A DNA stretch of 64,000 nt from an uncultured Asticcacaulis sp. (GTDB lineage Bacteria; Pseudomonadota; Alphaproteobacteria; Caulobacterales; Caulobacteraceae). Positions 1 through 64,000 of the stretch are shown here, in pieces. The notes beneath the pieces are model-generated. The model saw only the letters and a list, made by a program, of their open reading frames with translations. It was not told the DNA's origin and did no database searches. Each line of letters starts with the position of its first letter. Positions within the stretch are counted from its first letter, which is position 1. The translations under genes were made by a program, and so were the position numbers. The stretch is from NCBI GenBank assembly GCA_936940865.1, contig CAKZJB010000006.1, positions 1-64,000 of the forward strand, written 5' to 3'.

Positions 1-483
1 CGCTTCGGTCGTAAGCTGCATAAGGTCGTTCGTCAGCTTCTGCTGAACCGACAGGCTGTCCGAAAGGTCGAGCCCGATGGCCTTGAGTACGCTGAGCGAA
101 GTACCGACGCCGGCATAGCGGCCGCCTTCAAGCGCCACGAAGCCGCGCATAAGCTGCGACGGCCGGTCCTGCAGCGTCGTTACGGCGAAATGGCGCAGCG
201 GCGTCGAGATGTCGACCATCAGCGGCGCGTCGTCCATCATGGTCGTGACGGGCTTGTTGCCGAACAGGGCGCGGCCGTATTGCGCGGCCATCCTGAGGTT
301 GAAGGCGTGGCGCTCGACCAGGCCCAGCACCTTGCCGGCGCCATCGACGACAGCCAGGACCATCAGGTCGGCATTGTCGCGGAACAGGTCATAGACCTGG
401 GCATTGGTTTGGTCGGGGGGAAGGGGCTCCAGCGGATCGGTAATGTCGACGATACGCAACGCTTTCTGCATGTCATGCCCCAT
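1..483 (-). CDS. CBS-like N-terminal domain of a signalling protein, 3' end outside window
   Basis: This is an open frame on the minus strand that runs off the left edge, so the ORF track omits it. About 160 N-terminal residues are visible. They contain a CBS-pair-like pattern (AVVDGAGKVLGLVERHAF, then a second similar unit near AVTTLQDRPSQLMRGF) followed by a polar helical stretch rich in Gln and Leu, as is common in linkers that lead into histidine kinase or GGDEF modules. The catalytic part lies outside the window, so the function is only inferred. The start could be ATG at 483 (GGGG upstream) or the in-frame ATG at 471, which also has GGGG six bases upstream. Confidence 0.55.
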   Translation of the reverse strand, partial: MGHDMQKALRIVDITDPLEPLPPDQTNAQVYDLFRDNADLMVLAVVDGAGKVLGLVERHAFNLRMAAQYGRALFGNKPVTTMMDDAPLMVDISTPLRHFAVTTLQDRPSQLMRGFVALEGGRYAGVGTSLSVLKAIGLDLSDSLSVQQKLTNDLMQLTTEA

Positions 484-599
484 TATCCCCGACGCCTTTG
501 CTGCGTCGCAGCACGATCTAAGGGCGCGGAGTAAATTCAGGCTTAATTCTGAAATAAAATCTTGTTATTTTTCAAAGCACTGTCCGTGTCCGGACGAAT

Positions 600-1220
600 T
601 CAGATACGCCCCATCGTGGTCTGCGCATTATAGACCTGCGGGATGGGGGCATTGTCCGGATCGAGCGCGATCATGCGCCAGCCGCCGCCGTCTTCCTCGA
701 AACGAACCGGCGCCGCGTTCGGGCTCGACCACATTTCGTCTATATATTTCCGTGAGATAGCCCGGAACGGGATACCGTGGCAGACGAACAGGCAGGTGCC
801 CGTCTTGCGGTGGTCCTCGACGCAGGCGAAAACACGATCGATGACATCGGGCAGGCGTTCGGCGTTCCACGGATAGTGCTTGCCGTCGATATCGGCTTCC
901 GGATTCATATGCTCGCGCATTTCTTCGCGATGGACATGGACCTCGTCTATCGTCATGCCTTCGAACTGGCCGAAATTGCGTTCGGTCAGGCGGGCATCGA
1001 TGACGGGCTGGAGATCCAGTGCGCTGCCGACGATCTGCGCGGTTTCCATGGCACGGGACAGGGGGCTGACGATGATACGGTCTATGCCCTGGCGTGTCAG
1101 GACTTCGCCGGCGCGCCGGGCCTGCTGCCGGCCTGTGTCGTTGAGCGGAATATCGGTCGAGCCTTGCAGGCGCGCCCCGAGGTTCCAGTCTGTCTGGCCA
1201 TGGCGAAGGACAAAGAACAT
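600..1220 (-). CDS. Histidine phosphatase family protein
   Basis: A 206-residue protein of the phosphoglycerate-mutase-like superfamily. The RHG signature with the phospho-accepting histidine is at residues 7-9 (LRHGQTDWN). The second-half features PLSRAMETA and the acid-side motif LTERNFGQFEG are in the usual order, and a C-terminal histidine in VCHGIPFRA completes the catalytic set. Such enzymes remove phosphate from small molecules or proteins. The substrate cannot be read from the sequence. The gene stands alone between a signalling gene and a repeat-containing spacer. The start ATG matches the conserved beginning of the family. Confidence 0.9.
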   Translation of the reverse strand: MFFVLRHGQTDWNLGARLQGSTDIPLNDTGRQQARRAGEVLTRQGIDRIIVSPLSRAMETAQIVGSALDLQPVIDARLTERNFGQFEGMTIDEVHVHREEMREHMNPEADIDGKHYPWNAERLPDVIDRVFACVEDHRKTGTCLFVCHGIPFRAISRKYIDEMWSSPNAAPVRFEEDGGGWRMIALDPDNAPIPQVYNAQTTMGRI

Positions 1221-1255
1221 GTTGGGTTTCCTTTATCGGTCCAGAGCTCGGAACG

Positions 1256-1358
1256 GCCCCCTTCACCACTTCGTGGTCCCCCATCGATCGATGGGGGAGA
1301 TATCTTCCTCCCTGCGCGCAGCATGGGGAGAGGGACCGCGAAGCGGTGGAGGGGTATC
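1256..1358. repeat. Intergenic palindromic repeat, locus A
   Basis: Copy of the window's repeat family between the HIT and phosphatase genes. It contains the GGGACCGCGAAGCGGTGGAG hairpin module and an inverted partner (CCACTTCGTGGTCCCCC) on the other side of a CCCATCGATCGATGGG palindrome. No reading frame is supported here. Confidence 0.8.
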
Positions 1359-1364
1359 TTTCTT

Positions 1365-1796
1365 CTACAACTTCGCCCGGATCTGCGCGGCCAGGGCGTT
1401 CAGTTCATTGATATCGGCCATGCCGCCGCCGGCGTGGCGGCCCAGCGGCTGGTCGTCCCACATCGGCAGGATATGGAAATGGATATGAAAGACGGTCTGG
1501 CCGGCGGCCTCGCCGTTGAACTGCATGATGCGCACGCCGTCGGGGGACAGCGCGTCGCGCACGGCGCGCGCGATACGCTGGGTTTCGACGATCAGGTTTT
1601 GCAGGTCTGCCGGCTCAATGTCGAACAGGTTGCAGGCATCGACCTTCGGGATGACCAGGGTGTGGCCCTTCGATTGCGGGAAGGCGTCCATGAAGGCCAG
1701 GGTCCGGTCGTCTTCATAAACCCTGGCCGAGGGAATGGCGCCGCTCAGGATCTTGGCGAAGATGTTCTGGGCATCGTAGGTAACGAGGAGGCTCAT
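1365..1796 (-). CDS. HIT family hydrolase
   Basis: A 143-residue histidine triad protein. The catalytic HIT motif HIHFHI lies near residue 113 and is preceded by GQTVF. The N-terminal pattern IFAKILSGAIPSARVYED and the substrate pocket GHTLVIPK are typical of the HinT/HIT branch, which hydrolyses nucleoside phosphoramidates or dinucleotides in the cytoplasm. The stop codon lies at the edge of repeat locus A. It is transcribed away from crcB, with 92 bases between their starts. Confidence 0.93.
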   Translation of the reverse strand: MSLLVTYDAQNIFAKILSGAIPSARVYEDDRTLAFMDAFPQSKGHTLVIPKVDACNLFDIEPADLQNLIVETQRIARAVRDALSPDGVRIMQFNGEAAGQTVFHIHFHILPMWDDQPLGRHAGGGMADINELNALAAQIRAKL

Positions 1797-1888
1797 GGCT
1801 TGGTCCTTGGGCTTGATCCTGGCTTATTTCGCAGGATTCGGGGTTTAAAGGACTATCCGTGACGCGCCAAGAGGCGTAATACCGCGCC

Positions 1889-2299
1889 ATGCCTATCAAT
1901 ATTGTTCTTGTCATGCTGGGCGGCGCATTGGGTTCGCTGATGCGCTACCTGGTCGGCCGCTGGACCGCCGGCACGTGGTCCCATCTTTCCTGGCCCTACA
2001 GCGAATGGCCGCTCGGTACCTTCATAGCCAACATCTCGGGCGGGCTGATCATGGGAATTCTCATGGGCCTTCTGCTCGGGCCGCTGAAGGGCGCCATCGA
2101 TACCGAGCGCGCCCGTTTGCTGCTGGGCGTCGGCGTGCTGGGCGGCTTCACCACCTTCTCGTCATTTTCCCTCGAGACGGTGCAGATGCTGGAGCGCCGC
2201 GCCTATGCCCTGGCGGGGCTTTATGTCCTGCTGTCGGTGTCGCTTTCCATCGCGGCGGTGGCGCTTGGGATGGTCATCGTGCGAAAGGTCGCGGCATGA
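1889..2299 (+). CDS. crcB: Fluoride ion channel CrcB/FluC
   Basis: A 136-residue membrane protein with four hydrophobic segments. The family motif GGFTTFSSFSLE is near residues 88-99, and the N-terminal GGALGSLMRYLVGR is also diagnostic. FluC dimers export fluoride across the inner membrane. I looked for a fluoride riboswitch in the 92-base spacer upstream and did not see one. The stop codon overlaps the rluC start (ATGA), so the two are translationally coupled. Confidence 0.95.
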   Translation: MPINIVLVMLGGALGSLMRYLVGRWTAGTWSHLSWPYSEWPLGTFIANISGGLIMGILMGLLLGPLKGAIDTERARLLLGVGVLGGFTTFSSFSLETVQMLERRAYALAGLYVLLSVSLSIAAVALGMVIVRKVAA

Positions 2300-3303
2300 G
2301 CAAGGACGTCAAAACCCTCTACGTCACCGATGGCGAGGACGGCGTGCGCGTCGACCGCTTCTTCAAGCGCCGCTGGCCGCATATCAACCATATCCAGCTG
2401 AACAAGCTCTTGCGCTCCGGCCAGGTCCGCGTCGACGGCGGCCGCGTCAAGGCCGACACGCGCCTGGCCGCCGGGTCTACCGTGCGGGTGCCGCCGCTGC
2501 CGGACGCGCCCAGCGAAGACCAGCAGAAGCGCGACCGCGCGACGCTGTCGCCGCAGGAAATCAAGTTCGCCCGATCGCTCGTCATCTACGAGGACGAGGA
2601 CGTCATCGCCATCAACAAGCCGTCGGGCCTGGCGGTGCAGGGCGGCACCAAGACCAAGAACCATATCGACCGGCTGTTGTCGGCGTGGGGTGAGGGGCTG
2701 GAACGGCCGCGCCTGGTCCACCGGCTCGACCGCGACACGTCGGGCGTGCTGCTGCTGGGCAAATCTCCCGCCGCCGCCGCGCGCCTGGCCGGCGCCTTCG
2801 CCAAGCGTCGCGCCCACAAGACCTATTGGGCGCTGGTCGTCGGCAACCCCAAGCCGGAAGAGGGCTATATCGACACGCCCCTGGTCAAGAAGGGCTTCCA
2901 CGACCGCGAAATCGTCCAGCCGGCCGATATCAGGGAACCCGGCGCCGAGGCCGCCGAAACCGAATACGTGACGATCGGCCGGGCGGGGCCGCGCGTTGCC
3001 TGGATGGGGCTGCGCCCGCACACCGGCCGCACGCACCAGTTGCGCGCACACATGCAGGCGATCGGCCACTCCATCCTGGGTGATCCCAAATACGGCAACG
3101 AGGCCAGCCGCGACCTGTCCGAAGGCCTGGGGCTGCAATTGCATCACCGCCGCATCGAGCTGCCGCACCCGACACAGGGCACGCTGATCGTCGAAGCGCC
3201 GCTTGACCCGGTCATCAAGGCCGGCTTCGACCGCTTCGGCTTCGATATCCACGACGCCGAGCCGGATCCTTTCGTGCGGATGAGCAAGAAGGGCCGGAGA
3301 TGA
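2296..3303 (+). CDS. RluC-type 23S rRNA pseudouridine synthase
   Basis: A 335-residue RluA/C/D-family enzyme. The ORF-track version begins too early. The true start is the ATG at 2296, overlapping the crcB stop by four bases and giving MSKDVKTLYV. It has an N-terminal S4 RNA-binding domain (residues about 17-70, VDRFFKRRWPHINHIQLNK), then the catalytic domain with the active-site aspartate in RLVHRLDRDTSG and the later GRTHQLRAHM motif. It should convert specific uridines in 23S rRNA to pseudouridine. RluC is the likeliest class but RluA/RluD-like specificity cannot be excluded. Confidence 0.92.
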   Translation: MSKDVKTLYVTDGEDGVRVDRFFKRRWPHINHIQLNKLLRSGQVRVDGGRVKADTRLAAGSTVRVPPLPDAPSEDQQKRDRATLSPQEIKFARSLVIYEDEDVIAINKPSGLAVQGGTKTKNHIDRLLSAWGEGLERPRLVHRLDRDTSGVLLLGKSPAAAARLAGAFAKRRAHKTYWALVVGNPKPEEGYIDTPLVKKGFHDREIVQPADIREPGAEAAETEYVTIGRAGPRVAWMGLRPHTGRTHQLRAHMQAIGHSILGDPKYGNEASRDLSEGLGLQLHHRRIELPHPTQGTLIVEAPLDPVIKAGFDRFGFDIHDAEPDPFVRMSKKGRR

Positions 3304-3372
3304 GGGGTATTGCAGATCGTGTCCCTCTCCCTCGGACAGGACTATTGAATTCACAGGTCGCGCCAGTGGCCT

Positions 3373-3576
3373 TGAGAAACCCCATCACCACTTCGCTTCG
3401 CTGGCGGTTCCCCTCCCCATTTTTCTGCGAAAAACGGGGAGGTGCAAAGGATCGATCCGGTTTGCACCTCCCTGTCGCCCGCAGCGCCAGCGCAGGGCGA
3501 TGGGGAGGGGGACCGCACGAGCGAGATTGGCGTAAGCCAACGAGCGAGATGTGGGGGTGGGGTTTCTTGCTTTCCA
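3373..3576. repeat. Intergenic palindromic repeat, locus B (double copy)
   Basis: The 373-base gap between rluC and the HAD gene is almost filled by this element. Two head-to-head half elements are visible: GAAACCCCATCACCAC with CCCTCCCC on the left, and GGGGAGGGGGACCGC with GGTGGGGTTTCTTGC on the right. Between them is an extra CGGGGAGGTGCAAAGG/CCGGTTTGCACCTCCC inverted repeat. The right half also carries a TTGGCgtaaGCCAA hairpin within direct GAGCGAGA repeats. Confidence 0.82.
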
Positions 3577-3676
3577 CCGTCCACACCCCTTCAAATCCTA
3601 CAGTCTCCACATCGGCGAGACCGACGCGCGACCCTGACAACCAGGTGGGGGAGTACAAGGGGATCGGAGCCTCAAC

Positions 3677-4360
3677 GTGTCTTCTTCACTGAAACTGGCC
3701 GTCTGGGATGTCGACGGCACCCTGGTCGACAGCCGGGCATCGATCTTCAAGGCCTTGCAAGACGCCGCCGTCGAGGTCGGCCTCGAAGCGCCGACCTACG
3801 AGGACGTCCGCCAGATCGTCGGCCTGTCGCTGCTTGAGGCCGTCCGGCGCATGCGGCCGGACCTGGCGCCGGATCACGCGGCGGCCTATGCGGCGGCATA
3901 TAAGCAAGCCTTTATCCGCATGCACGCCGATCCCGATTTCCATGAGCCGCTCTATCCCGGCGCCGGGGACACCCTGCGCCGCCTCAAGCAAGAGGGCTGG
4001 CTGATCGGCATGGCGACGGGCAAGTCGCGCCGCGGCATCGACCGCAACACCGCGGTCTACGGCTGGGACGGCGTCTTCGACACCAGCTTTTGCGCCGACG
4101 ACGGCCCGTCGAAGCCGCATCCGCACATGCTGGAATGCAATATGCTGGCCCTCGGTGTCGACCCGCACCAGACGGTCATGATCGGCGATACGGCGCACGA
4201 CATCCACATGGGCCGCCAGGCGAAGGTGCAAACCATCGGTGTGTCCTGGGGTTTCCACACGACGGAAGAATTGCAGGCGGCCGGCGCCGACCTGATCGTC
4301 CACGATTTCGCGCAACTCAACGCGGCGCTCGACGCCTTCGTCCCGGAGAGAGTGTCATGA
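3677..4360 (+). CDS. HAD family hydrolase, phosphoglycolate-phosphatase-like
   Basis: A 227-residue haloacid dehalogenase superfamily phosphatase. Motif I is DVDGTLVDS (residues 11-19, nucleophile Asp), motif II is MATGKS, motif III is the Lys in KPHP, and motif IV is GDTAHDIHMG. The cap is the small helical type of Gph/PpaX-like enzymes. The GTG start at 3677 gives the conserved beginning. The end overlaps the ATP12 start by four bases (ATGA), so the two are coupled. Substrate is inferred only at class level. Confidence 0.9.
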   Translation: MSSSLKLAVWDVDGTLVDSRASIFKALQDAAVEVGLEAPTYEDVRQIVGLSLLEAVRRMRPDLAPDHAAAYAAAYKQAFIRMHADPDFHEPLYPGAGDTLRRLKQEGWLIGMATGKSRRGIDRNTAVYGWDGVFDTSFCADDGPSKPHPHMLECNMLALGVDPHQTVMIGDTAHDIHMGRQAKVQTIGVSWGFHTTEELQAAGADLIVHDFAQLNAALDAFVPERVS

Positions 4361-5100
4361 CCTACAAGGCCGAAGCCCCAACGAAAAAGAGCGACCAGCT
4401 GGGGTTCCGGCCGGCGCGCTTCTGGAAGACCGTCGCTGTGTCGGAAGCCGAAGGCGGCTTCGACGTGCGCCTGGACGGCCGCGGTGTGAAGACGCCGCAG
4501 GGCCGGGCCCTGGTCTTCCCGACGAACGCCGCCGCCGCCCATGTCGCGGCCGAATGGGAGGCCGTGGGCAAGCATGTCAATTACGAGGACATGCCGCTGA
4601 CGCGCCTGGGCTTTGCTGCCGTCGACCGCATGAACGACCTGGTCGAAGAGAGTGTCGCCGAGGTCCTGCGCTACGCCGAAACCGATCTGATCTGCTATCC
4701 CTCGGACTATCCGGCGGCCCTGATCCAGCGCGAAGACGAGGCCTGGGTGCCGCTGATCGCCTGGGCCAGGGAGGCGCTCGGCCTTGAATTCCATCAGAAC
4801 CGCTCGCTGATCCACCAGCCGCAGCCGGCGCAGACACCCGTCAAACTGCGGGCGCTGGTCGAAGGCGCGACGGCCTATGAACGCGCCGGGTTGATGTCGG
4901 CCATTCCCCTGTTTGGTTCGGTGATTCTGGCGCTGGCTGTATGGAAAGGGCGGCTGACGGGGGAGGCAGCCTTTGCCGCATCACGCATCGGCGAAACCTT
5001 CCAGGCTGAAACCTGGGGGCGCGACGAGGAGGCGGTAAAGCGCGCCGCGCACATGGAAGCCCAGGCAAGGAGCCTCGACGTCTGGTTCAGCGCGCTTTAG
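4357..5100 (+). CDS. ATP12 family F1-ATPase assembly chaperone
   Basis: A 247-residue protein of the ATP12 family, which in mitochondria and alphaproteobacteria binds the F1 alpha subunit during ATP synthase assembly. Characteristic stretches are RFWKTVAV near the N terminus, VKTPQGRALVFPT, MPLTRLGFAAVDR and the C-terminal GSVILALAVWKGR. The start ATG at 4357 overlaps the HAD stop. F0 subunit genes lie at the far end of the window, so the chaperone is not in the atp operon itself. Its 3' end overlaps the convergent Mpo1-like gene by 14 bases. Confidence 0.88.
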   Translation: MTYKAEAPTKKSDQLGFRPARFWKTVAVSEAEGGFDVRLDGRGVKTPQGRALVFPTNAAAAHVAAEWEAVGKHVNYEDMPLTRLGFAAVDRMNDLVEESVAEVLRYAETDLICYPSDYPAALIQREDEAWVPLIAWAREALGLEFHQNRSLIHQPQPAQTPVKLRALVEGATAYERAGLMSAIPLFGSVILALAVWKGRLTGEAAFAASRIGETFQAETWGRDEEAVKRAAHMEAQARSLDVWFSAL

Positions 5101-5416
5101 CCGCCGCGCGGCGTTTGTCGAGCCGGCCCATCAGCCATAGCGCGAACATGTGATAGTCGCCGATGAACGACCACAGCGGATATCTGAAGGTCGCGGGCCT
5201 GTTGTGCTCGACGAAGAAATGCCCGACCCATGCAAAGCCGTAACCCGACACCAGCCCCGCCGGGATCCACAGCAGGTTTCCGGCGGCGACCGTAAGACCC
5301 AGCGCCACGATGCCACATATCGACCCGCAATAGTGCAGGGCGCGCGTCAGCGGCCTTTCGTGTTCCGAAAGATAGAAGTCGAAAAAGGCCGAATAGGTGG
5401 TGTAGCGCTCCGCCAT
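5087..5416 (-). CDS. DUF962/Mpo1-like membrane protein
   Basis: A 109-residue protein. The ORF track extends it upstream, but the ATG at 5416 gives MAERYTTYSAFFDFYL, the normal beginning of this family. It shows EHERPLTRALHYCG, then two hydrophobic stretches, and GHFFVEHNRPATF, with the spaced histidines expected of the Mpo1 group. In yeast, Mpo1 is an iron-dependent dioxygenase acting on 2-hydroxy fatty acids. The bacterial role is unproven. It overlaps the end of the ATP12 gene tail to tail. Confidence 0.82.
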   Translation of the reverse strand: MAERYTTYSAFFDFYLSEHERPLTRALHYCGSICGIVALGLTVAAGNLLWIPAGLVSGYGFAWVGHFFVEHNRPATFRYPLWSFIGDYHMFALWLMGRLDKRRAAAKAR

Positions 5417-5489
5417 GCCCCTGTCCTTTTTTGGGGAGTATAGCACGCTCCTTGCGGCTTTGTGAGTGCGTTGGAAAAAAGCACTCCGC

Positions 5490-6635
5490 CTATCCTTTTT
5501 TAAACGGCGAGGCTTCGGCCTCAAGTTCAACCATGCTTTCCGCCACGGCCTGGCGTTCGCGCGCCAGATAGTCGGCGACCGGGCGGCGTAACCGCGCGTC
5601 GCGGATATAATGCGCTGAATATACCGGATGGGGCAGGTAGCCGCGCGACAGCTTGTGCTCGCCTTGCGTGCCCGCCTCGACACGCCTGAGGCCATGGGCG
5701 ATCGCATAGTCGATGGCCTGGTAGTAGCAGACCTCGAAATGCAGGAAGGGTACGTCGACCACCGCGCCCCATTGCCGGCCGTAAAGCACGCCGTCGCCCA
5801 TGAAGTTGATGGCGCCGGCGACCGCGCGGCCGGCCTCGTGGGCGAAAACCAGCACGATGCGGTCGCGCATGGTCGCGGCAATCTCGGAAAAGAAGGCGCG
5901 CGTCAGGTACGGTCGGCCCGTGCCCCATTTCCGGGCATAGGTGTCGGCGATAAAGGCGTATATATCGTCGAGGTGACGCTCAGTGATGTCGGCGCCGGTG
6001 ACCACGCTGAAATCGAGCAGGGCCTGCACGTCGCGGCGTTCGCGGCGGATGACCTTGCGGCGGTTGGACGACAGCTGCGCCAGGAAGTCTTCGAACGACG
6101 CATAGCCCGGATTGTCGAACCAGAACTGCTGGTCCTGGCGCAGCAGAAGCCCGCAATCCCCCATCAGTCGCCATTCGTCTTCCGCCGGGAAGTTGACGTG
6201 CAGCGACGACAGGCGGTTGCCATCGCAAACCCGTACGGCGGCCTCGACCAGGGCCCGGCGCGTCGCGGCATCCCTTGCCAACAGCCGCGCACCCGTCACA
6301 GGCGTGAACGGCACGGCGGACAGCAGCTTGGGATAGTAGTCGCCACCGGCCTCTTCGTAGGCGCGCGCCCAGGCGTGGTCGAAGACATATTCGCCCATCG
6401 AATGGTATTTGACGTAGAGCGGCATGACGCCGGTGACCGCGCCGCCATCGCGCAAGGCCAGGTGCGTGGCCTGCCACCCCGCGTGCTGCGTGACGGAGCG
6501 GCTGGCCTCCAGCGCATGGAGGAAGTCGTATGCGGTGAACGGGTTGGCGTCCGGGCGCACGGCCTCCCAGGCGTCACGGCCGATGTCGGTAATGGCGTTG
6601 TGCAGGCTCACGGAAAGGGTCGTCATATCGTCCAT
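5490..6635 (-). CDS. FemAB/GNAT-like acyltransferase (DUF482 family)
   Basis: A 381-residue cytoplasmic protein of the peptidogalycan/FemAB-like family (DUF482). Diagnostic stretches are NPFTAYDFLHALEAS near the N terminus, ATHLALRDGGAVTGVMPLYVK, VFDHAWARAYEEAGGDYYPK, and RKVIRRERRD in the second half, ending in EAGTQGEHKLSRGYLP. Members have a double GNAT fold. The substrate is unknown for most, including this one. It sits between the Mpo1-like protein and the M20 peptidase, with all three on the minus strand but separated by short gaps. A second possible start is the ATG at codon 4. Confidence 0.85.
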   Translation of the reverse strand: MDDMTTLSVSLHNAITDIGRDAWEAVRPDANPFTAYDFLHALEASRSVTQHAGWQATHLALRDGGAVTGVMPLYVKYHSMGEYVFDHAWARAYEEAGGDYYPKLLSAVPFTPVTGARLLARDAATRRALVEAAVRVCDGNRLSSLHVNFPAEDEWRLMGDCGLLLRQDQQFWFDNPGYASFEDFLAQLSSNRRKVIRRERRDVQALLDFSVVTGADITERHLDDIYAFIADTYARKWGTGRPYLTRAFFSEIAATMRDRIVLVFAHEAGRAVAGAINFMGDGVLYGRQWGAVVDVPFLHFEVCYYQAIDYAIAHGLRRVEAGTQGEHKLSRGYLPHPVYSAHYIRDARLRRPVADYLARERQAVAESMVELEAEASPFKKG

Positions 6636-6662
6636 ATGGGGCCTTTTCGTAAGCGTGAAAGC

Positions 6663-8069
6663 CTATTTCCGGTCGGCGTAGAGTTTTATCAGCTTGTAGA
6701 ACAGCCGGCGGCCGTCCATCAGGTCCTTCACACCGACATGTTCATTGAGGCCGTGGATATTGCCTTCGTCGGGCGTCTCGAAAAAGCCGTAGAATCCATA
6801 GGTCGGAATCCCCACGGCCGTGGTGTAGATGCCGTCGGATGCACCGACTTCCATGGTCGGAACCACGGGCGTGCCCGGGAAGACCTCGGCCACCACGCCT
6901 TCCAGCGGCTTCAACAAGTCGGGCGGCAGGGCAGGGGCGGGTGTCGCCGGCGACGGCTCGCTGCCGAGGCCGATTTTCACGCCCGGGTCGCCGATCGCGG
7001 TCGTCAGCGCCTGTTCGACCTCGGCGACCGGCGTACCGGGGAAGATACGGCAATTGACATTGGCCTTGACGGATTGCGGCAGGGCGTTGGGGGCATGGCC
7101 GCCTTCGATCATGGTCGCGACACAGGTCGTGCGCAGCATGGCGTTCCAGGCCGGGTCGCGCGAAAGGGTCTCGGCGGCCGCCCCTGCGCCGGGGGCAGCG
7201 GCAAACGCCTTCATGGCCTGGCCGTCGGCGCCGCCGATGATGGGACTCATGCGGGCGAAATAGCCGCGCGTGGCGTCATTTACCTTCACGGGAAAGCGGT
7301 AGGCCTCGACGCGGTCGAGCGCCTTCGCCATTTCGTACAGGGCGTTGTCGGGCCGCGGGCGCGAAGAATGGCCGCCGGGATTGGTCGTCTCCAGCGTGAA
7401 GTCCTGATAGACCTTCTGCGCCGCCTCGATCTCGAACGACACGCGGTTGCCGTGATCGTCGAGCACGCCGTAGGCATCCTCGTTGATGGCGAAATCGGCG
7501 TCGATCCAGTCCTTGTGCGTCTCACTCAGCCATTTTGCGCCGTTGAATACGCCGTCGGTTTCTTCGCCGCAGGTGAGGGCCAGCTTGACCGGTCGGCGCG
7601 GCACGTAGCCTTGCCTGCGGTAACGGATCAGCAGGTCGGCGAAGATGGCGGCCTGGCCCTTGTCGTCGGCGACGCCACGGCCATAGAACTGGCCGTTTTC
7701 CTCGATGAGCGTAAACGGATCGCGGGTCCAGTCCTCGCGCCTGGCCTCGACGACGTCGAGATGGGCCAGCAGCAGTATGCCCTTCGCGTTGGGATCCCAG
7801 CCGGGCAGGACGGCGACCAGGCCCCCGTCCTTCGGCGCGGTGTCGGGTGCGAACAGGTGAATTTCACTGTCCTTGAAACCCGCGGCTTTCAGCCGTGTCG
7901 CGATGTTGTCCGCGGCCGCCGTGCACGAGCCCACGGAATGGGCCGTATTGGTTTCGATCAGCTCCTTGAACAGGGCGCGGAAATCGGCTTCGCCTTCGCC
8001 GGAACGGTCTGCAGCCAGCGCCGGAGAGGCGACGAGAAGGGCCAGGGAAACGGCGGCGGCGATACGCAT
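6663..8069 (-). CDS. Exported M20 family metallopeptidase
   Basis: A 468-residue protein with a signal peptide (MRIAAAVSLALLVASPALAA). The M20 zinc-site order is present: LLLAHLDVVEA (first His and the adjacent Asp), GRGVADDKGQ (bridging Asp), CGEETDG (Glu pair) and a C-terminal His in IHGLNEHVGV. M20/M25/M40 enzymes cleave dipeptides or deacylate amino acids. An exported form would act in the periplasm on imported peptides, in line with the S9 and M28 exported peptidases further right. It is divergent from the permease gene, with 130 bases between starts. Confidence 0.9.
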   Translation of the reverse strand: MRIAAAVSLALLVASPALAADRSGEGEADFRALFKELIETNTAHSVGSCTAAADNIATRLKAAGFKDSEIHLFAPDTAPKDGGLVAVLPGWDPNAKGILLLAHLDVVEARREDWTRDPFTLIEENGQFYGRGVADDKGQAAIFADLLIRYRRQGYVPRRPVKLALTCGEETDGVFNGAKWLSETHKDWIDADFAINEDAYGVLDDHGNRVSFEIEAAQKVYQDFTLETTNPGGHSSRPRPDNALYEMAKALDRVEAYRFPVKVNDATRGYFARMSPIIGGADGQAMKAFAAAPGAGAAAETLSRDPAWNAMLRTTCVATMIEGGHAPNALPQSVKANVNCRIFPGTPVAEVEQALTTAIGDPGVKIGLGSEPSPATPAPALPPDLLKPLEGVVAEVFPGTPVVPTMEVGASDGIYTTAVGIPTYGFYGFFETPDEGNIHGLNEHVGVKDLMDGRRLFYKLIKLYADRK

Positions 8070-8199
8070 GAAGAGCCCTCGCGATGATGATCTGGCCAGA
8101 CGCTAACATCGTTGACGCACCTGCACAATCGGCCCATTTGGGACCATGGCTTGACCGTTTGGTGAACCGGGCGCAGGCTCTGTTTTTTGAGAGGCGGCA

Positions 8200-9597
8200 A
8201 TGTCGGATACGCGCAAGATCGGCCTGTGGAGCCTCGTCTTCTATGCCTTCGCCATGAACCTGGCGATCCGCTGGCTGGCGACGGGGGCGGCGACGGGGGC
8301 GAAATCCCTGCCCATATGGCCGCTGGCCGGGCTGGTGTTTCTGCTGCCGCTGTTGACGGGAACACTCGACCTGTCGGCGCGCTTTCCTGGCGAAGGCGCC
8401 ATCTACGCCTGGACCCGCCACACCCAGGGGCCGTTCGCCGGCTTCATGTGCGGGTGGCTCTACTGGGCCAGCAATATTCCCTATTTCGCCGGGCTTCTGA
8501 TCTTCGTCAATTCAATGCTGGCCAGTCTGGCCGGCGGAGCCATCGGCGCCTGGCTCGGCGCTCCGACGGGCGCCTTTGCCGCGTCGACCGGGCTTATCCT
8601 TGTCGTCGGCTTTCTGCACGCCAAAGGCCTGGGCGCCGGCAAATGGATTCCGCTGGCGGGAGCCACGGCCACCCTTGTCATCTATGCGGTCCTGGTCGGT
8701 TCCGGGCTGTGGCTGGGCGCTCATGGCCAATCGGCGACGAACTTCGCCGCGGCCGACTATCGTCCGCCGGTGAACGCCGACGGCGCGATACTCTGGTCGG
8801 CCATGGTCTTCGCCTATGGCGGCGCCGAAGGCGTGGCCCTGCTGCGCAACGAGGTCAAGGGCGGGGTCAAGACGTTGCGAACCGGCCTGATCATCCTGGG
8901 TATCACGCTCAGCTTCGCTTTCCTGCTGGGCACGGCCTGCATGCTGATGATCATTCCACAGGACCAGGCCTCACGCCTGGCCGGCCTGCCGGATGCGCTC
9001 AAGGCCGCCGCCCAACGCGTGCATATGACCCAGGTGGCTCCGGGCTTGATCCTTGCCCTGGCGCTCAGCCAGGCCGGCGCCGTCAGCGCCTGGTTCGGCG
9101 CGGCGGCGCGGCTGCCCTTCGCCGCCGGCATCGATGCGGCCCTGCCCAGGGCGGTCGGCTATACGGACCCGAAGACCGGCGCGCCGGTGGTGGCCATCTG
9201 GTTCCAGGTTGCGCTGGTCGTCGCCATGCTGGCGCTCAGCCAGGCGGGGACGACGGTCGCCAAGGCGTACGACTTCATCGTCGCCATGAGCGTCCTGTCC
9301 TATACGCTGCCCTATCTTTTCATGTTCGTCGCCTACTGGAAGGCGCAAGGCCTGCCGATGCCGGACGGCGGCACAGGTGTCGCGGGCGGCGCGAAATGGG
9401 GGCGCTGGCTGGCGGCCCTGGGCTTTCTGGGGTCGCTCAGCGCGATCCTGTGTTCCCTGGTGCCGACGCCCGATGCGACGCCGGGCGCGCTCGGCGGCTG
9501 GATGGCGACGATCAAGCTTGCGGGGGCGGCCCTTGTGCTCATAGTCTCGGGGGCTGTTCTTTATGCCATTGCCAAGACGCGGAAGGTCCCCCAATGA
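8200..9597 (+). CDS. APC superfamily amino acid permease
   Basis: A 465-residue inner-membrane transporter with about twelve hydrophobic segments. The beginning IGLWSLVFYAFAMNLAIRW, the G-rich first helix region and the ARFPGEGAIYAWTRH stretch match the amino acid-polyamine-organocation superfamily (AAT/APA-type). The stop codon overlaps the start of the Rieske oxygenase gene (ATGA), so the two proteins are made together. The likely role is uptake of the substrate, or export of the product, of that oxygenase. The specificity cannot be read from the sequence. Confidence 0.88.
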   Translation: MSDTRKIGLWSLVFYAFAMNLAIRWLATGAATGAKSLPIWPLAGLVFLLPLLTGTLDLSARFPGEGAIYAWTRHTQGPFAGFMCGWLYWASNIPYFAGLLIFVNSMLASLAGGAIGAWLGAPTGAFAASTGLILVVGFLHAKGLGAGKWIPLAGATATLVIYAVLVGSGLWLGAHGQSATNFAAADYRPPVNADGAILWSAMVFAYGGAEGVALLRNEVKGGVKTLRTGLIILGITLSFAFLLGTACMLMIIPQDQASRLAGLPDALKAAAQRVHMTQVAPGLILALALSQAGAVSAWFGAAARLPFAAGIDAALPRAVGYTDPKTGAPVVAIWFQVALVVAMLALSQAGTTVAKAYDFIVAMSVLSYTLPYLFMFVAYWKAQGLPMPDGGTGVAGGAKWGRWLAALGFLGSLSAILCSLVPTPDATPGALGGWMATIKLAGAALVLIVSGAVLYAIAKTRKVPQ

Positions 9598-10637
9598 GCG
9601 CCGACAGTCCAAAGCCCCACGCGCCCGTCACCGCGCCCGCGCGCTGGTACAGCGATCCCGAGCGCTGGCCTCTGGAAAAGCAGGCCATCTTCGCGGCCAA
9701 CTGGCAGTTCCTGGGCCACGAAAGCGATCTGCCGGTGCCGGGCGCGTGGCGTGCCGACGTCCTGGCGGGGTTCCCCGTCATCGTCGTGCGCGATATGGCG
9801 GGCGAGATCCGCGCCTTCCATAATGTCTGCCGCCATCGCGCCGGCCCGCTCAATGTCGAGGAAACCGGAGTATGCGACGGCTATCTGACCTGCCGTTACC
9901 ACGGCTGGAAATACGCGCTCGATGGGCGCTTACGGCTGGCGCGCGATTTCGGGCCGGCGGCCGACTTCGACCCGCGCGAATTCGGCCTGTTTCCCGTGCG
10001 CGTCGCCACCTGGCGCGGGCTGATCTTTGCCTGCGTGGGTGAGGGCGCGCCGGACCTCGAAGTCTTGCTGAAGCCGCTTGACACGCGCCTCCGCGACGCA
10101 GACTGGTCCGGCCTGAAGGTGGGATTGCGCCGGGCGCACACGCTGAATTGCAATTGGAAGACCTATGTCGAGAACTATCTCGAAGGCTATCACGTGCCGG
10201 ACGTCCACCCAGGGCTAAACGCCGAGATTCGCGCCGAGGAATACCGCGTGACGGTCGATGGCCATGTCGTGCTGCACGACGCGCCGCCGCGCTCGCCGGA
10301 CGCCGTCTATGACGGGCTGTGGGCGTGGCTGTGGCCCAATATCGGGGTCAACGTCTATAATGAAGGCCTGATGATCGAGCGCATGACGCCGCTCGGTCAC
10401 GCGCAGACGCGGCTCGACTATATCTATCTGACGCCGGGCGGCGTGCCCGTGCCGAATGCGACCCTGACCATGTCGGACCAGGTCACTGCCGAGGACATCT
10501 GGATCGCCGAGCGCGTCCAGCAGAACCTCGACGCCGGCGTCTACCAGACCGGCCGGCTGTCGCCGAAGCACGAGATCGCCGTCGCGGCCTTCCAGGGATG
10601 GGTGGCTTCTTGTACATCCCCGTGCCCTGAAGCCTAG
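9594..10637 (+). CDS. Rieske non-heme iron oxygenase, alpha subunit
   Basis: A 347-residue oxygenase. The start is the ATG at 9594, overlapping the permease stop. The ORF track runs it in from upstream in another frame. The Rieske [2Fe-2S] ligands are in CRHRAG and CRYHGW (residues about 80-105). The mononuclear iron site is ENYLEGYHVPDVHPG, with both histidines. Members hydroxylate or demethylate aromatic or quaternary-amine substrates and need a separate reductase, which is not encoded nearby. The last fifteen residues (ending SCTSPCPEA) look unlike a normal family end, and the stop is followed directly by repeat locus C, so the C terminus may have been altered. Confidence 0.88.
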   Translation: MSADSPKPHAPVTAPARWYSDPERWPLEKQAIFAANWQFLGHESDLPVPGAWRADVLAGFPVIVVRDMAGEIRAFHNVCRHRAGPLNVEETGVCDGYLTCRYHGWKYALDGRLRLARDFGPAADFDPREFGLFPVRVATWRGLIFACVGEGAPDLEVLLKPLDTRLRDADWSGLKVGLRRAHTLNCNWKTYVENYLEGYHVPDVHPGLNAEIRAEEYRVTVDGHVVLHDAPPRSPDAVYDGLWAWLWPNIGVNVYNEGLMIERMTPLGHAQTRLDYIYLTPGGVPVPNATLTMSDQVTAEDIWIAERVQQNLDAGVYQTGRLSPKHEIAVAAFQGWVASCTSPCPEA

Positions 10638-10649
10638 CGAAGGGCGGCT

Positions 10650-10836
10650 TTTTTTCTCCTCCCCATCTTTGATGGGGAGGGGGACCGCGAAGCGGTGGAG
10701 GGGATCCTTGCTTACTTTGGAACCGGAAAAGAAAGCAAGAAACCCCACCACCACATCTCCTTCGCTATCGCTGTCGCGATAACTCAGTCGTGCGGTCCCC
10801 CTCCCCATTTTCTTCGAAAACGGGGAGGTACAAGAA
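10650..10836. repeat. Intergenic palindromic repeat, locus C (double copy)
   Basis: A 190-base inverted pair between the convergent Rieske and RidA genes. The left half is TCCTCCCCATC/GATGGGGAGGGGGACC plus GCGAAGCGGTGGAGGGG. The right half is AAGCAAGAAACCCCACCACC followed by GTGCGGTCCCCCTCCCC and CGGGGAGGTAC. The arms could fold into a long cruciform or terminator-like structure for both genes. Confidence 0.85.
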
Positions 10837-10841
10837 GGGAC

Positions 10842-11312
10842 TTACCGGCGATCCATCACTTCGACAAAGGCGTCGATCTCGACGGCGAAGCCGAGCGGAA
10901 TCTTGTACATGCCCACAGCCGAGCGGGCGTGGCGGCCCGCGTCGCCCAGCACGGCGACCATCAGGTCCGAACAGCCGTTGATGACCTGCGGGATGTCGTA
11001 GAAATCCGGTCCCGCCTGGACGAAGGCGTTGAGCTTGATCACGCGCACGACATTGTCGAGGTCGCCGCCGGCTGCCGCCTTCATCTGCGCCAGAAGATTC
11101 AGGCCGCACAGGCGCGCGGCCTCGACACCTTCCTCGACGGTCACGTCGACGCCCAGCGTGCCCTTGATGCGGCCCGAACCGTCGTTCGACAGCTGGCCGG
11201 AAATATGGACGTGGTTGCCCGTGCGCACGAAGGGCACATAGTTGGCGACCGGCGCGGTCGGCGTCGGCAGGACCAGGCCCAGGGCTTTGAGACGCTCTTC
11301 GCTTTTCGACAT
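10842..11312 (-). CDS. RidA family deaminase
   Basis: A 156-residue YjgF/YER057c/UK114 protein. Visible family features are HISGQLSNDG, KAAAGGDLDNVVRVIKLNAFV and the C-terminal ARSAVGMYKIPLGFAVEIDAFV. The arginine that fixes the substrate carboxylate in true RidA is replaced by a shifted HARSAVG context, typical of the longer YoaB/TdcF-like branch. RidA hydrolyses reactive imines made by PLP enzymes. It faces divK divergently across a 374-base spacer. Confidence 0.9.
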   Translation of the reverse strand: MSKSEERLKALGLVLPTPTAPVANYVPFVRTGNHVHISGQLSNDGSGRIKGTLGVDVTVEEGVEAARLCGLNLLAQMKAAAGGDLDNVVRVIKLNAFVQAGPDFYDIPQVINGCSDLMVAVLGDAGRHARSAVGMYKIPLGFAVEIDAFVEVMDRR

Positions 11313-11686
11313 GATGACTTCCTGAAATTGAGGCCGGATTGCCGGCGGAATGCCGCCTTATAGCCCATTGCGCGCGTCAGGAAAGCTATCCGTTCCGGTG
11401 AGTCGCGGACTCCTGCCGCGAGAGCGTAAAGGAAACCCTAAAGGACGTGAAAAAGCCTTATATACTAACGTTTTGCTAAGGTTTCGCGAGCCCCATTTTT
11501 ACCTCTTGTTATCTTCCCTTTCACCTCACCTTAAGACTAGGCCTGTAGAAGTCTGGGGCACAAGGCGGCGAATCCGGGCTGGCGCCCGATTCGACAAGAC
11601 ATCAGGCTTCGTGTCGGTTCGGAAACGGACAGACATGGCGCAATCGAGGTGAAGGCACTATGTTTTCGGGGCCAAAGGTTGTCGAT
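11313..11686. promoter_or_regulatory. Divergent control region ridA/divK with CtrA-like box and GANTC sites
   Basis: No gene fits in this spacer. It holds CTAA-N7-CTAA at 11465-11479, which on the other strand reads TTAG-N7-TTAG, one step per half-site from the CtrA consensus TTAA-N7-TTAA. Four GANTC sites (CcrM methylation motif) occur at about 11400, 11408, 11570 and 11588. divK is known to be under CtrA control in Caulobacter, so a cell-cycle promoter here is expected. The exact box is my inference. Confidence 0.4.
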
Positions 11687-12055
11687 ATGACCAACAAGAA
11701 AGTCCTCATCGTCGAGGACAACGAACTGAACATGAAGCTTTTCCATGACCTGCTCGACGCGCAGGGCTATGAGACGCTTCAGACCGGTGAAGGTCTGTCG
11801 GCCCTGACGCTTGCCCGCCAGCATCGGCCCGACCTGATCCTGATGGATATCCAGTTGCCCGAAATCTCCGGCCTTGAAGTCACCAAGTGGCTCAAGGAGG
11901 ACGACGAGTTGTCGCACATTCCCGTAGTTGCCGTGACGGCGTTCGCCATGAAGGGCGACGAGGAGCGTATTCGCGACGGCGGCTGCGAAGCCTATATTTC
12001 CAAGCCGATCTCGGTGACGCACTTCCTCGAAACGGTCCGCCGCTATCTCGGATAG
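11687..12055 (+). CDS. divK: Single-domain response regulator DivK
   Basis: A 122-residue stand-alone receiver. Acidic pocket EDN, phospho-acceptor Asp in [10 protein letters not shown], Thr in VTAF and Lys in SKPIS are all present, and long stretches such as [12 protein letters not shown] match Caulobacter DivK as I remember it. DivK is phosphorylated by DivJ, dephosphorylated by PleC and controls CckA-CtrA signalling through DivL, with polar localisation. I choose the ATG at 11687 (AAAGG upstream) because it matches the Caulobacter N terminus. An in-frame ATG at 11660 with its own AAGG would add nine residues. pleD follows after 8 bases. Confidence 0.95.
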
Positions 12056-12063
12056 GCCGTAAA

Positions 12064-13431
12064 ATGACTGCGCGCGTCCTCATCGTCGACGATATCCCGG
12101 CCAATGTGCGCCTGCTCCAGGCCAAGCTCGAGGCCGACTATTACGACGTCATCACCGCCGGCAACGGCGAGGCGGGGATAGAGACCGCCATCGAGGAGCA
12201 GCCGGACATCATCCTGCTGGACGTCATGATGCCGGGCGTCGACGGCTACGAGGTCTGCCGGCAGCTCAAGCACCATCCAGAAACCCGCCACATCCCGATC
12301 ATCCTTCTGACCGCGCTCGACGGGCGCGAGGACCGTTTGTCGGGGCTGGAAGCCGGCGCCGACGACTTTCTGACCAAGCCGGTCGACGACATCATCCTGA
12401 TGGCGCGGCTGAAGGCCCTGGTCCGCCTCAAGCAGATGGTCGACGACCTCAGGCAGCGCGAAGCCTCTTCGCGCCGCGCGGGGCTGTCGGGCGAAGACCT
12501 TTATAACCGCCAGATTTCCGCCACCGGCAACGTCCTGATTCTCGATGACAACGAGCGCCAGGGCGAGCGGCTGATGCTGCAACTGGGGCATGACCACCGC
12601 TGCGCCTATGTGACCGATCCGGCCGAGGCCCTGAAGATCGCCGCGGGGCGCGTCGACCTCGTCGTGCTCAACATGACGGCCAGGGCCTTCGACCCGTTGC
12701 GCTGGGTGGCGCAGTTGCGCTCGTCCGAACCGACGCGCCACCGTCCGGTGCTGGGCATCTACAATCCAGACGACCGCAAGGCGCTGCTGAAGGCGCTCGA
12801 CCTCGGCGTCAACGATGTGGCGCCCAAGCCGCTCGACATGCAGGAACTGCTGGCGCGCGCTAAGACGCAGATCCGCCGCAAGCGATACAGCGACTTCCTG
12901 CGCGATTCGCTGGACCGCAGCCTGGAACTTGCGGTGACCGACGCCCTGACGGGGCTGAACAACCGCCGTTTCCTCGATCACCAGCTGAACCTCGCCATGG
13001 CCCGGCATAACCGCGGCGGTGCGCCGTGTTCGCTGCTGCTGCTCGATATCGACTTCTTCAAGCGTGTAAACGACACCTACGGCCACGACGCGGGCGACGA
13101 GGTGATCAAGGAGTTCGCCCGGCGTTTAAGCCTCAATGTCCGCGCCATCGACCTGCCATGCCGCTTCGGCGGAGAGGAATTCGTGGTGCTGATGCCGGAT
13201 ACCGAAAGCGCGGATGCGGTGAAAATCGCCGAGCGCGTGCGTCAGCAGGTCGCGGAAGCGCCGTTCACGCTTTCGGACGGGCGCAAGCTCAATGTCACCG
13301 TATCGGTGGGGGTGGCGACGTCGCAAGGTCTTGGCGACCTGCCGGAAGCCGTAATGAAACGGGCCGACGAAGGCGTCTACGAGGCCAAGTCAGCGGGCCG
13401 AAACCGCGTGGTTATTCGCGTCGCGGCGTAG
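12064..13431 (+). CDS. pleD: Diguanylate cyclase response regulator PleD
   Basis: A 455-residue protein with the PleD layout: receiver 1 (residues 1-125, phospho-acceptor in ILLDVMMPG), a degenerate adaptor receiver 2 (about 150-285), then a GGDEF domain with GGEEF in CRFGGEEFVVLMP. The RxxD allosteric inhibition site is present just upstream (RAID). PleD makes c-di-GMP at the stalked pole during the swarmer-to-stalked transition. The start at 12064 lies 8 bases after divK, so the pair is an operon, as in Caulobacter. Its last 42 bases overlap the convergent membrane-protein gene. Confidence 0.96.
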   Translation: MTARVLIVDDIPANVRLLQAKLEADYYDVITAGNGEAGIETAIEEQPDIILLDVMMPGVDGYEVCRQLKHHPETRHIPIILLTALDGREDRLSGLEAGADDFLTKPVDDIILMARLKALVRLKQMVDDLRQREASSRRAGLSGEDLYNRQISATGNVLILDDNERQGERLMLQLGHDHRCAYVTDPAEALKIAAGRVDLVVLNMTARAFDPLRWVAQLRSSEPTRHRPVLGIYNPDDRKALLKALDLGVNDVAPKPLDMQELLARAKTQIRRKRYSDFLRDSLDRSLELAVTDALTGLNNRRFLDHQLNLAMARHNRGGAPCSLLLLDIDFFKRVNDTYGHDAGDEVIKEFARRLSLNVRAIDLPCRFGGEEFVVLMPDTESADAVKIAERVRQQVAEAPFTLSDGRKLNVTVSVGVATSQGLGDLPEAVMKRADEGVYEAKSAGRNRVVIRVAA

Positions 13432-14952
13432 ATCGACATTGCCTGTGGCCGAGGCGGCGACCAGGATGTCCAGTACGTGTCCGGGGCGATCGTAAACCCA
13501 GATCTCCGATCCCGGGCAGCCGTAGGTCCGGTCCGGCGCCCCGTAGGCGGCCAGGATCGACGGAGAATGCAGCTTCGCCATGACGATGAAGTTGAATGGG
13601 GCCGGTTCCGCCGGGCGGGCGATGTCGTGCGTGTACCAATAGGGATCATTGCCCCAGAGGTAGGGCTGGCCGATTACATTGACCTGCTCGACCTGCCGGC
13701 GGAAGCCGGATGACACGCTCACGGGGCGGGCAAGATCGTAGGCCGCCAGGCCCGCCCTGAGGCCTGCCTCGGGAGCCAGTCGGTCGATACAGGCTTCGAT
13801 CGGCAGGCGCCACGACAGGATGGGGGCGGCGAATTGGCCCGCCGCGGCCGCCATGGCCGAGCCGGCCGCGAGACTCAACGCGGCGACGATCGTCACGACC
13901 GTCCGGAACGCCCGAACGAGGGCGGCGGCCAGCGCGATCAGCGGCCAGACGTACAAGGGCAAAAGATAACGGACGCATGTGTCGTCGTGGTAGAAATACA
14001 CGAACAGCGGAATGGGGGCCGCCAGGGCGGTCATGATGAACAGGCGCCCGGCGTCGAGCCGCCCGCGCCAGGCTCTTGCGGCCAGAAGGCCGAGATAGGC
14101 CAGAGCCGGCACCAGCATGATCGCGTTGATTTCGGGGCGCAGAAGGTCGTGCCACATGAGCGCGTCGTTGGCGCTCCATTCGGCGAAAGTCTGGTTGTAG
14201 GTCTTCTGGATGAACATCAGGCCGGGCAGCAGATAGCCGGCCAGCGCGATTATCAGGGTGCGCAGGTGAGGGGACGCCGCCGCTTCCAGGGCCCTGAGCG
14301 AGGCCGGACGTTCGGCCAGGACTGCGCTGCCGAGAAGCGGAATGACGCCGTAGACCAGGAACAGCGGATCGCAGACGCAGCCGGCAAAGGCGATGATCAT
14401 CTCGGCGCGCCGGCGCCCGCGCAGCAGAAACAGCCCGAGCGACATCAGGAAGGGCCCGGAGTGCGTCACGGGCATCATCATCAGGTCGTAGGCGATATAG
14501 GTCCGCCCAGTGAGATGCGCGGCCGTTGCCGCGACATTGAAAAGGGCCGCCACTGCCAGGGCCGAAGGGAGCACGGCGGTTTGCGCCAGTCTGGCGGCGC
14601 ACAGGCCGCCGAGCGCATAGAAGGCGCCGAGGGAGATGACAGCATAGGTCAGCGTCACCTGGCGCGGATCGGCCAGGACAAAAGCCAGGAGGTGATAGAC
14701 GAACTGGTCGGGAAACAGGCTGTCGACTCGCGGCTGCTGGAAGGTGAACCAGCCCCACGGCCTGTGGAGAAGGTTCCAGTGCTGGCTGGCCGGCAGCTGA
14801 AGATCGCTTGAAAACACTGTGTCGAGCGCCGGCCCGCGCAGATAGAAAAAGACCGGCAGGCAGAGGGTCGCCAGAAGGAGGCTTGTGAAAAGCAGGGGTC
14901 TGGCGGCGCGATAAAGGAGAAGAGGCATATCGTATCCGAATCGTTTCGGCAT
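13390..14952 (-). CDS. Multipass membrane protein, glycosyltransferase-like
   Basis: A protein of about 520 residues with some ten to twelve hydrophobic segments and a soluble C-terminal part of about 120 residues. I do not recognise a named family. The topology and an early GPALDTVFSSDLQLPA loop recall GT-C-type glycosyltransferases and related integral membrane proteins, but no catalytic motif is certain. The track starts it at a TTG (14964). ATG at 14952 or 14928 are alternatives, and none has a good ribosome-binding site. The 3' end runs 42 bases into pleD on the opposite strand. Confidence 0.6.
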   Translation of the reverse strand: MPKRFGYDMPLLLYRAARPLLFTSLLLATLCLPVFFYLRGPALDTVFSSDLQLPASQHWNLLHRPWGWFTFQQPRVDSLFPDQFVYHLLAFVLADPRQVTLTYAVISLGAFYALGGLCAARLAQTAVLPSALAVAALFNVAATAAHLTGRTYIAYDLMMMPVTHSGPFLMSLGLFLLRGRRRAEMIIAFAGCVCDPLFLVYGVIPLLGSAVLAERPASLRALEAAASPHLRTLIIALAGYLLPGLMFIQKTYNQTFAEWSANDALMWHDLLRPEINAIMLVPALAYLGLLAARAWRGRLDAGRLFIMTALAAPIPLFVYFYHDDTCVRYLLPLYVWPLIALAAALVRAFRTVVTIVAALSLAAGSAMAAAAGQFAAPILSWRLPIEACIDRLAPEAGLRAGLAAYDLARPVSVSSGFRRQVEQVNVIGQPYLWGNDPYWYTHDIARPAEPAPFNFIVMAKLHSPSILAAYGAPDRTYGCPGSEIWVYDRPGHVLDILVAASATGNVDLRRDANNHAVSAR

Positions 14953-14978
14953 ACTAGACGCCAAAATGTTTCGGACAC

Positions 14979-15023
14979 GAAAAAGCCGCGCCGAGTTTTT
15001 GGGGGGACTCGAAGGCGCGGCTT
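14979..15023 (-). terminator. Rho-independent terminator of rpmG
   Basis: Read on the minus strand, AAGCCGCGC...CGAGT pairs with ACTCG...GCGCGGCTT and is followed by a T run. It lies 64 bases past the rpmG stop. Confidence 0.8.
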
Positions 15024-15086
15024 CCGTACGTCCGTGAGCGAGGGGGGGGGGAAGCTCACAGACCGTCTTGATACGAAGAAAGGATC

Positions 15087-15254
15087 CTACTTGATCTTGC
15101 CTTCGCGGAATTCGACGTGCTTGCGCACGACCGGATCGTACTTCTTCAGGACCATCTTTTCGGTCTTGGTGCGGGCGTTCTTCTTGGTGACGTAGAAGAA
15201 GCCGGTGTCAGCCGTCGAGTTCAGACGGATCTTGATCGAAGCTGGCTTAGCCAT
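15087..15254 (-). CDS. rpmG: 50S ribosomal protein L33
   Basis: A 55-residue protein, too short for the ORF track. It begins [20 protein letters not shown] and continues [10 protein letters not shown]...[13 protein letters not shown], the standard non-zinc-binding L33 sequence of alphaproteobacteria without the paired CXXC motifs. It is a component of the large ribosomal subunit near the E site. A hairpin terminator follows, and the membrane-protein gene starts shortly beyond on the same strand. The divK-pleD-rpmG neighbourhood recalls the Caulobacter order. Confidence 0.96.
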
Positions 15255-15460
15255 GACGGAGTGTCCCTAACAAAATGCGGTGCGGCGCGCGAGACGCTCC
15301 CGCGCGTTGAATTGAGAGGCGCGGAAAATACTCACCATTGCCGCGAAGTCAATGGCCAATCCGGGCCAGAAGGCGATTTTTATGTCGAATATCGGACAGC
15401 GGGCCGTCTTGATGACGCATTCGCAGATTAGGCATGACGACGCAAGATGAGGACAAGGCG

Positions 15461-16045
15461 ATGAAGCGCTGGGCGGCAATTATACTTGGAGTGGCGCTGG
15501 CGGGGCCGGCGATGGCGCAAACGCCGGCGGCGCCGGCCGGGTCCCAGGCATCCGATGAGGGACCGCCGCGGCTTTACCAGGCCGACAAGGCCATCGCGGT
15601 CAAGGCGCCGGCGGGCCAGAGCCGGTCGGTGCAGACCGATTCGCTGGGCAGCGTGCGCAAGATCGTCGTGACCCTGAGCTTCGGATGCGCCGAAGCCACC
15701 TGCTCGGACTCAAGCTACGAACTGGCGATCAAGGGGAGTGGCGGACAGGACGCCGTATTCGACGTCACGGGGCAGGGCGGCAAGCTGATCGGCCGTGTGG
15801 CGCGATCGGACGGCGCTGGCAACCAGGCGCTGATCGGCACGCCCAAGGCGGGCGAAACCTACGACCTGCGCATTTCGTGGAGCGACGGCAACCGCGTAAC
15901 CTTCGACCTTTACCGCCACGACGGTTCCGGCCGCGACCTGATGGAAAGCCACGACGTGCAGCTGTCCTCACCTGTGGATACGCTGTCGATGCGGGTAACC
16001 AGCGGGGAGCTGCAGGTTAGCAAGCAGGTCTATACGTTCAGATAG
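15461..16045 (+). CDS. Exported protein of unknown function
   Basis: A 194-residue protein starting at the ATG at 15461, which places the signal peptide (MKRWAAIILGVALAGPAMAQ) at the N terminus. The longer ORF would add nine charged residues in front of it. The mature part is Gly/Asp/Ser-rich with two Cys close together (FGCAEATCSD), a likely disulphide, and looks all-beta. The middle (GETYDLRISWSDGNRVTFDLYRHDG) resembles a jelly-roll or galactose-binding-like fold only in general composition. I do not recognise it. Confidence 0.7.
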   Translation: MKRWAAIILGVALAGPAMAQTPAAPAGSQASDEGPPRLYQADKAIAVKAPAGQSRSVQTDSLGSVRKIVVTLSFGCAEATCSDSSYELAIKGSGGQDAVFDVTGQGGKLIGRVARSDGAGNQALIGTPKAGETYDLRISWSDGNRVTFDLYRHDGSGRDLMESHDVQLSSPVDTLSMRVTSGELQVSKQVYTFR

Positions 16046-16068
16046 GTGCGGGCGAAGATCCCTTTCGG

Positions 16069-16260
16069 CCCTCCCCGTTTACGGGGAGGGGGGACCACGC
16101 GAAGCGTGGTGGGCGGGGCTTTTTCTTAGTCCCCACTCCGACCGCAATATATTTTCATGAGACAGACCGCGCTTTTGCTGAAGCAACGAGTTCATCGTCG
16201 TCTAAGGCAAAGCCCCGCCCACCGCTTCGCGGTCCCCCCTCCCCATAAATGGGGAGGGCG
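16069..16260. repeat. Intergenic palindromic repeat, locus D (long inverted pair)
   Basis: The 232-base gap between convergent genes holds two arms of about 55 bases. The left arm is CCCTCCCCGTTTACGGGGAG, GGGACCACGCGAAGCGTGGT and GGGCGGGGCTTT. The right arm is AAAGCCCCGCCCACCG, CTTCGCGGTCCC and CCCTCCCCATAAATGGGGAG. About 80 unrelated bases separate them. It is the most symmetrical copy in the window. Confidence 0.85.
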
Positions 16261-16277
16261 ATTCGTGCTGTCTGCTT

Positions 16278-18611
16278 CTACCGCCGCTTTTTCTTCGACT
16301 TTGCGTTCTTGACGCCATAGCCCGGACCGGCGGGCTTTTTGCCCGGACGGCCGCGCTCGGGCCCTTTGCCTGACCGTGCGCGTACCCCAAGCCGAGGGCG
16401 CGGCGCCGAAGGATCGGCCTTTTCCGGCTCGCTCAGCATCCTGAACACAAGCCCGCCGGTGATCGGCATGGCCTCGGCCAGTTCGACCTCGACCGCTGTA
16501 CCCAGCCGCCAGCGCGTGCCCGAACGCTCGCCGATCAGGGCGTGCTGAACATCGTCGTGGACGTAGTAGTCGTCACGCAGGGTCGAGACCGGCACGATGC
16601 CGTCGGCGCCCGTATCGTCGAGCTTTACGAACAGGCCGAAGCGCGTGACGCCGGTGATGCGGCCCCGGAAGCTGGCGCCGACCTTGTCGTGCAGGTAGGC
16701 CGCGATATAGCGCTCTATGGCCTCGCGCTCGGCCTGCATCGAGCGCCGCTCGGTGGCGGTGATGTGCTCCGCCGTGTCGGACAGCGTCTTGATCTCGTAA
16801 TCGCTCAGGCCGTCGTCGCCCAGCCTGAGCGCGCGGATCAGCGCCCGGTGCACGACCAGGTCGGCATAGCGGCGGATCGGCGAGGTAAAGTGCGCATAGC
16901 GGTCGAGATTGAGACCGAAGTGGCCGTAGTTCTCGGCGCTGTAATGGGCCTGCATCTGGGTGCGAAGAACGACTTCGTTGATGATCTCGGCGTTCGGTCC
17001 GTCCTTCTGGGCGTCGAGCAGGGCATTGAACCGCTCGGTACGCGGCGGCTCGCCCTTGTTCCACGGCAGGCCCAGTGTCCCCAGGAAGTCCGCCAGGTTC
17101 TGCACCTTTTCCAGGCTCGGCGCCTCGTGGACGCGGTAGATCAGAGGGGTTTTGTGCTTTTCCAGGGTCTCGGCGGCCGAGACGTTGGCCTGGATCATCA
17201 TCTCCTCGATCAGCTGGTGCGCTTCCAGGCTGATGCGCGGTTCGATCCTGGTGACGTTGCCGTCCTTGTCGAGATGGACCCGGCGCTCCGGCGAGCTGAT
17301 ATGCAGGGGCTGGCGGGCATTGCGCCCGCGCGTAAGACACGCGTGCGCCGCCCACAGCGGCTTCAGCAGCGTATCGAGGATCGGCTGTGTCTTGTCGTCC
17401 GGCGTGCCGTCGATGGCGGTCTGGGCCTGCTCGTAAGACAGCTTGGCGGCCGAACGCATCAGGCCGCGCACGAAGGTATGGCTTTTCTTGACGCCGTGAA
17501 CGTCGAAGACCATGCGCACGGCCATGGTGGCGCGGTTCTCGCCTTCCTGAAGGCTGCACAGGCCGGACGAGAGGACGTGCGGCAGCATGGGCTCGACGCG
17601 GTCGGGGAAGTAGGTCGAATTGCCCTTGTCGCGGGCGTCGCGGTCGAGCGACGAGCCCGAGGTGACGTAAGAAGCGACGTCGGCGATGGCGACCCAGACG
17701 ACGTGGCCGCCGATATTGTCGGGCGAGTCGTCGGCATGGGCGTAGACGGCGTCGTCGTGGTCCTTGGCGTCGGCCGGATCGATGGTAACGAAGGGAAGGT
17801 CGCGCAGGTCCGTGCGGCCGCCAAGCTCGGGCGCACTTGCCGCCTTGGCTTCGGTCTCGGTCGAGGTCTGGAAGCCGGTCGGCAGGCCATGGCTGTGGAT
17901 CGCCATGATCGAGGCGATCCTGGGGCTGTCCTCGCGGCCGACGACCTCGACCAGACGAACGGGCTTGGGGCCATAGCGGTGCGCGCCGCCGACGGGTGAG
18001 GCGACGACGACGTCGCCGTCATTAAGCGCGTCGAGCCCCGGTCCGGTCAGGGCGAAGCTGTCCTTTTCCTTGCGGCTGACGCTTTCCAGGCGGATGTCGC
18101 CGCGTTTGCCCTTGCGCACGACGCCCACCAGACGCGGCGCGCCCTGGTCGAGAATCTTGATCAGGTGCGCCACCCAGCCGTCCGACGTCGATTCGAAACG
18201 GACATAGATGCGGTCGCCGATCCTGGGCGGCGTCTGGGCCAGCGATTTTTTCAGCGGCGCCAGGCGCGCCAGCGGCGCTTTGCGCTCGTTGCGGTCGCGG
18301 CCGGTCGACGGTGCGCCCCACTGACACCACAGTTCGCCGTCGACATCCTGCTCGGTGACCTCGGCGACACCGGTTTCGGGCAGGCTCAGCAGCGGCGCGA
18401 ACGACTTGCGGCCGCGTTTGTCCAGTTTGCCGGCCTCGGCGAGTGCTTTCAGGCGTTGGCGTAACAGACGGCGCTCTTCGCCCTTCAGGCCGTACATGCG
18501 GGCCAGGTCGGACAGGTCGAGTTCGCGCTGCGACTGGAGCGCTTTCAAAAGGGTTTCGTCGTCGGGCAGGCCGGCGGGAAGTCTCGTCTTTTCGATTTTG
18601 GGTTTTTTCAT
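16278..18611 (-). CDS. rnr: Ribonuclease R
   Basis: A 777-residue RNB-family 3'-5' exoribonuclease. The order is an N-terminal winged-helix region (about residues 15-75), cold-shock domains, the RNB catalytic domain with DLPFVTIDPADAKDHDDAVY (metal-binding aspartates), the NRATMAVRM region, the HFTSPIRRYADLVVHR signature, then an S1 domain (GRITGVTRFGLFVKLDDTGADG) and a Lys/Arg-rich tail ending KNAKSKKKRR. It degrades structured RNA and takes part in rRNA and tmRNA-linked quality control. It lies 42 bases upstream of the EamA gene's stop on the same strand but has its own start. Confidence 0.96.
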   Translation of the reverse strand: MKKPKIEKTRLPAGLPDDETLLKALQSQRELDLSDLARMYGLKGEERRLLRQRLKALAEAGKLDKRGRKSFAPLLSLPETGVAEVTEQDVDGELWCQWGAPSTGRDRNERKAPLARLAPLKKSLAQTPPRIGDRIYVRFESTSDGWVAHLIKILDQGAPRLVGVVRKGKRGDIRLESVSRKEKDSFALTGPGLDALNDGDVVVASPVGGAHRYGPKPVRLVEVVGREDSPRIASIMAIHSHGLPTGFQTSTETEAKAASAPELGGRTDLRDLPFVTIDPADAKDHDDAVYAHADDSPDNIGGHVVWVAIADVASYVTSGSSLDRDARDKGNSTYFPDRVEPMLPHVLSSGLCSLQEGENRATMAVRMVFDVHGVKKSHTFVRGLMRSAAKLSYEQAQTAIDGTPDDKTQPILDTLLKPLWAAHACLTRGRNARQPLHISSPERRVHLDKDGNVTRIEPRISLEAHQLIEEMMIQANVSAAETLEKHKTPLIYRVHEAPSLEKVQNLADFLGTLGLPWNKGEPPRTERFNALLDAQKDGPNAEIINEVVLRTQMQAHYSAENYGHFGLNLDRYAHFTSPIRRYADLVVHRALIRALRLGDDGLSDYEIKTLSDTAEHITATERRSMQAEREAIERYIAAYLHDKVGASFRGRITGVTRFGLFVKLDDTGADGIVPVSTLRDDYYVHDDVQHALIGERSGTRWRLGTAVEVELAEAMPITGGLVFRMLSEPEKADPSAPRPRLGVRARSGKGPERGRPGKKPAGPGYGVKNAKSKKKRR

Positions 18612-18653
18612 CCCGCCCGGTGTACAGGTTTCGCGGGATATTTCCTAGTAACG

Positions 18654-19559
18654 CTATTGCGCTTTGCGCATCCGGCTCCATTCCGCCAGCACAATGCCGG
18701 CGCAGACGAGGCTCAGGGCCACGACGTGGAAGCCGTGGAGCGGGGCGCGCAGCAGGACGACCGACAGCACGACCCCGAAGATGGGCAAGAGGTTGATGAA
18801 CAGCCCGGCACGGTTGGCGCCGATCAGCTCGATGCCGGCGACATAGGTGGCCGACGCCACCAGGGCGACCAGCAGCGCCGCATAGAGCGTCACGCCCCAG
18901 CCAATGGCGTCGGGAGGGCCGAAGGGATGGATCGCGTATTTCCACGCCAGGAACGGCAGGCAGGTCAGGGCTGCCGCCACGCACGGCACGGCCAGCAGGC
19001 TTTGCCAGTGGAGCGGCGGCTTCCATTTCAGCCCGACCGTGTAGCCGGCGTAGACGATGACGGCCAGAAGCATCAGGGCGTCGCCCAGATTGAGCTGAAG
19101 CTTCAGGAGTTGGCCGATGTCGCCGTGGGCGGCGGTGACCAGCACACCGGCGAAGGTCAGGGCGAAGCCAGCCAGTTGCGCGGTGGTGGCGCGCGTGCGG
19201 AACAGCAGGTAGTTGCCGATGAAGATGGCGAACGGAATGCCGGCCTGTTCGATCATGACATTGACGACGCCGGTCTCGGTCAAGGCCGTATAGAGGAGCA
19301 TGTTGAAGACGGCGAAGCCCGATGCGCCGTAGGCCAGCAGGACCGGCCAATGCCTGCGGATGACGGGCCAGTCGGCGCGCAGGCGTTTCCTCGACAGGGC
19401 CACGATGACGACGGCGGCGATGCCCCAGCGCAACGTGGTCAGCAGCACCGGATCGACATGGCCCGCGCCGATCTTGCCGGCGACGCTGTTGCCGGCCCAC
19501 AAAAGCGTCGTGAGGATCAGCAGGGCGTAGGCGCGGACGGTGTCGGAGCGGGACGGCAT
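18654..19559 (-). CDS. EamA/DMT superfamily transporter
   Basis: A 301-residue inner-membrane protein with ten predicted helices in two EamA halves, the first beginning LLILTTLLWAGNSVAGK and the second near LMLLAVIVYAGYTVGLKW. This is the drug/metabolite transporter family, whose members mostly export amino acids or small metabolites. The substrate is unknown. It is upstream of rnr on the same strand and could share a transcript. The DUF1003 gene starts divergently 140 bases away. Confidence 0.9.
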   Translation of the reverse strand: MPSRSDTVRAYALLILTTLLWAGNSVAGKIGAGHVDPVLLTTLRWGIAAVVIVALSRKRLRADWPVIRRHWPVLLAYGASGFAVFNMLLYTALTETGVVNVMIEQAGIPFAIFIGNYLLFRTRATTAQLAGFALTFAGVLVTAAHGDIGQLLKLQLNLGDALMLLAVIVYAGYTVGLKWKPPLHWQSLLAVPCVAAALTCLPFLAWKYAIHPFGPPDAIGWGVTLYAALLVALVASATYVAGIELIGANRAGLFINLLPIFGVVLSVVLLRAPLHGFHVVALSLVCAGIVLAEWSRMRKAQ

Positions 19560-19699
19560 GGCCTTTCAATGCCCGCGAAACCGGTCATGGGCAAGGCCTG
19601 TGACCCGAAAACCGCCACGGATACACTTTATCACGGCGTGCGGTAGCAATCGTCACGAAACCGGTGTACGGCGCCGCGGTATGTTTTGAGGAGGCCGCG

Positions 19700-20596
19700 A
19701 TGGATACTCTGGAAAAGATCGTCGATTTCGACGCGGACGGCGGCGAAGCCGCCAGCGTCGACATGGGCGCCTACAGCGAAAGCCTCAGCCAGTCGGCCGC
19801 CAAGTCGGTCAAGCTGACCGACGCCATTACCGGCGCGCCGCTCAAGAAAAAGGATGCCGTCCGTCTCGACGACCTCCGGCCGTCGCTGCTCGACTATATC
19901 CTGGCGCGCCATCCGGCCCTGCGCATGGACGATTATATCAGCCGCAAGGGACTCGACGATTTCCGCGGGCTGTATGTCTCCGAATTGCTGAACAACGAAC
20001 GCGGCGAGCTGTCGAACCTCGAGGACGAGGTGGTCGAAAGCCTCAAGACCCACGACACCCTGGCCGAAAACATCGAAGAGGATTACGAGGACCATCGCTC
20101 GCTCGGCGACCGCGTCGCCGACACAGTGGCCTCGTTCGGCGGCAGTTGGACCTTCATCATCTCGTTCTGCATGTTTCTGGCGACATGGATGGGGATCAAT
20201 CTGGTCATGGGGGAGAAGAAGGCGTTCGACGCCTATCCCTTCATCCTGCTGAACCTGATCCTGTCGACCATCGCCGCGCTCCAGGCGCCGATCATCATGA
20301 TGAGCCAGCGCCGGACCGAAGCCAAGGACCGCCTGCGCGCCCACAACGATTACAAGGTCAACCTCAAGGCCGAACTGGAAATCCGCCACCTGCACGAAAA
20401 GGTCGACCACCTGCTGAACCGTCAGTGGGAACGCCTGACCGAAATCCAGCAGATCCAGATCGAAATGATGCTGGAGCAGGCCAAGGCGGGCAAGCGTGTC
20501 GTGAAGGTGCGCAAGATCGTCAAGCGCAAGCCGAAGAAGCCCAAGGCGCCTGCCAACGAGGTCGCGGCCTTGCCCGACGGGGGCGGAGCGGCCTGA
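19700..20596 (+). CDS. DUF1003 membrane protein
   Basis: A 298-residue protein. I choose the ATG at 19700 because GAGGAGG lies five bases upstream. The track start is further 5'. Residues about 1-125 are soluble and acidic. Then come two transmembrane helices in the DUF1003 core (GDRVADTVASFGGSWTFI, and LNLILSTIAALQAPIIMMSQ), then a coiled-coil-like helix (YKVNLKAELEIRHLHEKVD) and a Lys-rich tail. DUF1003 proteins are poorly characterised. Gene context gives no clear role. Confidence 0.85.
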   Translation: MDTLEKIVDFDADGGEAASVDMGAYSESLSQSAAKSVKLTDAITGAPLKKKDAVRLDDLRPSLLDYILARHPALRMDDYISRKGLDDFRGLYVSELLNNERGELSNLEDEVVESLKTHDTLAENIEEDYEDHRSLGDRVADTVASFGGSWTFIISFCMFLATWMGINLVMGEKKAFDAYPFILLNLILSTIAALQAPIIMMSQRRTEAKDRLRAHNDYKVNLKAELEIRHLHEKVDHLLNRQWERLTEIQQIQIEMMLEQAKAGKRVVKVRKIVKRKPKKPKAPANEVAALPDGGGAA

Positions 20597-20998
20597 ACGG
20601 CGGGTCGCGTCAAGGCTTGTTGCAAGGCAGCATAGGGCAATTTTTTCTCCGGCCGGGGGTATGCCGGAAAGCCGGCGTGCGCCCGCCTGCAATGGGAGCG
20701 CTAACGGCAACCCATCAGTGTGGCATGCTGTTCAATGGCTTTCATAATATGGGAGCGCCGGTCTTGCCGCGATTTTGTTGATTGATCGTACAATTCGTGG
20801 AAATTTATGGGAATCTTATACTATTGCGCTGCAGCTATCGCGCCGCGAAGACTTCGTTTACCTTGAAGTTTGCTTGACGATCTGAATTTGCCGTGCAACC
20901 TGTGCGGGCCGTCGATTGTAATAGCGTAACAAACGTACCGACGGGTTATCCGAAAAAGGAAGGCAGTTCAGGGACTGCCAAGCACAGTGGAGATACCG
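20597..20998 (+). promoter_or_regulatory. Non-coding region with XylR/LacI-like operator upstream of the xylanase
   Basis: No gene fits in these 402 bases. TGGGAGCGCTAACG at 20693-20706 matches 12 of 14 positions of the TGGTAGCGCTAACA-type operator of xylose-inducible Caulobacter genes, and fits the LacI-family pattern TGNNANCGNTNNCA apart from the last base. A partial second copy, TGGGAGCGCC, starts at 20750. A possible -10 (TATACT) lies near 20818. The xylanase start is about 290 bases beyond the operator. Confidence 0.5.
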
Positions 20999-21691
20999 AT
21001 GAATTTGAAGCGTCTCACAATGGTAGCGGTAACACGATTCGTGCCCGCGGTTCTGGCTCTGACTCTGGCGGGGGCGGCCACGACCCACGCCCAGACGATC
21101 TGCTCGAACCAGACCGGCACCAATAACGGCTTCTATTACCAAATGTATCTGAGTTCGGGCTCGGCCTGCATGACGCTGGGCAGCGCGGGCAACTACAGCA
21201 CCACGTGGAGCCTCGGTTCCAGCGGCAACATGGTCGCCGGCAAGGGCTGGTCGACGGGCTCGACCTCGCGCAAGATCGGCTACAATGCCGGCGTGTTCAA
21301 TGGCGGCTCTAACGGGTACCTGTCGCTCTATGGCTGGTCGACCAATCCGCTGATCGAATATTATGTCGTCGAAGCCCATGGCGGCTTCACGCCTCCGGGC
21401 AGCGGCGCCACCTATATGGGCCAGGTCAGCAGCGACGGCGGCACCTACAACATCTACCGCACGCAGCGCGTCAATGCGCCGTCGATCATCGGCACGGCGA
21501 CCTTCTACCAGTACTGGAGCGTGCGCACGTCGAACAATTCGACCGGCGTGAACCATACGATCACCTTCGCCAACCACGTCAATGCGTGGAAGAGCCATGG
21601 CATGAACCTCGGCACCATGAACTACCAGATCATGGCGACCGAAGGCTACGGCTCGACCGGCAGCTCGAACCTGACGGTGTGGCAGCAGTAA
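20999..21691 (+). CDS. Secreted GH11 endo-1,4-beta-xylanase
   Basis: A 230-residue precursor. The ATG at 20999 has GGAGA upstream. The track's GTG start is four codons earlier. A signal peptide ends near THAQT. The mature domain of about 200 residues is one complete GH11 jelly roll with no carbohydrate-binding module. The nucleophile Glu is in [14 protein letters not shown], the YxPPG-type thumb support follows, and the acid/base Glu is in [15 protein letters not shown]. It hydrolyses internal bonds of xylan outside the cell. Its Ser/Thr/Asn/Tyr-rich composition differs from neighbouring genes, and its flanks are non-coding and repeat DNA, which may reflect acquisition. Confidence 0.93.
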
Positions 21692-21698
21692 TCGCGTA

Positions 21699-21823
21699 GG
21701 GGGAGGGGATTCTTACCTTCTTCTACCCGCTGCGGTTCGAAGAAAGCAAGGAACCCCGCCACCACCCTGCGCTGGCGCTCCGGGCGACCCCCTCCCTATT
21801 TCCTGCGGAAACGGGGAGGTACG
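21699..21823. repeat. Intergenic palindromic repeat, locus E
   Basis: A shorter double copy right after the xylanase stop: GGGGGAGGGGATTCTTAC on the left, AAGCAAGGAACCCCGCCACC, GACCCCCTCCCTATT and CGGGGAGGTAC on the right. The first hairpin arm is missing on the left side, so this copy is partly degraded. Confidence 0.78.
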
Positions 21824-21904
21824 GACAGACACTTTTCGCTTGGCCTTTGCCTGAAAGTCTTATAGCGACCGGACCCACAAAGATTTCGTACCCCGTGGGG
21901 CCTC

Positions 21905-23584
21905 ATGACTACGCTTGTTCTCAAATTCGGCGGTTCGGTGCTGACCTCGGAAAGCGCCCTGCAGCGCGCCGTGTCGGAAGTCTACCGCCATGTCCGCGAT
22001 GCCCACAAGGTCATCGCCATCGTGTCGGCCTTCAAGGGCCAGACCGACCAGTTGCTGCGCCTGGCGGGGGCGTATACGCAGGCCTCGACCTCGACGGCCA
22101 CGCCGCACCTTTTGGCCACCGGCGAAATGCGCGCCGCGACCCTGTTCGCCATGGCATGCGAGCGTTCCGGCATCGTGACCCAGTTCCGTTCGGCCGGTGA
22201 AATCGGCCTGGTCGCCGAAGGCGAGCACCTGAACGCCAATCCCTTGTCGATGAAGCCCGACGTGCTGACGCGCGATCTGGAGCGTGTCGACCTGGTGGTC
22301 GTGCCGGGCTATCTCGCCGAAAATGCCCTGGGCGAACCCGTGTTGCTGGGGCGTGGCGGTTCGGACCTGACCGCCGTCTATATCGCCGACGCGCTGAAGG
22401 TGCCGGTGCGCCTGATCAAGGATGTCGACGCGATCTATGATGCCGACCCCGCGACGGTGGGAGAGTCCGCGAGGCCGTTCGAAGCCCTGTCGTGGCCCGA
22501 GGCGGTCAAGATCGCCTTCCCGGTCGTCCAGTCGAAGGCGATGCGTTATGCTGCCGATCACCGTATGAACGTCCAGGTCGCGGCGCTTGCCAAGGGCTAT
22601 GAAACTGTCTTGGGCGCCGAGACGAAGGTTCGAAAGACCCCGACGCTCAAGCGCCGCATCCGCATCGCCGTCATGGGCGCCGGCGGCGTCGGTTCCAAAT
22701 TTCTGGAAAGGTGCATGGAGTGGTCCGATCTCATCGAGGTCGACCGCATCCTGGTGCGCGACGCGTCCAAGCGCCGCGACCATCCGTTGTCCGCCCTGTT
22801 CACCTCGGACGCCCGCACCTTCGTGCGTCCCGACGTCGATGTCTTCGTCGATATCGGCACGGGCGTGTCGCCGTCGCTGGAGCTTCTGGAAGGATTCCTC
22901 AAGGCCGGCGTCAGCGTCACCTCGGCCAACAAGCAAGCCGTGGCGGCGGCCGGCGAGCGCCTGCGCGAAGCGGCGAAATCGTCGGGCGCCATGCTGACCT
23001 ATTCGGCCTCCGTCGGCGGCGGCGCGCCGATCATAGAGGCGTTGAAGCGCGCGGTCAAATACAACAGGATCAAAGGATTCTGCGGCGTGCTCAACGGCAC
23101 GTCCAACTTCGTCATCGACCAGGTGGAGTCGGGCAAGACATTCGACGCCGCCATGGACGAGGCGCGCCGCCTTGGCTTCGCCGAACCCGACTCGACCGCC
23201 GATCTCGACGGCACCGACGTCGGCGCCAAGCTGAAACTGCTGCGCGACATCGCCTTCCCCGGCGAGACGCCGAAGCATATCGAAGTCGGCCAGATCACCG
23301 AAGAGTCGCTGGTCATCCCAGAGGGCAAGGGCCTGCGCTATGTGGCGCGCTGCTACCGCACCGACAATGGTCTTGAAGCTTCCATGAAACTGGAAGTCTT
23401 GGATGCCGATCACTATCTGGTCGGGGCGCGCGGCGAGCAGAACCGCGCCATCATCGAGCTCGAAAACGGCGAGACCTGGTACGTCACGGGCAAGGGCGCG
23501 GGCGCGTGGCCGACCTCGGAAGCCCTGTTGGCCGACGTGCTGCAGATTGCGCGTGAGCACAAGCTGAAGCCCGACCTGGCCTGA
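21905..23584 (+). CDS. Compact aspartate kinase-homoserine dehydrogenase fusion lacking ACT domains
   Basis: A 559-residue protein. Residues 1-235 are an amino-acid-kinase domain: KFGGS at the start, IVSAFKGQTDQLL, LLATGEMRAA, the GRGGSDLTAVYIADAL loop and DVDAIYDADP. Residues about 245-555 are homoserine dehydrogenase: Rossmann GAGGVGSKFLE, SANKQAVA, the conserved YSASVGGGAPII, GVLNGTSNFV and AEPDSTADLDGTDVGAKLK. Known ThrA/MetL fusions are about 810-820 residues with regulatory ACT domains between the two enzymes. Here the halves join through about ten residues. The fusion would catalyse the first and third steps from aspartate to homoserine, apparently without feedback control. Whether the kinase half is active is not proven. 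Confidence 0.88.
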   Translation: MTTLVLKFGGSVLTSESALQRAVSEVYRHVRDAHKVIAIVSAFKGQTDQLLRLAGAYTQASTSTATPHLLATGEMRAATLFAMACERSGIVTQFRSAGEIGLVAEGEHLNANPLSMKPDVLTRDLERVDLVVVPGYLAENALGEPVLLGRGGSDLTAVYIADALKVPVRLIKDVDAIYDADPATVGESARPFEALSWPEAVKIAFPVVQSKAMRYAADHRMNVQVAALAKGYETVLGAETKVRKTPTLKRRIRIAVMGAGGVGSKFLERCMEWSDLIEVDRILVRDASKRRDHPLSALFTSDARTFVRPDVDVFVDIGTGVSPSLELLEGFLKAGVSVTSANKQAVAAAGERLREAAKSSGAMLTYSASVGGGAPIIEALKRAVKYNRIKGFCGVLNGTSNFVIDQVESGKTFDAAMDEARRLGFAEPDSTADLDGTDVGAKLKLLRDIAFPGETPKHIEVGQITEESLVIPEGKGLRYVARCYRTDNGLEASMKLEVLDADHYLVGARGEQNRAIIELENGETWYVTGKGAGAWPTSEALLADVLQIAREHKLKPDLA

Positions 23585-23586
23585 CG

Positions 23587-23949
23587 ATGGATACGGACCG
23601 CTTCAACGCCTTCTGCGAGTCGCTGCCCGCCAGCACCCATGTGGTGCAATGGGGCGCCCACGACGTGTGGAAGGTGGGAGGCAAGGTCTATGTTATCGCG
23701 GGCACCCAGGAAAACGGCCATTTCGCCGCCAGCTTCAAGGTCTCCGACATGGGCTGGGAAGTGCTGCGCGATCATCCCGACTGCCGGCCCGCGCCATATC
23801 TGGCCTCGCGCGGGTTGAAGTGGATCCAGTACTATCGCGGCGACGCTATGGGCGACGACGAACTGCTGGACCTGATCCGCGATGCCCACCGCATCGTCGC
23901 GTCGGGCCTGTCGAAAAAGAAGCAGAGAGAACTGGGGCTTTTGCCGTGA
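23587..23949 (+). CDS. MmcQ/YjbR family protein
   Basis: A 120-residue protein with the YjbR pattern: WGAHDVWKVGGKVYVIAG, ASFKVSD, CRPAPYLASRGLKWIQ and an Asp/Glu-led C-terminal helix pair. The fold is a small double-wing type considered DNA-binding in family annotation, with no proven function. It starts 2 bases after the AK-HSD stop and its own stop overlaps the GTG start of rlmJ, so all three may be co-transcribed. Confidence 0.88.
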   Translation: MDTDRFNAFCESLPASTHVVQWGAHDVWKVGGKVYVIAGTQENGHFAASFKVSDMGWEVLRDHPDCRPAPYLASRGLKWIQYYRGDAMGDDELLDLIRDAHRIVASGLSKKKQRELGLLP

Positions 23950-24782
23950 ACTATCGCCACGGCTTTCATGCTGGAAACTTCGCCGACCTGGCCAAGCACG
24001 CCGCCCTGCTGGTGCTGCTGCGGAGCCTGCGCGACGGGCACAAGCCACTGCGCGTGGTCGACACCCACGCCGGCGCCGGGGCCTACGACCTGTCCGATGC
24101 CGATTTCGCCCGCTCGAAGGAGGCCGAGGCCGGCATCAAGCATCTGCTCAGCCACAACGTCCCGGACAGCCTCAAGCCCCTGGCCGACTATGTTCGCGCG
24201 AAGAATGCCTCGGCGGGGTTTCACAACCGCGTCGGCCTCTATCCCGGCTCGCCCGTCCTGACGCTCGACCATTTGCGCGCCGGGGACGATTATATCGGCT
24301 GCGAACTGCGCAACGACGACTATGCCCTCCTGCGCCGCCGGATCGAACCGCGCGGCGAGGCGATCCAGGCGGATGGCTATGCCATTGCCGCCCAGGTCGC
24401 CGAAGACAGTGGCGAACACGACCTGCTGTACCTGATCGATCCGCCGTTCGAACTGCCGGGCGATTATGCCGCGATCGTCACGACGCTGACCGATGTCCTC
24501 GACCTGCGGCCCGATGCCAGGGCCTTGGTCTGGCTGCCGGTCAAGGACCTGGAAACGTTCGACTCGTTCCTGCGCCATATGGAGCGCGATCTGCCGGGCG
24601 CCGACATCGTCGCCGCAGAGATTCGCCTGCGGCCGCTGTGGAATCCGATGAAGATGAACGGCTGCGCCCTGGTCGCCGTCAATGGCCCCGACGGCTTTGC
24701 CGCAACGCTGGAAGCCATTGCGCGCGACGTCGTCGCCGTGTTCGGCGAAGCGGGCGGCGAGGGCCGGGTCCGGAGGCTCTAA
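23946..24782 (+). CDS. rlmJ: 23S rRNA (adenine2030-N6)-methyltransferase RlmJ
   Basis: A 278-residue protein starting at a GTG that overlaps the yjbR stop. The track extends it in error. The N terminus NYRHGFHAGNFADLAKH is the family signature, followed by the SAM site VVDTHAGAGAYDL, GCELRNDDY and the catalytic LIDPPFE (a DPPY/F-type N6-adenine methylase motif). The C-terminal MNGCALVAVN is also conserved. RlmJ methylates A2030 in 23S rRNA of E. coli, and the same role is expected here. Confidence 0.94.
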   Translation: MNYRHGFHAGNFADLAKHAALLVLLRSLRDGHKPLRVVDTHAGAGAYDLSDADFARSKEAEAGIKHLLSHNVPDSLKPLADYVRAKNASAGFHNRVGLYPGSPVLTLDHLRAGDDYIGCELRNDDYALLRRRIEPRGEAIQADGYAIAAQVAEDSGEHDLLYLIDPPFELPGDYAAIVTTLTDVLDLRPDARALVWLPVKDLETFDSFLRHMERDLPGADIVAAEIRLRPLWNPMKMNGCALVAVNGPDGFAATLEAIARDVVAVFGEAGGEGRVRRL

Positions 24783-24871
24783 TCACAATTCCGCGTTAGG
24801 CCAATCTGCCGGTTGGAGCGTGCCCATGCCTATGTTATGCTGCGCTGCAATATTTTACAGTGAGGTTGGCC

Positions 24872-25696
24872 ATGTTGAGCATGACGGACGCGGATACGAC
24901 AGTAAGCTTCGCCACTCCGGACGACGTCCGGCTGGCATCGGAAAAGGCCTTTCACATCTGGCTGGGCGCGTTTTCGCCGCTGTGGGCGCCGTTCATGGCC
25001 GCCACGGCGACAGGCCTCGGCTTCTGGTCGGCGACCCAGATCATGAAACGCAGCCTCGGTTTTGCCAGCGCCGAGATGCTGACGCCGGATACCCATCTGT
25101 TCGCCCAATGGCCCGGGTTTGCGCTGCCCCTCGCCACGCCATGGACCAGGAGTTGGGGCGAGACGGCCGAGGAAGCCGACCGCATCGCCGAATTGACGCA
25201 TGATTCGCTGAGCGCCCCGATCCAGATTGCCTTCGAGGCCGAAGAGAAGCTGGAAGAGGCGATCGAGGAAGCCATTGCGTCGGCGCATGAGACCGTGGAC
25301 GTGCTGATGCCGAAAGCCGACGATCTCTTTTCGGCGGCCGAGACGGCCAACCGCGCCACCGCCCAGGCTGTGACGGAAACCGCGGCCGTGGCCGCCGAAG
25401 CGGTCGAAAACACGGCGGACGCCAGCGTAAACCTTGCCGAAGAGACCGCCGACAAGGCCGCGACCGCCGTCGACACCGGCGCCGAAGCGGCGGAAACGGC
25501 CGCGAAGGCCATGGCCGAAACGACCGAAAAGGCGGCCGATACCGGCAGGACATCGGCCAGGACGGTGATCGAACCCGTGACCGAAGCGCCGGTGGTGCCG
25601 TCTGTCGCCGAGGCCACGGCGGAAAAGCTGCCCTTGCCGCTGGGCGACGTGTCGCCGGCCCTGGCCCCGCGCAAGCCCAAGAAGCCCAAGGCCTGA
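24872..25696 (+). CDS. Alanine/threonine-rich helical protein of unknown function
   Basis: A 274-residue protein. ATG at 24872 has GAGG upstream and is preferred over the GTG of the track. Residues 15-60 are hydrophobic and amphipathic (FHIWLGAFSPLWAPFMAATATGLGFW in shortened form), weakly like phasins. Residues about 105-230 are repetitive Ala/Glu/Thr/Asp sequence with an 11-residue-like periodicity (AEETADKAATAVDTGAEAAE), as in LEA or apolipoprotein-like helices. The tail is Pro/Lys-rich (PRKPKKPKA). I do not recognise it. A granule- or membrane-surface-binding role is only a guess. It converges on the next gene with 1 base between. Confidence 0.65.
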   Translation: MLSMTDADTTVSFATPDDVRLASEKAFHIWLGAFSPLWAPFMAATATGLGFWSATQIMKRSLGFASAEMLTPDTHLFAQWPGFALPLATPWTRSWGETAEEADRIAELTHDSLSAPIQIAFEAEEKLEEAIEEAIASAHETVDVLMPKADDLFSAAETANRATAQAVTETAAVAAEAVENTADASVNLAEETADKAATAVDTGAEAAETAAKAMAETTEKAADTGRTSARTVIEPVTEAPVVPSVAEATAEKLPLPLGDVSPALAPRKPKKPKA

Positions 25697-25697
25697 T

Positions 25698-26627
25698 CTA
25701 TCTTCCCCTGACGGGGCGGATCTCCACATAGACCGGGCGGTGGTCGGACCCGTCGTCCGGACCGACCTCGCGCTTCGACAGGTTGAGGTCGGCGCTGGCC
25801 AGGATATTGTCGATATTCACACGCATCGGCGCCGGCAGGTCGGCGCGCCACGTCCCCGTCAGGGCCGGGGCGGCGTGAAGGTCCAGGCCTTTCGCGAAAT
25901 CGTGCAGTTGGGCGGCCGACGGCGTGGTGTTGAAATCACCCGTCAGCACGAAGCGCGATGGGGGCAGGGGAGCGAGGCTGTCCTTCAGTCGGGCGAACTG
26001 GCGCGGCTGGTCGCCCGGCTCGGTGAAGGGCCAGGGCCGCGTCAGGTGCGTGACGGCCAGGTTCAGCGGACCCTGCGGCGTCTTTACGCTCACGGTGACC
26101 AGGGCAAACCCCGCCGGGCGCGGATCGGCATGGCTCAGCGGCCAGCGCGAGGCGATCACCATGTCGTAGCGCACGACCATGTAAGGGTATCCGACCTTAA
26201 GCCTGTCGATCAGGTCGGCGCGGGCGTCGTGGTTGACCTCGACCAGGGCGATGATGTCCGGCTTCTTTTCGGCGATCCACGGCAGCAGTTTTTGTGGCTC
26301 TGGATTGCGCACGTACAGATTGGCCCAGATCATCCGGATCGGCCGGGCCGCCGGGTCCGGGGACTCTTGGCGCGGAAAAACCTGCGGCGCCATGGCGATG
26401 GAAAGCAGGACGACCGCGACGACTGCCAGTATGGCCGCGCGCACCTGACGGATCAGGGCCAGGACCAGGGTAAGGACGACGGCCCCCGACAGGATCGGCA
26501 GGGTAAAGATATCGATCAGGTAGAAGACGTGGCGATGCCCGTTGGCGACGCAGACGAAGCCGGCGGCCACGAAGGCCAGGGCGACGGCGGTGCACAGCGC
26601 CGAAAACAATCCCCTGACGATCTGCAT
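25698..26627 (-). CDS. Endonuclease/exonuclease/phosphatase family membrane protein
   Basis: A 309-residue protein with three N-terminal hydrophobic segments (residues about 5-85) and a DNase I-like domain after them. Catalytic features are ALVEVNHDA (metal-binding Glu), LTGDFNTTP, NIDNILAS and the C-terminal SDHRPVYVEI. This architecture is the membrane-anchored EEP group with the active site probably on the periplasmic side. Substrates range from nucleic acids to phospholipids and cannot be assigned here. Confidence 0.88.
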   Translation of the reverse strand: MQIVRGLFSALCTAVALAFVAAGFVCVANGHRHVFYLIDIFTLPILSGAVVLTLVLALIRQVRAAILAVVAVVLLSIAMAPQVFPRQESPDPAARPIRMIWANLYVRNPEPQKLLPWIAEKKPDIIALVEVNHDARADLIDRLKVGYPYMVVRYDMVIASRWPLSHADPRPAGFALVTVSVKTPQGPLNLAVTHLTRPWPFTEPGDQPRQFARLKDSLAPLPPSRFVLTGDFNTTPSAAQLHDFAKGLDLHAAPALTGTWRADLPAPMRVNIDNILASADLNLSKREVGPDDGSDHRPVYVEIRPVRGR

Positions 26628-26713
26628 GGTTAACGGTCCGTGTTGACAAGTTCGCCCATGGCGGACTTACTGCCTGCACAGGGCGCAGTCCATCGTTTTC
26701 GGGAGAGGGGCGA

Positions 26714-27184
26714 ATGCTGGCGAGATCGCACGAGGATATCCAGAGAATCGACGACTCGCTGAACGCGATCAAGCGCCTGTCGGACGGCATCATCAAGATC
26801 GGGCCGATCAACGTCATCGGCATCGACGGCATCCTGTCGTGGATTCCGTTGCCCTTCGCCGACACCGCCTATTCGCTGCTGGCCGGACTGTTCATCCTGG
26901 TGCAGGGTATTCGCGCCCGTTGCGACGCGGGAACCTTGATCGCCGCAGCCGTCGTGCTGATGATGGACAGCGGCGTCAGCATCATCGACGGCATTCCGGT
27001 CATTCCGGCCGGCGGCTTGCTCGACACTCTGTTCCAGGGGCAGCTCTACGCCTGCCATATGATCCAGAAAAATATCGAAAAGACCCTGTACGTGGAGCGG
27101 GGAGAGGCCGGCCGCAGCCACGCCGAAAACCTGGCCGAGATGCGGGCGACCAAGGGTAAGAAGCGGCTGGTCTATTTGGGCTGA
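26714..27184 (+). CDS. DUF4112-like membrane protein
   Basis: A 156-residue protein. The region IDGILSWIPLPFADTAYSLL and the later MMDSGVSIIDGIPVIPAGGLLDTLF match the duplicated I/LxGxIPxxGD-type pattern of DUF4112 proteins, and two hydrophobic segments lie between. The C-terminal part is charged. No function is established for the family. It is divergent from the EEP gene, with 86 bases between starts. Confidence 0.72.
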   Translation: MLARSHEDIQRIDDSLNAIKRLSDGIIKIGPINVIGIDGILSWIPLPFADTAYSLLAGLFILVQGIRARCDAGTLIAAAVVLMMDSGVSIIDGIPVIPAGGLLDTLFQGQLYACHMIQKNIEKTLYVERGEAGRSHAENLAEMRATKGKKRLVYLG

Positions 27185-27272
27185 TAACAGGGTTGTCATG
27201 CGTCCGTTTTCCGCATGGACTTTTGATTGTCACCCTTTCGCGGTAGGGTGTGGCTGGCTGTGGAGTTCAAGG

Positions 27273-27698
27273 ATGAAAGTTACCCGATTGGCGCGTATCC
27301 TGCCCGCCGCCGCCCTGGCCGGCCTCGTTTCCGCTTCGGCGGCCCATGCCGCTTCCGCTACCGACAATCCCGAAGGCCGCTGGACCGGCACGTTGCAATG
27401 CGCGCGCGCCGCCATGGGCTGTGTCGACATGCCGGTGGTGCTGCAGATCACTTCGGACGGCCATGACCAGTCCTATACGGCCAAGGTCACCTATGTGGCC
27501 GGCAACGCGCCGGCGGCCGGGCCGTCGATCACCTTTTTCATGAAGCCCGAGCTTCATACCCTGACGGCGCACTATACGGATTTTACCGATCGCCAGTTCT
27601 GGGCGCTGAGGCTCGACGGCGATTCCCTCGGCGGCGTCCGCCTGGTCAACGATCATTATATCGACCGTTACGTCTATCTGACGCGCGACAAATCGTAA
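27273..27698 (+). CDS. Small exported protein of unknown function
   Basis: A 141-residue protein from the ATG at 27273, chosen because it puts a signal peptide (MKVTRLARILPAAALAGLVSASAAHA) at the N terminus. The track start adds 25 Trp/Cys-rich residues unlike a coding start. The mature part begins DNPEGRWTGTLQCARAAMGCVDM, with two Cys close together, and has alternating beta-like sequence. I do not recognise the family. A hairpin follows 33 bases after the stop. Confidence 0.72.
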   Translation: MKVTRLARILPAAALAGLVSASAAHAASATDNPEGRWTGTLQCARAAMGCVDMPVVLQITSDGHDQSYTAKVTYVAGNAPAAGPSITFFMKPELHTLTAHYTDFTDRQFWALRLDGDSLGGVRLVNDHYIDRYVYLTRDKS

Positions 27699-27730
27699 GG
27701 GCGTTTCGGTGTCATTGTCCTGAAAATGGC

Positions 27731-27760
27731 CGGGGCCCGGTTCCTGCGAACCGGGCCCCG
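27731..27760. terminator. Perfect 12-bp hairpin between convergent gene and tRNA-Thr
   Basis: CGGGGCCCGGTT and AACCGGGCCCCG flank a six-base loop. On the minus strand it lies just past the tRNA CCA end and is followed by GGCCATTTTC, a weak T run. It probably ends both transcripts. Confidence 0.7.
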
Positions 27761-27761
27761 C

Positions 27762-27836
<75 letters not shown>

Positions 27837-27967
27837 CCGAAGCGGCATGAAGCGCTCCGAGGGCGTGGGCTATAGCCAAACTTTTCCCGAAGACAAAGCA
27901 AAAAATCGCGCTCCTTGAAATTATTCCCGTCTTTTCTTATGGCTGCATAGCTGCAAGGGCATTTTCG

Positions 27968-28135
27968 ATGACGGACACGGGCAAGACACCTTCCAAGACA
28001 GCGCGCGAAGAGGCGCTGGAAAAGGCGCTGCGCGACAACCTGCGCCGCCGCAAGGCCGCGGCCAGGGATGCGCCCGCGCCGGAAGCCAGCACCATTCACG
28101 AAAAAGCGAGCGGAAACAGCGAGACCGGCGCATAA
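27968..28135 (+). CDS. Small conserved protein upstream of murA
   Basis: A 55-residue ORF below the track's size limit. It begins MTDTGKTPSKTAREEALEKAL and has a Lys/Arg-rich helical middle (LRDNLRRRKAAA) and a disordered tail. Codon usage matches its neighbours (strong G/C third positions). Small basic proteins of this kind are common just before murA in alphaproteobacteria, as I recall. No function is known. The murA start is 85 bases downstream. Confidence 0.65.
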   Translation: MTDTGKTPSKTAREEALEKALRDNLRRRKAAARDAPAPEASTIHEKASGNSETGA

Positions 28136-28220
28136 ACCCCGTTGCACGGGCGACAATGTGATGTAGAACCGCGACTTCGTGTGCAATACGCACTTATTCT
28201 GACGATTCCGGGACGCATAT

Positions 28221-29516
28221 ATGGACCGCATTGCCATCGAGGGCGGCAATCCTCTTTTCGGAGACATCCCCGTTTCGGGCGCGAAGAACTCGGCCATCAA
28301 GCTGATGGCGGCCTCGCTCCTGACCTCCGAACCGGTGCGGCTGACCAATATGCCGAGACTGGCCGATACGCGGCTTCTGGGGCGTCTTCTGCAGCGCTTC
28401 GGTTGCGGCATTTCCGAATCGGACGGCGCGCAAGGCCAGCAGACGATCCTGCACACGCCGGAAATCACCTCGGCCTTCGCGCCCTATGACCTGGTGCGCC
28501 AGATGCGCGCCTCGTTCAACGTGCTGGGGCCGCTGCTGGCGCGCACCGGCCATGCCAAGGTCTCCCTGCCGGGCGGCTGCACCATCGGGGCGCGTCCGGT
28601 CGACCTGCACCTCAAGGCGCTCGAGGCCTTGGGCGCCCATATCGACATGCACGAAGGCTATGTCTTCGCCCAGGCCCCGCGCGGCCTTAAGGGGGCGGAG
28701 ATCACCTTCCCGTTCGTGTCCGTCGGCGCGACCGAGCATGCCCTGATGGCCGCCGTTCTGGCCCGTGGCACGACCGTCATGCATAACAGCGCCTGCGAGC
28801 CGGAAATCGTCGACCTGGCCGAGTGCCTGAACGCCATGGGCGCCAGGGTATCGGGCGCGGGCACCAAGACCATCGTCGTCGAAGGCGTGACCAGCCTCAG
28901 GGGCACCGACTGGGCCGTGGTCTGCGACCGTATCGAAGCCGGCACCTATGCAGTCGCGGCCGCCATGGCCGGCGGCGAGGTCCGCCTGACCAAGGTGCGG
29001 CCGGAACTGATCGCGGCCTTGCTCGACAAGCTGGCAGAGGCCGGTTGCGAGATCACCCACGGCGAAAATACCGTCACCATCAGGCGCGGGGAGGGGCGTC
29101 TCAGGCCCGTCGACCTGACGACCGACGTCTATCCCGGCTTTGCCACCGATCTGCAGGCACAGTTCATGGCGCTGATGACCCTTGCCGATGGCGAGAGCGT
29201 GATCCGCGAGACCATTTTCGAAAACCGCTTCATGCACGTGCCGGAACTGGGCCGCCTGGGTGCCGACATTTCGGTCAGCGGCGGTGAGGCGCGCGTGCGC
29301 GGCGTCGAGCGCCTGAGGGGGGCGCAGGTCATGGCCACCGACCTTCGGGCCTCGGCGTGCCTGGTTATCGGCGGCCTGGCGGCCGAGGGCGAGACCATCG
29401 TCAACCGCGTCTACCACCTCGATCGCGGTTTCGAGAACCTGGAAGGCAAGCTGTCGGCCTGCGGCGCCAATGTCCGCCGGCTCAAGGGCGACGCCCCCGT
29501 CGAAGAGGAAGAATAG
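28221..29516 (+). CDS. murA: UDP-N-acetylglucosamine 1-carboxyvinyltransferase
   Basis: A 431-residue enzyme for the first committed step of peptidoglycan synthesis, transferring enolpyruvate from PEP to UDP-GlcNAc in the cytoplasm. Motifs: [16 protein letters not shown] (substrate Lys and Asn), the catalytic loop [16 protein letters not shown] with the PEP-reactive (fosfomycin-target) cysteine, [16 protein letters not shown], and [16 protein letters not shown]. The length is normal, though the C-terminal end [10 protein letters not shown] is acidic. The stop overlaps the next gene's GTG start by one base. Confidence 0.97.
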
Positions 29517-29968
29517 TGTTCGGCTTCGGCGCGCCCAAGGCCAGGCCCCTGCGCCTGATGGCGGAGGAGGCCGATGACCTGGCCCCGATATCGGCGCTGG
29601 TCCAGGATGCGGCGCTGCGCCCCGGGGACATGGAATACGATGCCGAAGGCCGGCATTTCACCATCCGGATGAACCGCTTCTGCCATGAAAGCAAGGACTC
29701 GGTCCCATTGCGGGCGCCGTCGGTGCTGCGCATCAATTGCGTCACCCGGGTTCAGCGCCGCGGCCTCGATCCCAGGGCGTCCGGCACGCCGCTCAGCCTG
29801 CTCGACATAGAGGTGCAGCCTCGGGATGCGCCGGCGCACACGCTTGTCCTGCATTTTGCCGGCGGCGCCGATCGCGATATCCGGCTGGAGGTCGAATGCA
29901 TCGACATCCTGCTGATGGACCTGGCGGCGCCGCGCCGCGCCAAATCGAAACCCGTTCATCCGGCCTGA
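29516..29968 (+). CDS. DUF2948 family protein
   Basis: A 150-residue protein starting at a GTG that shares one base with the murA stop (TAGTG). Features LRLMAEEADDLAPISALVQDAAL, RFTIRMNRF-like RHFTIRMNRFCHE, RINCVTRVQRRGLD and LEVECIDILLMDLAAP are those of DUF2948, found in alphaproteobacteria next to murA and UPF0262 genes. It is predicted to be cytoplasmic, with no known function. Confidence 0.85.
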   Translation: MFGFGAPKARPLRLMAEEADDLAPISALVQDAALRPGDMEYDAEGRHFTIRMNRFCHESKDSVPLRAPSVLRINCVTRVQRRGLDPRASGTPLSLLDIEVQPRDAPAHTLVLHFAGGADRDIRLEVECIDILLMDLAAPRRAKSKPVHPA

Positions 29969-29987
29969 CCGGACCCAGGAGCCGCAC

Positions 29988-30455
29988 ATGCGTATCGCCC
30001 GCATCGATATCGACGAAGCCTCGTTGTCCGCCCCTTCCGACCAGGTGGAGCACGAGCGCAAGGTCGCCATGTTCGACCTGATCGAGAAGAACAGCTTCAC
30101 GCCGGAAGGCGCGGCCGAGGCCGGATCGGAGGGTCCGTTCGACCTGCGCCTGGCCTATGAGGACAACCGCCTGGTCTTCGATATCACGGGGCCGGGTTTC
30201 GCGCGCAAGATCATGCTGTCGCTGATGCCGTTCAAGGCCATGATGCGCGACTACGCGATGATCTGCGAAAGCTATTACGAGGCGCTGAAGAACGCCACGC
30301 CGTCGCAGATCGAAGCCATCGACATGGGGCGCCGTGGTGTCCATAACGAAGCGGCCGACCTCCTGACCGAGCGCCTGAAGGGCAAGATCGAGATCGACCA
30401 CGAAACCGCGCGCCGCCTGTTCACCCTGATCAACGCGCTGCAGATCAAGCCATAA
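29988..30455 (+). CDS. UPF0262 family protein
   Basis: A 155-residue protein with the UPF0262 core: EHERKVAMFDLIEKNSF, DLRLAYEDNRLVFDI, ARKIMLSLMPFKAMMRDY and IDMGRRGVHNEAADLLTERL. The family is restricted to alphaproteobacteria, with no established role. The murA-DUF2948-UPF0262 order is a conserved run, and the 19-base gap supports one operon. Confidence 0.9.
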   Translation: MRIARIDIDEASLSAPSDQVEHERKVAMFDLIEKNSFTPEGAAEAGSEGPFDLRLAYEDNRLVFDITGPGFARKIMLSLMPFKAMMRDYAMICESYYEALKNATPSQIEAIDMGRRGVHNEAADLLTERLKGKIEIDHETARRLFTLINALQIKP

Positions 30456-30612
30456 TTGGCGAATCGTCTCCTGCACCGCACACATCCGCGCGTGGATAGG
30501 CAATAATTTCCTATCCCGATGATTTTCTTACATTTTTGTAATCCGCCGTTATTCATCCGCGGTTCATCAACGCGGCCAAAGCGAGGCTGAAAAGGGGCGA
30601 TATAACGCTACT

Positions 30613-30648
30613 CGCCCAACGGGCGACAAAACGGTGACCGTTTCGCCC
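30613..30648. repeat. Overlapping inverted repeats in the spacer before the beta-barrel gene
   Basis: The 312-base spacer has no gene. CGCCCaacGGGCG at 30613-30625 overlaps a larger dyad, GGGCGacaAAACGGTgACCGTTTCGCCC, at 30621-30648, so two alternative hairpins share GGGCG. No T run follows, so it may be an operator or RNA switch as well as a terminator. Confidence 0.6.
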
Positions 30649-30767
30649 CATTTCGCGGCAAATACCCCAGAATGACCTCAGGCCTGCCCCACGAAGGCCG
30701 GTTGCCCTGCCCATATTTTCTTCAGGCGACACAATGATCGCCACTAACGAAGATATGGAGCACAGAT

Positions 30768-31307
30768 ATGAAGACCCTCATTCTTGCCGCCGCCTCGGCT
30801 TTGGCCATTACCGCTTTTGCTTCGGCCGCCTCGGCCCAGGACACCTCGAACACTTCCGATGTCGGCCGCGTCTACGGCTCGATCGGCGTCCAGGGCCAGG
30901 ACAATCACAAGACCGGCTCTAACCTCGGCAGCGTCAATGCCCGCGTCGGCACCAAGATCACCCCGCACTTCGGCGTCGAAGGCGAGGCCGCCTTCGGCAC
31001 CAACAAGGATACGACGGCAGCCGGCGACTACCGCCTGACCAACAAGGTCGGCGTCTATGGCGTGGGCTATCTGCCCGTAAGCTCGAACATAGACCTCCTG
31101 GGCCGCGTCGGTGTGTCCGATACCGACCTGAAGGCCCCGGCCGCAGCCGGCAAGCTGGAACAGGGGACGGCCGTCGATTACGGCGTGGGCGCTCAGTACC
31201 ACTTCAACAGCGACTATGCCGCGCGCCTCGACTACACCAAGTCGGACTTCCAGAACCACAAGGGGACGACCGGCACCACCACGGTCAGTCTTGTGAAGAA
31301 GTTCTGA
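30768..31307 (+). CDS. Outer-membrane beta-barrel protein
   Basis: A 179-residue precursor with signal peptide MKTLILAAASALAITAFASAASAQ. The mature part shows alternating aromatic/hydrophobic strands (GRVYGSIGVQGQD, VNARVGTKITPHFGVEGEAAFG, KVGVYGVGYLPV, YDYGVGAQYHF-like) and ends in VSLVKKF, a C-terminal Phe as needed for BAM-mediated insertion. It fits the OmpA-like/porin-family small eight-strand barrels. The function is unknown. A terminator follows. Confidence 0.85.
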   Translation: MKTLILAAASALAITAFASAASAQDTSNTSDVGRVYGSIGVQGQDNHKTGSNLGSVNARVGTKITPHFGVEGEAAFGTNKDTTAAGDYRLTNKVGVYGVGYLPVSSNIDLLGRVGVSDTDLKAPAAAGKLEQGTAVDYGVGAQYHFNSDYAARLDYTKSDFQNHKGTTGTTTVSLVKKF

Positions 31308-31332
31308 TACGGCTTCAAGCTGCTCTTCCAAG

Positions 31333-31360
31333 CGCCTCCCGCCCCGCGGGGGGCGTTTTG
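31333..31360 (+). terminator. Rho-independent terminator after the beta-barrel gene
   Basis: CGCCTCCCGC and GCGGGGGGCG form a ten-pair stem with a CCC loop, followed by TTTTG. It lies 26 bases past the stop and isolates the barrel gene from infA. Confidence 0.85.
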
Positions 31361-31465
31361 CTGTTCACGTACCCCCTTTTCCTTTCATCCCTTTGGGTAT
31401 AAAGGGCGCACTTCCCGTGCGGCGCGCTCGCGATTCCGCGCGCACAAATTTATCTGAGAGTCTGC

Positions 31466-31687
31466 ATGGCCAAAGAAGAACTGCTCGAGTTTCCGGGCAC
31501 CGTGATCGAACTGCTGCCGAACGCCACCTTCCGCGTCAAGCTGGAGGACAGCGGCCACGAGATCATCGCCCACACCGCGGGCAAGATGCGCAAGAACCGC
31601 ATCCGGGTCCTCGCCGGCGACCGCATCATGGTCGAAATGACGCCCTATGACCTGACCAAGGGCCGTATCACCTATCGCTTCAAGTAA
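31466..31687 (+). CDS. infA: Translation initiation factor IF-1
   Basis: A 73-residue single OB-fold protein: [57 protein letters not shown] and [12 protein letters not shown]-1 binds the 30S A site during initiation. It heads a short operon with maf, the RNase G-like gene and yacG, a conserved alphaproteobacterial order. Confidence 0.98.
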
Positions 31688-31703
31688 GCCGCGCGCGGTC
31701 CGC

Positions 31704-32282
31704 ATGTCCCGCGCCCCCCTGATCCTGGCCAGCGCCAGCCCGCGCCGGCGCGACCTGCTGGCCCAGATCGGCATCGTACCCGACGGCATTTCCGCCGCCG
31801 ATCTCGACGAATCCCCAAAACCTTCCGAGACCCCGCGTCAGCTCGCCCAGCGTCTGGCCGCCGACAAGGCGCGGGCGGTCGCCGCAAGCCATGCGGACGC
31901 CTTCGTGCTGGCGGCCGATACAGTGGTCTGTGTCGGGCGCCGCGTGCTCGACAAGGCGCTGACCGACGGCGATGTCCGCGCCTGCCTCGAACTGATGTCC
32001 GGCCGCGGTCACCGCGTCCATACGGGCATCGCGGTAATCGCGCCCGGTGGACGGCTGTCGTCGCGCGTCGTCGAAACCCGCCTGACCTTCAAGACCCTGA
32101 GCGCCGCCGATATCGCCGGTTATCTCGACTGCGGCGAAGGTATCGGCAAGGCCGGCGGCTATGCCCTGCAGGGCCGCGCCGGGGCTTTCGTCACCAATCT
32201 GGTCGGCAGCTATACCTCGGTCATCGGCCTGCCGGTCTACGAGACGCGCTGCCTGCTGGAAGGCGCGGGCTGGCGGCCTTGA
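31704..32282 (+). CDS. Maf family nucleotide pyrophosphatase
   Basis: A 192-residue protein with LILASASPRRRDLLAQIG, the ADTVV motif (LAADTVVCVG), RVHTGIAVI, and GKAGGYALQGRAGAFV. Maf/YhdE-type enzymes hydrolyse dTTP, UTP or modified nucleotides and are linked to septum formation. It starts 16 bases after infA and its stop overlaps the next start. Confidence 0.94.
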   Translation: MSRAPLILASASPRRRDLLAQIGIVPDGISAADLDESPKPSETPRQLAQRLAADKARAVAASHADAFVLAADTVVCVGRRVLDKALTDGDVRACLELMSGRGHRVHTGIAVIAPGGRLSSRVVETRLTFKTLSAADIAGYLDCGEGIGKAGGYALQGRAGAFVTNLVGSYTSVIGLPVYETRCLLEGAGWRP

Positions 32283-33277
32283 AACTCCATTACGATGTCC
32301 GCTTCGGCCTGGCGCGCGCTGCGGTGTATCGCGACGGGAAGGCGCAACTCTACCTCCAGGGCTACGAAGCGGACCCGGGCCTGACGGTTCTCGGCACGCG
32401 CTCCGTGGCGCGATTGAAGGGGCGGGCAGGGGGCGTGGGCTTTCTTGACCTCGCCGATGGCGGCCAGGCGGCTCTCGATGTCACGGCGGATGTCCTGGCG
32501 CATCTTAATGACGGGGTGGCGCTGGACATCGAGATCGCTGCCGAGGCGCGGGCGGGCAAGCTGGCGCGCGCCAGGCTGGTTCGCGTGGCGGAGGGCGAAG
32601 CGCTGCGGCGGCTGTCGCCCGTTCTCGACCTGAAGGCCCGGAGTCTTGCGCAGGCGCGCCTCCTGCTGGGCGACGACGCGGTCGCGGTGGACGACGATAT
32701 CGACGCGCTCGACGCCGCACGGGAAGAGGCATTGAATCCGTCCGGGGCGCTGCCCGGACAAGGGTTTCTGTCGATCGAACGGACACGCGCCCTGATCGCC
32801 TGCGATGTCGATCTTGGCGACGGGGCGTCCGGCAAGGCGGCGGTGCGGCGCTGCAACGACATCGCCATCGCCGAAGCGGCGCGGCGGTTGCGGCTGTCGG
32901 GCCTGGCGGGACTGGTCGTCATCGACCTGATCGGCCGCCGCCACGACAATGAGGCGCTGAGACGAACCCTGGAGCGGGCCTTCGCGGCGGAGGCGCCGCG
33001 CATCATGGGGGCGCCGGTGACGAAGTTCGGTACACTGGAATTCATCCGTCCGTGGGGGGCGTGTCCGGCCATGGACCTGCCCGCCAGTCTCGACATCGCG
33101 CTGCGTCTTCTGTGGACGGCCGTCCGCGAATCCCAGGGGCGGCCGGGACGCGTCCTGACCTTGCGCGCCGCTCCTGACGTCCTAGATAGGATACGCCCCC
33201 TGATTCACAATTCCTACGACCCGCTGGCGCCGCTGCTGCGTCTCGAGGCCGGAGCGTCGCCCGAGGTCCTGTCATGA
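32279..33277 (+). CDS. RNase E/G family protein, short form
   Basis: A 332-residue protein with a TTG start overlapping the maf stop. The N-terminal hundred residues form a degenerate S1-like region (GGVGFLDLADGG..., then a KLARARLV-type edge). The DNase I-like catalytic part keeps the two metal-binding aspartates in ALIACDVD and LVVIDLIG, and KFGTLEFIRPWG corresponds to the RFGL-E motif. The Zn-link cysteines and the small domain of RNase E/G (about 490 residues or more) are missing, as in other alphaproteobacterial short homologues. It probably trims rRNA or mRNA, but activity without the Zn-link is not certain. Confidence 0.85.
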   Translation: MKLHYDVRFGLARAAVYRDGKAQLYLQGYEADPGLTVLGTRSVARLKGRAGGVGFLDLADGGQAALDVTADVLAHLNDGVALDIEIAAEARAGKLARARLVRVAEGEALRRLSPVLDLKARSLAQARLLLGDDAVAVDDDIDALDAAREEALNPSGALPGQGFLSIERTRALIACDVDLGDGASGKAAVRRCNDIAIAEAARRLRLSGLAGLVVIDLIGRRHDNEALRRTLERAFAAEAPRIMGAPVTKFGTLEFIRPWGACPAMDLPASLDIALRLLWTAVRESQGRPGRVLTLRAAPDVLDRIRPLIHNSYDPLAPLLRLEAGASPEVLS

Positions 33278-33507
33278 CTGTCCGCTACTGTACCCGTTGC
33301 CGCCAGCCCTATGGCGAAGCCGTTGAAGGCGTGGTCAATGTCGCCCGCGATTACGCGCCCTTCTGCTCGAAACGCTGTGCCGATGTCGATCTGGTGCACT
33401 GGCTGAAGGGCGATTACGTCATCGGCGGGGAAGGGGCGCTGATTGTCGACGAGATCGATGAGCCGGCGGCGCCCGACACGCGGTTGCCATATGGTGACGG
33501 CGAATAG
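33274..33507 (+). CDS. yacG: Zinc-binding DNA gyrase inhibitor YacG
   Basis: A 77-residue protein with the YacG zinc site CTRC...CSKRC (Cys-x2-Cys and Cys-x3-Cys), followed by ADVDLVHWLKGDYVIGG. In E. coli YacG binds GyrB and protects against gyrase poisoning. It overlaps the RNase G-like stop by four bases and ends the infA operon. tRNA-Phe follows on the same strand. Confidence 0.94.
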   Translation: MTVRYCTRCRQPYGEAVEGVVNVARDYAPFCSKRCADVDLVHWLKGDYVIGGEGALIVDEIDEPAAPDTRLPYGDGE

Positions 33508-33632
33508 GCCGGGCGGCTTAAGTCCACAGGAAAAAATGTGAAAAGACCGGCCTTTCGGCTGGACAAGCCGAAAATGCTCGCCTATAGACCTGCCTCCTTC
33601 CGGCGCGGCGCCTTGTCCGCGCAAGGTTATGG

Positions 33633-33708
33633 GCCTGGGTAGCTCAGTTGGTAGAGCAGCGGATTGAAAATCCGCGTGTCGGTGGTTCGATTCCGCCCCC
33701 AGGCACCA
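33633..33708 (+). tRNA. tRNA-Phe (GAA anticodon)
   Basis: Full cloverleaf: acceptor GCCTGGG/CCCAGGC, D arm GCTC/GAGC, anticodon loop TTGAAAA in stem GCGGA/TCCGC, T arm GGTGG-TTCGATT-CCGCC, encoded ACCA. Its 3' end and some following DNA are repeated 84 bases downstream. Confidence 0.97.
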
Positions 33709-33820
33709 CCTTTCTTCTTCCTTCACCGAACCACCGCATCTTTGCCTTGTTCGCTGACGCGAACGGGGGTTCGATTCCGCCCCCAGGCACCACTTTTCCC
33801 TTTATTCGCCGAACCACCGG
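33684..33820 (+). repeat. Tandem duplication of the tRNA-Phe 3' end
   Basis: GGTTCGATTCCGCCCCCAGG with CACCAC occurs at 33684 inside the tRNA and again at 33768. The similarity continues downstream, with TTCACCGAACCACCG at 33722 and TTCGCCGAACCACCG at 33805. The offset is 84, then 83 bases, so one small deletion has occurred. The second copy has only the T arm and acceptor 3' strand, so it is not a tRNA gene. Confidence 0.9.
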
Positions 33821-34584
33821 CTTTCGTCCGGTTGGCTGCGCGCGTGACGATTTCGAACCAGGACCCAGGGTTCTCTTTTGCGGCGAATTCAACGCCCGAA
33901 GGTTCCGCGGCGCGGCAATCCATTAAAAAGAGATAAGCCCGCGGCATTTTCGCGAGGAATTTCAAATAACGGCGTAAGCTTGGTTCGGCAATTCCACCTT
34001 CCGGAGAATCAATGCGCGCCCGGCGCCGCACGCGGCCCCCGGCACCCTTGTGCTTTTGCGGTTGCAGCGATTTTCGCGATTTCGCCTGAGGGGCGCATTT
34101 GGGCCGTAATCGATTACGCGGCGAAAAATTTTTTTGATGGCCACGGGATTTCCATAACGGGGCTCCATAAACATTAACTATCGGACATGTTTGGATTTTT
34201 GTTTCACACTTTTGAAATGTGTTGCAGCTAAACGTGCATAGGTCGAAAAATTGTCTGTAACTGATACCTTGACGTTTCGCGTCGCGCCGGATCATTTAGG
34301 CCCAAACCTGTATCGGGAACGGTTAACAACCGTTAACAATGTGGGTCGCCTTTTGAACGGGAATGGTTCATACTGGCAAAGTTTGTGCCCGGGCCGGGAC
34401 AGGATGCGGACGTCAGAATGCCGCACAGGCGCCGAAACGGGCACGCAAGGTCCGAGTGAGAAATTTGAGGCCGCTGGCCTGATCTTTTCCACCGGGGCTT
34501 TTGGTTTTAACATGGGGTAAACGCTTCCCCCTTAGTCCTTGGTCAGCCCTCCGGGCGTAGTCCATATTCAGGAATTGGCGAAAG
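33821..34584 (+). other. Long non-coding region upstream of exbB with two dyads
   Basis: About 760 bases with no convincing gene. The ORFs listed here are short and out of line with codon usage. It contains a perfect 14-base palindrome CGTAATCGATTACG at 34105-34118, whose CG-centred form fits a LacI-type operator, an A/T-rich stretch near 34120-34260, and the inverted repeat AACGGTTaacAACCGTT at 34318-34334. The length and dyads suggest a long leader or complex promoter for the exbB operon. Part of it could encode an unseen sRNA. Confidence 0.5.
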
Positions 34585-35466
34585 ATGCTCGAACACAAGA
34601 AACACAATCCGCTCATTGCTCTGCTTGGCGCAGCTGCCCTGCTGATGAGCTCTCCGGTGCTGGCCCAGTCGGCTGCCGCTCCGGAACCGGCGACCTCCAC
34701 CGCCGCTGCCGCTCCGGCGACGACGGATACGGCTGCCACCGATGACTCTTCATCGTCCAGCTCCAGCCACGGCGGCAAGGCTGACGTCAACTTCGTCACC
34801 ATGTTCTCCGGCGCTACGATCGTCGTTAAGGTCGTCATGATCCTCCTGGGCGTTTGCTCGATCATCTCCTGGATCCTGCTGATCATGAAGCTGCTCGACT
34901 TCTCGAGCCTGAACCGCGTCTCGAACAACTTCCTCGAAGCCTACCGCGGCGCCCGCTCGATCGCGGACATCAACCGCATCGCCGTCTCGGACGAGTTCGC
35001 CGGCAACCCGCTGGCCGATATGGCCGCCGTCGGCACCGAAGAAGTCCAGCTGTCGAAGCAAGCCGGCCTGCAGATCTCGGGCGAGCACAAGGACTCGACC
35101 CTCAACCGTGCGCAAGCCTCGATCCACGCCGTCCAGGCCGGTCTGGCCAAGCGCCTGTCGGGCGGTCTCGCCTTCCTCGCTTCGGTCGGTTCGACCGGCC
35201 CGTTCATCGGTCTGTTCGGTACGGTTTACGGGATCATGAACTCGTTCATCGGTATCTCGAACTCGCACACCACCAGCCTCGCGGTCGTCGCCCCGGGGAT
35301 CGCCGAAGCCCTCATGGCTACCGGTCTCGGCCTGATCGCCGCTATCCCGGCCGTCGTGATGTACAACGTGTTCAACACCGGCATCACGCAGTACGGCACC
35401 CGCTCGGAACAATTCGTCTCGGAACTGATGAACTCCCTGTCGCGTCAGCTTGACAAAGGGGCGTAA
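34585..35466 (+). CDS. exbB: ExbB proton channel subunit
   Basis: A 293-residue MotA/TolQ/ExbB protein. The N terminus carries a signal-like segment ending SSPVLAQS, then a low-complexity Ala/Thr/Ser spacer (residues about 30-65) that many ExbB proteins also show in Caulobacterales. Then three transmembrane helices: MFSGATIVVKVVMILLG, the FLASVGSTGPFIGLFGTVYG stretch, and APGIAEALMATGLGLIAAIP. It forms the pentameric channel that drives TonB with the proton gradient. exbD starts 5 bases after it. Confidence 0.95.
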   Translation: MLEHKKHNPLIALLGAAALLMSSPVLAQSAAAPEPATSTAAAAPATTDTAATDDSSSSSSSHGGKADVNFVTMFSGATIVVKVVMILLGVCSIISWILLIMKLLDFSSLNRVSNNFLEAYRGARSIADINRIAVSDEFAGNPLADMAAVGTEEVQLSKQAGLQISGEHKDSTLNRAQASIHAVQAGLAKRLSGGLAFLASVGSTGPFIGLFGTVYGIMNSFIGISNSHTTSLAVVAPGIAEALMATGLGLIAAIPAVVMYNVFNTGITQYGTRSEQFVSELMNSLSRQLDKGA

Positions 35467-35471
35467 TCACG

Positions 35472-35909
35472 ATGGGCGCCAAGCTATCAGGAGGTGGCGG
35501 CGGCTCGAAATTCCACGTCGAGGCAAACCACGACATCAACGTTACACCCTTCGTGGACGTGATGCTGGTTCTGCTCATTATCTTCATGGTTGCCGCACCG
35601 CTGGCGACTGTGAACGTAGAAGTGAAATTGCCGCCGGCATCCGTTAAACCACAACCGAACCCGCCGAAACCGATCTACATCTCGCTGCAAGCAAACGGCA
35701 ACGTGTATGTCGGTGACGATCCGAGTTCGCTGGACACGCTGGGGGATGACCTCCGTGCGCGTATCGGCCAACGGGATCCGGATCAGGAACGCATTTTCAT
35801 CCGCTGTGACAAGGGCACCCGCTACGCCGAGTTCATGAAGCTGATGAACAAGCTGCAGGACAATGGTTTCTACAGCGTTGCGCTCCAGGGCGAAGATGCG
35901 AACCAGTAA
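35472..35909 (+). CDS. exbD: ExbD biopolymer transport protein
   Basis: A 145-residue protein with a short cytoplasmic N terminus, one transmembrane helix carrying the essential Asp (INVTPFVDVMLVLLIIFMVA), and a periplasmic domain (PKPIYISLQANGNVYVGDD). It pairs with ExbB. It lies between exbB and tonB with gaps of 5 and 15 bases, so the three are one operon. Confidence 0.96.
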   Translation: MGAKLSGGGGGSKFHVEANHDINVTPFVDVMLVLLIIFMVAAPLATVNVEVKLPPASVKPQPNPPKPIYISLQANGNVYVGDDPSSLDTLGDDLRARIGQRDPDQERIFIRCDKGTRYAEFMKLMNKLQDNGFYSVALQGEDANQ

Positions 35910-35924
35910 AAGGGTCTAAGGTTT

Positions 35925-36620
35925 ATGGACGAAACACCCCATAGAAAACGGGACCCTATCCTCGACCCACCCGAGAAGAAAAATTCCTCTTCTCTATTTG
36001 TCGGGATTGGCGTCGCCGCCGCACTCCACCTGGGCGTGGCCTACTACTTCCTTCAGGCCCGCTTCCAGATTCACGAGCAGAAGTTTACGGATGAGAAGGT
36101 GAACGTCGACCTGGTCGCGCCGCCTCCGCCTCCGCCACCTCCGCCACCTCCGCCTGCGCCGCCGCCGAAAGCGCCGCCGCCCCCCGTGGTCCAGCCGCGC
36201 GTCACGCCGCCGACGGATGTTGCTCCGCCGCCTCCGATCCCGGTGCCGCCCGTTCCCAAGGAAGCGCACCAGGATTACAAGGAGCCGCCGCAGCAGATGA
36301 ACCAGAACACGCCGCCTCCGGTGGCGCCTCCGGCTCCCGCCTACGTCACTCCAAAGTGGGCGAAGTTCCCGGACTTCAACGACTACTATCCGTCGCGCGC
36401 GTCGGAAGATGAAGTTGAAGGCGCCGCTACGGTCGAGTGTACGATCATCAGTGCCGACGGCCGCATCAAGTGCAGCGTCGTCAGCGAAACGCCCGCCGGT
36501 TACGGCTTCGGCGCTGCTGCCGTTAAGGCTCTTGAATCCAAGGGCCGGGTCGACACCGGTGGTGGACAGGTTCAGGTCGGCGCCAAGCTGAAGCAGACCT
36601 TCCGCTTCCAGCTGGGTTAG
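35925..36620 (+). CDS. tonB: TonB energy transducer with polyproline linker
   Basis: A 231-residue protein. One N-terminal transmembrane helix (LFVGIGVAAALHLGVAYYFL, with the conserved His) is followed by a polyproline stretch of about 60 residues with a run of thirteen prolines, then a TonB_C domain: YYPSRASEDEVEGAATVEC, GRIKCSVVSETPAGYGFG, ending TFRFQLG. It carries energy from ExbBD to outer-membrane receptors. A strong terminator follows. Confidence 0.95.
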   Translation: MDETPHRKRDPILDPPEKKNSSSLFVGIGVAAALHLGVAYYFLQARFQIHEQKFTDEKVNVDLVAPPPPPPPPPPPPAPPPKAPPPPVVQPRVTPPTDVAPPPPIPVPPVPKEAHQDYKEPPQQMNQNTPPPVAPPAPAYVTPKWAKFPDFNDYYPSRASEDEVEGAATVECTIISADGRIKCSVVSETPAGYGFGAAAVKALESKGRVDTGGGQVQVGAKLKQTFRFQLG

Positions 36621-36643
36621 GCTTTCCGCCATACCAAACGAAG

Positions 36644-36672
36644 AACCCGAGGCCCCAGGCCTCGGGTTTTTT
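36644..36672 (+). terminator. Rho-independent terminator of exbB-exbD-tonB
   Basis: AACCCGAGGCC and GGCCTCGGGTT form a perfect stem with a CCA loop, followed by TTTT. It starts 24 bases after the tonB stop. Confidence 0.93.
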
Positions 36673-36954
36673 ACTGCGCGCAGACCTGTCCGCAAACGAA
36701 CACAGCGGAGCCGCAAGGGGGGACGAGAGCCGCCATCTCTTGTTATTTTATGTTTTAAATCAATATTTTAATTGCGTTGCCGCTGTTTGTCCCTAAGCCG
36801 GCGAGGGCGTATCATGGGATGACGGCAGCAAGACCGTCTTCGAGAAGAAAATTCCTTCCAGACCTTTTGATGCAGTGAGCAGCAGCCCGGTCGCCCAGCC
36901 CGCGAAGACAGCTGCCGGCACTTCTGGCAGGTTTCACAACATGGAGGAGTTGAA
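36673..36954 (+). other. Spacer and probable promoter region of the second tonB gene
   Basis: This 280-base non-coding stretch has an A/T-rich core near 36735-36775 (TTATTTTATGTTTTAAATCA) in otherwise GC-rich DNA, a likely promoter. No RNA gene or repeat is evident. Confidence 0.4.
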
Positions 36955-37647
36955 ATGGATGAACCCGTCCACGGCCGTCACGCGGCCATCTACGCCGCCC
37001 CGGCAAAGCGTCTGCCCAAATCGTTCTATCTCGGCCTCGGCATAGCCGGCGTCATACATGCCGGCCTGGCCTGGTATCTTATCAACCAGACCTTCGCCGT
37101 GCCCCGGGCGGAGGCGGTGCCTGAGGGGCCGGTCATCATCATAGACACCTTCAAGCCGCAAAAGCCGGTCGTCACGCACGACGACCCCAAACCGGTCAAG
37201 GCGGCGCCGCCGGTCCACGATGCGCCGATCACCGAAAAGACGACACAGACCATCGATATCGCGCCGCAGCCGAAGGGCGAACAGACCCTGACGCCGCCGG
37301 ACAAGCTGCAGGTTGTCGAGATACCAAAGGGCACGTCCGATACCTCATCTTCGGCGAGCGTCATCGTGGCGCGCTGGGCCAGATTTCCGGACGCCGACGC
37401 GCTTGCCAGCTACTATCCGGCGCGCGCCGCCGAGGACGAGGTCGAAGGCAGTGCGACGGTTCAGTGCACGGTTCTCGACACCTCGGGCCGTGTCGCCTGC
37501 GTGGCCGTCGCCGAATCGCCGGCACGCTATGGCTTCGGTGCGGCGACGGTGCGCATGGTGCAGGACAGGGGCCGCGTGGATACCAGCCAGGGCAATGCCC
37601 CCGTTGGATCGATCCTGCGCCAGACCGTTACCTGGCGCCTCAACTGA
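36955..37647 (+). CDS. Second TonB-like energy transducer without polyproline
   Basis: A 230-residue paralogue of the preceding TonB. It keeps the N-terminal helix (YLGLGIAGVIHAGLAWYLI, with the conserved His) and a closely similar C-terminal domain (SYYPARAAEDEVEGSATVQC, RYGFGAATV, GRVDTSQG, TVTWRLN). The periplasmic linker is Asp/Lys/Thr/Pro mixed, lacks the polyproline run, and is probably shorter when extended. It has its own promoter region and terminator, so it is separately controlled. It may serve particular receptors. Confidence 0.9.
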   Translation: MDEPVHGRHAAIYAAPAKRLPKSFYLGLGIAGVIHAGLAWYLINQTFAVPRAEAVPEGPVIIIDTFKPQKPVVTHDDPKPVKAAPPVHDAPITEKTTQTIDIAPQPKGEQTLTPPDKLQVVEIPKGTSDTSSSASVIVARWARFPDADALASYYPARAAEDEVEGSATVQCTVLDTSGRVACVAVAESPARYGFGAATVRMVQDRGRVDTSQGNAPVGSILRQTVTWRLN

Positions 37648-37670
37648 CACCCGGTGGTTCCTGACGATAA

Positions 37671-37700
37671 CGTCCCGGGGCTCGCCACCGGGGCGTTTTC
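37671..37700 (+). terminator. Rho-independent terminator of the second tonB
   Basis: CGTCCCGG and CCGGGGCG pair (one G-T) across a nine-base loop and are followed by TTTTC. It sits 24 bases past the stop. Confidence 0.8.
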
Positions 37701-37737
37701 CATCTATATGATCGGGATCAATTGCCGGGAGCAATAT

Positions 37738-38502
37738 ATGACAGGTTCGAAATACGTGCGCGCCGCTGCGGCGGCGGCGATACTGGCGGCGGCCATGGCG
37801 GTGTCGGGCTGCGAGACCAATGAAACGCTCGGCCGTTCGCAACTGATCCTTTTCGACGAAAGCACGTTGGAGCAGGGGGCGCTCAGCGCCTGGCAGGAGC
37901 AGCTGAAGACGGCAAAGATTTCGCGCGACCCCGTGCTCAATGCCCGCATCCAGAAGGTCGGGGGACGCATCGTCACCGCCGCCGGCATGGGCGGCCGCCA
38001 GTGGGAATACGTTCTGTTCGACGATCCCCAGCCCAACGCCTTCGTCATCCCGGGTAATAAGGTCGGCGTCAATACCGGCCTGTTCAAGGTGGTGAAGAAC
38101 GACGACCAACTGGCGGCCGTGCTGGGTCACGAGACCGGCCACGTCATCGCCCGCCACGCCGCCGAACGCGCCTCGCAGCAGGCGGCGGCGGGGGTGGCGC
38201 TCGATGTCGCTACCCACGCCACCAGCGGCAAGGTCCAGCAGGTCGTAGCCAATTACGGCGGTCTGGGCGCCCAGGTCGGCATCCTGTTGCCCTATTCGCG
38301 CAAGCACGAATCCGAAGCCGACCGCATCGGCGTCGATTTGATGGTCAAGGCAGGCTACCACGCATCGGAAGCCGTGGTCCTGTGGGAAAACATGATGGCG
38401 CAGAATTCAGGCGCGCCGCCGGAATTCCTGTCGACCCACCCGTCGGACAAGACGCGGATCAACGACCTCAAGGCCTACATCGCGGCCAGGGGATACAAAT
38501 AA
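37738..38502 (+). CDS. M48 family metalloprotease, lipoprotein
   Basis: A 254-residue protein from the ATG at 37738 (GGGAG upstream). The longer track ORF runs back through the terminator. The N terminus has a lipobox (AMAVSGC), so it is predicted to be lipid-anchored. The zinc site is HETGH in AVLGHETGHVIARHAAE, with the third ligand in HESEADRIGVDLMVKAGY. M48 proteases of the BepA/LoiP type act in periplasmic quality control of outer-membrane proteins, which fits its place after two tonB genes. Confidence 0.92.
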   Translation: MTGSKYVRAAAAAAILAAAMAVSGCETNETLGRSQLILFDESTLEQGALSAWQEQLKTAKISRDPVLNARIQKVGGRIVTAAGMGGRQWEYVLFDDPQPNAFVIPGNKVGVNTGLFKVVKNDDQLAAVLGHETGHVIARHAAERASQQAAAGVALDVATHATSGKVQQVVANYGGLGAQVGILLPYSRKHESEADRIGVDLMVKAGYHASEAVVLWENMMAQNSGAPPEFLSTHPSDKTRINDLKAYIAARGYK

Positions 38503-38584
38503 CGGATTGAATGCACAGTTTTCGCCATGCGGGTCTTGATAAAAGGGGCGCATGGCGTTAGACACGCGCTTCCTGCGATGACGT

Positions 38585-38660
38585 GCCGCCTTAGCTCACT
38601 TGGTAGAGCGCCAGATTGTGGCTCTGGAGGTATCTGGTTCGAAACCAGAAGGCGGTACCA
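38585..38660 (+). tRNA. tRNA-His (GTG anticodon), alphaproteobacterial type
   Basis: Cloverleaf with anticodon loop TTGTGGC in stem CCAGA/TCTGG, T arm TCTGG-TTCGAAA-CCAGA, encoded CCA. The position before G1 is T, not G; position 72 is T (a G1-U72 pair) and the discriminator is A. Most bacterial tRNA-His genes have G-1 and C73. A subset of alphaproteobacteria including Caulobacter is known to lack them. Confidence 0.95.
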
Positions 38661-38757
38661 TCGCAGGCCCGAACCGGATTTCCAGACAATATGTCGCATA
38701 GCTGCCTTATCCGGACACGGTTAAGGCGACGGAACTCCTGTTTGTGTGCGGTAGGCT

Positions 38758-39831
38758 ATGACGACTCCTTCCTCCCTTATCGTTATCGGCGCCGGTATTG
38801 CCGGCTTGTGCATCGCGGCGGTCGCGCAGTCGCGCGGCCTTGGCGTCACTGTGATCGCGCGCGATCGCGGCGGCGCCACGGCCTCCGGTGTCGCCGCCGG
38901 CATGGTTGCCCCGGCCCTGGAAGCCCTGACCGAGCCTGAGCCGGATATTGCCTATTCCAGGCTGAAGGCCGCGGAACGGGAATGGCAGGCGCAGGACGCC
39001 GCGTGGGGAAAACCCCTGAACGCCCTGATCGCGCAGGCGCGGGCGGACGCCGACATCCGCTATGTCTGGCCGCAGAGCGACAATGCCAGCGACATCACCA
39101 CGCCGCGGCTGCACGCCATGGGTGTCGCCTTCCGCGCCCTGAAAGACGAAGAGCTGGGGCCGGTGGCCAGCGATTGCGACGGCGTACGGATCGAAGGCGA
39201 CTGGCTTGTGTCGGCGAACGCCGTCCTCGATCTGCTGGAGGCGCGAATCGTCGAAGGCGGAGCGCAGATCATCCCGGGAACGGCCGAATCGATATCGGCG
39301 ACGCAAGTAAGGCTCGCTGACGGCACGGTCCTGACCGCCGGTCATGTCGTCGTGGCGGCAGGGTACGATTCGGCGGCCTTCTGCGGCGACGTGCCGGCCT
39401 TGAAGACGCTGTCGCCGATCAAAGGCCACCTGCTGGAGCTTGACAGGCAAGGGGCGGCGGGGGTGTTGCGCTCGCCGCTCGGCTATCTGGCCGGATACGG
39501 CGATACGGCCCGCTTCGGCGCGACCATGCAGTTCGGCCGCGCCGATACGGAGGTCGAGCCGGCGGCGGTTGCCGACCTGAAGGCGCGTGCGAAACAGATA
39601 CTGCCCGATCTCGATCTGTCGGGAGCCGAAGCAAAAGCCGGCGTGCGCGCCGCGACTCCGGATGGCTGGCCGATGATCGGCCGCGATATCGCCTCGGGCG
39701 TGCTGGTGGCCGTGGGGATGCGCCGCAACGGCTATATCTTCGCGCCGCTGGCCGGTCGCATCGTGACGGCGCTTATTTTGAACGAAGATCTGCCCGACGA
39801 CGCGGCGCTGTATCGGCCGGACCGGTTTTAA
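38758..39831 (+). CDS. FAD-dependent oxidoreductase, ThiO/glycine oxidase-like
   Basis: A 357-residue DAO-family flavoprotein. The dinucleotide-binding motif is VIGAGIAGLCIA (residues 9-20), followed by GVTVIARDRGGATASGVAAGM (shortened), which matches the ThiO/D-amino-acid oxidase branch. Later features are VVVAAGYDS, SPIKGHLLEL and the C-terminal GVRAATPDGWPMIG with MRRNGYIFAPLAGR. It probably oxidises glycine or another small amine in the cytoplasm, perhaps for thiamin synthesis, but no thi genes are nearby, so this is tentative. Confidence 0.85.
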   Translation: MTTPSSLIVIGAGIAGLCIAAVAQSRGLGVTVIARDRGGATASGVAAGMVAPALEALTEPEPDIAYSRLKAAEREWQAQDAAWGKPLNALIAQARADADIRYVWPQSDNASDITTPRLHAMGVAFRALKDEELGPVASDCDGVRIEGDWLVSANAVLDLLEARIVEGGAQIIPGTAESISATQVRLADGTVLTAGHVVVAAGYDSAAFCGDVPALKTLSPIKGHLLELDRQGAAGVLRSPLGYLAGYGDTARFGATMQFGRADTEVEPAAVADLKARAKQILPDLDLSGAEAKAGVRAATPDGWPMIGRDIASGVLVAVGMRRNGYIFAPLAGRIVTALILNEDLPDDAALYRPDRF

Positions 39832-39844
39832 AGCCGTATTAACC
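39828..39844 (+). promoter_or_regulatory. Perfect CtrA-type box upstream of the transglycosylase gene
   Basis: TTAA-AGCCGTA-TTAACC, the exact TTAA-N7-TTAACC CtrA consensus, begins inside the stop codon of the oxidase gene and ends 22 bases before the next ATG. At normal CtrA promoter spacing, transcription would start at or just after the start codon. Confidence 0.6.
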
Positions 39845-39866
39845 ATGGCGTGGGCAATATTTGCCC

Positions 39867-40790
39867 ATGCCGACATCCGTAACGCGTCCCCAATCCCTTC
39901 TGAATGGCATAGGCGAGAGTGCCGAGACGGTGGCCCATGGCGTCATGGGATCGCTTCAGCGCGCCGCCAGCGCTACCGGGGTCGATTTCGGTTACCTTGT
40001 CAAGACAGCGCAACGCGAAAGCTCGCTCAATCCCAATGCCAGGGCCAGGACGTCGTCGGCCGCCGGCTTGTTCCAGTTCGTCGAGCAGACCTGGCTGGGC
40101 GTGCTTAAGGCCAGCGGCGCCAAGCACGGCTACGGCGCCTATGCCGACCAGATCGTGAAGGGCAGGGACGGGCGATATCGCGTGGCCGACCCCGGTATGC
40201 GCCATCAGGTCATGAGCCTGCGCTATAATCCCGACGCCAATGCCGTCATGGCCGCCGAAATGACCGCCGGTCACGCCGCCTACCTCAAGGGTCGTATCGG
40301 CCGCGATCCGACCCAGGGCGAGCTCTATGCCGCGCATTTCCTGGGGCCCGACGGGGCGGCCGATCTTATCTCGGCCAATGCCTCGCGGCCCGGGGCGCGC
40401 GCCGCCTCGCTCTTCCCGGCGGCGGCTCACGCCAACCCGGCCATCTTCTATCGCAACGGCAAGGCGCTGGATGTCGCCTCGGTCGTCAGCAACCTGACAC
40501 GCACCGGCGGCGATGCCCCCATGCCGATCGCCCCCGCCGAGTCCGGCGATGACCCGCAGGCCTCCGACAGCCTGGGCGGCAATCCGTTGATCGTGGCGCG
40601 GCTCGACAAGCTCAAGGCCGACGAGGCGATCATGCAACTGGTCTTCGGGGACGGCTCCGGCGATTCCAGCGGTCTTCTGTTCGCCACGCAATTGATGTCG
40701 GCCTTCGGGCCGGAAGGCGCCGACGGCGACAGGTCGCGCCTGGCCGAAATGACCAAGGCGTTCGGCGGCACCGGCAACATGATGGGTTAA
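39867..40790 (+). CDS. Lytic transglycosylase (SLT domain) protein
   Basis: A 307-residue protein from the ATG at 39867. The track uses a TTG two codons earlier. Residues about 35-130 form an SLT domain: VDFGYLVKTAQRESSLNPNA, with the catalytic Glu in QRESS, and SSAAGLFQFVEQTWLGVL. The ELYAAHFLG stretch is also typical. The C-terminal 130 residues are low-complexity and Asp/Ala-rich. No signal peptide is evident, as in flagellum- or pilus-associated muramidases that leave by another route. The upstream CtrA box suggests a cell-cycle-timed role at the cell wall. Confidence 0.85.
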   Translation: MPTSVTRPQSLLNGIGESAETVAHGVMGSLQRAASATGVDFGYLVKTAQRESSLNPNARARTSSAAGLFQFVEQTWLGVLKASGAKHGYGAYADQIVKGRDGRYRVADPGMRHQVMSLRYNPDANAVMAAEMTAGHAAYLKGRIGRDPTQGELYAAHFLGPDGAADLISANASRPGARAASLFPAAAHANPAIFYRNGKALDVASVVSNLTRTGGDAPMPIAPAESGDDPQASDSLGGNPLIVARLDKLKADEAIMQLVFGDGSGDSSGLLFATQLMSAFGPEGADGDRSRLAEMTKAFGGTGNMMG

Positions 40791-41527
40791 ACGATTTCCA
40801 GCGCCTTGTGGAACCGCCAGCCAAGCCGGGAAATCCCGAAGCTGACGGCGACGATTTCCACGCCGGCCGCGCGCGCCGTGTCGTAGGCGCGGCCGAAATC
40901 GGGATCGCAGTCGCGGGCCGCGTCGAATCGGTCGACGTCGTCGCGCTGGACGCAGATAACGACGACCGCGCGGAAACCGGCCTTCACCGTTGCGGCCAGC
41001 TCGTACATGTGCTTGGTGCTGCGCGCGGCTTCGCAGTCCGGAAATTCGGCCAGGCCCGGCGTGCGCGAGAGATGGCAATTCTTGATCTCGATATAGGTGT
41101 CCGGGTGCCCGGCGTGCCCCGTGGCGAGCAGGTCGATGCGCGAATTGACCCCGTACCTTACCTCGGGCCGGACCTGGCCATAGCCCGAAAGCTCGGGAAT
41201 CAGGCCCGCGGCAATGGCCAGCGGGACCAGTTTGTTGGGGCGCTGCGTGTTGATGCCCGCCCAGGTGTCGCCCTGCTTCAGCGCCTCCAGGCGATAGCGC
41301 AGTTTCGCCGTAGGGCTGTCGACATCGGCGTACAGGGCCGGCGTTCCCGGATCCAGCAGCCCAAGTATCTTGCCGCCGTTGGGGCAGTGTGCTGTAATGG
41401 TTTCAACCGTATCGAACGCGTCCGTGTCGATGTCCGCAAAGAATCGCTTGTAACGCGCGCGCAAACGCCCGATTTTCAGCTCCGGCACCGATAACAGTCT
41501 ACCTTCAGCTTCCGGAGTTGCACTCAT
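40787..41527 (-). CDS. sfsA: SfsA family DNA/RNA nuclease-like protein
   Basis: A 246-residue SfsA protein: GRLRARYKRFFADI near the N terminus, THCPNGG-like ITAHCPNGGKILGLLDPG, NTQRPNKLV, YGVNSRIDLLATG, YIEIKNCHLSR and FPDCEAARSTKHM. SfsA was named for sugar fermentation stimulation and has a restriction-endonuclease-like fold. Its exact role is unclear. I use the ATG at 41527, which overlaps the start codon of the divergent cinA-like gene by two bases. A GTG at 41488 is possible but has no good ribosome-binding site. It overlaps the SLT gene's end by four bases. Confidence 0.9.
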   Translation of the reverse strand: MSATPEAEGRLLSVPELKIGRLRARYKRFFADIDTDAFDTVETITAHCPNGGKILGLLDPGTPALYADVDSPTAKLRYRLEALKQGDTWAGINTQRPNKLVPLAIAAGLIPELSGYGQVRPEVRYGVNSRIDLLATGHAGHPDTYIEIKNCHLSRTPGLAEFPDCEAARSTKHMYELAATVKAGFRAVVVICVQRDDVDRFDAARDCDPDFGRAYDTARAAGVEIVAVSFGISRLGWRFHKALEIV

Positions 41528-42320
41528 GACTTCGACTTCCAATCCGACCGCCGCCATCATGATCATCGGCGACGAAATCCTGTCGGGGCGTACACTGGAC
41601 TCGAACGTCAACACAATCGCCAAATTCCTGGCGGCGCTTGGCATCGATCTCAACGAGGTGCGCATGGTGCGCGACGTCGAAGAGCAGATCGTCTCGGCCG
41701 TCGTGGCGTTGAGCTCGGCCTACGACTACGTCTTTACGACCGGCGGCATCGGACCAACGCACGACGACATTACCGCCGACGCCATGGCCACGGCCTTCGG
41801 CGTCGGTATTTCCGAGCATCCCGAAGCCCTGCGCGTGCTGCAGGAGCGCGCCGACAAGATGGGGTGGGAGCTCAACGCCAACAGCCGCCGCATGGCGCGC
41901 ATCCCCGACGGCGCCAGCCTGATCAAGAATCCCGTGTCGGCGGCGCCGGGCTTCCAGATCAACAACGTCTTCGTCATGGCGGGCGTGCCCAAGATCATGG
42001 AAGGCATGCTGTCGGACGTGGCGCCGCGTCTGAAGACCGGCCGCAAGGTTCTGTCGTGGACGCTTAAGCTGTCCTACGTCGGCGAAAGCTGGGCGGCCGA
42101 CGCCCTCAGGGATATCGACAACCGCTATGCCGATCTGTCGCTCGGCTCCTATCCGTTTGGACTGGGCCAGGGCGAATTCGGTACGCAACTGGTCGTCCGC
42201 GGCCAGAATGCCGAAAGCCTCGATGCTGCCGTTTCCGAGCTCAAGGCCGCCCTGGAACCCGTCATCTCCGAGGGCCGGAAGCGCAATCCCGAAGCCCGTC
42301 TTGAAGAAATTACCGCATAG
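41526..42320 (+). CDS. CinA-like molybdopterin-binding domain protein
   Basis: A 264-residue protein with the MoCF/CinA N-terminal domain: AAIMIIGDEILSGRTLDSN, VFTTGGIGPTHDDITADAMA, and GFQINNVFVMAGVPKIMEGM. It lacks the C-terminal PncC-type amidase domain of full CinA (about 400 residues), so it is the stand-alone COG1058 type. The family is linked to nicotinamide-nucleotide or ADP-ribose hydrolysis. GGAG lies eight bases before the start, within the sfsA coding region. The M28 peptidase follows after 9 bases. Confidence 0.9.
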   Translation: MTSTSNPTAAIMIIGDEILSGRTLDSNVNTIAKFLAALGIDLNEVRMVRDVEEQIVSAVVALSSAYDYVFTTGGIGPTHDDITADAMATAFGVGISEHPEALRVLQERADKMGWELNANSRRMARIPDGASLIKNPVSAAPGFQINNVFVMAGVPKIMEGMLSDVAPRLKTGRKVLSWTLKLSYVGESWAADALRDIDNRYADLSLGSYPFGLGQGEFGTQLVVRGQNAESLDAAVSELKAALEPVISEGRKRNPEARLEEITA

Positions 42321-42329
42321 GGGATATTC

Positions 42330-43757
42330 ATGAAAGCCATTGCCGCCGGCCTCCTCGCCGCCCTTGCTCTCGCTGCCGCTCCGGCGCTGGCGAAGCCGGT
42401 CCTGACGCCGGAGGCGCAGGCGGGCGTTTTGCGTGACGACGCCCTGCAATCGAACGCCGCCTATCAGTGGGTCAGCGACATCACAACCCGCTTCGGCGCG
42501 CGGCCGGCCGGCAGCGCGAAAGAGCGGGCGGCGGGCGAATGGGCCGCGGCCCGGCTGAAGGCCATGGGCTTCGACACGGCCGTGGTCGAAAGCTTTCCGT
42601 ACCACGCGTGGGTGCGTGGCGCCAACGACTCGATCGAGATCACCGGGCCGTTCCCGCAGAAGCTGGCCGGCGTGGCGCTGGGCGGTTCGACCGCCGGCGA
42701 GGTCGAGGCCGAGGCCGTCATTTTCGACTCTTGGCAGGCCTTCGTCGATTCGACGGCCGACGTGACCGGCAAGATCGTCGTCATCCTTCAGCCCATGGCG
42801 CGCTCGACGGCGGGCGAAGGCTATGGCGCCACCTCCGGGCCGATCCGCTGGGCCGGTCCAATGGCGGCGCAAAAGCGCGGTGCCGTCGGCTTCGTCATGC
42901 GGTCGCTCAGCACCGACGATCACCGGTTCCCGCACGCCGGCGCTACCAACTGGTCGGACGGCAAGGGTATCCCGGCCATGGCGATCAGTTCGCCGGACGC
43001 CGAGCAGCTTGGCCGTATCTCGGCCATGCAGCGCAAGGGCGAGGCCGGCCCGGTGAAGATCCACATGACGTCGGGCGCGGTCTTCCCCCCGGTCGGCACC
43101 TCGGTCAACGTGGTGGCCGAAATCAAGGGCTCCGAGCATCCCGAACAGGTGGTGGTCATCGGCGGCCATCTCGACAGCTGGGATCTGGGCACCGGCGCCA
43201 TCGACGACGCGGCCGGCCATGCCATCGCCATCGCCGCGGCCAAGTCGATCCTTGACCATGGCCTGAGGCCCAAGCGCACCATCCGTGTCGTCCTGTGGGG
43301 CTCCGAAGAGATGTCCCAGCCCGAGGGCTTCGGCTCGGGCGGCTTCAACTACGCCAGGGCGCACGCGGCGGAGGCGCCGAACATGGTCGCCGCCATGGAG
43401 GCCGATTTCGGCGCCGACAAGGTGATCACCGCGACCCTGCCTGCGACCGCGGATGCGGCCTATGGCAAGACGATGAACCGGCTGCTGACGCCGCTCGGCA
43501 TCGCCATCAAGCGCGAGCCGTCGACGGAAGGTGATTCGGATACCGACGTGCTCTATAATCTGGGCGTGCCGTGCCTGACGCTGAACCAGGACGGCTACGA
43601 CTATTTCAATACGCACCATACGCCGGACGATGTGCTTGACCGCATCCATCCGGAGAACCTGAACCAGGTCGTGGCGGCCTGGTCGGCGACGCTGTGGATG
43701 ATCGCCGGCAGCGACGTGACCTTCACGCGCCCCGAACCCGCCAAGGCGGAAAAGTAA
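42330..43757 (+). CDS. Exported M28 family metallopeptidase
   Basis: A 475-residue protein with signal peptide MKAIAAGLLAALALAAAPALA. A PA-like inserted region (residues about 125-230) precedes the catalytic core. The di-zinc site is GGHLDSWDLGTGAIDDAAG, then WGSEEMSQPEG, a metal-binding Asp in AMEADFG, and HHTPDDVLDRI near the C terminus. This is the carboxypeptidase Q/aminopeptidase type, releasing amino acids from short peptides in the periplasm. It sits 9 bases after the cinA-like gene. Confidence 0.92.
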   Translation: MKAIAAGLLAALALAAAPALAKPVLTPEAQAGVLRDDALQSNAAYQWVSDITTRFGARPAGSAKERAAGEWAAARLKAMGFDTAVVESFPYHAWVRGANDSIEITGPFPQKLAGVALGGSTAGEVEAEAVIFDSWQAFVDSTADVTGKIVVILQPMARSTAGEGYGATSGPIRWAGPMAAQKRGAVGFVMRSLSTDDHRFPHAGATNWSDGKGIPAMAISSPDAEQLGRISAMQRKGEAGPVKIHMTSGAVFPPVGTSVNVVAEIKGSEHPEQVVVIGGHLDSWDLGTGAIDDAAGHAIAIAAAKSILDHGLRPKRTIRVVLWGSEEMSQPEGFGSGGFNYARAHAAEAPNMVAAMEADFGADKVITATLPATADAAYGKTMNRLLTPLGIAIKREPSTEGDSDTDVLYNLGVPCLTLNQDGYDYFNTHHTPDDVLDRIHPENLNQVVAAWSATLWMIAGSDVTFTRPEPAKAEK

Positions 43758-43910
43758 GCAAGGACGGGATATGGCCGTCTCTGCGGAGCGGCGAGGGGCA
43801 GTGGCTGGGCGTTTTGCTTTGACCATATTCCGTCCCCAACGACCTGAGGATTCCCGGAATTATCTATCGACGCTGGCCTGGGCCTTGTTTATAACCCCGG
43901 CCTGGTCTTT

Positions 43911-43995
43911 GCGGGCATGGCGGAATCGGTAGACGCAACGGACTTAAAATCCGTCGGGGTAACCCGTGCCGGTTCGAGTCCGGCTGCCCGCACCA
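43911..43995 (+). tRNA. tRNA-Leu (TAA anticodon)
   Basis: Class II tRNA: acceptor GCGGGCA/TGCCCGC, anticodon loop CTTAAAA in stem ACGGA/TCCGT, long variable arm CGGGGTAACCCG, T arm GCCGG-TTCGAGT-CCGGC, encoded CCA. It reads UUA and UUG. Confidence 0.96.
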
Positions 43996-44531
43996 GGGAC
44001 CCGGTCTCCGGACCCGGAGTTCGTCGCCGCGAACGGCCGACTTTCCAGCCCTGTGCCCGGCGAAGAGCGGGGCGGTCTGTTCTTCCGCGTCCCCATGCCG
44101 GGGTCAGGTCAGTGCCGCCTTGTCCGGAAGCGGCCAAATATTACCAAGATCACGTCCGCGATCCTTAAAGCATCCGGCGTTCGCCGTTACCCTGGCCCTG
44201 GACTATAAGCTGCTCGTTATTGTCGCCCGGAAAAATTTTTCTAGGTTCCGCGCCACAGTAAAACGTTTCGGGTGATATGGTTTCATTGTTTAAAGAAACT
44301 ATCTTTTTGTTTATCTCTTTGATGTTCCGGATTTCAGGCGCGGCGATATATCAGTATACGGGCCGGACGCGTCGCATTCCGATGCAGTTGAAACATTAAA
44401 TCTCTGTAATGTATCCCATTAAATGTTTGTAATGTTCCGTATTGTGGCGGAAAATTGACAGTGGGCCCCTTGACGATTGCGGGTTAACTGACTTTTGTAA
44501 CGATCTCGATGCAAACGGCTGGAGTCCCCGT
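43996..44531 (+). promoter_or_regulatory. Control region of the S9 peptidase gene with tandem CATTAAAT motifs
   Basis: This 536-base spacer has no gene. The first 200 bases past tRNA-Leu are GC-rich with nothing recognised. Near 44230-44450 it becomes A/T-rich. Two 19-base direct repeats, CATTAAATCTCTGTAATGT at 44394-44412 and CATTAAATGTTTGTAATGT at 44417-44435, lie 23 bases apart. Each is itself an imperfect dyad (CATTA...TAATG). They look like a double regulator-binding site about 100 bases before the S9 start. Confidence 0.5.
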
Positions 44532-46556
44532 ATGAACGGCAAGGTGAAGCGCGCAAACGGTCGGTTACGGTCCAGCCTCCTTGGCGGTGTCTTTCTTGCC
44601 CTTTCGATAGCGGCCGGAGCGGGGGCTGCGACCTACGCGCCGCCCGCCGCGCCCGTTTCGATCGATGCCCTGGCGCAATATGCCAGCCTTGAAGGGCTGA
44701 CGATCTCGCCCGACGGCAAGCACATTGCCGGGCTTGTGGCGGTGAAGGGGCAGCAGTGGCCGGTTATCTCGATCTGGGATACCTCCGACCTGTCGAAGGC
44801 GCCGGTGTGGATTCCATCGGCGACGCAACGGATCGACGGCGTCGGCTTCTTCAGCAACGACAAGATCTATTTTCTGACCGAGCAGCCGATCACCGGCTAT
44901 GACGGCCGTCCTACCTTTATCCGCAAGCTCTATTATGCCGATCTTGACGGCCGCAATATCGATGAGCCTTTCAAGATCACCGGTACGCTCAACAAGGACA
45001 TCCGGGACCAGTTGGAGCGCGGGGCTTCCGCCACTGTCTTCAACGCCAACCTCTATGATGCCGACCGGGTCCTCATGGAGACGATCGATCCCGAGTCCCT
45101 GGTCCAGAAGGTATTCGAACTCGATATCAAGACCGGCCGCACGCGCACGGTCGCGCTCGGGTCGGACAAGATGTCCTACCTGTCCGAAGGCGTCGACCTG
45201 GCGACCGGCGACCTGATGATCCGCGCCAGCGTGGAACTGGTCGGCGAGGACTACTGGTACAAGGTCTACATCAAGGACAAGGCTACGGGGCAGTGGATCT
45301 ACCACCCCAGGCTCAGCTACCCGTTCAAGGATCGCAGGACGATCAACATCCTCGGCTACGACACCGACCCGTCGAAACTGGTCGTCGCCACGGATCTCAA
45401 GAGCGACCACGCCCAGGTCTACGACTATGATATAAAGAGCCAGGCCTTTTCCGACGAACCGTTGTTCGCCAACGACAAATACGATGTCGGCGTCCGGTTC
45501 CACATCGACCGCGCCAAACGCGAGACCGACATCTTCACCGTCGTGGTGCATGGCCCGAGCGATACCGTGGCGTATCTCGACGACAAGTGGGCGGGCATCC
45601 AGAAGAGCCTGAAGGCGGCATTTCCAGGCAAGAGCGTCTATCTCAACGCGAATCGCGACACGCTGGAAAAGGCCGTCGTCACCGTAGATGCGCCCGACTA
45701 CCCGACGGAATACTATCTCTATGCCGATGGCAAGCTGGTCAAGATCGGCGGCGAACGGCCCTGGATCGACCCGAAGACCCTCGGCAAGGCCGAGTTCGTG
45801 ACCTTCAAGGCGCGCGACGGATTGGAAATTCCGGCCTTCGTTACCTACCCGGCCGGCTGGACGCCGGACCAGGGACCGGTGCCTCTGGTCGTCATGCCGC
45901 ATGGCGGTCCGTGGGCGCGCGACGAATTCGAATGGGATCCTACCGGGTGGCCGCAATTCTTCGCCACGCGCGGCATCGCCGTCATCCAGCCGCAGTATCG
46001 CGGGTCGACGGGGTGGGGCTACAAGCTGTGGACCGCCGGCGACAAGGAGTGGGGCAAGAAGATGTCCGACGACAATGACGACGCCGCCGCCTATCTTGTG
46101 GCCCGGGGCGTCGCCGATCCCAGGCGGATGGCCATCTTCGGCTATTCCTACGGCGGATTCGCAGCCATGGCCGCCAGCGTCCGCCCGAACAGCCCGTACA
46201 AGTGCGCCATTGCGGGCGCAGGGGTGTCGAGTCTTGAGCGCATAGGCAATCTGTGGGGCGATGACCATCTGCAACGCGACATCCAGGGGCGGACGGTCGA
46301 CGGCATGGACCCGTTGAAGAATGTCGCGAAGGCCAACATTCCGATCATGCTTTTCCATGGCGATCATGATCGCCAGGCCGACACCGATCATTCGCGCATG
46401 TTCTACGCGGCGATGAAGGCAGCGGGCAAGGATATAGAGTACCACGAAATCAAAGGGATGTGGCACACTATTCCCTGGCATGTGGACTGGCAGCAGCAGT
46501 CTTTGGGGTACATGCAGGACTATCTCAAAAGTCCTAAGTGCGGCCTTATGCAGTAG
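44532..46556 (+). CDS. Exported S9 family prolyl oligopeptidase/dipeptidyl peptidase
   Basis: A 674-residue protein from the ATG at 44532 (GGAG seven bases upstream). The track start adds 30 residues before the signal peptide. After the signal segment (LLGGVFLALSIAAGAGA) comes a beta-propeller region (residues about 40-390, beginning YASLEGLTISPDGKHIA) and an alpha/beta-hydrolase domain. The nucleophile is in FGYSYGGFAA, the Asp in LFHGDHDRQ and the His in GMWHTI. It should cleave oligopeptides in the periplasm. The TonB-dependent receptor follows about 210 bases downstream. Confidence 0.94.
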   Translation: MNGKVKRANGRLRSSLLGGVFLALSIAAGAGAATYAPPAAPVSIDALAQYASLEGLTISPDGKHIAGLVAVKGQQWPVISIWDTSDLSKAPVWIPSATQRIDGVGFFSNDKIYFLTEQPITGYDGRPTFIRKLYYADLDGRNIDEPFKITGTLNKDIRDQLERGASATVFNANLYDADRVLMETIDPESLVQKVFELDIKTGRTRTVALGSDKMSYLSEGVDLATGDLMIRASVELVGEDYWYKVYIKDKATGQWIYHPRLSYPFKDRRTINILGYDTDPSKLVVATDLKSDHAQVYDYDIKSQAFSDEPLFANDKYDVGVRFHIDRAKRETDIFTVVVHGPSDTVAYLDDKWAGIQKSLKAAFPGKSVYLNANRDTLEKAVVTVDAPDYPTEYYLYADGKLVKIGGERPWIDPKTLGKAEFVTFKARDGLEIPAFVTYPAGWTPDQGPVPLVVMPHGGPWARDEFEWDPTGWPQFFATRGIAVIQPQYRGSTGWGYKLWTAGDKEWGKKMSDDNDDAAAYLVARGVADPRRMAIFGYSYGGFAAMAASVRPNSPYKCAIAGAGVSSLERIGNLWGDDHLQRDIQGRTVDGMDPLKNVAKANIPIMLFHGDHDRQADTDHSRMFYAAMKAAGKDIEYHEIKGMWHTIPWHVDWQQQSLGYMQDYLKSPKCGLMQ

Positions 46557-46631
46557 AAGTGATTTTGTTCGAGGGGGGATACAGGGCGTCGCAAGGCATG
46601 TTTGCGAAGCGATGCCGTGCGCCTGAATGAA

Positions 46632-46658
46632 TATATTGTGTCTTTGTGATCACAATAT
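46632..46658. promoter_or_regulatory. Nested palindrome upstream of the TonB-dependent receptor
   Basis: TTGTGATCACAA at 46644-46655 is a perfect 12-base palindrome. An outer pair ATATTGTG...CACAATAT brackets it. It lies about 115 bases before the receptor start in the 212-base spacer. It is a likely operator, and the half-site TGTGA recalls CRP/FNR-type or GntR-type sites. Confidence 0.5.
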
Positions 46659-46768
46659 GTGGTGTGTGCTGCGCATTACTGTGTTTTAATTTGCGTCGAA
46701 TCTGTGACCGTTTAGTTTCGAGAATGCGGCAAGACGTTTTCAGAATCTTATCTTCCCGGAGTGATTTC

Positions 46769-49744
46769 ATGTCCAACCCCAAAGGTTTCTCCCGCCACTG
46801 GTTGCTGGCGGGCACCATCCTGACGTCGCTGGCCCTCGGCCTGCCGGCCGCGGCCCAGGACGCCTCGCAAAAGCCGGCCGACAAGAAGGCCGCCGAGACG
46901 ACAAGCGCGCCCGCCACGGCCCCCGCGGCCGCCAGCCAGAGCGCCGACACGCAGGAAGTGGTGATTACCGGTTCGCGCATTCGTAAGAATGAATTCACGT
47001 CGCCCGCGCCGGTCCAGGTCATCACCGCCGAAAAGTCGAGCCTGTCCGGCATGGTCAGCGCCACTGAGGTGCTGCAGGGATCGTCGATCGCGGCGGGTGC
47101 CGGCCAGATCAACAATACCTTTACCGGCTATGTCGTCGACGGCGGCGCGGGCATCAACACCATAAGCCTGCGCGGTCTCGGCGCCCAGCGCTCGCTGGTC
47201 CTGCTGAACGGCCGGCGCATGCCGCCGGCGGGCGTCAGCGGAACGGTTGCGGCGGTCGACCTCAACTTCATCCCGCAGTCGCTGGTCCAGCGCTATGAAA
47301 TCCTGAAGGACGGCGCGTCGTCGATCTACGGTTCCGACGCCGTGGCGGGCGTGGTCAACGTCATCACCGTCAAGAATACCGACGGCGTGGAAATCGGCAC
47401 CGACATCAGCAAGACCGAGCACGGCGGAGCGGACGAAGGTTCGGTCTACGCCATGTATGGCAAGACCTTCGACCGCGGCAATTTCCTGGTCGCGGGCGAA
47501 TACTACAAGCAGACCGAGCTGACCCTGGCCGACCGCGATCCGCTGTCCTGTCCGCAGGACTATTATTACAAGGCCGACGGTTCGCGCGCCGACCGCATCG
47601 ATCCCGCGACCGGCAAGTACAAGTGCTATTCGACGACCGGCCTGTATCAGGGCGTGCTGTTCGACGCCCTGTCGGGCGACATCTACTATTACAAGCAAGG
47701 CGACACGTCGTCGGGTATCGCGAACTACCCGGTCTACACCAGCGGCAAACTGGTCGACTTCAATCCGGCTGAATCGATGAACACGACCATCTTCTCGCCG
47801 GTCAGCCACTATACCTTGTATGGCCAGGGCAGCTATCGTCCGGCGTGGGCGAACGGTGTCGAGTTCTATACCGAGCTGATGTATGCCGAGCGCAAGTCGT
47901 CGCAGCGCGAATGGGGCCAGATCTTCCCCTACTATTCACCCTATGCCAGCAATTCGCCGCTTTACGGCGTCTCCTATGCGCAGCCGGTCGTAATCCATCA
48001 GTTCGACGACAAGCAGGACGTCAAGTTCGGCCGCGTCCTCGGCGGCGCCCGCGGCGACCTGGGCAAGTGGAACTGGGATTCGTACCTGTCCTATTCCAAG
48101 AGCGACGGCACCTACGATTCGACGGCCATCTACGCCGATCGCGTCAATTGGGGCACGGGTCTCAACCAGAACACGTTCGCCTTCATGGACAACACGACCG
48201 GTGACGCCTGCGGCGTCGGCGCGCCGGCCGGCTGCGTGCCGTTGAACCTGTTCACGGCCGACGCCAACACCAAGGGCAAGCTGACCCCGGCGGAAGAGGC
48301 CTGGTACTTCACGGTCGACCACGGCCGCACGACCTACGAGCAGACCATCTTCGAAGGTACGATTACCGGCGACCTGTTCGAGCTGCCGGCTGGCGCTGTT
48401 TCGACCGCGCTCGGCATTTCGCTGCGCAACGACAAGATCGATGACCTGCCGGGCGCGCTGTCGCGGGCCGGCAATTCGTACAACCGTGCCTCGGCGGGCG
48501 AAACCAAGGGTTCGGACACCCTGTCGGAAGTCTTCGGCGAAGTTGAAATTCCGGTCGTACGCGGCCAGCCTTTCTTCGAAAAGCTGACGGTCGACCTGTC
48601 GAGCCGCTATTCGGACTACAAGAGCGTCGGCGGCGCGACCACTTACAAGGCCGGCTTCGACTGGGCCGTCGACAACATCCTGCGCCTGCGCGGCACGGCA
48701 GGCACTTCGTTCCGCGCGCCCGCGCTGTATGAACTCTATCTGGCTGGGCAGACCGGCTATCTGTCGCAACTGGGCGTCGATCCCTGCGTGCGGTGGGGCG
48801 CTACGGACAGCGAAGGTGCCTATCTTGTCCGCAATGCCACTGTCCGCGCCAACTGCGCCGCCGACGGCATTCCGGCCAATTATACGGGGAACGGCCCTTC
48901 GGCCCTGATCACGACCAGCGGCGGCAAGTACCTGCGGCCGGAAACGTCGTACGCGACGACTCTGGGTTTCGTGCTTACGCCGCCGGAGATGGGCTTCAAG
49001 CTGGCCCTCGATTTCTGGAAGATCAAGATTTCCAACCAGATTTCGTCGTCGGGTGCGGGCATTGTCGGCGCCTGCTACGCCAGCCAGGAATTCCGTTCAA
49101 AGCCCGGCTTCTGCGACCTGTTCCAGCGCGATACCAACCCGTCGTCGTCGACCTACCTGTCGATCACCAATATCGACGGCAGCTATCGTAACATCCCGGT
49201 CGAATCGTCGGCAGGGATCGACTATACGGCGTCGTACGATCATACCTTCAACTTCGGCACCCTGAGTTCGGAAGCCCAGTTCAGCTGGTACAAGTACGAC
49301 AAGTCGCAGCTCTATCCGGGCGGTGTCGTCAACCAGTACACCGGTCTCATCGGCCAGCCGAGCTGGGTCGGCAACGTCCAGACGCGTTTCAAGCGCAAGG
49401 ACTGGACGCTGACCTGGACCTTCAACTACACCGGCAGCTCGACCAACATCGGCTACAAGGGCGAAACCGGCAATACGGACGGCCTTGTCAGCTATGCGCC
49501 CAACGCGACCTACGCGGCCAGCACGCATCCATTCGTGACGCACGATCTCAGCCTGCGCTATCGCGGCAAGAGCTATGAGATCATTGTCGGCGCAAAGAAC
49601 ATCCTGGACGAGCAGGCCCCCATTCTCGGCAACGGCGTCTACGCCGGCTCGGCGTCTCGCCTCGGTGCCTATGCGTTCTCAAGCCAGTACTCGGACGGCA
49701 TTATCGGCCGCCAGTGGTACCTGCACGTCAACAAGAACTTCTGA
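46769..49744 (+). CDS. TonB-dependent outer-membrane receptor
   Basis: A 991-residue protein from the ATG at 46769. The track start lies 41 codons upstream. A signal peptide ends near PAAAQDAS, then an Ala/Thr/Lys spacer and the TonB-box-like region QEVVITGSRI. The plug domain follows (SPAPVQVITAEKS, NTISLRGLGAQRSLVLLNGR, YEILKDGASSIYGSDAVAGV), then a 22-strand barrel, with RLRGTAGTSFRAPALYELY late in it and a C-terminal Phe (HVNKNF). The QEVVITGSRI and RIRKNEF features match the large peptide/oligosaccharide receptor class of Caulobacterales and Sphingomonadales. With the S9 peptidase it suggests uptake of peptides. The ligand is not known. Confidence 0.95.
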   Translation: MSNPKGFSRHWLLAGTILTSLALGLPAAAQDASQKPADKKAAETTSAPATAPAAASQSADTQEVVITGSRIRKNEFTSPAPVQVITAEKSSLSGMVSATEVLQGSSIAAGAGQINNTFTGYVVDGGAGINTISLRGLGAQRSLVLLNGRRMPPAGVSGTVAAVDLNFIPQSLVQRYEILKDGASSIYGSDAVAGVVNVITVKNTDGVEIGTDISKTEHGGADEGSVYAMYGKTFDRGNFLVAGEYYKQTELTLADRDPLSCPQDYYYKADGSRADRIDPATGKYKCYSTTGLYQGVLFDALSGDIYYYKQGDTSSGIANYPVYTSGKLVDFNPAESMNTTIFSPVSHYTLYGQGSYRPAWANGVEFYTELMYAERKSSQREWGQIFPYYSPYASNSPLYGVSYAQPVVIHQFDDKQDVKFGRVLGGARGDLGKWNWDSYLSYSKSDGTYDSTAIYADRVNWGTGLNQNTFAFMDNTTGDACGVGAPAGCVPLNLFTADANTKGKLTPAEEAWYFTVDHGRTTYEQTIFEGTITGDLFELPAGAVSTALGISLRNDKIDDLPGALSRAGNSYNRASAGETKGSDTLSEVFGEVEIPVVRGQPFFEKLTVDLSSRYSDYKSVGGATTYKAGFDWAVDNILRLRGTAGTSFRAPALYELYLAGQTGYLSQLGVDPCVRWGATDSEGAYLVRNATVRANCAADGIPANYTGNGPSALITTSGGKYLRPETSYATTLGFVLTPPEMGFKLALDFWKIKISNQISSSGAGIVGACYASQEFRSKPGFCDLFQRDTNPSSSTYLSITNIDGSYRNIPVESSAGIDYTASYDHTFNFGTLSSEAQFSWYKYDKSQLYPGGVVNQYTGLIGQPSWVGNVQTRFKRKDWTLTWTFNYTGSSTNIGYKGETGNTDGLVSYAPNATYAASTHPFVTHDLSLRYRGKSYEIIVGAKNILDEQAPILGNGVYAGSASRLGAYAFSSQYSDGIIGRQWYLHVNKNF

Positions 49745-49764
49745 TCGCAGCCTTAAGGCAGAAA

Positions 49765-49800
49765 GAAAGGCGGTGAGGGGAACCTCACCGCCTTTCTTTT
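49765..49800 (+). terminator. Rho-independent terminator of the receptor gene
   Basis: GAAAGGCGGTGAGG and CCTCACCGCCTTTC form a perfect 14-pair stem with a GGAA loop and a following TTTT. It also lies beyond the convergent phoH stop. Confidence 0.95.
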
Positions 49801-49820
49801 CGTTTGCGTTGGCGCAGGCT

Positions 49821-50594
49821 TTACAGGACGCCCAGCATCTGGGCGACCAGGGGATGGCGCACGATGTCCTTGTCCTTGAGGCGCACGACCGCGATGGTGT
49901 CGACGCTCTCGAACTTGTCGGCGACGTCGGCCAGGCCCGACACGCCGGCCAGCAGGTCGGACTGTGCCGGGTCGCCGGTCACGATCATGGTCGAGTTCCA
50001 GCCGAGCCGCGTCAGCAGCATCTTAAGCTGGACATAGGTGCAGTTCTGGGCCTCATCGATGACGACGAAGGCGTTGTTGAGCGTGCGGCCGCGCATGTAG
50101 CCGACCGGAGCGATCTCGATCAGGCCTTCGGCCATCAGCGCCTTGACGCGCTTCATCGACAACCGGTCGGTCAGGGCGTCGTAGAGGGGCCGCAGGTAGG
50201 GCGCCAGCTTGTCTTCCATGTCGCCGGGCAGGAAGCCGATCGATTCGCCGGCTTCGACCGCCGGGCGCGACAGCACGATGCGGCCGACCTTGCCGGCTTC
50301 CAGCGCCTCTACGGCCTTGGCGATGGCCAGGTAGGTCTTGCCGGTGCCTGCGGGGCCCAGAGCCAGGATCAGGTTCTTTTCATCGATGGCGGACAGCAAT
50401 GCCGCCTGGCCTTCGGATTTGGGTTTGATCGTCTTGACGTAGCTTTGATCCCTGTCCTCGTTCGCCGCATGGCCCATCGGCGACCAGCCGCCGCCTGTAT
50501 GCACGTTCAGCCGGCGCACCTTCGTGTCGGGCTGAAACGCCGCCTCATCCAGATGGCCTTCACGCAGGAAACGCTTGGCGGATCGCTTGGTCAT
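49821..50594 (-). CDS. PhoH family ATPase
   Basis: A 257-residue PhoH protein: Walker A GPAGTGKT, then LSRPAVEAGESIGFLPGD, the VGYMRGRTLNNAFVVIDEAQN Walker B region (shortened to VVIDEAQN) and VTGDPAQSD. The long N-terminal RNA-binding-like domain of PhoL is absent. This is the shorter PhoH2-less form with only a basic leader (MTKRSAKRFLREG). The function is thought to be RNA-related. AAAGGAG lies upstream of the start. Upstream on the same strand is a terminator and a structured region. Confidence 0.92.
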   Translation of the reverse strand: MTKRSAKRFLREGHLDEAAFQPDTKVRRLNVHTGGGWSPMGHAANEDRDQSYVKTIKPKSEGQAALLSAIDEKNLILALGPAGTGKTYLAIAKAVEALEAGKVGRIVLSRPAVEAGESIGFLPGDMEDKLAPYLRPLYDALTDRLSMKRVKALMAEGLIEIAPVGYMRGRTLNNAFVVIDEAQNCTYVQLKMLLTRLGWNSTMIVTGDPAQSDLLAGVSGLADVADKFESVDTIAVVRLKDKDIVRHPLVAQMLGVL

Positions 50595-50616
50595 GGACGT
50601 GCTCCTTTACGGGCAT

Positions 50617-50647
50617 AAAAAAAGGCGAAGCCACAAGAGGCATCGCC
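50617..50647 (-). terminator. Terminator immediately upstream of phoH
   Basis: On the minus strand, GGCGATGCC and GGCTTCGCC pair (one mismatch) and are followed by seven T residues. It lies only 23 bases before the phoH ATG, so it either ends a short upstream RNA or acts as an attenuator in the phoH leader. Confidence 0.8.
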
Positions 50648-50659
50648 GGACGAACGGAC

Positions 50660-50825
50660 AGGACTGAAGAACAGGCTTCGGGCAGAGGGGCCGCCGCTGC
50701 CGAACACCGGCGGCGGAGGAAGTGGGATACCAGACATGCTACGCGGTCTTGCCACATGAACCTCACAGGTCTTAAAGCCTGAAGGCGCGGCCAGCGTAAA
50801 CGCCCGCCGCACACCCATTGGAGGA
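50660..50825 (+). ncRNA. Structured RNA candidate, possibly 6S RNA
   Basis: The 342-base gap between phoH and the gamma-carbonic anhydrase has no good reading frame but folds well. TACGC-GGTC-tt-GCC pairs with GGC-gc-GGCC-a-GCGTA around an inner CAGG-tcttaaag-CCTG hairpin, and an outer GGCGGCGG/CCGCCGC helix encloses it. The GGTC/GGCC pairing needs a G-U pair on this strand and is broken on the other, which favours plus. Segments such as AAGGCGCGGCCAGCG and a long rod with a central open region resemble alphaproteobacterial 6S RNA as I remember it. Ends and identity are uncertain. Confidence 0.4.
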
Positions 50826-50936
50826 GACCTGATTCCCCCGTAAGGATGCTATCAGATTCTCCCTGCCGGGTTACCGAAATCTTAAAAATCGCAGCCCTGT
50901 GGATAAATTCACGGAACTGTAATATCCGGAGGCTTT

Positions 50937-51479
50937 ATGCCTGTTTACGCACTCGATGATGTTTCGCCCGCCCTGCCGGAAGAGGGAACGCACTGGATCG
51001 CCCCCGACGCGTCCGTCGTCGGCAACGTGCGGATGGGCGAGGGCGCCAGCGTCTGGTTCGGGGCCGTGGTGCGCGGCGACAACGACCCCATCACGATCGG
51101 CGCCCGCAGCAACATCCAGGACGCAAGCGTGCTGCATTCCGATCCGGGCAGCCCGCTGACGATCGGCGAGGGCGTTACCGTGGGGCATAAGGCGGTGCTG
51201 CACGGCTGCACCATTGGTGACAATTCGCTGATCGGCATCGGCGCCGTGGTGTTGAACCGCGCTCGCATCGGCAGGAACAGCCTGGTGGGGGCGGGCGCGT
51301 TGGTGACCGAGGGAAAGGAATTTCCCGACGGCGTGCTGATCGTGGGTTCGCCGGCGCGGGCGGTGCGTGAACTGACACCGGAGCAGATCGAAGGCCTCAG
51401 GCGCTCGGCGGAGCACTATGTCGGCAATGCGCAAAGGTTTGCGAGGGGACTGAAGCTTTTTTCTCCTCCCCGTCGTTAG
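50937..51479 (+). CDS. Gamma-carbonic anhydrase-like hexapeptide protein
   Basis: A 180-residue left-handed beta-helix protein. Hexapeptide turns begin at [21 protein letters not shown]; the three metal-binding histidines are in SVLHSD and [13 protein letters not shown], and the Arg/Asp pair in VRGDNDPI is present. This is the YrdA/PaaY/Cam-like family, binding Zn or Fe, with uncertain carbonic anhydrase activity. The last residues (LFSPPRR) and the stop codon are encoded by the start of repeat locus F, so the C terminus has been shaped by the repeat. Confidence 0.93.
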
Positions 51480-51490
51480 ATGGGGAGGAG
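51463..51490. repeat. Intergenic palindromic repeat, locus F (minimal hairpin)
   Basis: TTCTCCTCCCCGTCGTTAGATGGGGAGGAGAA: the simple hairpin unit alone, in a gap between convergent genes. It starts inside the carbonic anhydrase coding region and carries its stop codon. Confidence 0.8.
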
Positions 51491-51497
51491 AAATTGG

Positions 51498-51965
51498 CTA
51501 CGACGCCGCCCTGGCCTCGGCTATGCCCTTGTTGGCAAGCTGGTCGGCGCGTTCGTTGAGGTCGTGGCCGGCGTGACCCTTGACCCAGTGCCAGCGGATG
51601 GTGTGGCCCTTCTGCGCGGCGTCCAGGCGAATCCACAGGTCGTCGTTCTTAACCGGCTTGTTGTCGGCCGTCTTCCAGCCGCGCTTCTTCCAGCCGTGGA
51701 TCCATTCCTTGATGCCCTTCAGCACATACTGGCTGTCGGCATGCAGATCGACGTCGCAGGGCTTTTTCAGCGCCTCCAGCGCCTGGATGACGGCCATCAG
51801 TTCCATGCGGTTGTTCGTCGTCACCCCCTCGTAGCCATACAGCTCCTTTTCATGGCCGTTGGCCATCAGGATCGCACCCCAGCCGCCCTTGCCCGGATTG
51901 CCCTTGCAGGCCCCGTCCGTATAGATTTCGACCTTTGGTTTCACGCTGGCGCTGGGCGGCTTCAT
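51498..51965 (-). CDS. rnhA: Ribonuclease HI
   Basis: A 155-residue enzyme cutting RNA in RNA-DNA hybrids. The catalytic residues are in [12 protein letters not shown] (Asp), [10 protein letters not shown] (Glu), HADSQYV (Asp) and NERADQLA (Asp), and the basic protrusion [17 protein letters not shown] is present. The start ATG at 51965 overlaps the ispH stop by four bases, so they are translationally coupled, an order I recall from other Caulobacterales. Confidence 0.97.
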
Positions 51966-52915
51966 GCTTGTGTCAGCACGCGCGGCAACTTGAACGTCAC
52001 GGTTTCCTTGACGCCGGAATTTTCGATGATCTCGGCGTCAAAGCGCTCCGTCACCGCCCTGATCAGGTCGGTAATCAGATTTTCCGGCGCCGACGCGCCC
52101 GCCGAAATGCCCAGCGTGTCGACGCCGTCGAACCACGACCAGTCGACGTGGCTGGCGTCGTCGACCAGATGGGCGGCGCGGGCGCCGGCGCGCAGGGCGA
52201 CCTCGACCAGGCGCTGCGAATTGGACGACTTGGCCGAGCCGATCACCAGGACCAGGTCGCAATCGGCTCCGATCTGCTTGACGGCCTCCTGGCGGTTGGT
52301 GGTGGCGTAGCAGATATCTTCCTTGTGCGGCTCGGCGATGTCCGGAAAGCGCTCTTTCAGCACGCCGACGATATCCGACGTGTCGTCGACCGACAGGGTG
52401 GTTTGCGTGACGAAGGCGACGTTCTTCGCGTCCTTCGGCGTAAAGGCGCGCGCATCCTCGACGGTTTCGATCAGCCTGACCGATCCTTCCGGCAACTGGC
52501 CCATGGTGCCGATGACCTCGGGGTGGCCGGCATGGCCGATCAGCACGATTTCGCGGCCTTCGCGGAAATGGCGCTCGGCCTCGACATGGACCTTGGAGAC
52601 CAGCGGACAAGTGGCGTCGAGATAGAACATGTTGCGCGACCTGGCCTCGGCCGGGACCGATTTCGGTACGCCGTGCGCGGAAAACACGACCGGGCGGTCG
52701 GGCGGGCACTGTTCCAGTTCCTTGACGAAGACGGCGCCCAGCGCCTTCAGCCGGTCGACGACGTGTCGGTTGTGCACGATCTCATGGCGCACATATACCG
52801 GCGCGCCGTAAAGTTCGAGCGCGCGTTCGACGATCTGGATGGCGCGGTCGACGCCCGCGCAGAAGCCGCGCGGCGTGGCGAGATAGACCTTGAGGCGTTG
52901 AGGAGCAGGGGACAT
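51962..52915 (-). CDS. ispH: 4-hydroxy-3-methylbut-2-enyl diphosphate reductase
   Basis: A 317-residue iron-sulphur enzyme for the last step of the non-mevalonate isoprenoid pathway, making IPP and DMAPP. The three cluster cysteines are in [24 protein letters not shown] and [14 protein letters not shown]. Substrate-binding [20 protein letters not shown] and the [11 protein letters not shown] region are intact. The length is normal. The upstream 218-base spacer up to the next divergent gene has no recognisable feature. Confidence 0.97.
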
Positions 52916-53133
52916 GACTCGTCATGTAAGGCTTTTTGGCTGTGCGCGCCATAGCGGAGGCGCAGATGACGCAGATATCACACCTGAATATCCTCCGCCG
53001 CGATTTGGCCTTACTCCGTCGATAAAACCCTTTGAATTCGCACCCGCAGGCGCTACACATCGCCTGAAGGCTCCGTCTTCGGGGGAGGCTGAGCCGCTGA
53101 CTGTTCCCCGTACTTTTAGGAATCGCCACGCCC

Positions 53134-53802
53134 ATGATGCCTTTCTCGCGTAGACTTCTGGCCGGCCTGTGCATCGGTGTCCTTCTGAACACCGGAGCCG
53201 TCGTCGTTGCCCACGCCCAGCAGCGGGGCGGCGACCAGAGCGACGACGACAAGGCCCAGGAACGCGCCAAAAAGGACGAAGAGTGGGGCGACCGCCAGCT
53301 GTCGCTCAAGAAGCTGCATGCCGAAGGCCCGTGCCCCTACGTCAAGGTCCTGTACGACGCCGCGCGCTATCATGAGTTCAAGGACAACAAGGAAACCAGC
53401 AGCGCCGCCCAATGGACCGGCGAAATCAACGGCGTGAATTCCGATTGCGCCTACAAGGGCGGCGAGCCGATCCAGGTCGGCATGGACATCGGCTTTTCGC
53501 TGGGCCGCGGCGCGGAGGCCGACGGCCAGACCAAGGTCTATCACTACTGGGTGGCTGTGACCGAGCGCGACAAGACCGTGCTGGCCAAGCAGGAATTCGA
53601 TCTGCCCATCACCTTCGCGCCCGGCGAGCAGCGTCGGGACGTCAATACCCGAATCGAAAACATCGTCATCCCGCGCAAGGACGCGACCATTTCGGGCTCG
53701 AACTTCGAAGTCCTGGTCGGTTTCGACGTGACGCCCGAAATGGCCGAGTTCAACCGCGAAGGCAAACACTTCCGCTTCGTCTCGAACGACGAAAAGAAGT
53801 AA
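53134..53802 (+). CDS. Exported protein of unknown function
   Basis: A 222-residue protein with a signal peptide (RRLLAGLCIGVLLNTGAVVVAHAQ). The mature part starts with a charged helix (DDDKAQERAKKDEEWGDRQ), then mostly beta sequence with a Cys pair (GPCPYV, NSDCAYKG), probably disulphide-bonded. Possible starts are the two adjacent ATGs (53134 or 53137). I recall similar uncharacterised exported proteins in Caulobacterales but cannot name a family. A perfect hairpin follows at once. Confidence 0.75.
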   Translation: MMPFSRRLLAGLCIGVLLNTGAVVVAHAQQRGGDQSDDDKAQERAKKDEEWGDRQLSLKKLHAEGPCPYVKVLYDAARYHEFKDNKETSSAAQWTGEINGVNSDCAYKGGEPIQVGMDIGFSLGRGAEADGQTKVYHYWVAVTERDKTVLAKQEFDLPITFAPGEQRRDVNTRIENIVIPRKDATISGSNFEVLVGFDVTPEMAEFNREGKHFRFVSNDEKK

Positions 53803-53804
53803 AT

Positions 53805-53839
53805 CCAACGGCAATTGGATTTGGCTGAATTGCCGTTGG
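53805..53839. terminator. Perfect 12-bp inverted repeat after the exported protein
   Basis: CCAACGGCAATT and AATTGCCGTTGG flank an 11-base loop, starting two bases after the stop. No T run follows, so it may stabilise the mRNA end or act with Rho. Confidence 0.65.
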
Positions 53840-54014
53840 CAAGCGCTGGCGCGCGCCGCCCTCTTGTCCTCAAGGCGCGAACCGGGCCGACGCTTCGGCG
53901 TCGGGATAACGCTTCATGGGCGGCGAGCCATGCGGCGTCCGAGCTGAAACAATGCTTGTCATAGGGAAAGGGTCTGCTTAAGAAGCCGGGGTTTCCCGCC
54001 TTCCGGATCATTCC

Positions 54015-55838
54015 ATGTCTGACGCTTTCGCTCCTTCGCACGATTTCAAGACGCAACTGACCGATCTGGCCTCGGCCGCTTTCGCCGCAGAGGGATTCGA
54101 CGCGTCCGCCGGCCGGGTCCAGCCGTCCGACCGTCCCGACCTGGCCGATTTCCAATGCAATGGCGCCCTCAGCGTCGCCAAGCAGGCGAAGGCCAATCCG
54201 CGTGAGGTCGCCACCAAGATCGTCGCGCACTTCGCCGGCGACGACCGTCTGAAAAGCACCGATATCGCCGGCCCGGGCTTCCTCAACTTCGTGCTTTCGG
54301 ATCGCGCCCTGAGCACCCGCGCCAATGAAATCGCCGCCGATCCGCGCATCGGCGCACCCGGCGTTGCGCAAAGGCGCAAGGTAATCATCGATTTCGGCGG
54401 CCCCAATGTCGCCAAGGAAATGCACATCGGTCACCTGCGCACCGCCGTGATTGGCGAAAGCCTGAAACGCGTCATGCGCTTCATGGGCGATGAGGTCATC
54501 GGCGATGCCCATTTCGGCGACTGGGGCTACCAGATGGGCTTGCTGATCGTGGCGCTCAGGGAAGAGCAGCCGGGCCTGCCGTACTATGACGAGGGCTTTA
54601 CCGGCGACTATCCGGCCCAGCCGCCTGTGACGCTCGACGATCTCGGCCGCATCTACCCGGCGGCGTCCGAACGCGGCAAGACCGATACCGCCTTCCGCGA
54701 CATGGCGCGCAAGGCGACCAAGGAATTGCAGGCCGGCCGCAGGGGCTACCGCGCCCTGTGGCAGCACTTCGTCACGGTCAGCCGTGAAGCGCTGAAACGC
54801 GACTATGCCGCGCTCGGCGTCGAGTTCGACCTGTGGTACGGCGAATCCGACGCCGACCCTTATGTCGAGCCGATGATTGCCGATCTCGACGCCAAGGGGC
54901 TTCTGGTCGATGACCAGGGCGCTCGCGTCGTCCACGTCGCCAAGCCCGGCGAGACGCGCAAGAAGAAGCTCGACGACGGCTCGGTGATCGAAGTCCCCAG
55001 CCCGCCGCCGCTGCTGGCCGTGTCGTCGGAAGGCTCTGCCATGTACGGCACCACCGACGTCGCCACCATCGTTCAGCGCCAGAAGGAATTCGGCCCGGAC
55101 CTCAGCCTCTATATCGTCGACCAGCGTCAGGCCGAGCACTTCGAACAGGTCTTCCGCACGGCCTATCTCGCCGGCTACGCCCGCGAAGGCCAGCTTGAAC
55201 ACGCCGCCAACGGCACGGTCAACGGCCCCGACGGCAAGCCGTACAAGACGCGCGACGGCGGCACGCTGAAGCTGCATGTCCTGCTGGCCGAAGCGATCGA
55301 AAAGGCGACCGAACGGCTGCGCGAGGCCGGGCTGGGTGGGGGGCTGTCGGAAGCGCAGTTCGCCGACACGGCGCACAAGGTCGCGGTCGCCGCGCTCAAG
55401 TTCGCCGAGTTGTCGAACCACCGCCTGACCAACTACATCTTCGATCTCGACCGCTTCACGACCTTCGAAGGCAAGACCGGGCCGTACCTGCTGTATCAGG
55501 CCGTGCGCATGAAATCGATCCTGCGCAAGGCAGCGGAGCAGGGGCTGGCGGCCGGCACGATCGAGGTGACCGAGCCCGCCGAGCGAGAACTCGTCCTGCT
55601 GCTCGACGGCTTCGACGGTGCGCTCAAGGAAACCTATATCAAACGGGCGCCGAACCTGCTGGCGGACCACGTCTACCGGCTGGCCCAGGCGTTTTCGAAG
55701 TTCTATGCCGCCTGTCCGGTCCTGGCGGGTGACGATGCCGCCATCAAGGCGTCGCGCCTTGGCCTTGTGACCTTGACATTGAAGCAACTGGAACTGGGCC
55801 TCGACCTGATGGGCCTGTCGTCCCCAGACCAGATGTAA
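54015..55838 (+). CDS. argS: Arginyl-tRNA synthetase
   Basis: A 607-residue class I synthetase. An N-terminal Add-1 domain ([16 protein letters not shown]) is followed by the HIGH motif in [17 protein letters not shown], the [10 protein letters not shown] stretch, [17 protein letters not shown]-type central region, and the anticodon-binding helical domain with [16 protein letters not shown] near the end. A KMSKS-like loop is not conserved, as is usual in ArgRS. The length is normal. It is followed by repeat locus G. Confidence 0.96.
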
Positions 55839-55845
55839 AGCGCGG

Positions 55846-56044
55846 GAAAGTAAGAAACCCCACCACATCTCCTTCGCCTTGCTTCGCAAAGGCTCAGTCG
55901 TGCGGTCCCCCTCCCCATCGCTTCGCGACGGGGAGGTATGAGAACGGGAAACCGCGCTTACTTGTACCTCCCCGTTCCGAAGGAATGGGGAGGGGGACCA
56001 CCCGGAGCGTTAGCGCAGGGTGGTGGTGGGGTTTCTTGCTTTCT
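55846..56044. repeat. Intergenic palindromic repeat, locus G (double copy)
   Basis: A 200-base inverted pair filling most of the argS-NYN gap. The left half is AAGAAACCCCACCACATCTCC then GTGCGGTCCCCCTCCCCATC and GACGGGGAGGTATG. The right half is TACCTCCCCGTTCC, GGAATGGGGAGGGGGACCAC and GGTGGTGGTGGGGTTTCTTGC. The outer arms (AGAAACCCCACCAC / GTGGTGGGGTTTCT) are complementary. Confidence 0.85.
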
Positions 56045-56100
56045 AAATCTCGCCCGTTACGCAAATCCTGCTGACAAAACGCCGAACTTAGGCTTTAGTG

Positions 56101-56116
56101 TTACCGGCAGGTTAAC
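56101..56116 (+). promoter_or_regulatory. CtrA-like box upstream of the NYN gene
   Basis: TTAC-CGGCAGG-TTAAC differs from TTAA-N7-TTAAC by one base and ends 18 bases before the NYN start codon. Confidence 0.35.
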
Positions 56117-56134
56117 GCGGAACTTAGAAGCGTC

Positions 56135-56875
56135 ATGGCGTCGAAGCAGGGGCAGGGGAAAGACACGCGCGCAGGCGGCTGGCATCTGCCGCTGTTCCGC
56201 AAACGCGCCGCCTTCTATATTGACGGCTTCAATCTCTACCACGCCATCGACGCCTATAAGCGCCCTTATCTCAAATGGTTGAATCTCAAGGCTCTCGGCC
56301 GCGCCATTGCGCCGAAATCCGAGGTCGTCAAACGGATCGTCTGGTGCTCTGCCATCCGCCCTCAGAACAAGAGCAAGGTCAAGCGCCACGAAGACTATAT
56401 GAAGGCGTTGCAGGCCCAGGGCGTGCTTTGCCGCATGGGCCACTTTGTCCACGCCATGGACGGCTGCAATGCCTGCGGACATAGCTGGCAGCTTTCCGTC
56501 GAAAAGCAGGGCGACGTCAACCTGGCGCTGTCGATTGCGGCCGATGCCGAGGACGACCTGTTCGACGTCTGCTACCTCGTCACCGCCGACGGCGACCACG
56601 CCGCGACGGCCCGCTATCTCAAGCAGCGCTTCCCCAGGAAGAAGCTGGTCCTGGTGACGCCGCCCGGCCGTTATCACAACCGCCATATCGAACGCCTGGC
56701 CGACGCATGCGTCGAGATCGAGATGCACCATATCGAGGCGTCGCTTCTGCCGGAAATGACCAAGGTCCGCAAACGTCTGCTGGCCAAGCCGACCGTGATC
56801 GAGCGCCCCGAACAGTACGATCCGCCTCAACTGCGCGAAAAGGGCCATCTGCGCCTGATCGTCAACAACGGCTAA
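56135..56875 (+). CDS. NYN domain ribonuclease-like protein
   Basis: A 246-residue protein of the PIN-like NYN (LabA/DUF88) family. The metal-binding acidic residues are in AFYIDGFNLYHA, VEKQGDVNLALS and VTADGDHAATA, the standard order. A CNACGH cluster with an upstream Cys (GVLCRMGHF) may bind zinc. Cys-x2-Cys insertions of this kind are seen in some members. It probably cleaves RNA. The N terminus (MASKQGQGKDTR) is polar and could begin later. It faces the gcv operon from upstream and a CtrA-like box lies before it. Confidence 0.88.
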   Translation: MASKQGQGKDTRAGGWHLPLFRKRAAFYIDGFNLYHAIDAYKRPYLKWLNLKALGRAIAPKSEVVKRIVWCSAIRPQNKSKVKRHEDYMKALQAQGVLCRMGHFVHAMDGCNACGHSWQLSVEKQGDVNLALSIAADAEDDLFDVCYLVTADGDHAATARYLKQRFPRKKLVLVTPPGRYHNRHIERLADACVEIEMHHIEASLLPEMTKVRKRLLAKPTVIERPEQYDPPQLREKGHLRLIVNNG

Positions 56876-56944
56876 TTCATATTTGCCGTGAGCGGGGTGT
56901 CGCGCCTTGACTCTTCCCCGCCCCGCAGGCACAAGGCGATCGTT

Positions 56945-57135
56945 CTTGCGGGAGAGATCGCGACTCAGGTCGCGACGCCGAAGGCGCAACCGCCCCGGAA
57001 ACGCTCAGGCCCACGGACCGCAAGACACGCTAAAACGCTGGAAAGTGATGCCTCGAGCATCCGCCGACGGAGCAAGGACGCTTGATTTCAGCGTCTAAAT
57101 CTCTCAGGCTATCAGGACAGCGGGGGCAGACACGT
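56945..57135 (+). promoter_or_regulatory. Tandem glycine riboswitch of the gcv operon
   Basis: Two consecutive aptamers lie in the 286-base leader of gcvT. Aptamer 1 has GCGGGAGAGATCGCG, CGCCGAAGGCGCAACC, CCGGAAACGCTCAGGC and GGACCG. Aptamer 2 has CCGCCGACGGAGCAAGGA, AAATCTCTCAGGC and AGGACAGCGGGG. These are the conserved GlyRS (gcvT-element) cores. Binding of glycine should switch on the cleavage genes. The expression platform lies between the second aptamer and the gcvT start, about 28 bases. It probably controls translation, since no terminator is seen. Confidence 0.93.
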
Positions 57136-57161
57136 TCCACAGACGATCTGCGAGTCCCGCC

Positions 57162-58286
57162 ATGGCCGACACCCACGACACTCCCCTCAAGTCCACTGTG
57201 CTCTGCGACCGCCACGTCGCGCTGGGTGCGCGCATGGTGCCGTTCGCCGGCTACACCATGCCGGTGCAGTATGAGGGCGTACTGGCCGAACATCGCTGGA
57301 CGCGCGAGAGTGCCGGCCTGTTCGATGTTTCGCACATGGGCCAGGCGCGCCTGACGGGCAATGACGCCGTCGCCACGCTGGAAAGCCTGACGCCGACAGA
57401 CTTTGCGGCGTTATCTCAAGGAAAGCAGAAATATTCCCTGCTCCTGAATGATACTTCCGGGATTCTGGATGATTGGATGGTGTCCCGGCCGGAGGAGGAC
57501 GGCTTCTTCCTGGTCGTCAACGCGGCCTGCAAGGACCAGGATTTTGAGATCATCGCCGGCAGCCTGATCGGTGACACGCGCTTCGAAGTCCTCGACGGCC
57601 GTTCGCTCTTGGCCCTGCAAGGCCCCAAGGCGAAGGACGTTATGCAATCGGTCTGCCCGGCCGCCTGTGCCATGTATTTCATGGACTGCGGCACGTTCGA
57701 GATCATGGGCGAGACGGCCTTTATCTCGCGCTCGGGCTATACGGGCGAGGACGGCTTCGAAATCAGCGTGCCCAATGCCATTGCCGGCGCCCTTTGGGAT
57801 CGCCTGCTGACCGATCCGCTGGTCAAGCCGATTGGTCTCGGCGCCCGCGACAGCCTGCGCATGGAAGCCGGCATGCCGCTCTACGGCCATGAAATGGATG
57901 CCGGCTATACGCTGGCCGAAGCCGACCTGAAATTCGCCATGTCCAAGTCGCGCTTCCTGCGTGGCGATATCAAGGGCATCGACCGCCTGAAAAAGCAGCT
58001 CGACGGCCATCTCGATCGCGTGCGCGTGGCGCTGAAAATCCTCAGCGGCCCGCCGGCGCGTGAAGGCGCCCCGATCGTTGCCAGGGACGGTGCTGTCCTG
58101 GGCAAGGTCACATCGGGCGGGCCGTCGCCGACCCTGGGCTATTCCATTGCCATGGGCTATGTGCCGCCCGCCGAATCTGCCGTCGGCACCGAGCTGGACG
58201 TCGAGGTCCGCGGCAAGCCCTATCCAGCCGTCATCGTTTCCCTGCCGTTCGTCGCCAACGGCTATCACCGTAAGCCCAAGGGGTAA
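57162..58286 (+). CDS. gcvT: Glycine cleavage system T protein (aminomethyltransferase)
   Basis: A 374-residue folate-dependent enzyme. It begins STVLCDRHVALGARMVPFAG, with ESAGLFDVSHMGQ, the tetrahydrofolate site region FISRSGYTGEDGFEI, and GARDSLRMEAGMPLYGHEM with the catalytic Asp region in the C-terminal part. It releases ammonia and transfers the methylene group from the H-protein aminomethyl to tetrahydrofolate. It is the first gene after the glycine riboswitch, and gcvH follows after 3 bases. Confidence 0.97.
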   Translation: MADTHDTPLKSTVLCDRHVALGARMVPFAGYTMPVQYEGVLAEHRWTRESAGLFDVSHMGQARLTGNDAVATLESLTPTDFAALSQGKQKYSLLLNDTSGILDDWMVSRPEEDGFFLVVNAACKDQDFEIIAGSLIGDTRFEVLDGRSLLALQGPKAKDVMQSVCPAACAMYFMDCGTFEIMGETAFISRSGYTGEDGFEISVPNAIAGALWDRLLTDPLVKPIGLGARDSLRMEAGMPLYGHEMDAGYTLAEADLKFAMSKSRFLRGDIKGIDRLKKQLDGHLDRVRVALKILSGPPAREGAPIVARDGAVLGKVTSGGPSPTLGYSIAMGYVPPAESAVGTELDVEVRGKPYPAVIVSLPFVANGYHRKPKG

Positions 58287-58289
58287 GTC

Positions 58290-58655
58290 ATGAAGTTCAC
58301 CAAGGATCACGAATGGGTCGAGGTCACCGGCGAGACCGCGCTGGTCGGCATCACCGCCTATGCCGCCAACGCGCTGGGCGATGTCGTCTTCGTTGAAGTC
58401 CCGGACGTCGGCAAGGCGCTGAAAAAGGGCGACAGCTTCGCCGTGGTCGAAAGCGTCAAGGCGGCGTCGGATGTCTATGCCCCGGTGTCGGGCGAGGTCG
58501 TCGAAGCCAATAATGAACTTCCGAACAGCCCCGACCTGGTCAATGCCGCCCCGGAAGGCGCCGGCTGGATCGCCAAGGTCAAGCTGTCGGACGCGTCGGA
58601 ACTCGACAGCCTGATGGACCGCGCCGCCTACGAAGCCTTCCTCGACACCCTGTAA
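58290..58655 (+). CDS. gcvH: Glycine cleavage system H protein
   Basis: A 121-residue lipoyl carrier. The lipoyl lysine is in [30 protein letters not shown] begins the domain and [20 protein letters not shown] follows. It shuttles the aminomethyl group between P, T and L proteins. It is 3 bases after gcvT. The gap to gcvPA (105 bases) contains a repeat copy, unusual inside an operon. Confidence 0.97.
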
Positions 58656-58686
58656 CCCTCCCGGATTCTTCCATTCGCGCGCCGTT

Positions 58687-58736
58687 TCTCCTCCCCATCA
58701 GAGATGGGGAGCGGGACCGCGAAGCGGTGGAGGGGT
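58687..58736. repeat. Intergenic palindromic repeat, locus H (inside gcv operon)
   Basis: TCTCCTCCCCATCAGAGATGGGGAG followed by the GGGACCGCGAAGCGGTGGAG module, between gcvH and gcvPA. It could form a partial terminator or set relative expression of P protein. Confidence 0.85.
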
Positions 58737-58760
58737 CAACTCCGAACTCTGGATGGTCTG

Positions 58761-60101
58761 ATGCGCTACCTCCCCTTAAGCGATACCGACCGGGCATCAA
58801 TGCTCGATACCATCGGCGTCAAGTCGATCGACGACCTGTTCGTCGACGTGCCGGCGCCCGCCCGCCGCGACGGCACCGTGGACCTGCCGAAATATGCCGG
58901 TGAAATGGAGGTCGAGGCGCAACTGAATGCGTTCGCCGCCGAAAACCTCAGCCCGTCGAAGGCGCCGTTCTTCATCGGCGCCGGCGCCTATCGCCACCAC
59001 ATCCCGGCGACGGTCGACCACATCATCCAGCGCTCGGAATTCCTGACCAGCTATACGCCGTACCAGCCGGAAATCGCACAAGGAACACTCCAGGTCCTGT
59101 TCGAGTTCCAGACCCAGGTGGCGCGCCTGACCGGCATGCCCGTGGCCAACGCTTCGCTCTACGACGGCTCGACCGCCGCGGCCGAAGGCGTGCTGATGGC
59201 GCAGCGCATCACCAGGCGCAACAAGGCGGTCCTGTCGGGCGGGCTGCATCCGCACTATCGCGAAACGATCGAGACCCTGGCCCACGCCGTCGGCATCGAG
59301 ACAGAGGCCTCGGCCTTGCAGGTCGACGGCGAAGCCGAGGTGCTGCAACATATCGACGCCAATACGGCCTGCGTCGTCGTTCAGACGCCGAACCTGTTCG
59401 GTACGGCCACCGACCTGACCGAGATCGCCAAGGCCGCCCAGGCCGCCGGCGCGCTGCTGATCGTCGTCGTCACCGAGGTCATGTCGCTGGGCCTGTTGAA
59501 GTCGCCTGGCGAAATGGGCGCCGATGTCGTCGCGGTCGAAGGCCAGTCGATCGGCGTGCCGCTGTCTTTCGGCGGCCCCTATGTCGGCCTGTTCGCCGCC
59601 AAGGAAAAGTACCTGCGGCAGATGCCGGGCCGCCTGTGCGGCGAAACGGTCGACGCCGACGGCGAGCGCGGCTTCGTGCTGACGCTGTCGACGCGTGAAC
59701 AGCATATCCGCCGCGACAAGGCGACTTCGAACATCTGCACCAATTCCGGCCTGTGCGCGCTGGCCTTCTCGATCCATCTGAGCCTGCTGGGGCAGACGGG
59801 GCTGAACCGCGTGGCCAGGATCAACTATGCCAAGGCGCACGCCCTCAAGGCCGAGCTGGCCAAGGTCGCGGGCGTCGAGGTCGTGACCCCGCGCTTCTTC
59901 AACGAATTCACCGTCAAGCTGCCCAAGGCCGCCGACGCCGTCGTCGAGGCCCTGGCGGCCAAGGGCATACTGGCGGGCGTGCCGGTTTCGCGCTTCGACA
60001 AGACTCCCGAATTCGCCAACCACCTGATCGTCGCGGCGACCGAAACCGTCAGCGACGCGGATATTGCGGCGCTTATCAGCGCCCTGAAGGAGGTCCTGTG
60101 A
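58761..60101 (+). CDS. gcvPA: Glycine dehydrogenase (decarboxylating) subunit 1
   Basis: A 446-residue alpha subunit of the two-subunit P protein. The ATG at 58761 gives [19 protein letters not shown], the normal family beginning. The track start runs back through the repeat. Features are [30 protein letters not shown], and [13 protein letters not shown], with the [12 protein letters not shown] stretch. The PLP lysine sits in the partner subunit. Its stop overlaps the gcvPB start by one base (TGATG). Confidence 0.96.
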
Positions 60102-61651
60102 TGGCCGACGCCCCCAAGATGAATTCGGTCGGCCGCCCGACGGCCCCCGCGATCGATGTCGAGACGACCTCGTTCAAGTCGCTGCTCGGCGGGCGCGGCC
60201 TGCTGCAGGACGAGAAGCTGATCTTCGAATGGGACGACTATTCGCGCACCGGCGTCGATTTCGCCGATATTGCCATCGATGCGTCCGACCTCGACGGCCT
60301 GATCCGCGATGACCTCAGCCTGCCCGGCCTGACCGAGCCGGAGGCTGTGCGCCACTATGTGCGCCTGTCGCAGAAGAACCACGCCATCGACCTGGCGCTC
60401 TATCCGCTGGGGTCGTGCACCATGAAGCACAATCCGCGCCTCAACGAAAAGATGGCGCGCCTGCCGGGCCTGGGCGACATCCACCCGCTGCAGCCGGTTT
60501 CGACCGTGCAGGGGGCGCTGCGCCTGATGGACAGCCTGGCGCACTGGCTGAAGACCCTGACCGGCATGCCGGCCGTGGCGCTGACGCCGAAGGCCGGCGC
60601 CAATGGTGAGCTGTGCGGGCTTCTGGCCATCAAGGCGGCGCATGAAGCCAAGGGGCAGGGGCACCGCCGCACCGTGCTGGTGCCGTCGTCTGCGCACGGC
60701 ACCAACCCGGCGACCGCGGCCTTTGTCGGCTATACGGTGCGTGAAATCGCGCAAACCGCTGATGGCCGTGTGGACCTCGAAGACCTGAAGAGCAAGATCG
60801 ACGACGGCATCGCCGCCATCATGCTGACCAACCCCAATACCTGCGGGCTGTTCGAGCGCGACATCATCGCCATCGCCGACGCCATCCACGCCGCGGGCGC
60901 CTATTTCTACTGCGACGGCGCCAATTTCAACGCCATCGTCGGCCGCGTCCGCCCGGGCGACCTGGGCGTCGACGCCATGCACATCAACCTGCACAAGACA
61001 TTCTCGACGCCGCACGGCGGCGGCGGTCCGGGCGCCGGTCCGGTGGTGCTGTCCGAAGCGTTGGCACCTTACGCGCCGCGTCCCTGGGTCGTGGCGGGGG
61101 AGAGCGGTCTTGTCCTCGAAGAGCACGGCGAAGACGCGTCGCAGGCCAATTTCGGCCGCATGTGCGCCTTCCACGGCCAGATGGGCATGTATATCCGCGC
61201 CCTGACCTACATGCTGAGCCATGGCTCGGATGGCCTGCGCCAGGTCGCCGAGGACGCGGTGCTCAACGCCAACTACATCAAGGCGTCTCTGTCCGACGTC
61301 ATGAGCGTGCCCTTCCCCGAAGGGCCGTGCATGCACGAGGCCCTGTTCGACGACCGCTGGCTGGAAAACACCGGCGTGACCACGCTCGACTTCGCCAAGG
61401 CGATGATCGACGAAGGCTTCCATCCGATGACCATGTACTTCCCGTTGGTCGTGCACGGCGCCATGCTGATCGAACCGACCGAGACCGAGTCCAAGGCCGA
61501 ACTCGACCGCTTCGTCGCCGTGCTTAAGGCTCTGGCCGAGGCGGCGCTCAAGGGCGACGTCAACCGCTTCAAGGGCGCGCCGTATCTTGCGCCGGCCAAG
61601 CGTCTCGACGAGACCCGCGCCGCCCGCCAGCCCCGTTTGACCTACGGCTGA
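60101..61651 (+). CDS. gcvPB: Glycine dehydrogenase (decarboxylating) subunit 2
   Basis: A 516-residue beta subunit carrying the PLP lysine in NLHKTFSTPHGGGGPGAG. Other family features are LYPLGSCTMKHNPRLNE, LTPKAGANGELCGLL, SSAHGTNPATAAFVGY, and MTMYFPLVVHGAMLIEPTETE. With gcvPA it decarboxylates glycine and loads the H protein. The start is supported by AAGGAGG seven bases upstream and by the one-base overlap with gcvPA. The gcv operon ends here. A repeat copy (locus I) follows. Confidence 0.97.
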   Translation: MADAPKMNSVGRPTAPAIDVETTSFKSLLGGRGLLQDEKLIFEWDDYSRTGVDFADIAIDASDLDGLIRDDLSLPGLTEPEAVRHYVRLSQKNHAIDLALYPLGSCTMKHNPRLNEKMARLPGLGDIHPLQPVSTVQGALRLMDSLAHWLKTLTGMPAVALTPKAGANGELCGLLAIKAAHEAKGQGHRRTVLVPSSAHGTNPATAAFVGYTVREIAQTADGRVDLEDLKSKIDDGIAAIMLTNPNTCGLFERDIIAIADAIHAAGAYFYCDGANFNAIVGRVRPGDLGVDAMHINLHKTFSTPHGGGGPGAGPVVLSEALAPYAPRPWVVAGESGLVLEEHGEDASQANFGRMCAFHGQMGMYIRALTYMLSHGSDGLRQVAEDAVLNANYIKASLSDVMSVPFPEGPCMHEALFDDRWLENTGVTTLDFAKAMIDEGFHPMTMYFPLVVHGAMLIEPTETESKAELDRFVAVLKALAEAALKGDVNRFKGAPYLAPAKRLDETRAARQPRLTYG

Positions 61652-61658
61652 TTTTGCA

Positions 61659-61688
61659 CCTTCCCGTCGCCTTGGCGATGGGGAGGCG
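61659..61688. repeat. Intergenic palindromic repeat, locus I (short copy)
   Basis: CTTCCCGTCGCC-ttGGCGATGGGGAG, a variant hairpin immediately after the gcvPB stop. It probably serves as the operon's end structure. Confidence 0.6.
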
Positions 61689-61757
61689 CAACGGCGCGCC
61701 CATCGCTTTTTTGCAGGCCGTTCCCATATCATCGGCACGGCTGTCGGCGGAGGTGAC

Positions 61758-62114
61758 ATGACGATCGTCTTCAAAATCATCATGATGATCGCGGGCGCCG
61801 TGCTGATGGCCCTGGGCCTGGCCATTTCGCCGTTGCCGGGGCCTCTGGGCCTGCCTGTCATGCTGGTCGGGCTGGTCCTGCTACTGCGCAGTTCGACCTG
61901 GGTGAAGCGCCAATTCGTCCGCCTTGTGCACAAGCATCCCAAGTGGCTGGGGCCATTGCGCTCCCTGATGCGGCCACGCGCCAGGTTCGTCGCCATCCTG
62001 TGGCGCTTCATGCTGCGCGCCGAGGGCCTGGCGCTAAAGCCGCGCAACAGCATCCTGCGTCGAATCCGCCGGTTTTTCCGTCGCCGTCGTCACGCCCCTC
62101 CGGCGCCAGCCTGA
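61758..62114 (+). CDS. Small membrane protein, PGPGW-type (copy 1)
   Basis: A 118-residue protein with two hydrophobic helices (residues about 5-45: IAGAVLMALGLAISPLPGPLGLPVMLVGLVLLL) separated by a PLPGP turn, then RSSTWVKRQFVRLVHKHPKW and a strongly basic C terminus (RRIRRFFRRRRH). This pattern resembles the putative-transmembrane PGPGW family. The second copy lies 276 bases downstream. The function is unknown. The C-terminal basic part is probably cytoplasmic and could bind membrane phospholipid or nucleic acid. Confidence 0.75.
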   Translation: MTIVFKIIMMIAGAVLMALGLAISPLPGPLGLPVMLVGLVLLLRSSTWVKRQFVRLVHKHPKWLGPLRSLMRPRARFVAILWRFMLRAEGLALKPRNSILRRIRRFFRRRRHAPPAPA

Positions 62115-62390
62115 GATTATCGAAACACAGAGTGATCGCGTTTTGTTCGCGCGCATATGGCGTTTTTCCACAGATGCCCCTATGTCGGAACCGCGTCGCA
62201 ACGCCTTTGATTTTCTGCATTCGCGGGGCGGGGTGACCTTACGAAAATTAAATTTCGTCCATCTTCATTCTGTATTCAGCCTGCGCCCTTACAATGTCGA
62301 AATGCGTCTCCATATGGGGGAGACAGGCAGGGTTAAAGACGCTTCGTCTGAACGTCAATCAGGGGCGGCAAGGGGCCCATCGGAAAGTCA

Positions 62391-62813
62391 ATGTCGAGTG
62401 AACACGGCACATCGCTGATCCCGCACAAGTCGCATGGCTCGCGCCTGCGGTCGATGAAGCGTACTTTCAAGCGCTTCACGAAAAAGGCGCTGGGCTGGGT
62501 GCTGATGGCGCTCGGCTTCGTGCTGATCGCCGCCGGTTTCGTGCTGATCATCATTCCGGGCCATTACTTCCTGATCGTCGCCGGGCTGATCCTTGTGCTG
62601 CGCAACGCCTTCTGGGCGCGCCGCCAGTTCATCCATCTCAAGCGCCGCCACCCCAACTGGATCATGCCGATCCGCAAGCTCCTGCGCCGCAATCCGCAGA
62701 TCCTGTCGGTGATGTGGCAGCAGACCCTGCGCGTCGAACGCCTGATCATCCGCAGGGGCAGCCACCTCAAGCTCTTCCGCCGCCGGTTTTTTCGTAAAGC
62801 GCGGCCGGCCTGA
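62391..62813 (+). CDS. Small membrane protein, PGPGW-type (copy 2)
   Basis: A 140-residue paralogue of the preceding small protein. After a basic leader (MSSEHGTSLIPHKSHGSRLR) come two helices around a IIPGHYF turn (GWVLMALGFVLIAAGFVLIIIPG), then LRNAFWARRQFIHLKRRHPNWIMP and RRRFFRKARPA. The shared order of LLR-x-FW/TW-x-RRQF, HPxW-P and the Arg-rich tail shows common descent. A clear terminator follows, so it ends a transcript. The intervening 276 bases have an imperfect dyad ACGAAA-ATTAAA-TTTCGT and no gene. Confidence 0.78.
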   Translation: MSSEHGTSLIPHKSHGSRLRSMKRTFKRFTKKALGWVLMALGFVLIAAGFVLIIIPGHYFLIVAGLILVLRNAFWARRQFIHLKRRHPNWIMPIRKLLRRNPQILSVMWQQTLRVERLIIRRGSHLKLFRRRFFRKARPA

Positions 62814-62842
62814 ACCCGTCCGCGATCCGCAAGATTTGAAAA

Positions 62843-62877
62843 CGCCCGCCGAATGATCCGGCGGGCATTTTTGTTTT
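62843..62877 (+). terminator. Rho-independent terminator after copy 2
   Basis: GCCCGCCG and CGGCGGGC form an eight-pair stem with a seven-base loop, followed by ATTTTTGTTTTT. Confidence 0.93.
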
Positions 62878-62921
62878 TCCTCTCCCTGATGATAGTCTGA
62901 CGGGAAGGCGAGGGGGAAACG

Positions 62922-63119
62922 ATGACCGCAGGCGACACACGCTATCTGATTGAGACGGTGAAGGCTGCCACGCCCTGGCATGTCTTCCTGACGCAGATGG
63001 GTTTGGCAGACAAGCTGATGGTCCTGGCCGCGCTGGCGCGGCTTGCCGTGTCCCACCGGGGACAGCCGGCACAAAAAAGCCCGGGGCGCAAACCCCGGGC
63101 CTTTGTCTTTTCGCACTGA
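62922..63119 (+). CDS. Possible small protein ending in the atp terminator
   Basis: A 65-residue ORF with a good ribosome-binding site (GAGGGGG six bases upstream) beginning MTAGDTRYLIETVKAAT. The first 45 residues look protein-like, but the last 20 run through the atp operon terminator hairpin (SPGRKPRAFVFSH), so the 3' end is doubtful. I do not recognise it. Confidence 0.3.
   Translation: MTAGDTRYLIETVKAATPWHVFLTQMGLADKLMVLAALARLAVSHRGQPAQKSPGRKPRAFVFSH
63073..63100 (-). terminator. Rho-independent terminator of the atp F0 genes
   Basis: On the minus strand GCCCGGGG and CCCCGGGC surround TTTGCG and are followed by six T residues. It lies 27 bases past the atpF stop. Confidence 0.92.
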
Positions 63120-63126
63120 CGGTCGC

Positions 63127-63621
63127 TTACGAGAAGCGGCCCGGCAGTTGATCGATGGCGGTGTCGACGGCCTTGTCGGCGCCGAGGCCGGCGGTGCGCT
63201 CGACCAGGATGCTTTCGGCCAGCTGCGACGCCAGGTCGGCGGCGGCCGCCTTGACGTCGGCGGCGGCGCGGGCTTCGGCCTGGGCGATCTTGCGTTCGGC
63301 CAGTTCCTCGCGGCGCTTGATCGAATCGGCCAGCTTGGCGCGGGCTTCTTCGGTCAGGCGCTGGGCTTCTTCCTCGGCCAGGGCGATGATCTCCTTGGCC
63401 TTCTTTTCGGCGGCCTGGCGCTGCGCCTTGATCGAGTTCAACAGCTCGGTCGCTTCCTGACGGATGCGGACGGCTTCGTCGAGCTCGGCGCGAACGGCCT
63501 TGCCGGTTTCACCCAGGGACCGCCAGAGATTGGCGGGAACCTTGGCAAAGACCAGGATCAGCAGGAAAATGACCAGACCGGCATGTACCCAGAATTCGGC
63601 ATCGTGCATAAATTCGGGCAT
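63127..63621 (-). CDS. atpF: ATP synthase F0 subunit b
   Basis: A 164-residue protein with one N-terminal transmembrane helix (FWVHAGLVIFLLILVFAKVP) and a long charged coiled coil typical of the peripheral stalk b subunit (AEKKAKEIIALAEEEAQRLTEEARAKL). It pairs with b' to connect F0 to F1. It is 4 bases after the b' gene and ends the operon. Confidence 0.95.
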   Translation of the reverse strand: MPEFMHDAEFWVHAGLVIFLLILVFAKVPANLWRSLGETGKAVRAELDEAVRIRQEATELLNSIKAQRQAAEKKAKEIIALAEEEAQRLTEEARAKLADSIKRREELAERKIAQAEARAAADVKAAAADLASQLAESILVERTAGLGADKAVDTAIDQLPGRFS

Positions 63622-63625
63622 GGTC

Positions 63626-64000
63626 TTACACCTTGTTGAAGGCGGACTTGAGCGCCGCCTGGGTGGGAGCCTTGCCGGTCAGCTTGGCGACGAGGGCGGA
63701 AGCCGTGTCCGAAGCGATGTCGCGGACGTGGCTCATGGCCTCGTCGCGCGCCGCCTTGATGCGGGCTTCGGCTTCACCGAGGCGCGCATTCAGCTTGACG
63801 TCTTCCGCGGCTTGCGCAGCGGCGATTTCGGCGTTCGACCGGGCGATGGCGTCCTGGGCCAGCTTCTTGGCCGCCGCGTGGGCAGCGGCCGTTTCGGCTT
63901 CGGCTTCGCGCGCCTGGGCTTCGGCTTCGTCGCGGATGGCGCGGGCGTTGGCCAGGTCTTCGGCGATCGTCGAGCCGCGCTTGTCGATCACCTTGCGCAG
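63626..64000 (-). CDS. ATP synthase F0 subunit b', 5' end outside window
   Basis: The 124 C-terminal residues of a second b-type subunit are visible. The membrane helix lies outside the window. The visible part begins LRKVIDKRGSTIAEDLANAR and is a continuous Ala/Glu-rich coiled coil (REAEAETAAAHAAAKKLAQD). The track starts it at an internal GTG codon. The true start is further right. Separate b and b' genes are usual in alphaproteobacteria. Confidence 0.92.
   Translation of the reverse strand: MRKVIDKRGSTIAEDLANARAIRDEAEAQAREAEAETAAAHAAAKKLAQDAIARSNAEIAAAQAAEDVKLNARLGEAEARIKAARDEAMSHVRDIASDTASALVAKLTGKAPTQAALKSAFNKV

Follow-up and report, generated by a model that had tools for sequence, protein, structure and literature searches.

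Architecture of the fusion gene

The 64,000-nucleotide stretch analyzed here (the window), from an uncultured Asticcacaulis sp., carries a gene that joins the catalytic parts of aspartate kinase (AK) and homoserine dehydrogenase (HSDH) in a single chain, with no ACT domain. The gene and its parts are as follows.

21905 to 23584, forward strand: ACT-less AK-HSDH fusion gene; a single unbroken open reading frame with an ATG start, 559 amino acids
21908 to 22612, forward strand: AK catalytic domain, residues 2 to 236 (PF00696, alignments, structure model, dN/dS)
22613 to 22654, forward strand: interdomain linker of ∼14 residues, 237 to 250 (structure, alignment)
22676 to 23002, forward strand: HSDH nucleotide-binding domain, residues 258 to 366 (PF03447)
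23027 to 23542, forward strand: HSDH catalytic/dimerization domain, residues 375 to 546 (PF00742)

Pfam places the AK catalytic domain first and a two-domain HSDH after it, with matches to AA_kinase at residues 3 to 203 (E = 2.6e-28), NAD_binding_3 at residues 258 to 366 (E = 7.7e-13), and Homoserine_dh at residues 375 to 546 (E = 3.1e-34), all three well above their gathering scores. The open reading frame and these domains bear out the first-pass annotation, which had placed both catalytic cores within 559 residues. No ACT family was found in the fusion protein at an E value of ≤1, while the positive control, the genome's own stand-alone LysC, gave ACT_9, ACT_7, and ACT with the same Pfam library. 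The best kinase matches are aspartokinase models. The aspartokinase model TIGR00657 scores 123.9 bits (cutoff, 208.7) and its alignment to the fusion stops at model position 273 of 442, whereas LysC is matched throughout; scores for the ThrA-type model NF006959 (164.5 bits) and the MetL-type model NF007003 (134.4 bits) are also under their curated cutoffs of 726 and 582, respectively.

The AlphaFold model of the fusion, built on an alignment of 55 related fusions, has a pLDDT of 94.2 and a pTM of 0.92. In this model, the final kinase strand (residues 233 to 236) is followed by the initial strand of the HSDH Rossmann fold (residues 252 to 257), and the C-terminal end is an HSDH helix (residues 534 to 551) with no further domain behind it. 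The join is therefore short, as had been annotated, but is closer to 14 residues than to the “about ten” first given, and it lies at the site where ThrA and MetL carry ACT repeats. In a fold search with the model, the PDB matches listed were only HSDHs and aspartokinases, with the best coverage from two-domain ACT-less HSDHs.

A cryptic ACT domain is ruled out by Pfam at an E value of ≤1, by the predicted structure, and by the fold search. The original description of an AK-HSDH fusion without ACT, either between its halves or at its C terminus, thus holds in Pfam (with the LysC control) and in the structure model, and because both ACT positions are empty, ACT-mediated allostery, whose loss had been predicted, is very unlikely to be present. 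An artifact of gene modeling or assembly, joining two genes or losing ACT through a local error, is also ruled out and has a negligible probability: the same uninterrupted frame recurs in all 25 independent assemblies of the genus, at a length of 557 to 600 amino acids, and in dozens of genomes from other phyla.

Catalytic residues and selection

The AK half retains its motif residues (K7, S41, T47, E74, R150-GGSD154, and K172-D173), and the HSDH half retains K343, E427, D438, and K442, of which K343 lies in the nucleotide-binding part, before PF00742. The HSDH motifs ANK and G-x-D...K are conserved. Across the 55 fusions, which represent many phyla, nearly all of the AK and HSDH motif residues show either no variation or at least 90% conservation, and most of them align with residues of ThrA, MetL, and LysC. 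At the position of TDVD in LysC, the AK half has KDVD.

Within the genus, the AK half has a median dN/dS of 0.16 and the HSDH half one of 0.11, compared with 0.42 for the linker. Both halves are under purifying selection and the linker is relaxed, with the AK half evolving somewhat faster than the HSDH half.

Role in the genome and neighborhood in Asticcacaulis

The named loci nearest to the window protein belong to Asticcacaulis. In a search of 41 genomes, exactly one Homoserine_dh (PF00742) gene per genome was found in each of the 25 genus members. Since the fusion is the sole HSDH throughout the genus, it is expected to be the housekeeping homoserine dehydrogenase, and this status supports a predicted homoserine-forming role. 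Its conservation across the genus rules out an orphan gene or a recent acquisition. The window genome separately encodes a canonical ACT-bearing LysC and contains no Homoserine_dh match other than the fusion, which answers the question, raised at the outset, of whether separate lysC and hom genes exist. It also encodes thrB and thrC and, on another contig, metX-metB behind a SAM-I riboswitch. Four genomes listed as 99 to 100% complete (G042, G051, G095, and G135; genus g11, probably Brevundimonas) had zero Homoserine_dh matches, which suggests either homoserine auxotrophy or an HSDH that escaped detection.

The following features surround the fusion or bear on its regulation.

18654 to 19559, reverse strand: EamA-type permease gene (PF00892, synteny)
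21839 to 21865, forward strand: promoter-like element, CTTGGC ... TTATAG (conserved in the genus; upstream alignment of 13 loci)
23587 to 23949, forward strand: yjbR, the next gene downstream of the fusion (PF04237; neighbor kept in the genus)
23946 to 24782, forward strand: rlmJ, the second gene downstream of the fusion (PF04378; neighbor kept in the genus)
3353 to 3458 of locus L188, contig C127 of the window genome: SAM-I (S-box) riboswitch before metX-metB

Both yjbR and rlmJ lie downstream on the same strand, as first noted, and they keep this place 3′ of the fusion almost throughout the genus. On the other side, the gene adjoining the fusion in most genus members is the EamA permease gene, which is oriented divergently from it. 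Ten of the 17 genus loci have metX 1.3 to 6 kb upstream on the opposite strand, accompanied by metB where the locus is long enough, and the permease gene then sits between metX-metB and the fusion. Of 10 Asticcacaulis loci scanned, 7 have a SAM-I riboswitch at this divergent metX-metB. The upstream space in the window holds genes for DUF1003, GH11 xylanase, EamA, and RNase R, with no metX-metB. The xylanase gene (positions 20987 to 21691, forward strand) is the one immediately 5′ of the fusion; comparison with other loci of the genus yielded no GH11 match there.

The ancestral neighbors of the fusion appear to have been methionine genes, which in the window genome are now elsewhere, and this would explain the missing threonine genes. 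The first reading was correct that threonine genes are absent nearby, but that absence is not the oddity it was taken for, as methionine genes lie divergently upstream in several Asticcacaulis genomes.

The conserved CTTGGC ... TTATAG element is the putative promoter of the fusion. Its position implies a 5′ leader of ∼40 nucleotides, too short to accommodate a riboswitch, and no Rfam match was found upstream of the fusion in the window; a riboswitch, a T-box, and an attenuator 5′ of the gene were rejected on these grounds. Elsewhere in the window, positions 56939 to 57030 (forward strand) hold an ordinary glycine riboswitch aptamer (RF00504).

Distribution and gene context outside the genus

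The ACT-less AK-HSDH fusion family is widespread. When GTDB genomes were scanned using the fusion alignment, 80 loci were recovered; all have the ACT-less layout, and their open frames are mostly 550 to 700 amino acids long. They occur in Brevundimonas, Caulobacter, Maricaulis, Parvularculaceae, and Hellea/Litorimonas and, further afield, in Planctomycetota, Acidobacteriota, Gemmatimonadetes, Rhodothermota, Armatimonadota, Krumholzibacteriota, and a few gammaproteobacteria. Of 150 genomes sampled from the order, 32 have a full-length fusion, and the rest mostly encode a classic HSDH of ∼430 amino acids. Among 150 genomes sampled from the phylum, the HSDHs listed are mostly ∼430 to 480 amino acids long, with ThrA and MetL types of at least 800 and some proteins of ∼350 amino acids. 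One genome (G040) has two relevant loci: an AK-less HSDH in a SAM-I-metX-metB-proBA locus (L046, 5908 to 6906, forward strand) and a second, strongly diverged ACT-less fusion away from met and thr genes (L038, 5552 to 7273, reverse strand).

Outside Asticcacaulis, metX, metB, thrB, thrC, or asd lies within 4 kb of the fusion in 73 of 81 loci, and metB alone does so in 60. On representative loci, Pfam and NCBIfam identify the neighbors as homoserine O-succinyltransferase (MetX), cystathionine gamma-synthase (MetB), threonine synthase, and aspartate-semialdehyde dehydrogenase, and the place of homoserine kinase is occupied by an APH-type or GHMP-type kinase. The layouts differ among lineages: fusion-thrB divergent from metB-metX in Brevundimonas, metX-metB-fusion-proB-proA in Parvularculaceae, and metB-fusion-metB/C-asd in several Planctomycetota. 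The asd gene is near the fusion at 10 loci, mostly in Planctomycetota where checked, which is the context expected for a true aspartate kinase. A SAM-I riboswitch lies 5′ of metX at many fusion loci outside the genus (SAM-alpha at two), and one precedes metX-metB in Asticcacaulis and many other Caulobacterales.

Evolution and loss of the kinase half

The fusions group together in the HSDH tree as a single clade (SH-aLRT, 96), within which a few AK-less HSDHs fall. In the AK tree, the fusion AK clade is apart from LysC, ThrA, and MetL (SH-aLRT, 100). In AU tests, holding the AK-less HSDHs outside the fusions gave a p-AU of 1.5e-58, and holding them as one group gave a P value of 5e-4, so that both arrangements are rejected. 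Placing the fusions and ThrA/MetL in a common clade gave P values of 0.65 (HSDH, where the clade took in the AK-less HSDHs nested among the fusions) and 0.63 (AK), values that neither reject nor establish a shared origin.

The separateness of the AK clade raises an alternative, namely, that the AK half phosphorylates something other than aspartate or serves as a metabolite sensor that controls HSDH in place of ACT. The substitution of KDVD for TDVD and the space that a missing ACT domain leaves for a new regulatory mode are in keeping with this, but the best kinase matches are nevertheless to aspartokinases, asd adjoins the fusion at the loci noted above, and we regard the alternative as very improbable. 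The suggestion in the first-pass annotation of a possible other role for the kinase half likewise finds no favor in the intact motif residues, the dN/dS of 0.16, or the metX, metB, thrB, thrC, and asd neighbors in relatives.

The AK half is cut to an N-terminal remnant of ∼100 residues in three loci (L166, 4825 to 6039; L168, 4805 to 6010; and L174, 4691 to 6010; all forward strand) and is absent in four (L046, L047, L167, and L175). These loci are from Brevundimonas- and Parvularcula-like relatives and lie at the family's metX-metB or proB-proA locus. The three truncated genes look like frozen stages of AK domain loss, and since the AK-less HSDHs fall inside the fusion clade but not as one group, the AK half has been eroded more than once. 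Its truncation or loss in some relatives implies that kinase activity is dispensable where LysC is present. Two further loci carry a free AK half of the fusion subfamily, ∼280 amino acids long and without HSDH, one adjoining an aldehyde dehydrogenase gene (L162, 4204 to 5040, reverse strand) and the other near a group II intron RNA (L163, 5175 to 6023, reverse strand); this suggests that the AK half is able to work alone.

Erosion in relatives raises a second alternative, in which catalysis matters only in the HSDH half, the AK half is structural or vestigial and on its way to being lost, and LysC makes all of the aspartyl-phosphate. The truncated and AK-less genes nested in the fusion clade and the faster evolution of the AK half agree with it. 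However, the fused frame is full length in all 25 Asticcacaulis genomes, AK dN/dS is low and the motif residues are conserved in the genus members aligned, those residues are mostly invariant across phyla, and two genomes keep a free AK half without any HSDH. We therefore consider a vestigial AK half unlikely in Asticcacaulis, if less so than a change of substrate or a sensory function.

Comparison with known enzymes

An HSDH without ACT can still be subject to inhibition of another kind, e.g., the Sulfolobus enzyme is inhibited by cysteine, with which PDB entry 5x9d is consistent, and “unregulated” would be too strong a word for the fusion. Both two-domain ACT-less and three-domain HSDHs have been described (PMC9728202). 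The monofunctional ACT-less HSDHs of Thermus thermophilus (2ejw), Sulfolobus tokodaii (4ydr), and Pyrococcus horikoshii (4xb1) are also two-domain proteins but have no kinase half; in the AlphaFold model, the fusion HSDH half superposes on all three with a TM-score by target of ∼0.8. LysC-type aspartokinases (Corynebacterium glutamicum; Pseudomonas aeruginosa, 5yei) share the kinase fold and motifs with the fusion but have a C-terminal ACT and no HSDH.

Escherichia coli ThrA shares the order of catalytic halves, but it is an 820-amino-acid protein with ACT repeats, threonine feedback (PMC1885841), and a thrL leader peptide, none of which the fusion has. The closer likeness is to E. coli MetL, also a single chain with AK N-terminal and HSDH C-terminal, whose gene adjoins metB, as do many fusion relatives, and which is reported to be free of feedback inhibition and repressed by methionine (PMC1885841). 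MetL nevertheless has 810 amino acids with an ACT-containing segment between the halves, compared to 559 amino acids and a 14-residue linker, and the fusion is in a separate clade from MetL in both trees.

A 2007 survey found AK-HSD fusions restricted to gammaproteobacteria and single monofunctional copies in all alphaproteobacteria examined (PMC1885841). A 2014 study of methionine regulons described hom-metX-metB/metC operons in proteobacteria, some controlled by SAM_alpha in Hyphomonadaceae (PMC4239095), a neighborhood like that of the fusion, riboswitch included; its passages on these loci list “hom” with no mention of a fused ACT-less kinase. The study reports SAM-I to be widespread in Firmicutes, and SAM-I is not among the riboswitches that it traced in Proteobacteria. 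The literature searched held no published description of an ACT-less AK-HSDH fusion, which is weak evidence of novelty because subscription journals are thinly covered; the family is thus widespread, as had been considered possible, but we found no sign that it has already been characterized.

Proposed function and implications

We propose, with a probability of about 0.76, that the fusion is an active bifunctional AK-HSDH and the sole HSDH of the organism, MetL-like and without ACT-based allostery; both activities and the insensitivity to feedback are deduced from sequence and structure prediction. The AK half would convert aspartate to aspartyl-phosphate, Asd would turn this into aspartate semialdehyde, and the HSDH half would form homoserine from the semialdehyde for methionine and threonine/isoleucine. 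With no ACT domain present, neither threonine nor lysine would be expected to inhibit the enzyme by the known allosteric mechanism, and feedback-controlled kinase would be supplied by the separate ACT-bearing LysC. The functional counterpart in E. coli would then be MetL rather than ThrA.

Many relatives in the Caulobacterales appear to exert control through RNA: a SAM-I riboswitch would act on metX-metB and, if the fusion continues the same run of genes, probably on it also. In Asticcacaulis, the fusion would have its own promoter and the riboswitch would control metX-metB only. More tentatively, and with somewhat less than even confidence, we suggest a feedback-insensitive AK-HSDH family spread over several phyla, in some lineages of which homoserine control moved from ACT allostery to a SAM riboswitch over a metX-metB-AK/HSDH unit; some of these lineages may then have dropped the kinase half, and Asticcacaulis would have uncoupled the fusion from the riboswitch.

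AK-HSDH fusions are usually discussed as sharing allosteric control through the ACT segment between their halves. The conserved ACT-less fusion shows that such a fusion can be maintained without that segment. A compact enzyme naturally without feedback domains would be of applied interest in producing threonine and methionine. The family widens the taxonomic range of AK-HSD fusions past the gammaproteobacteria of the 2007 survey (PMC1885841) and provides a natural test of what is gained by fusing two nonconsecutive steps.
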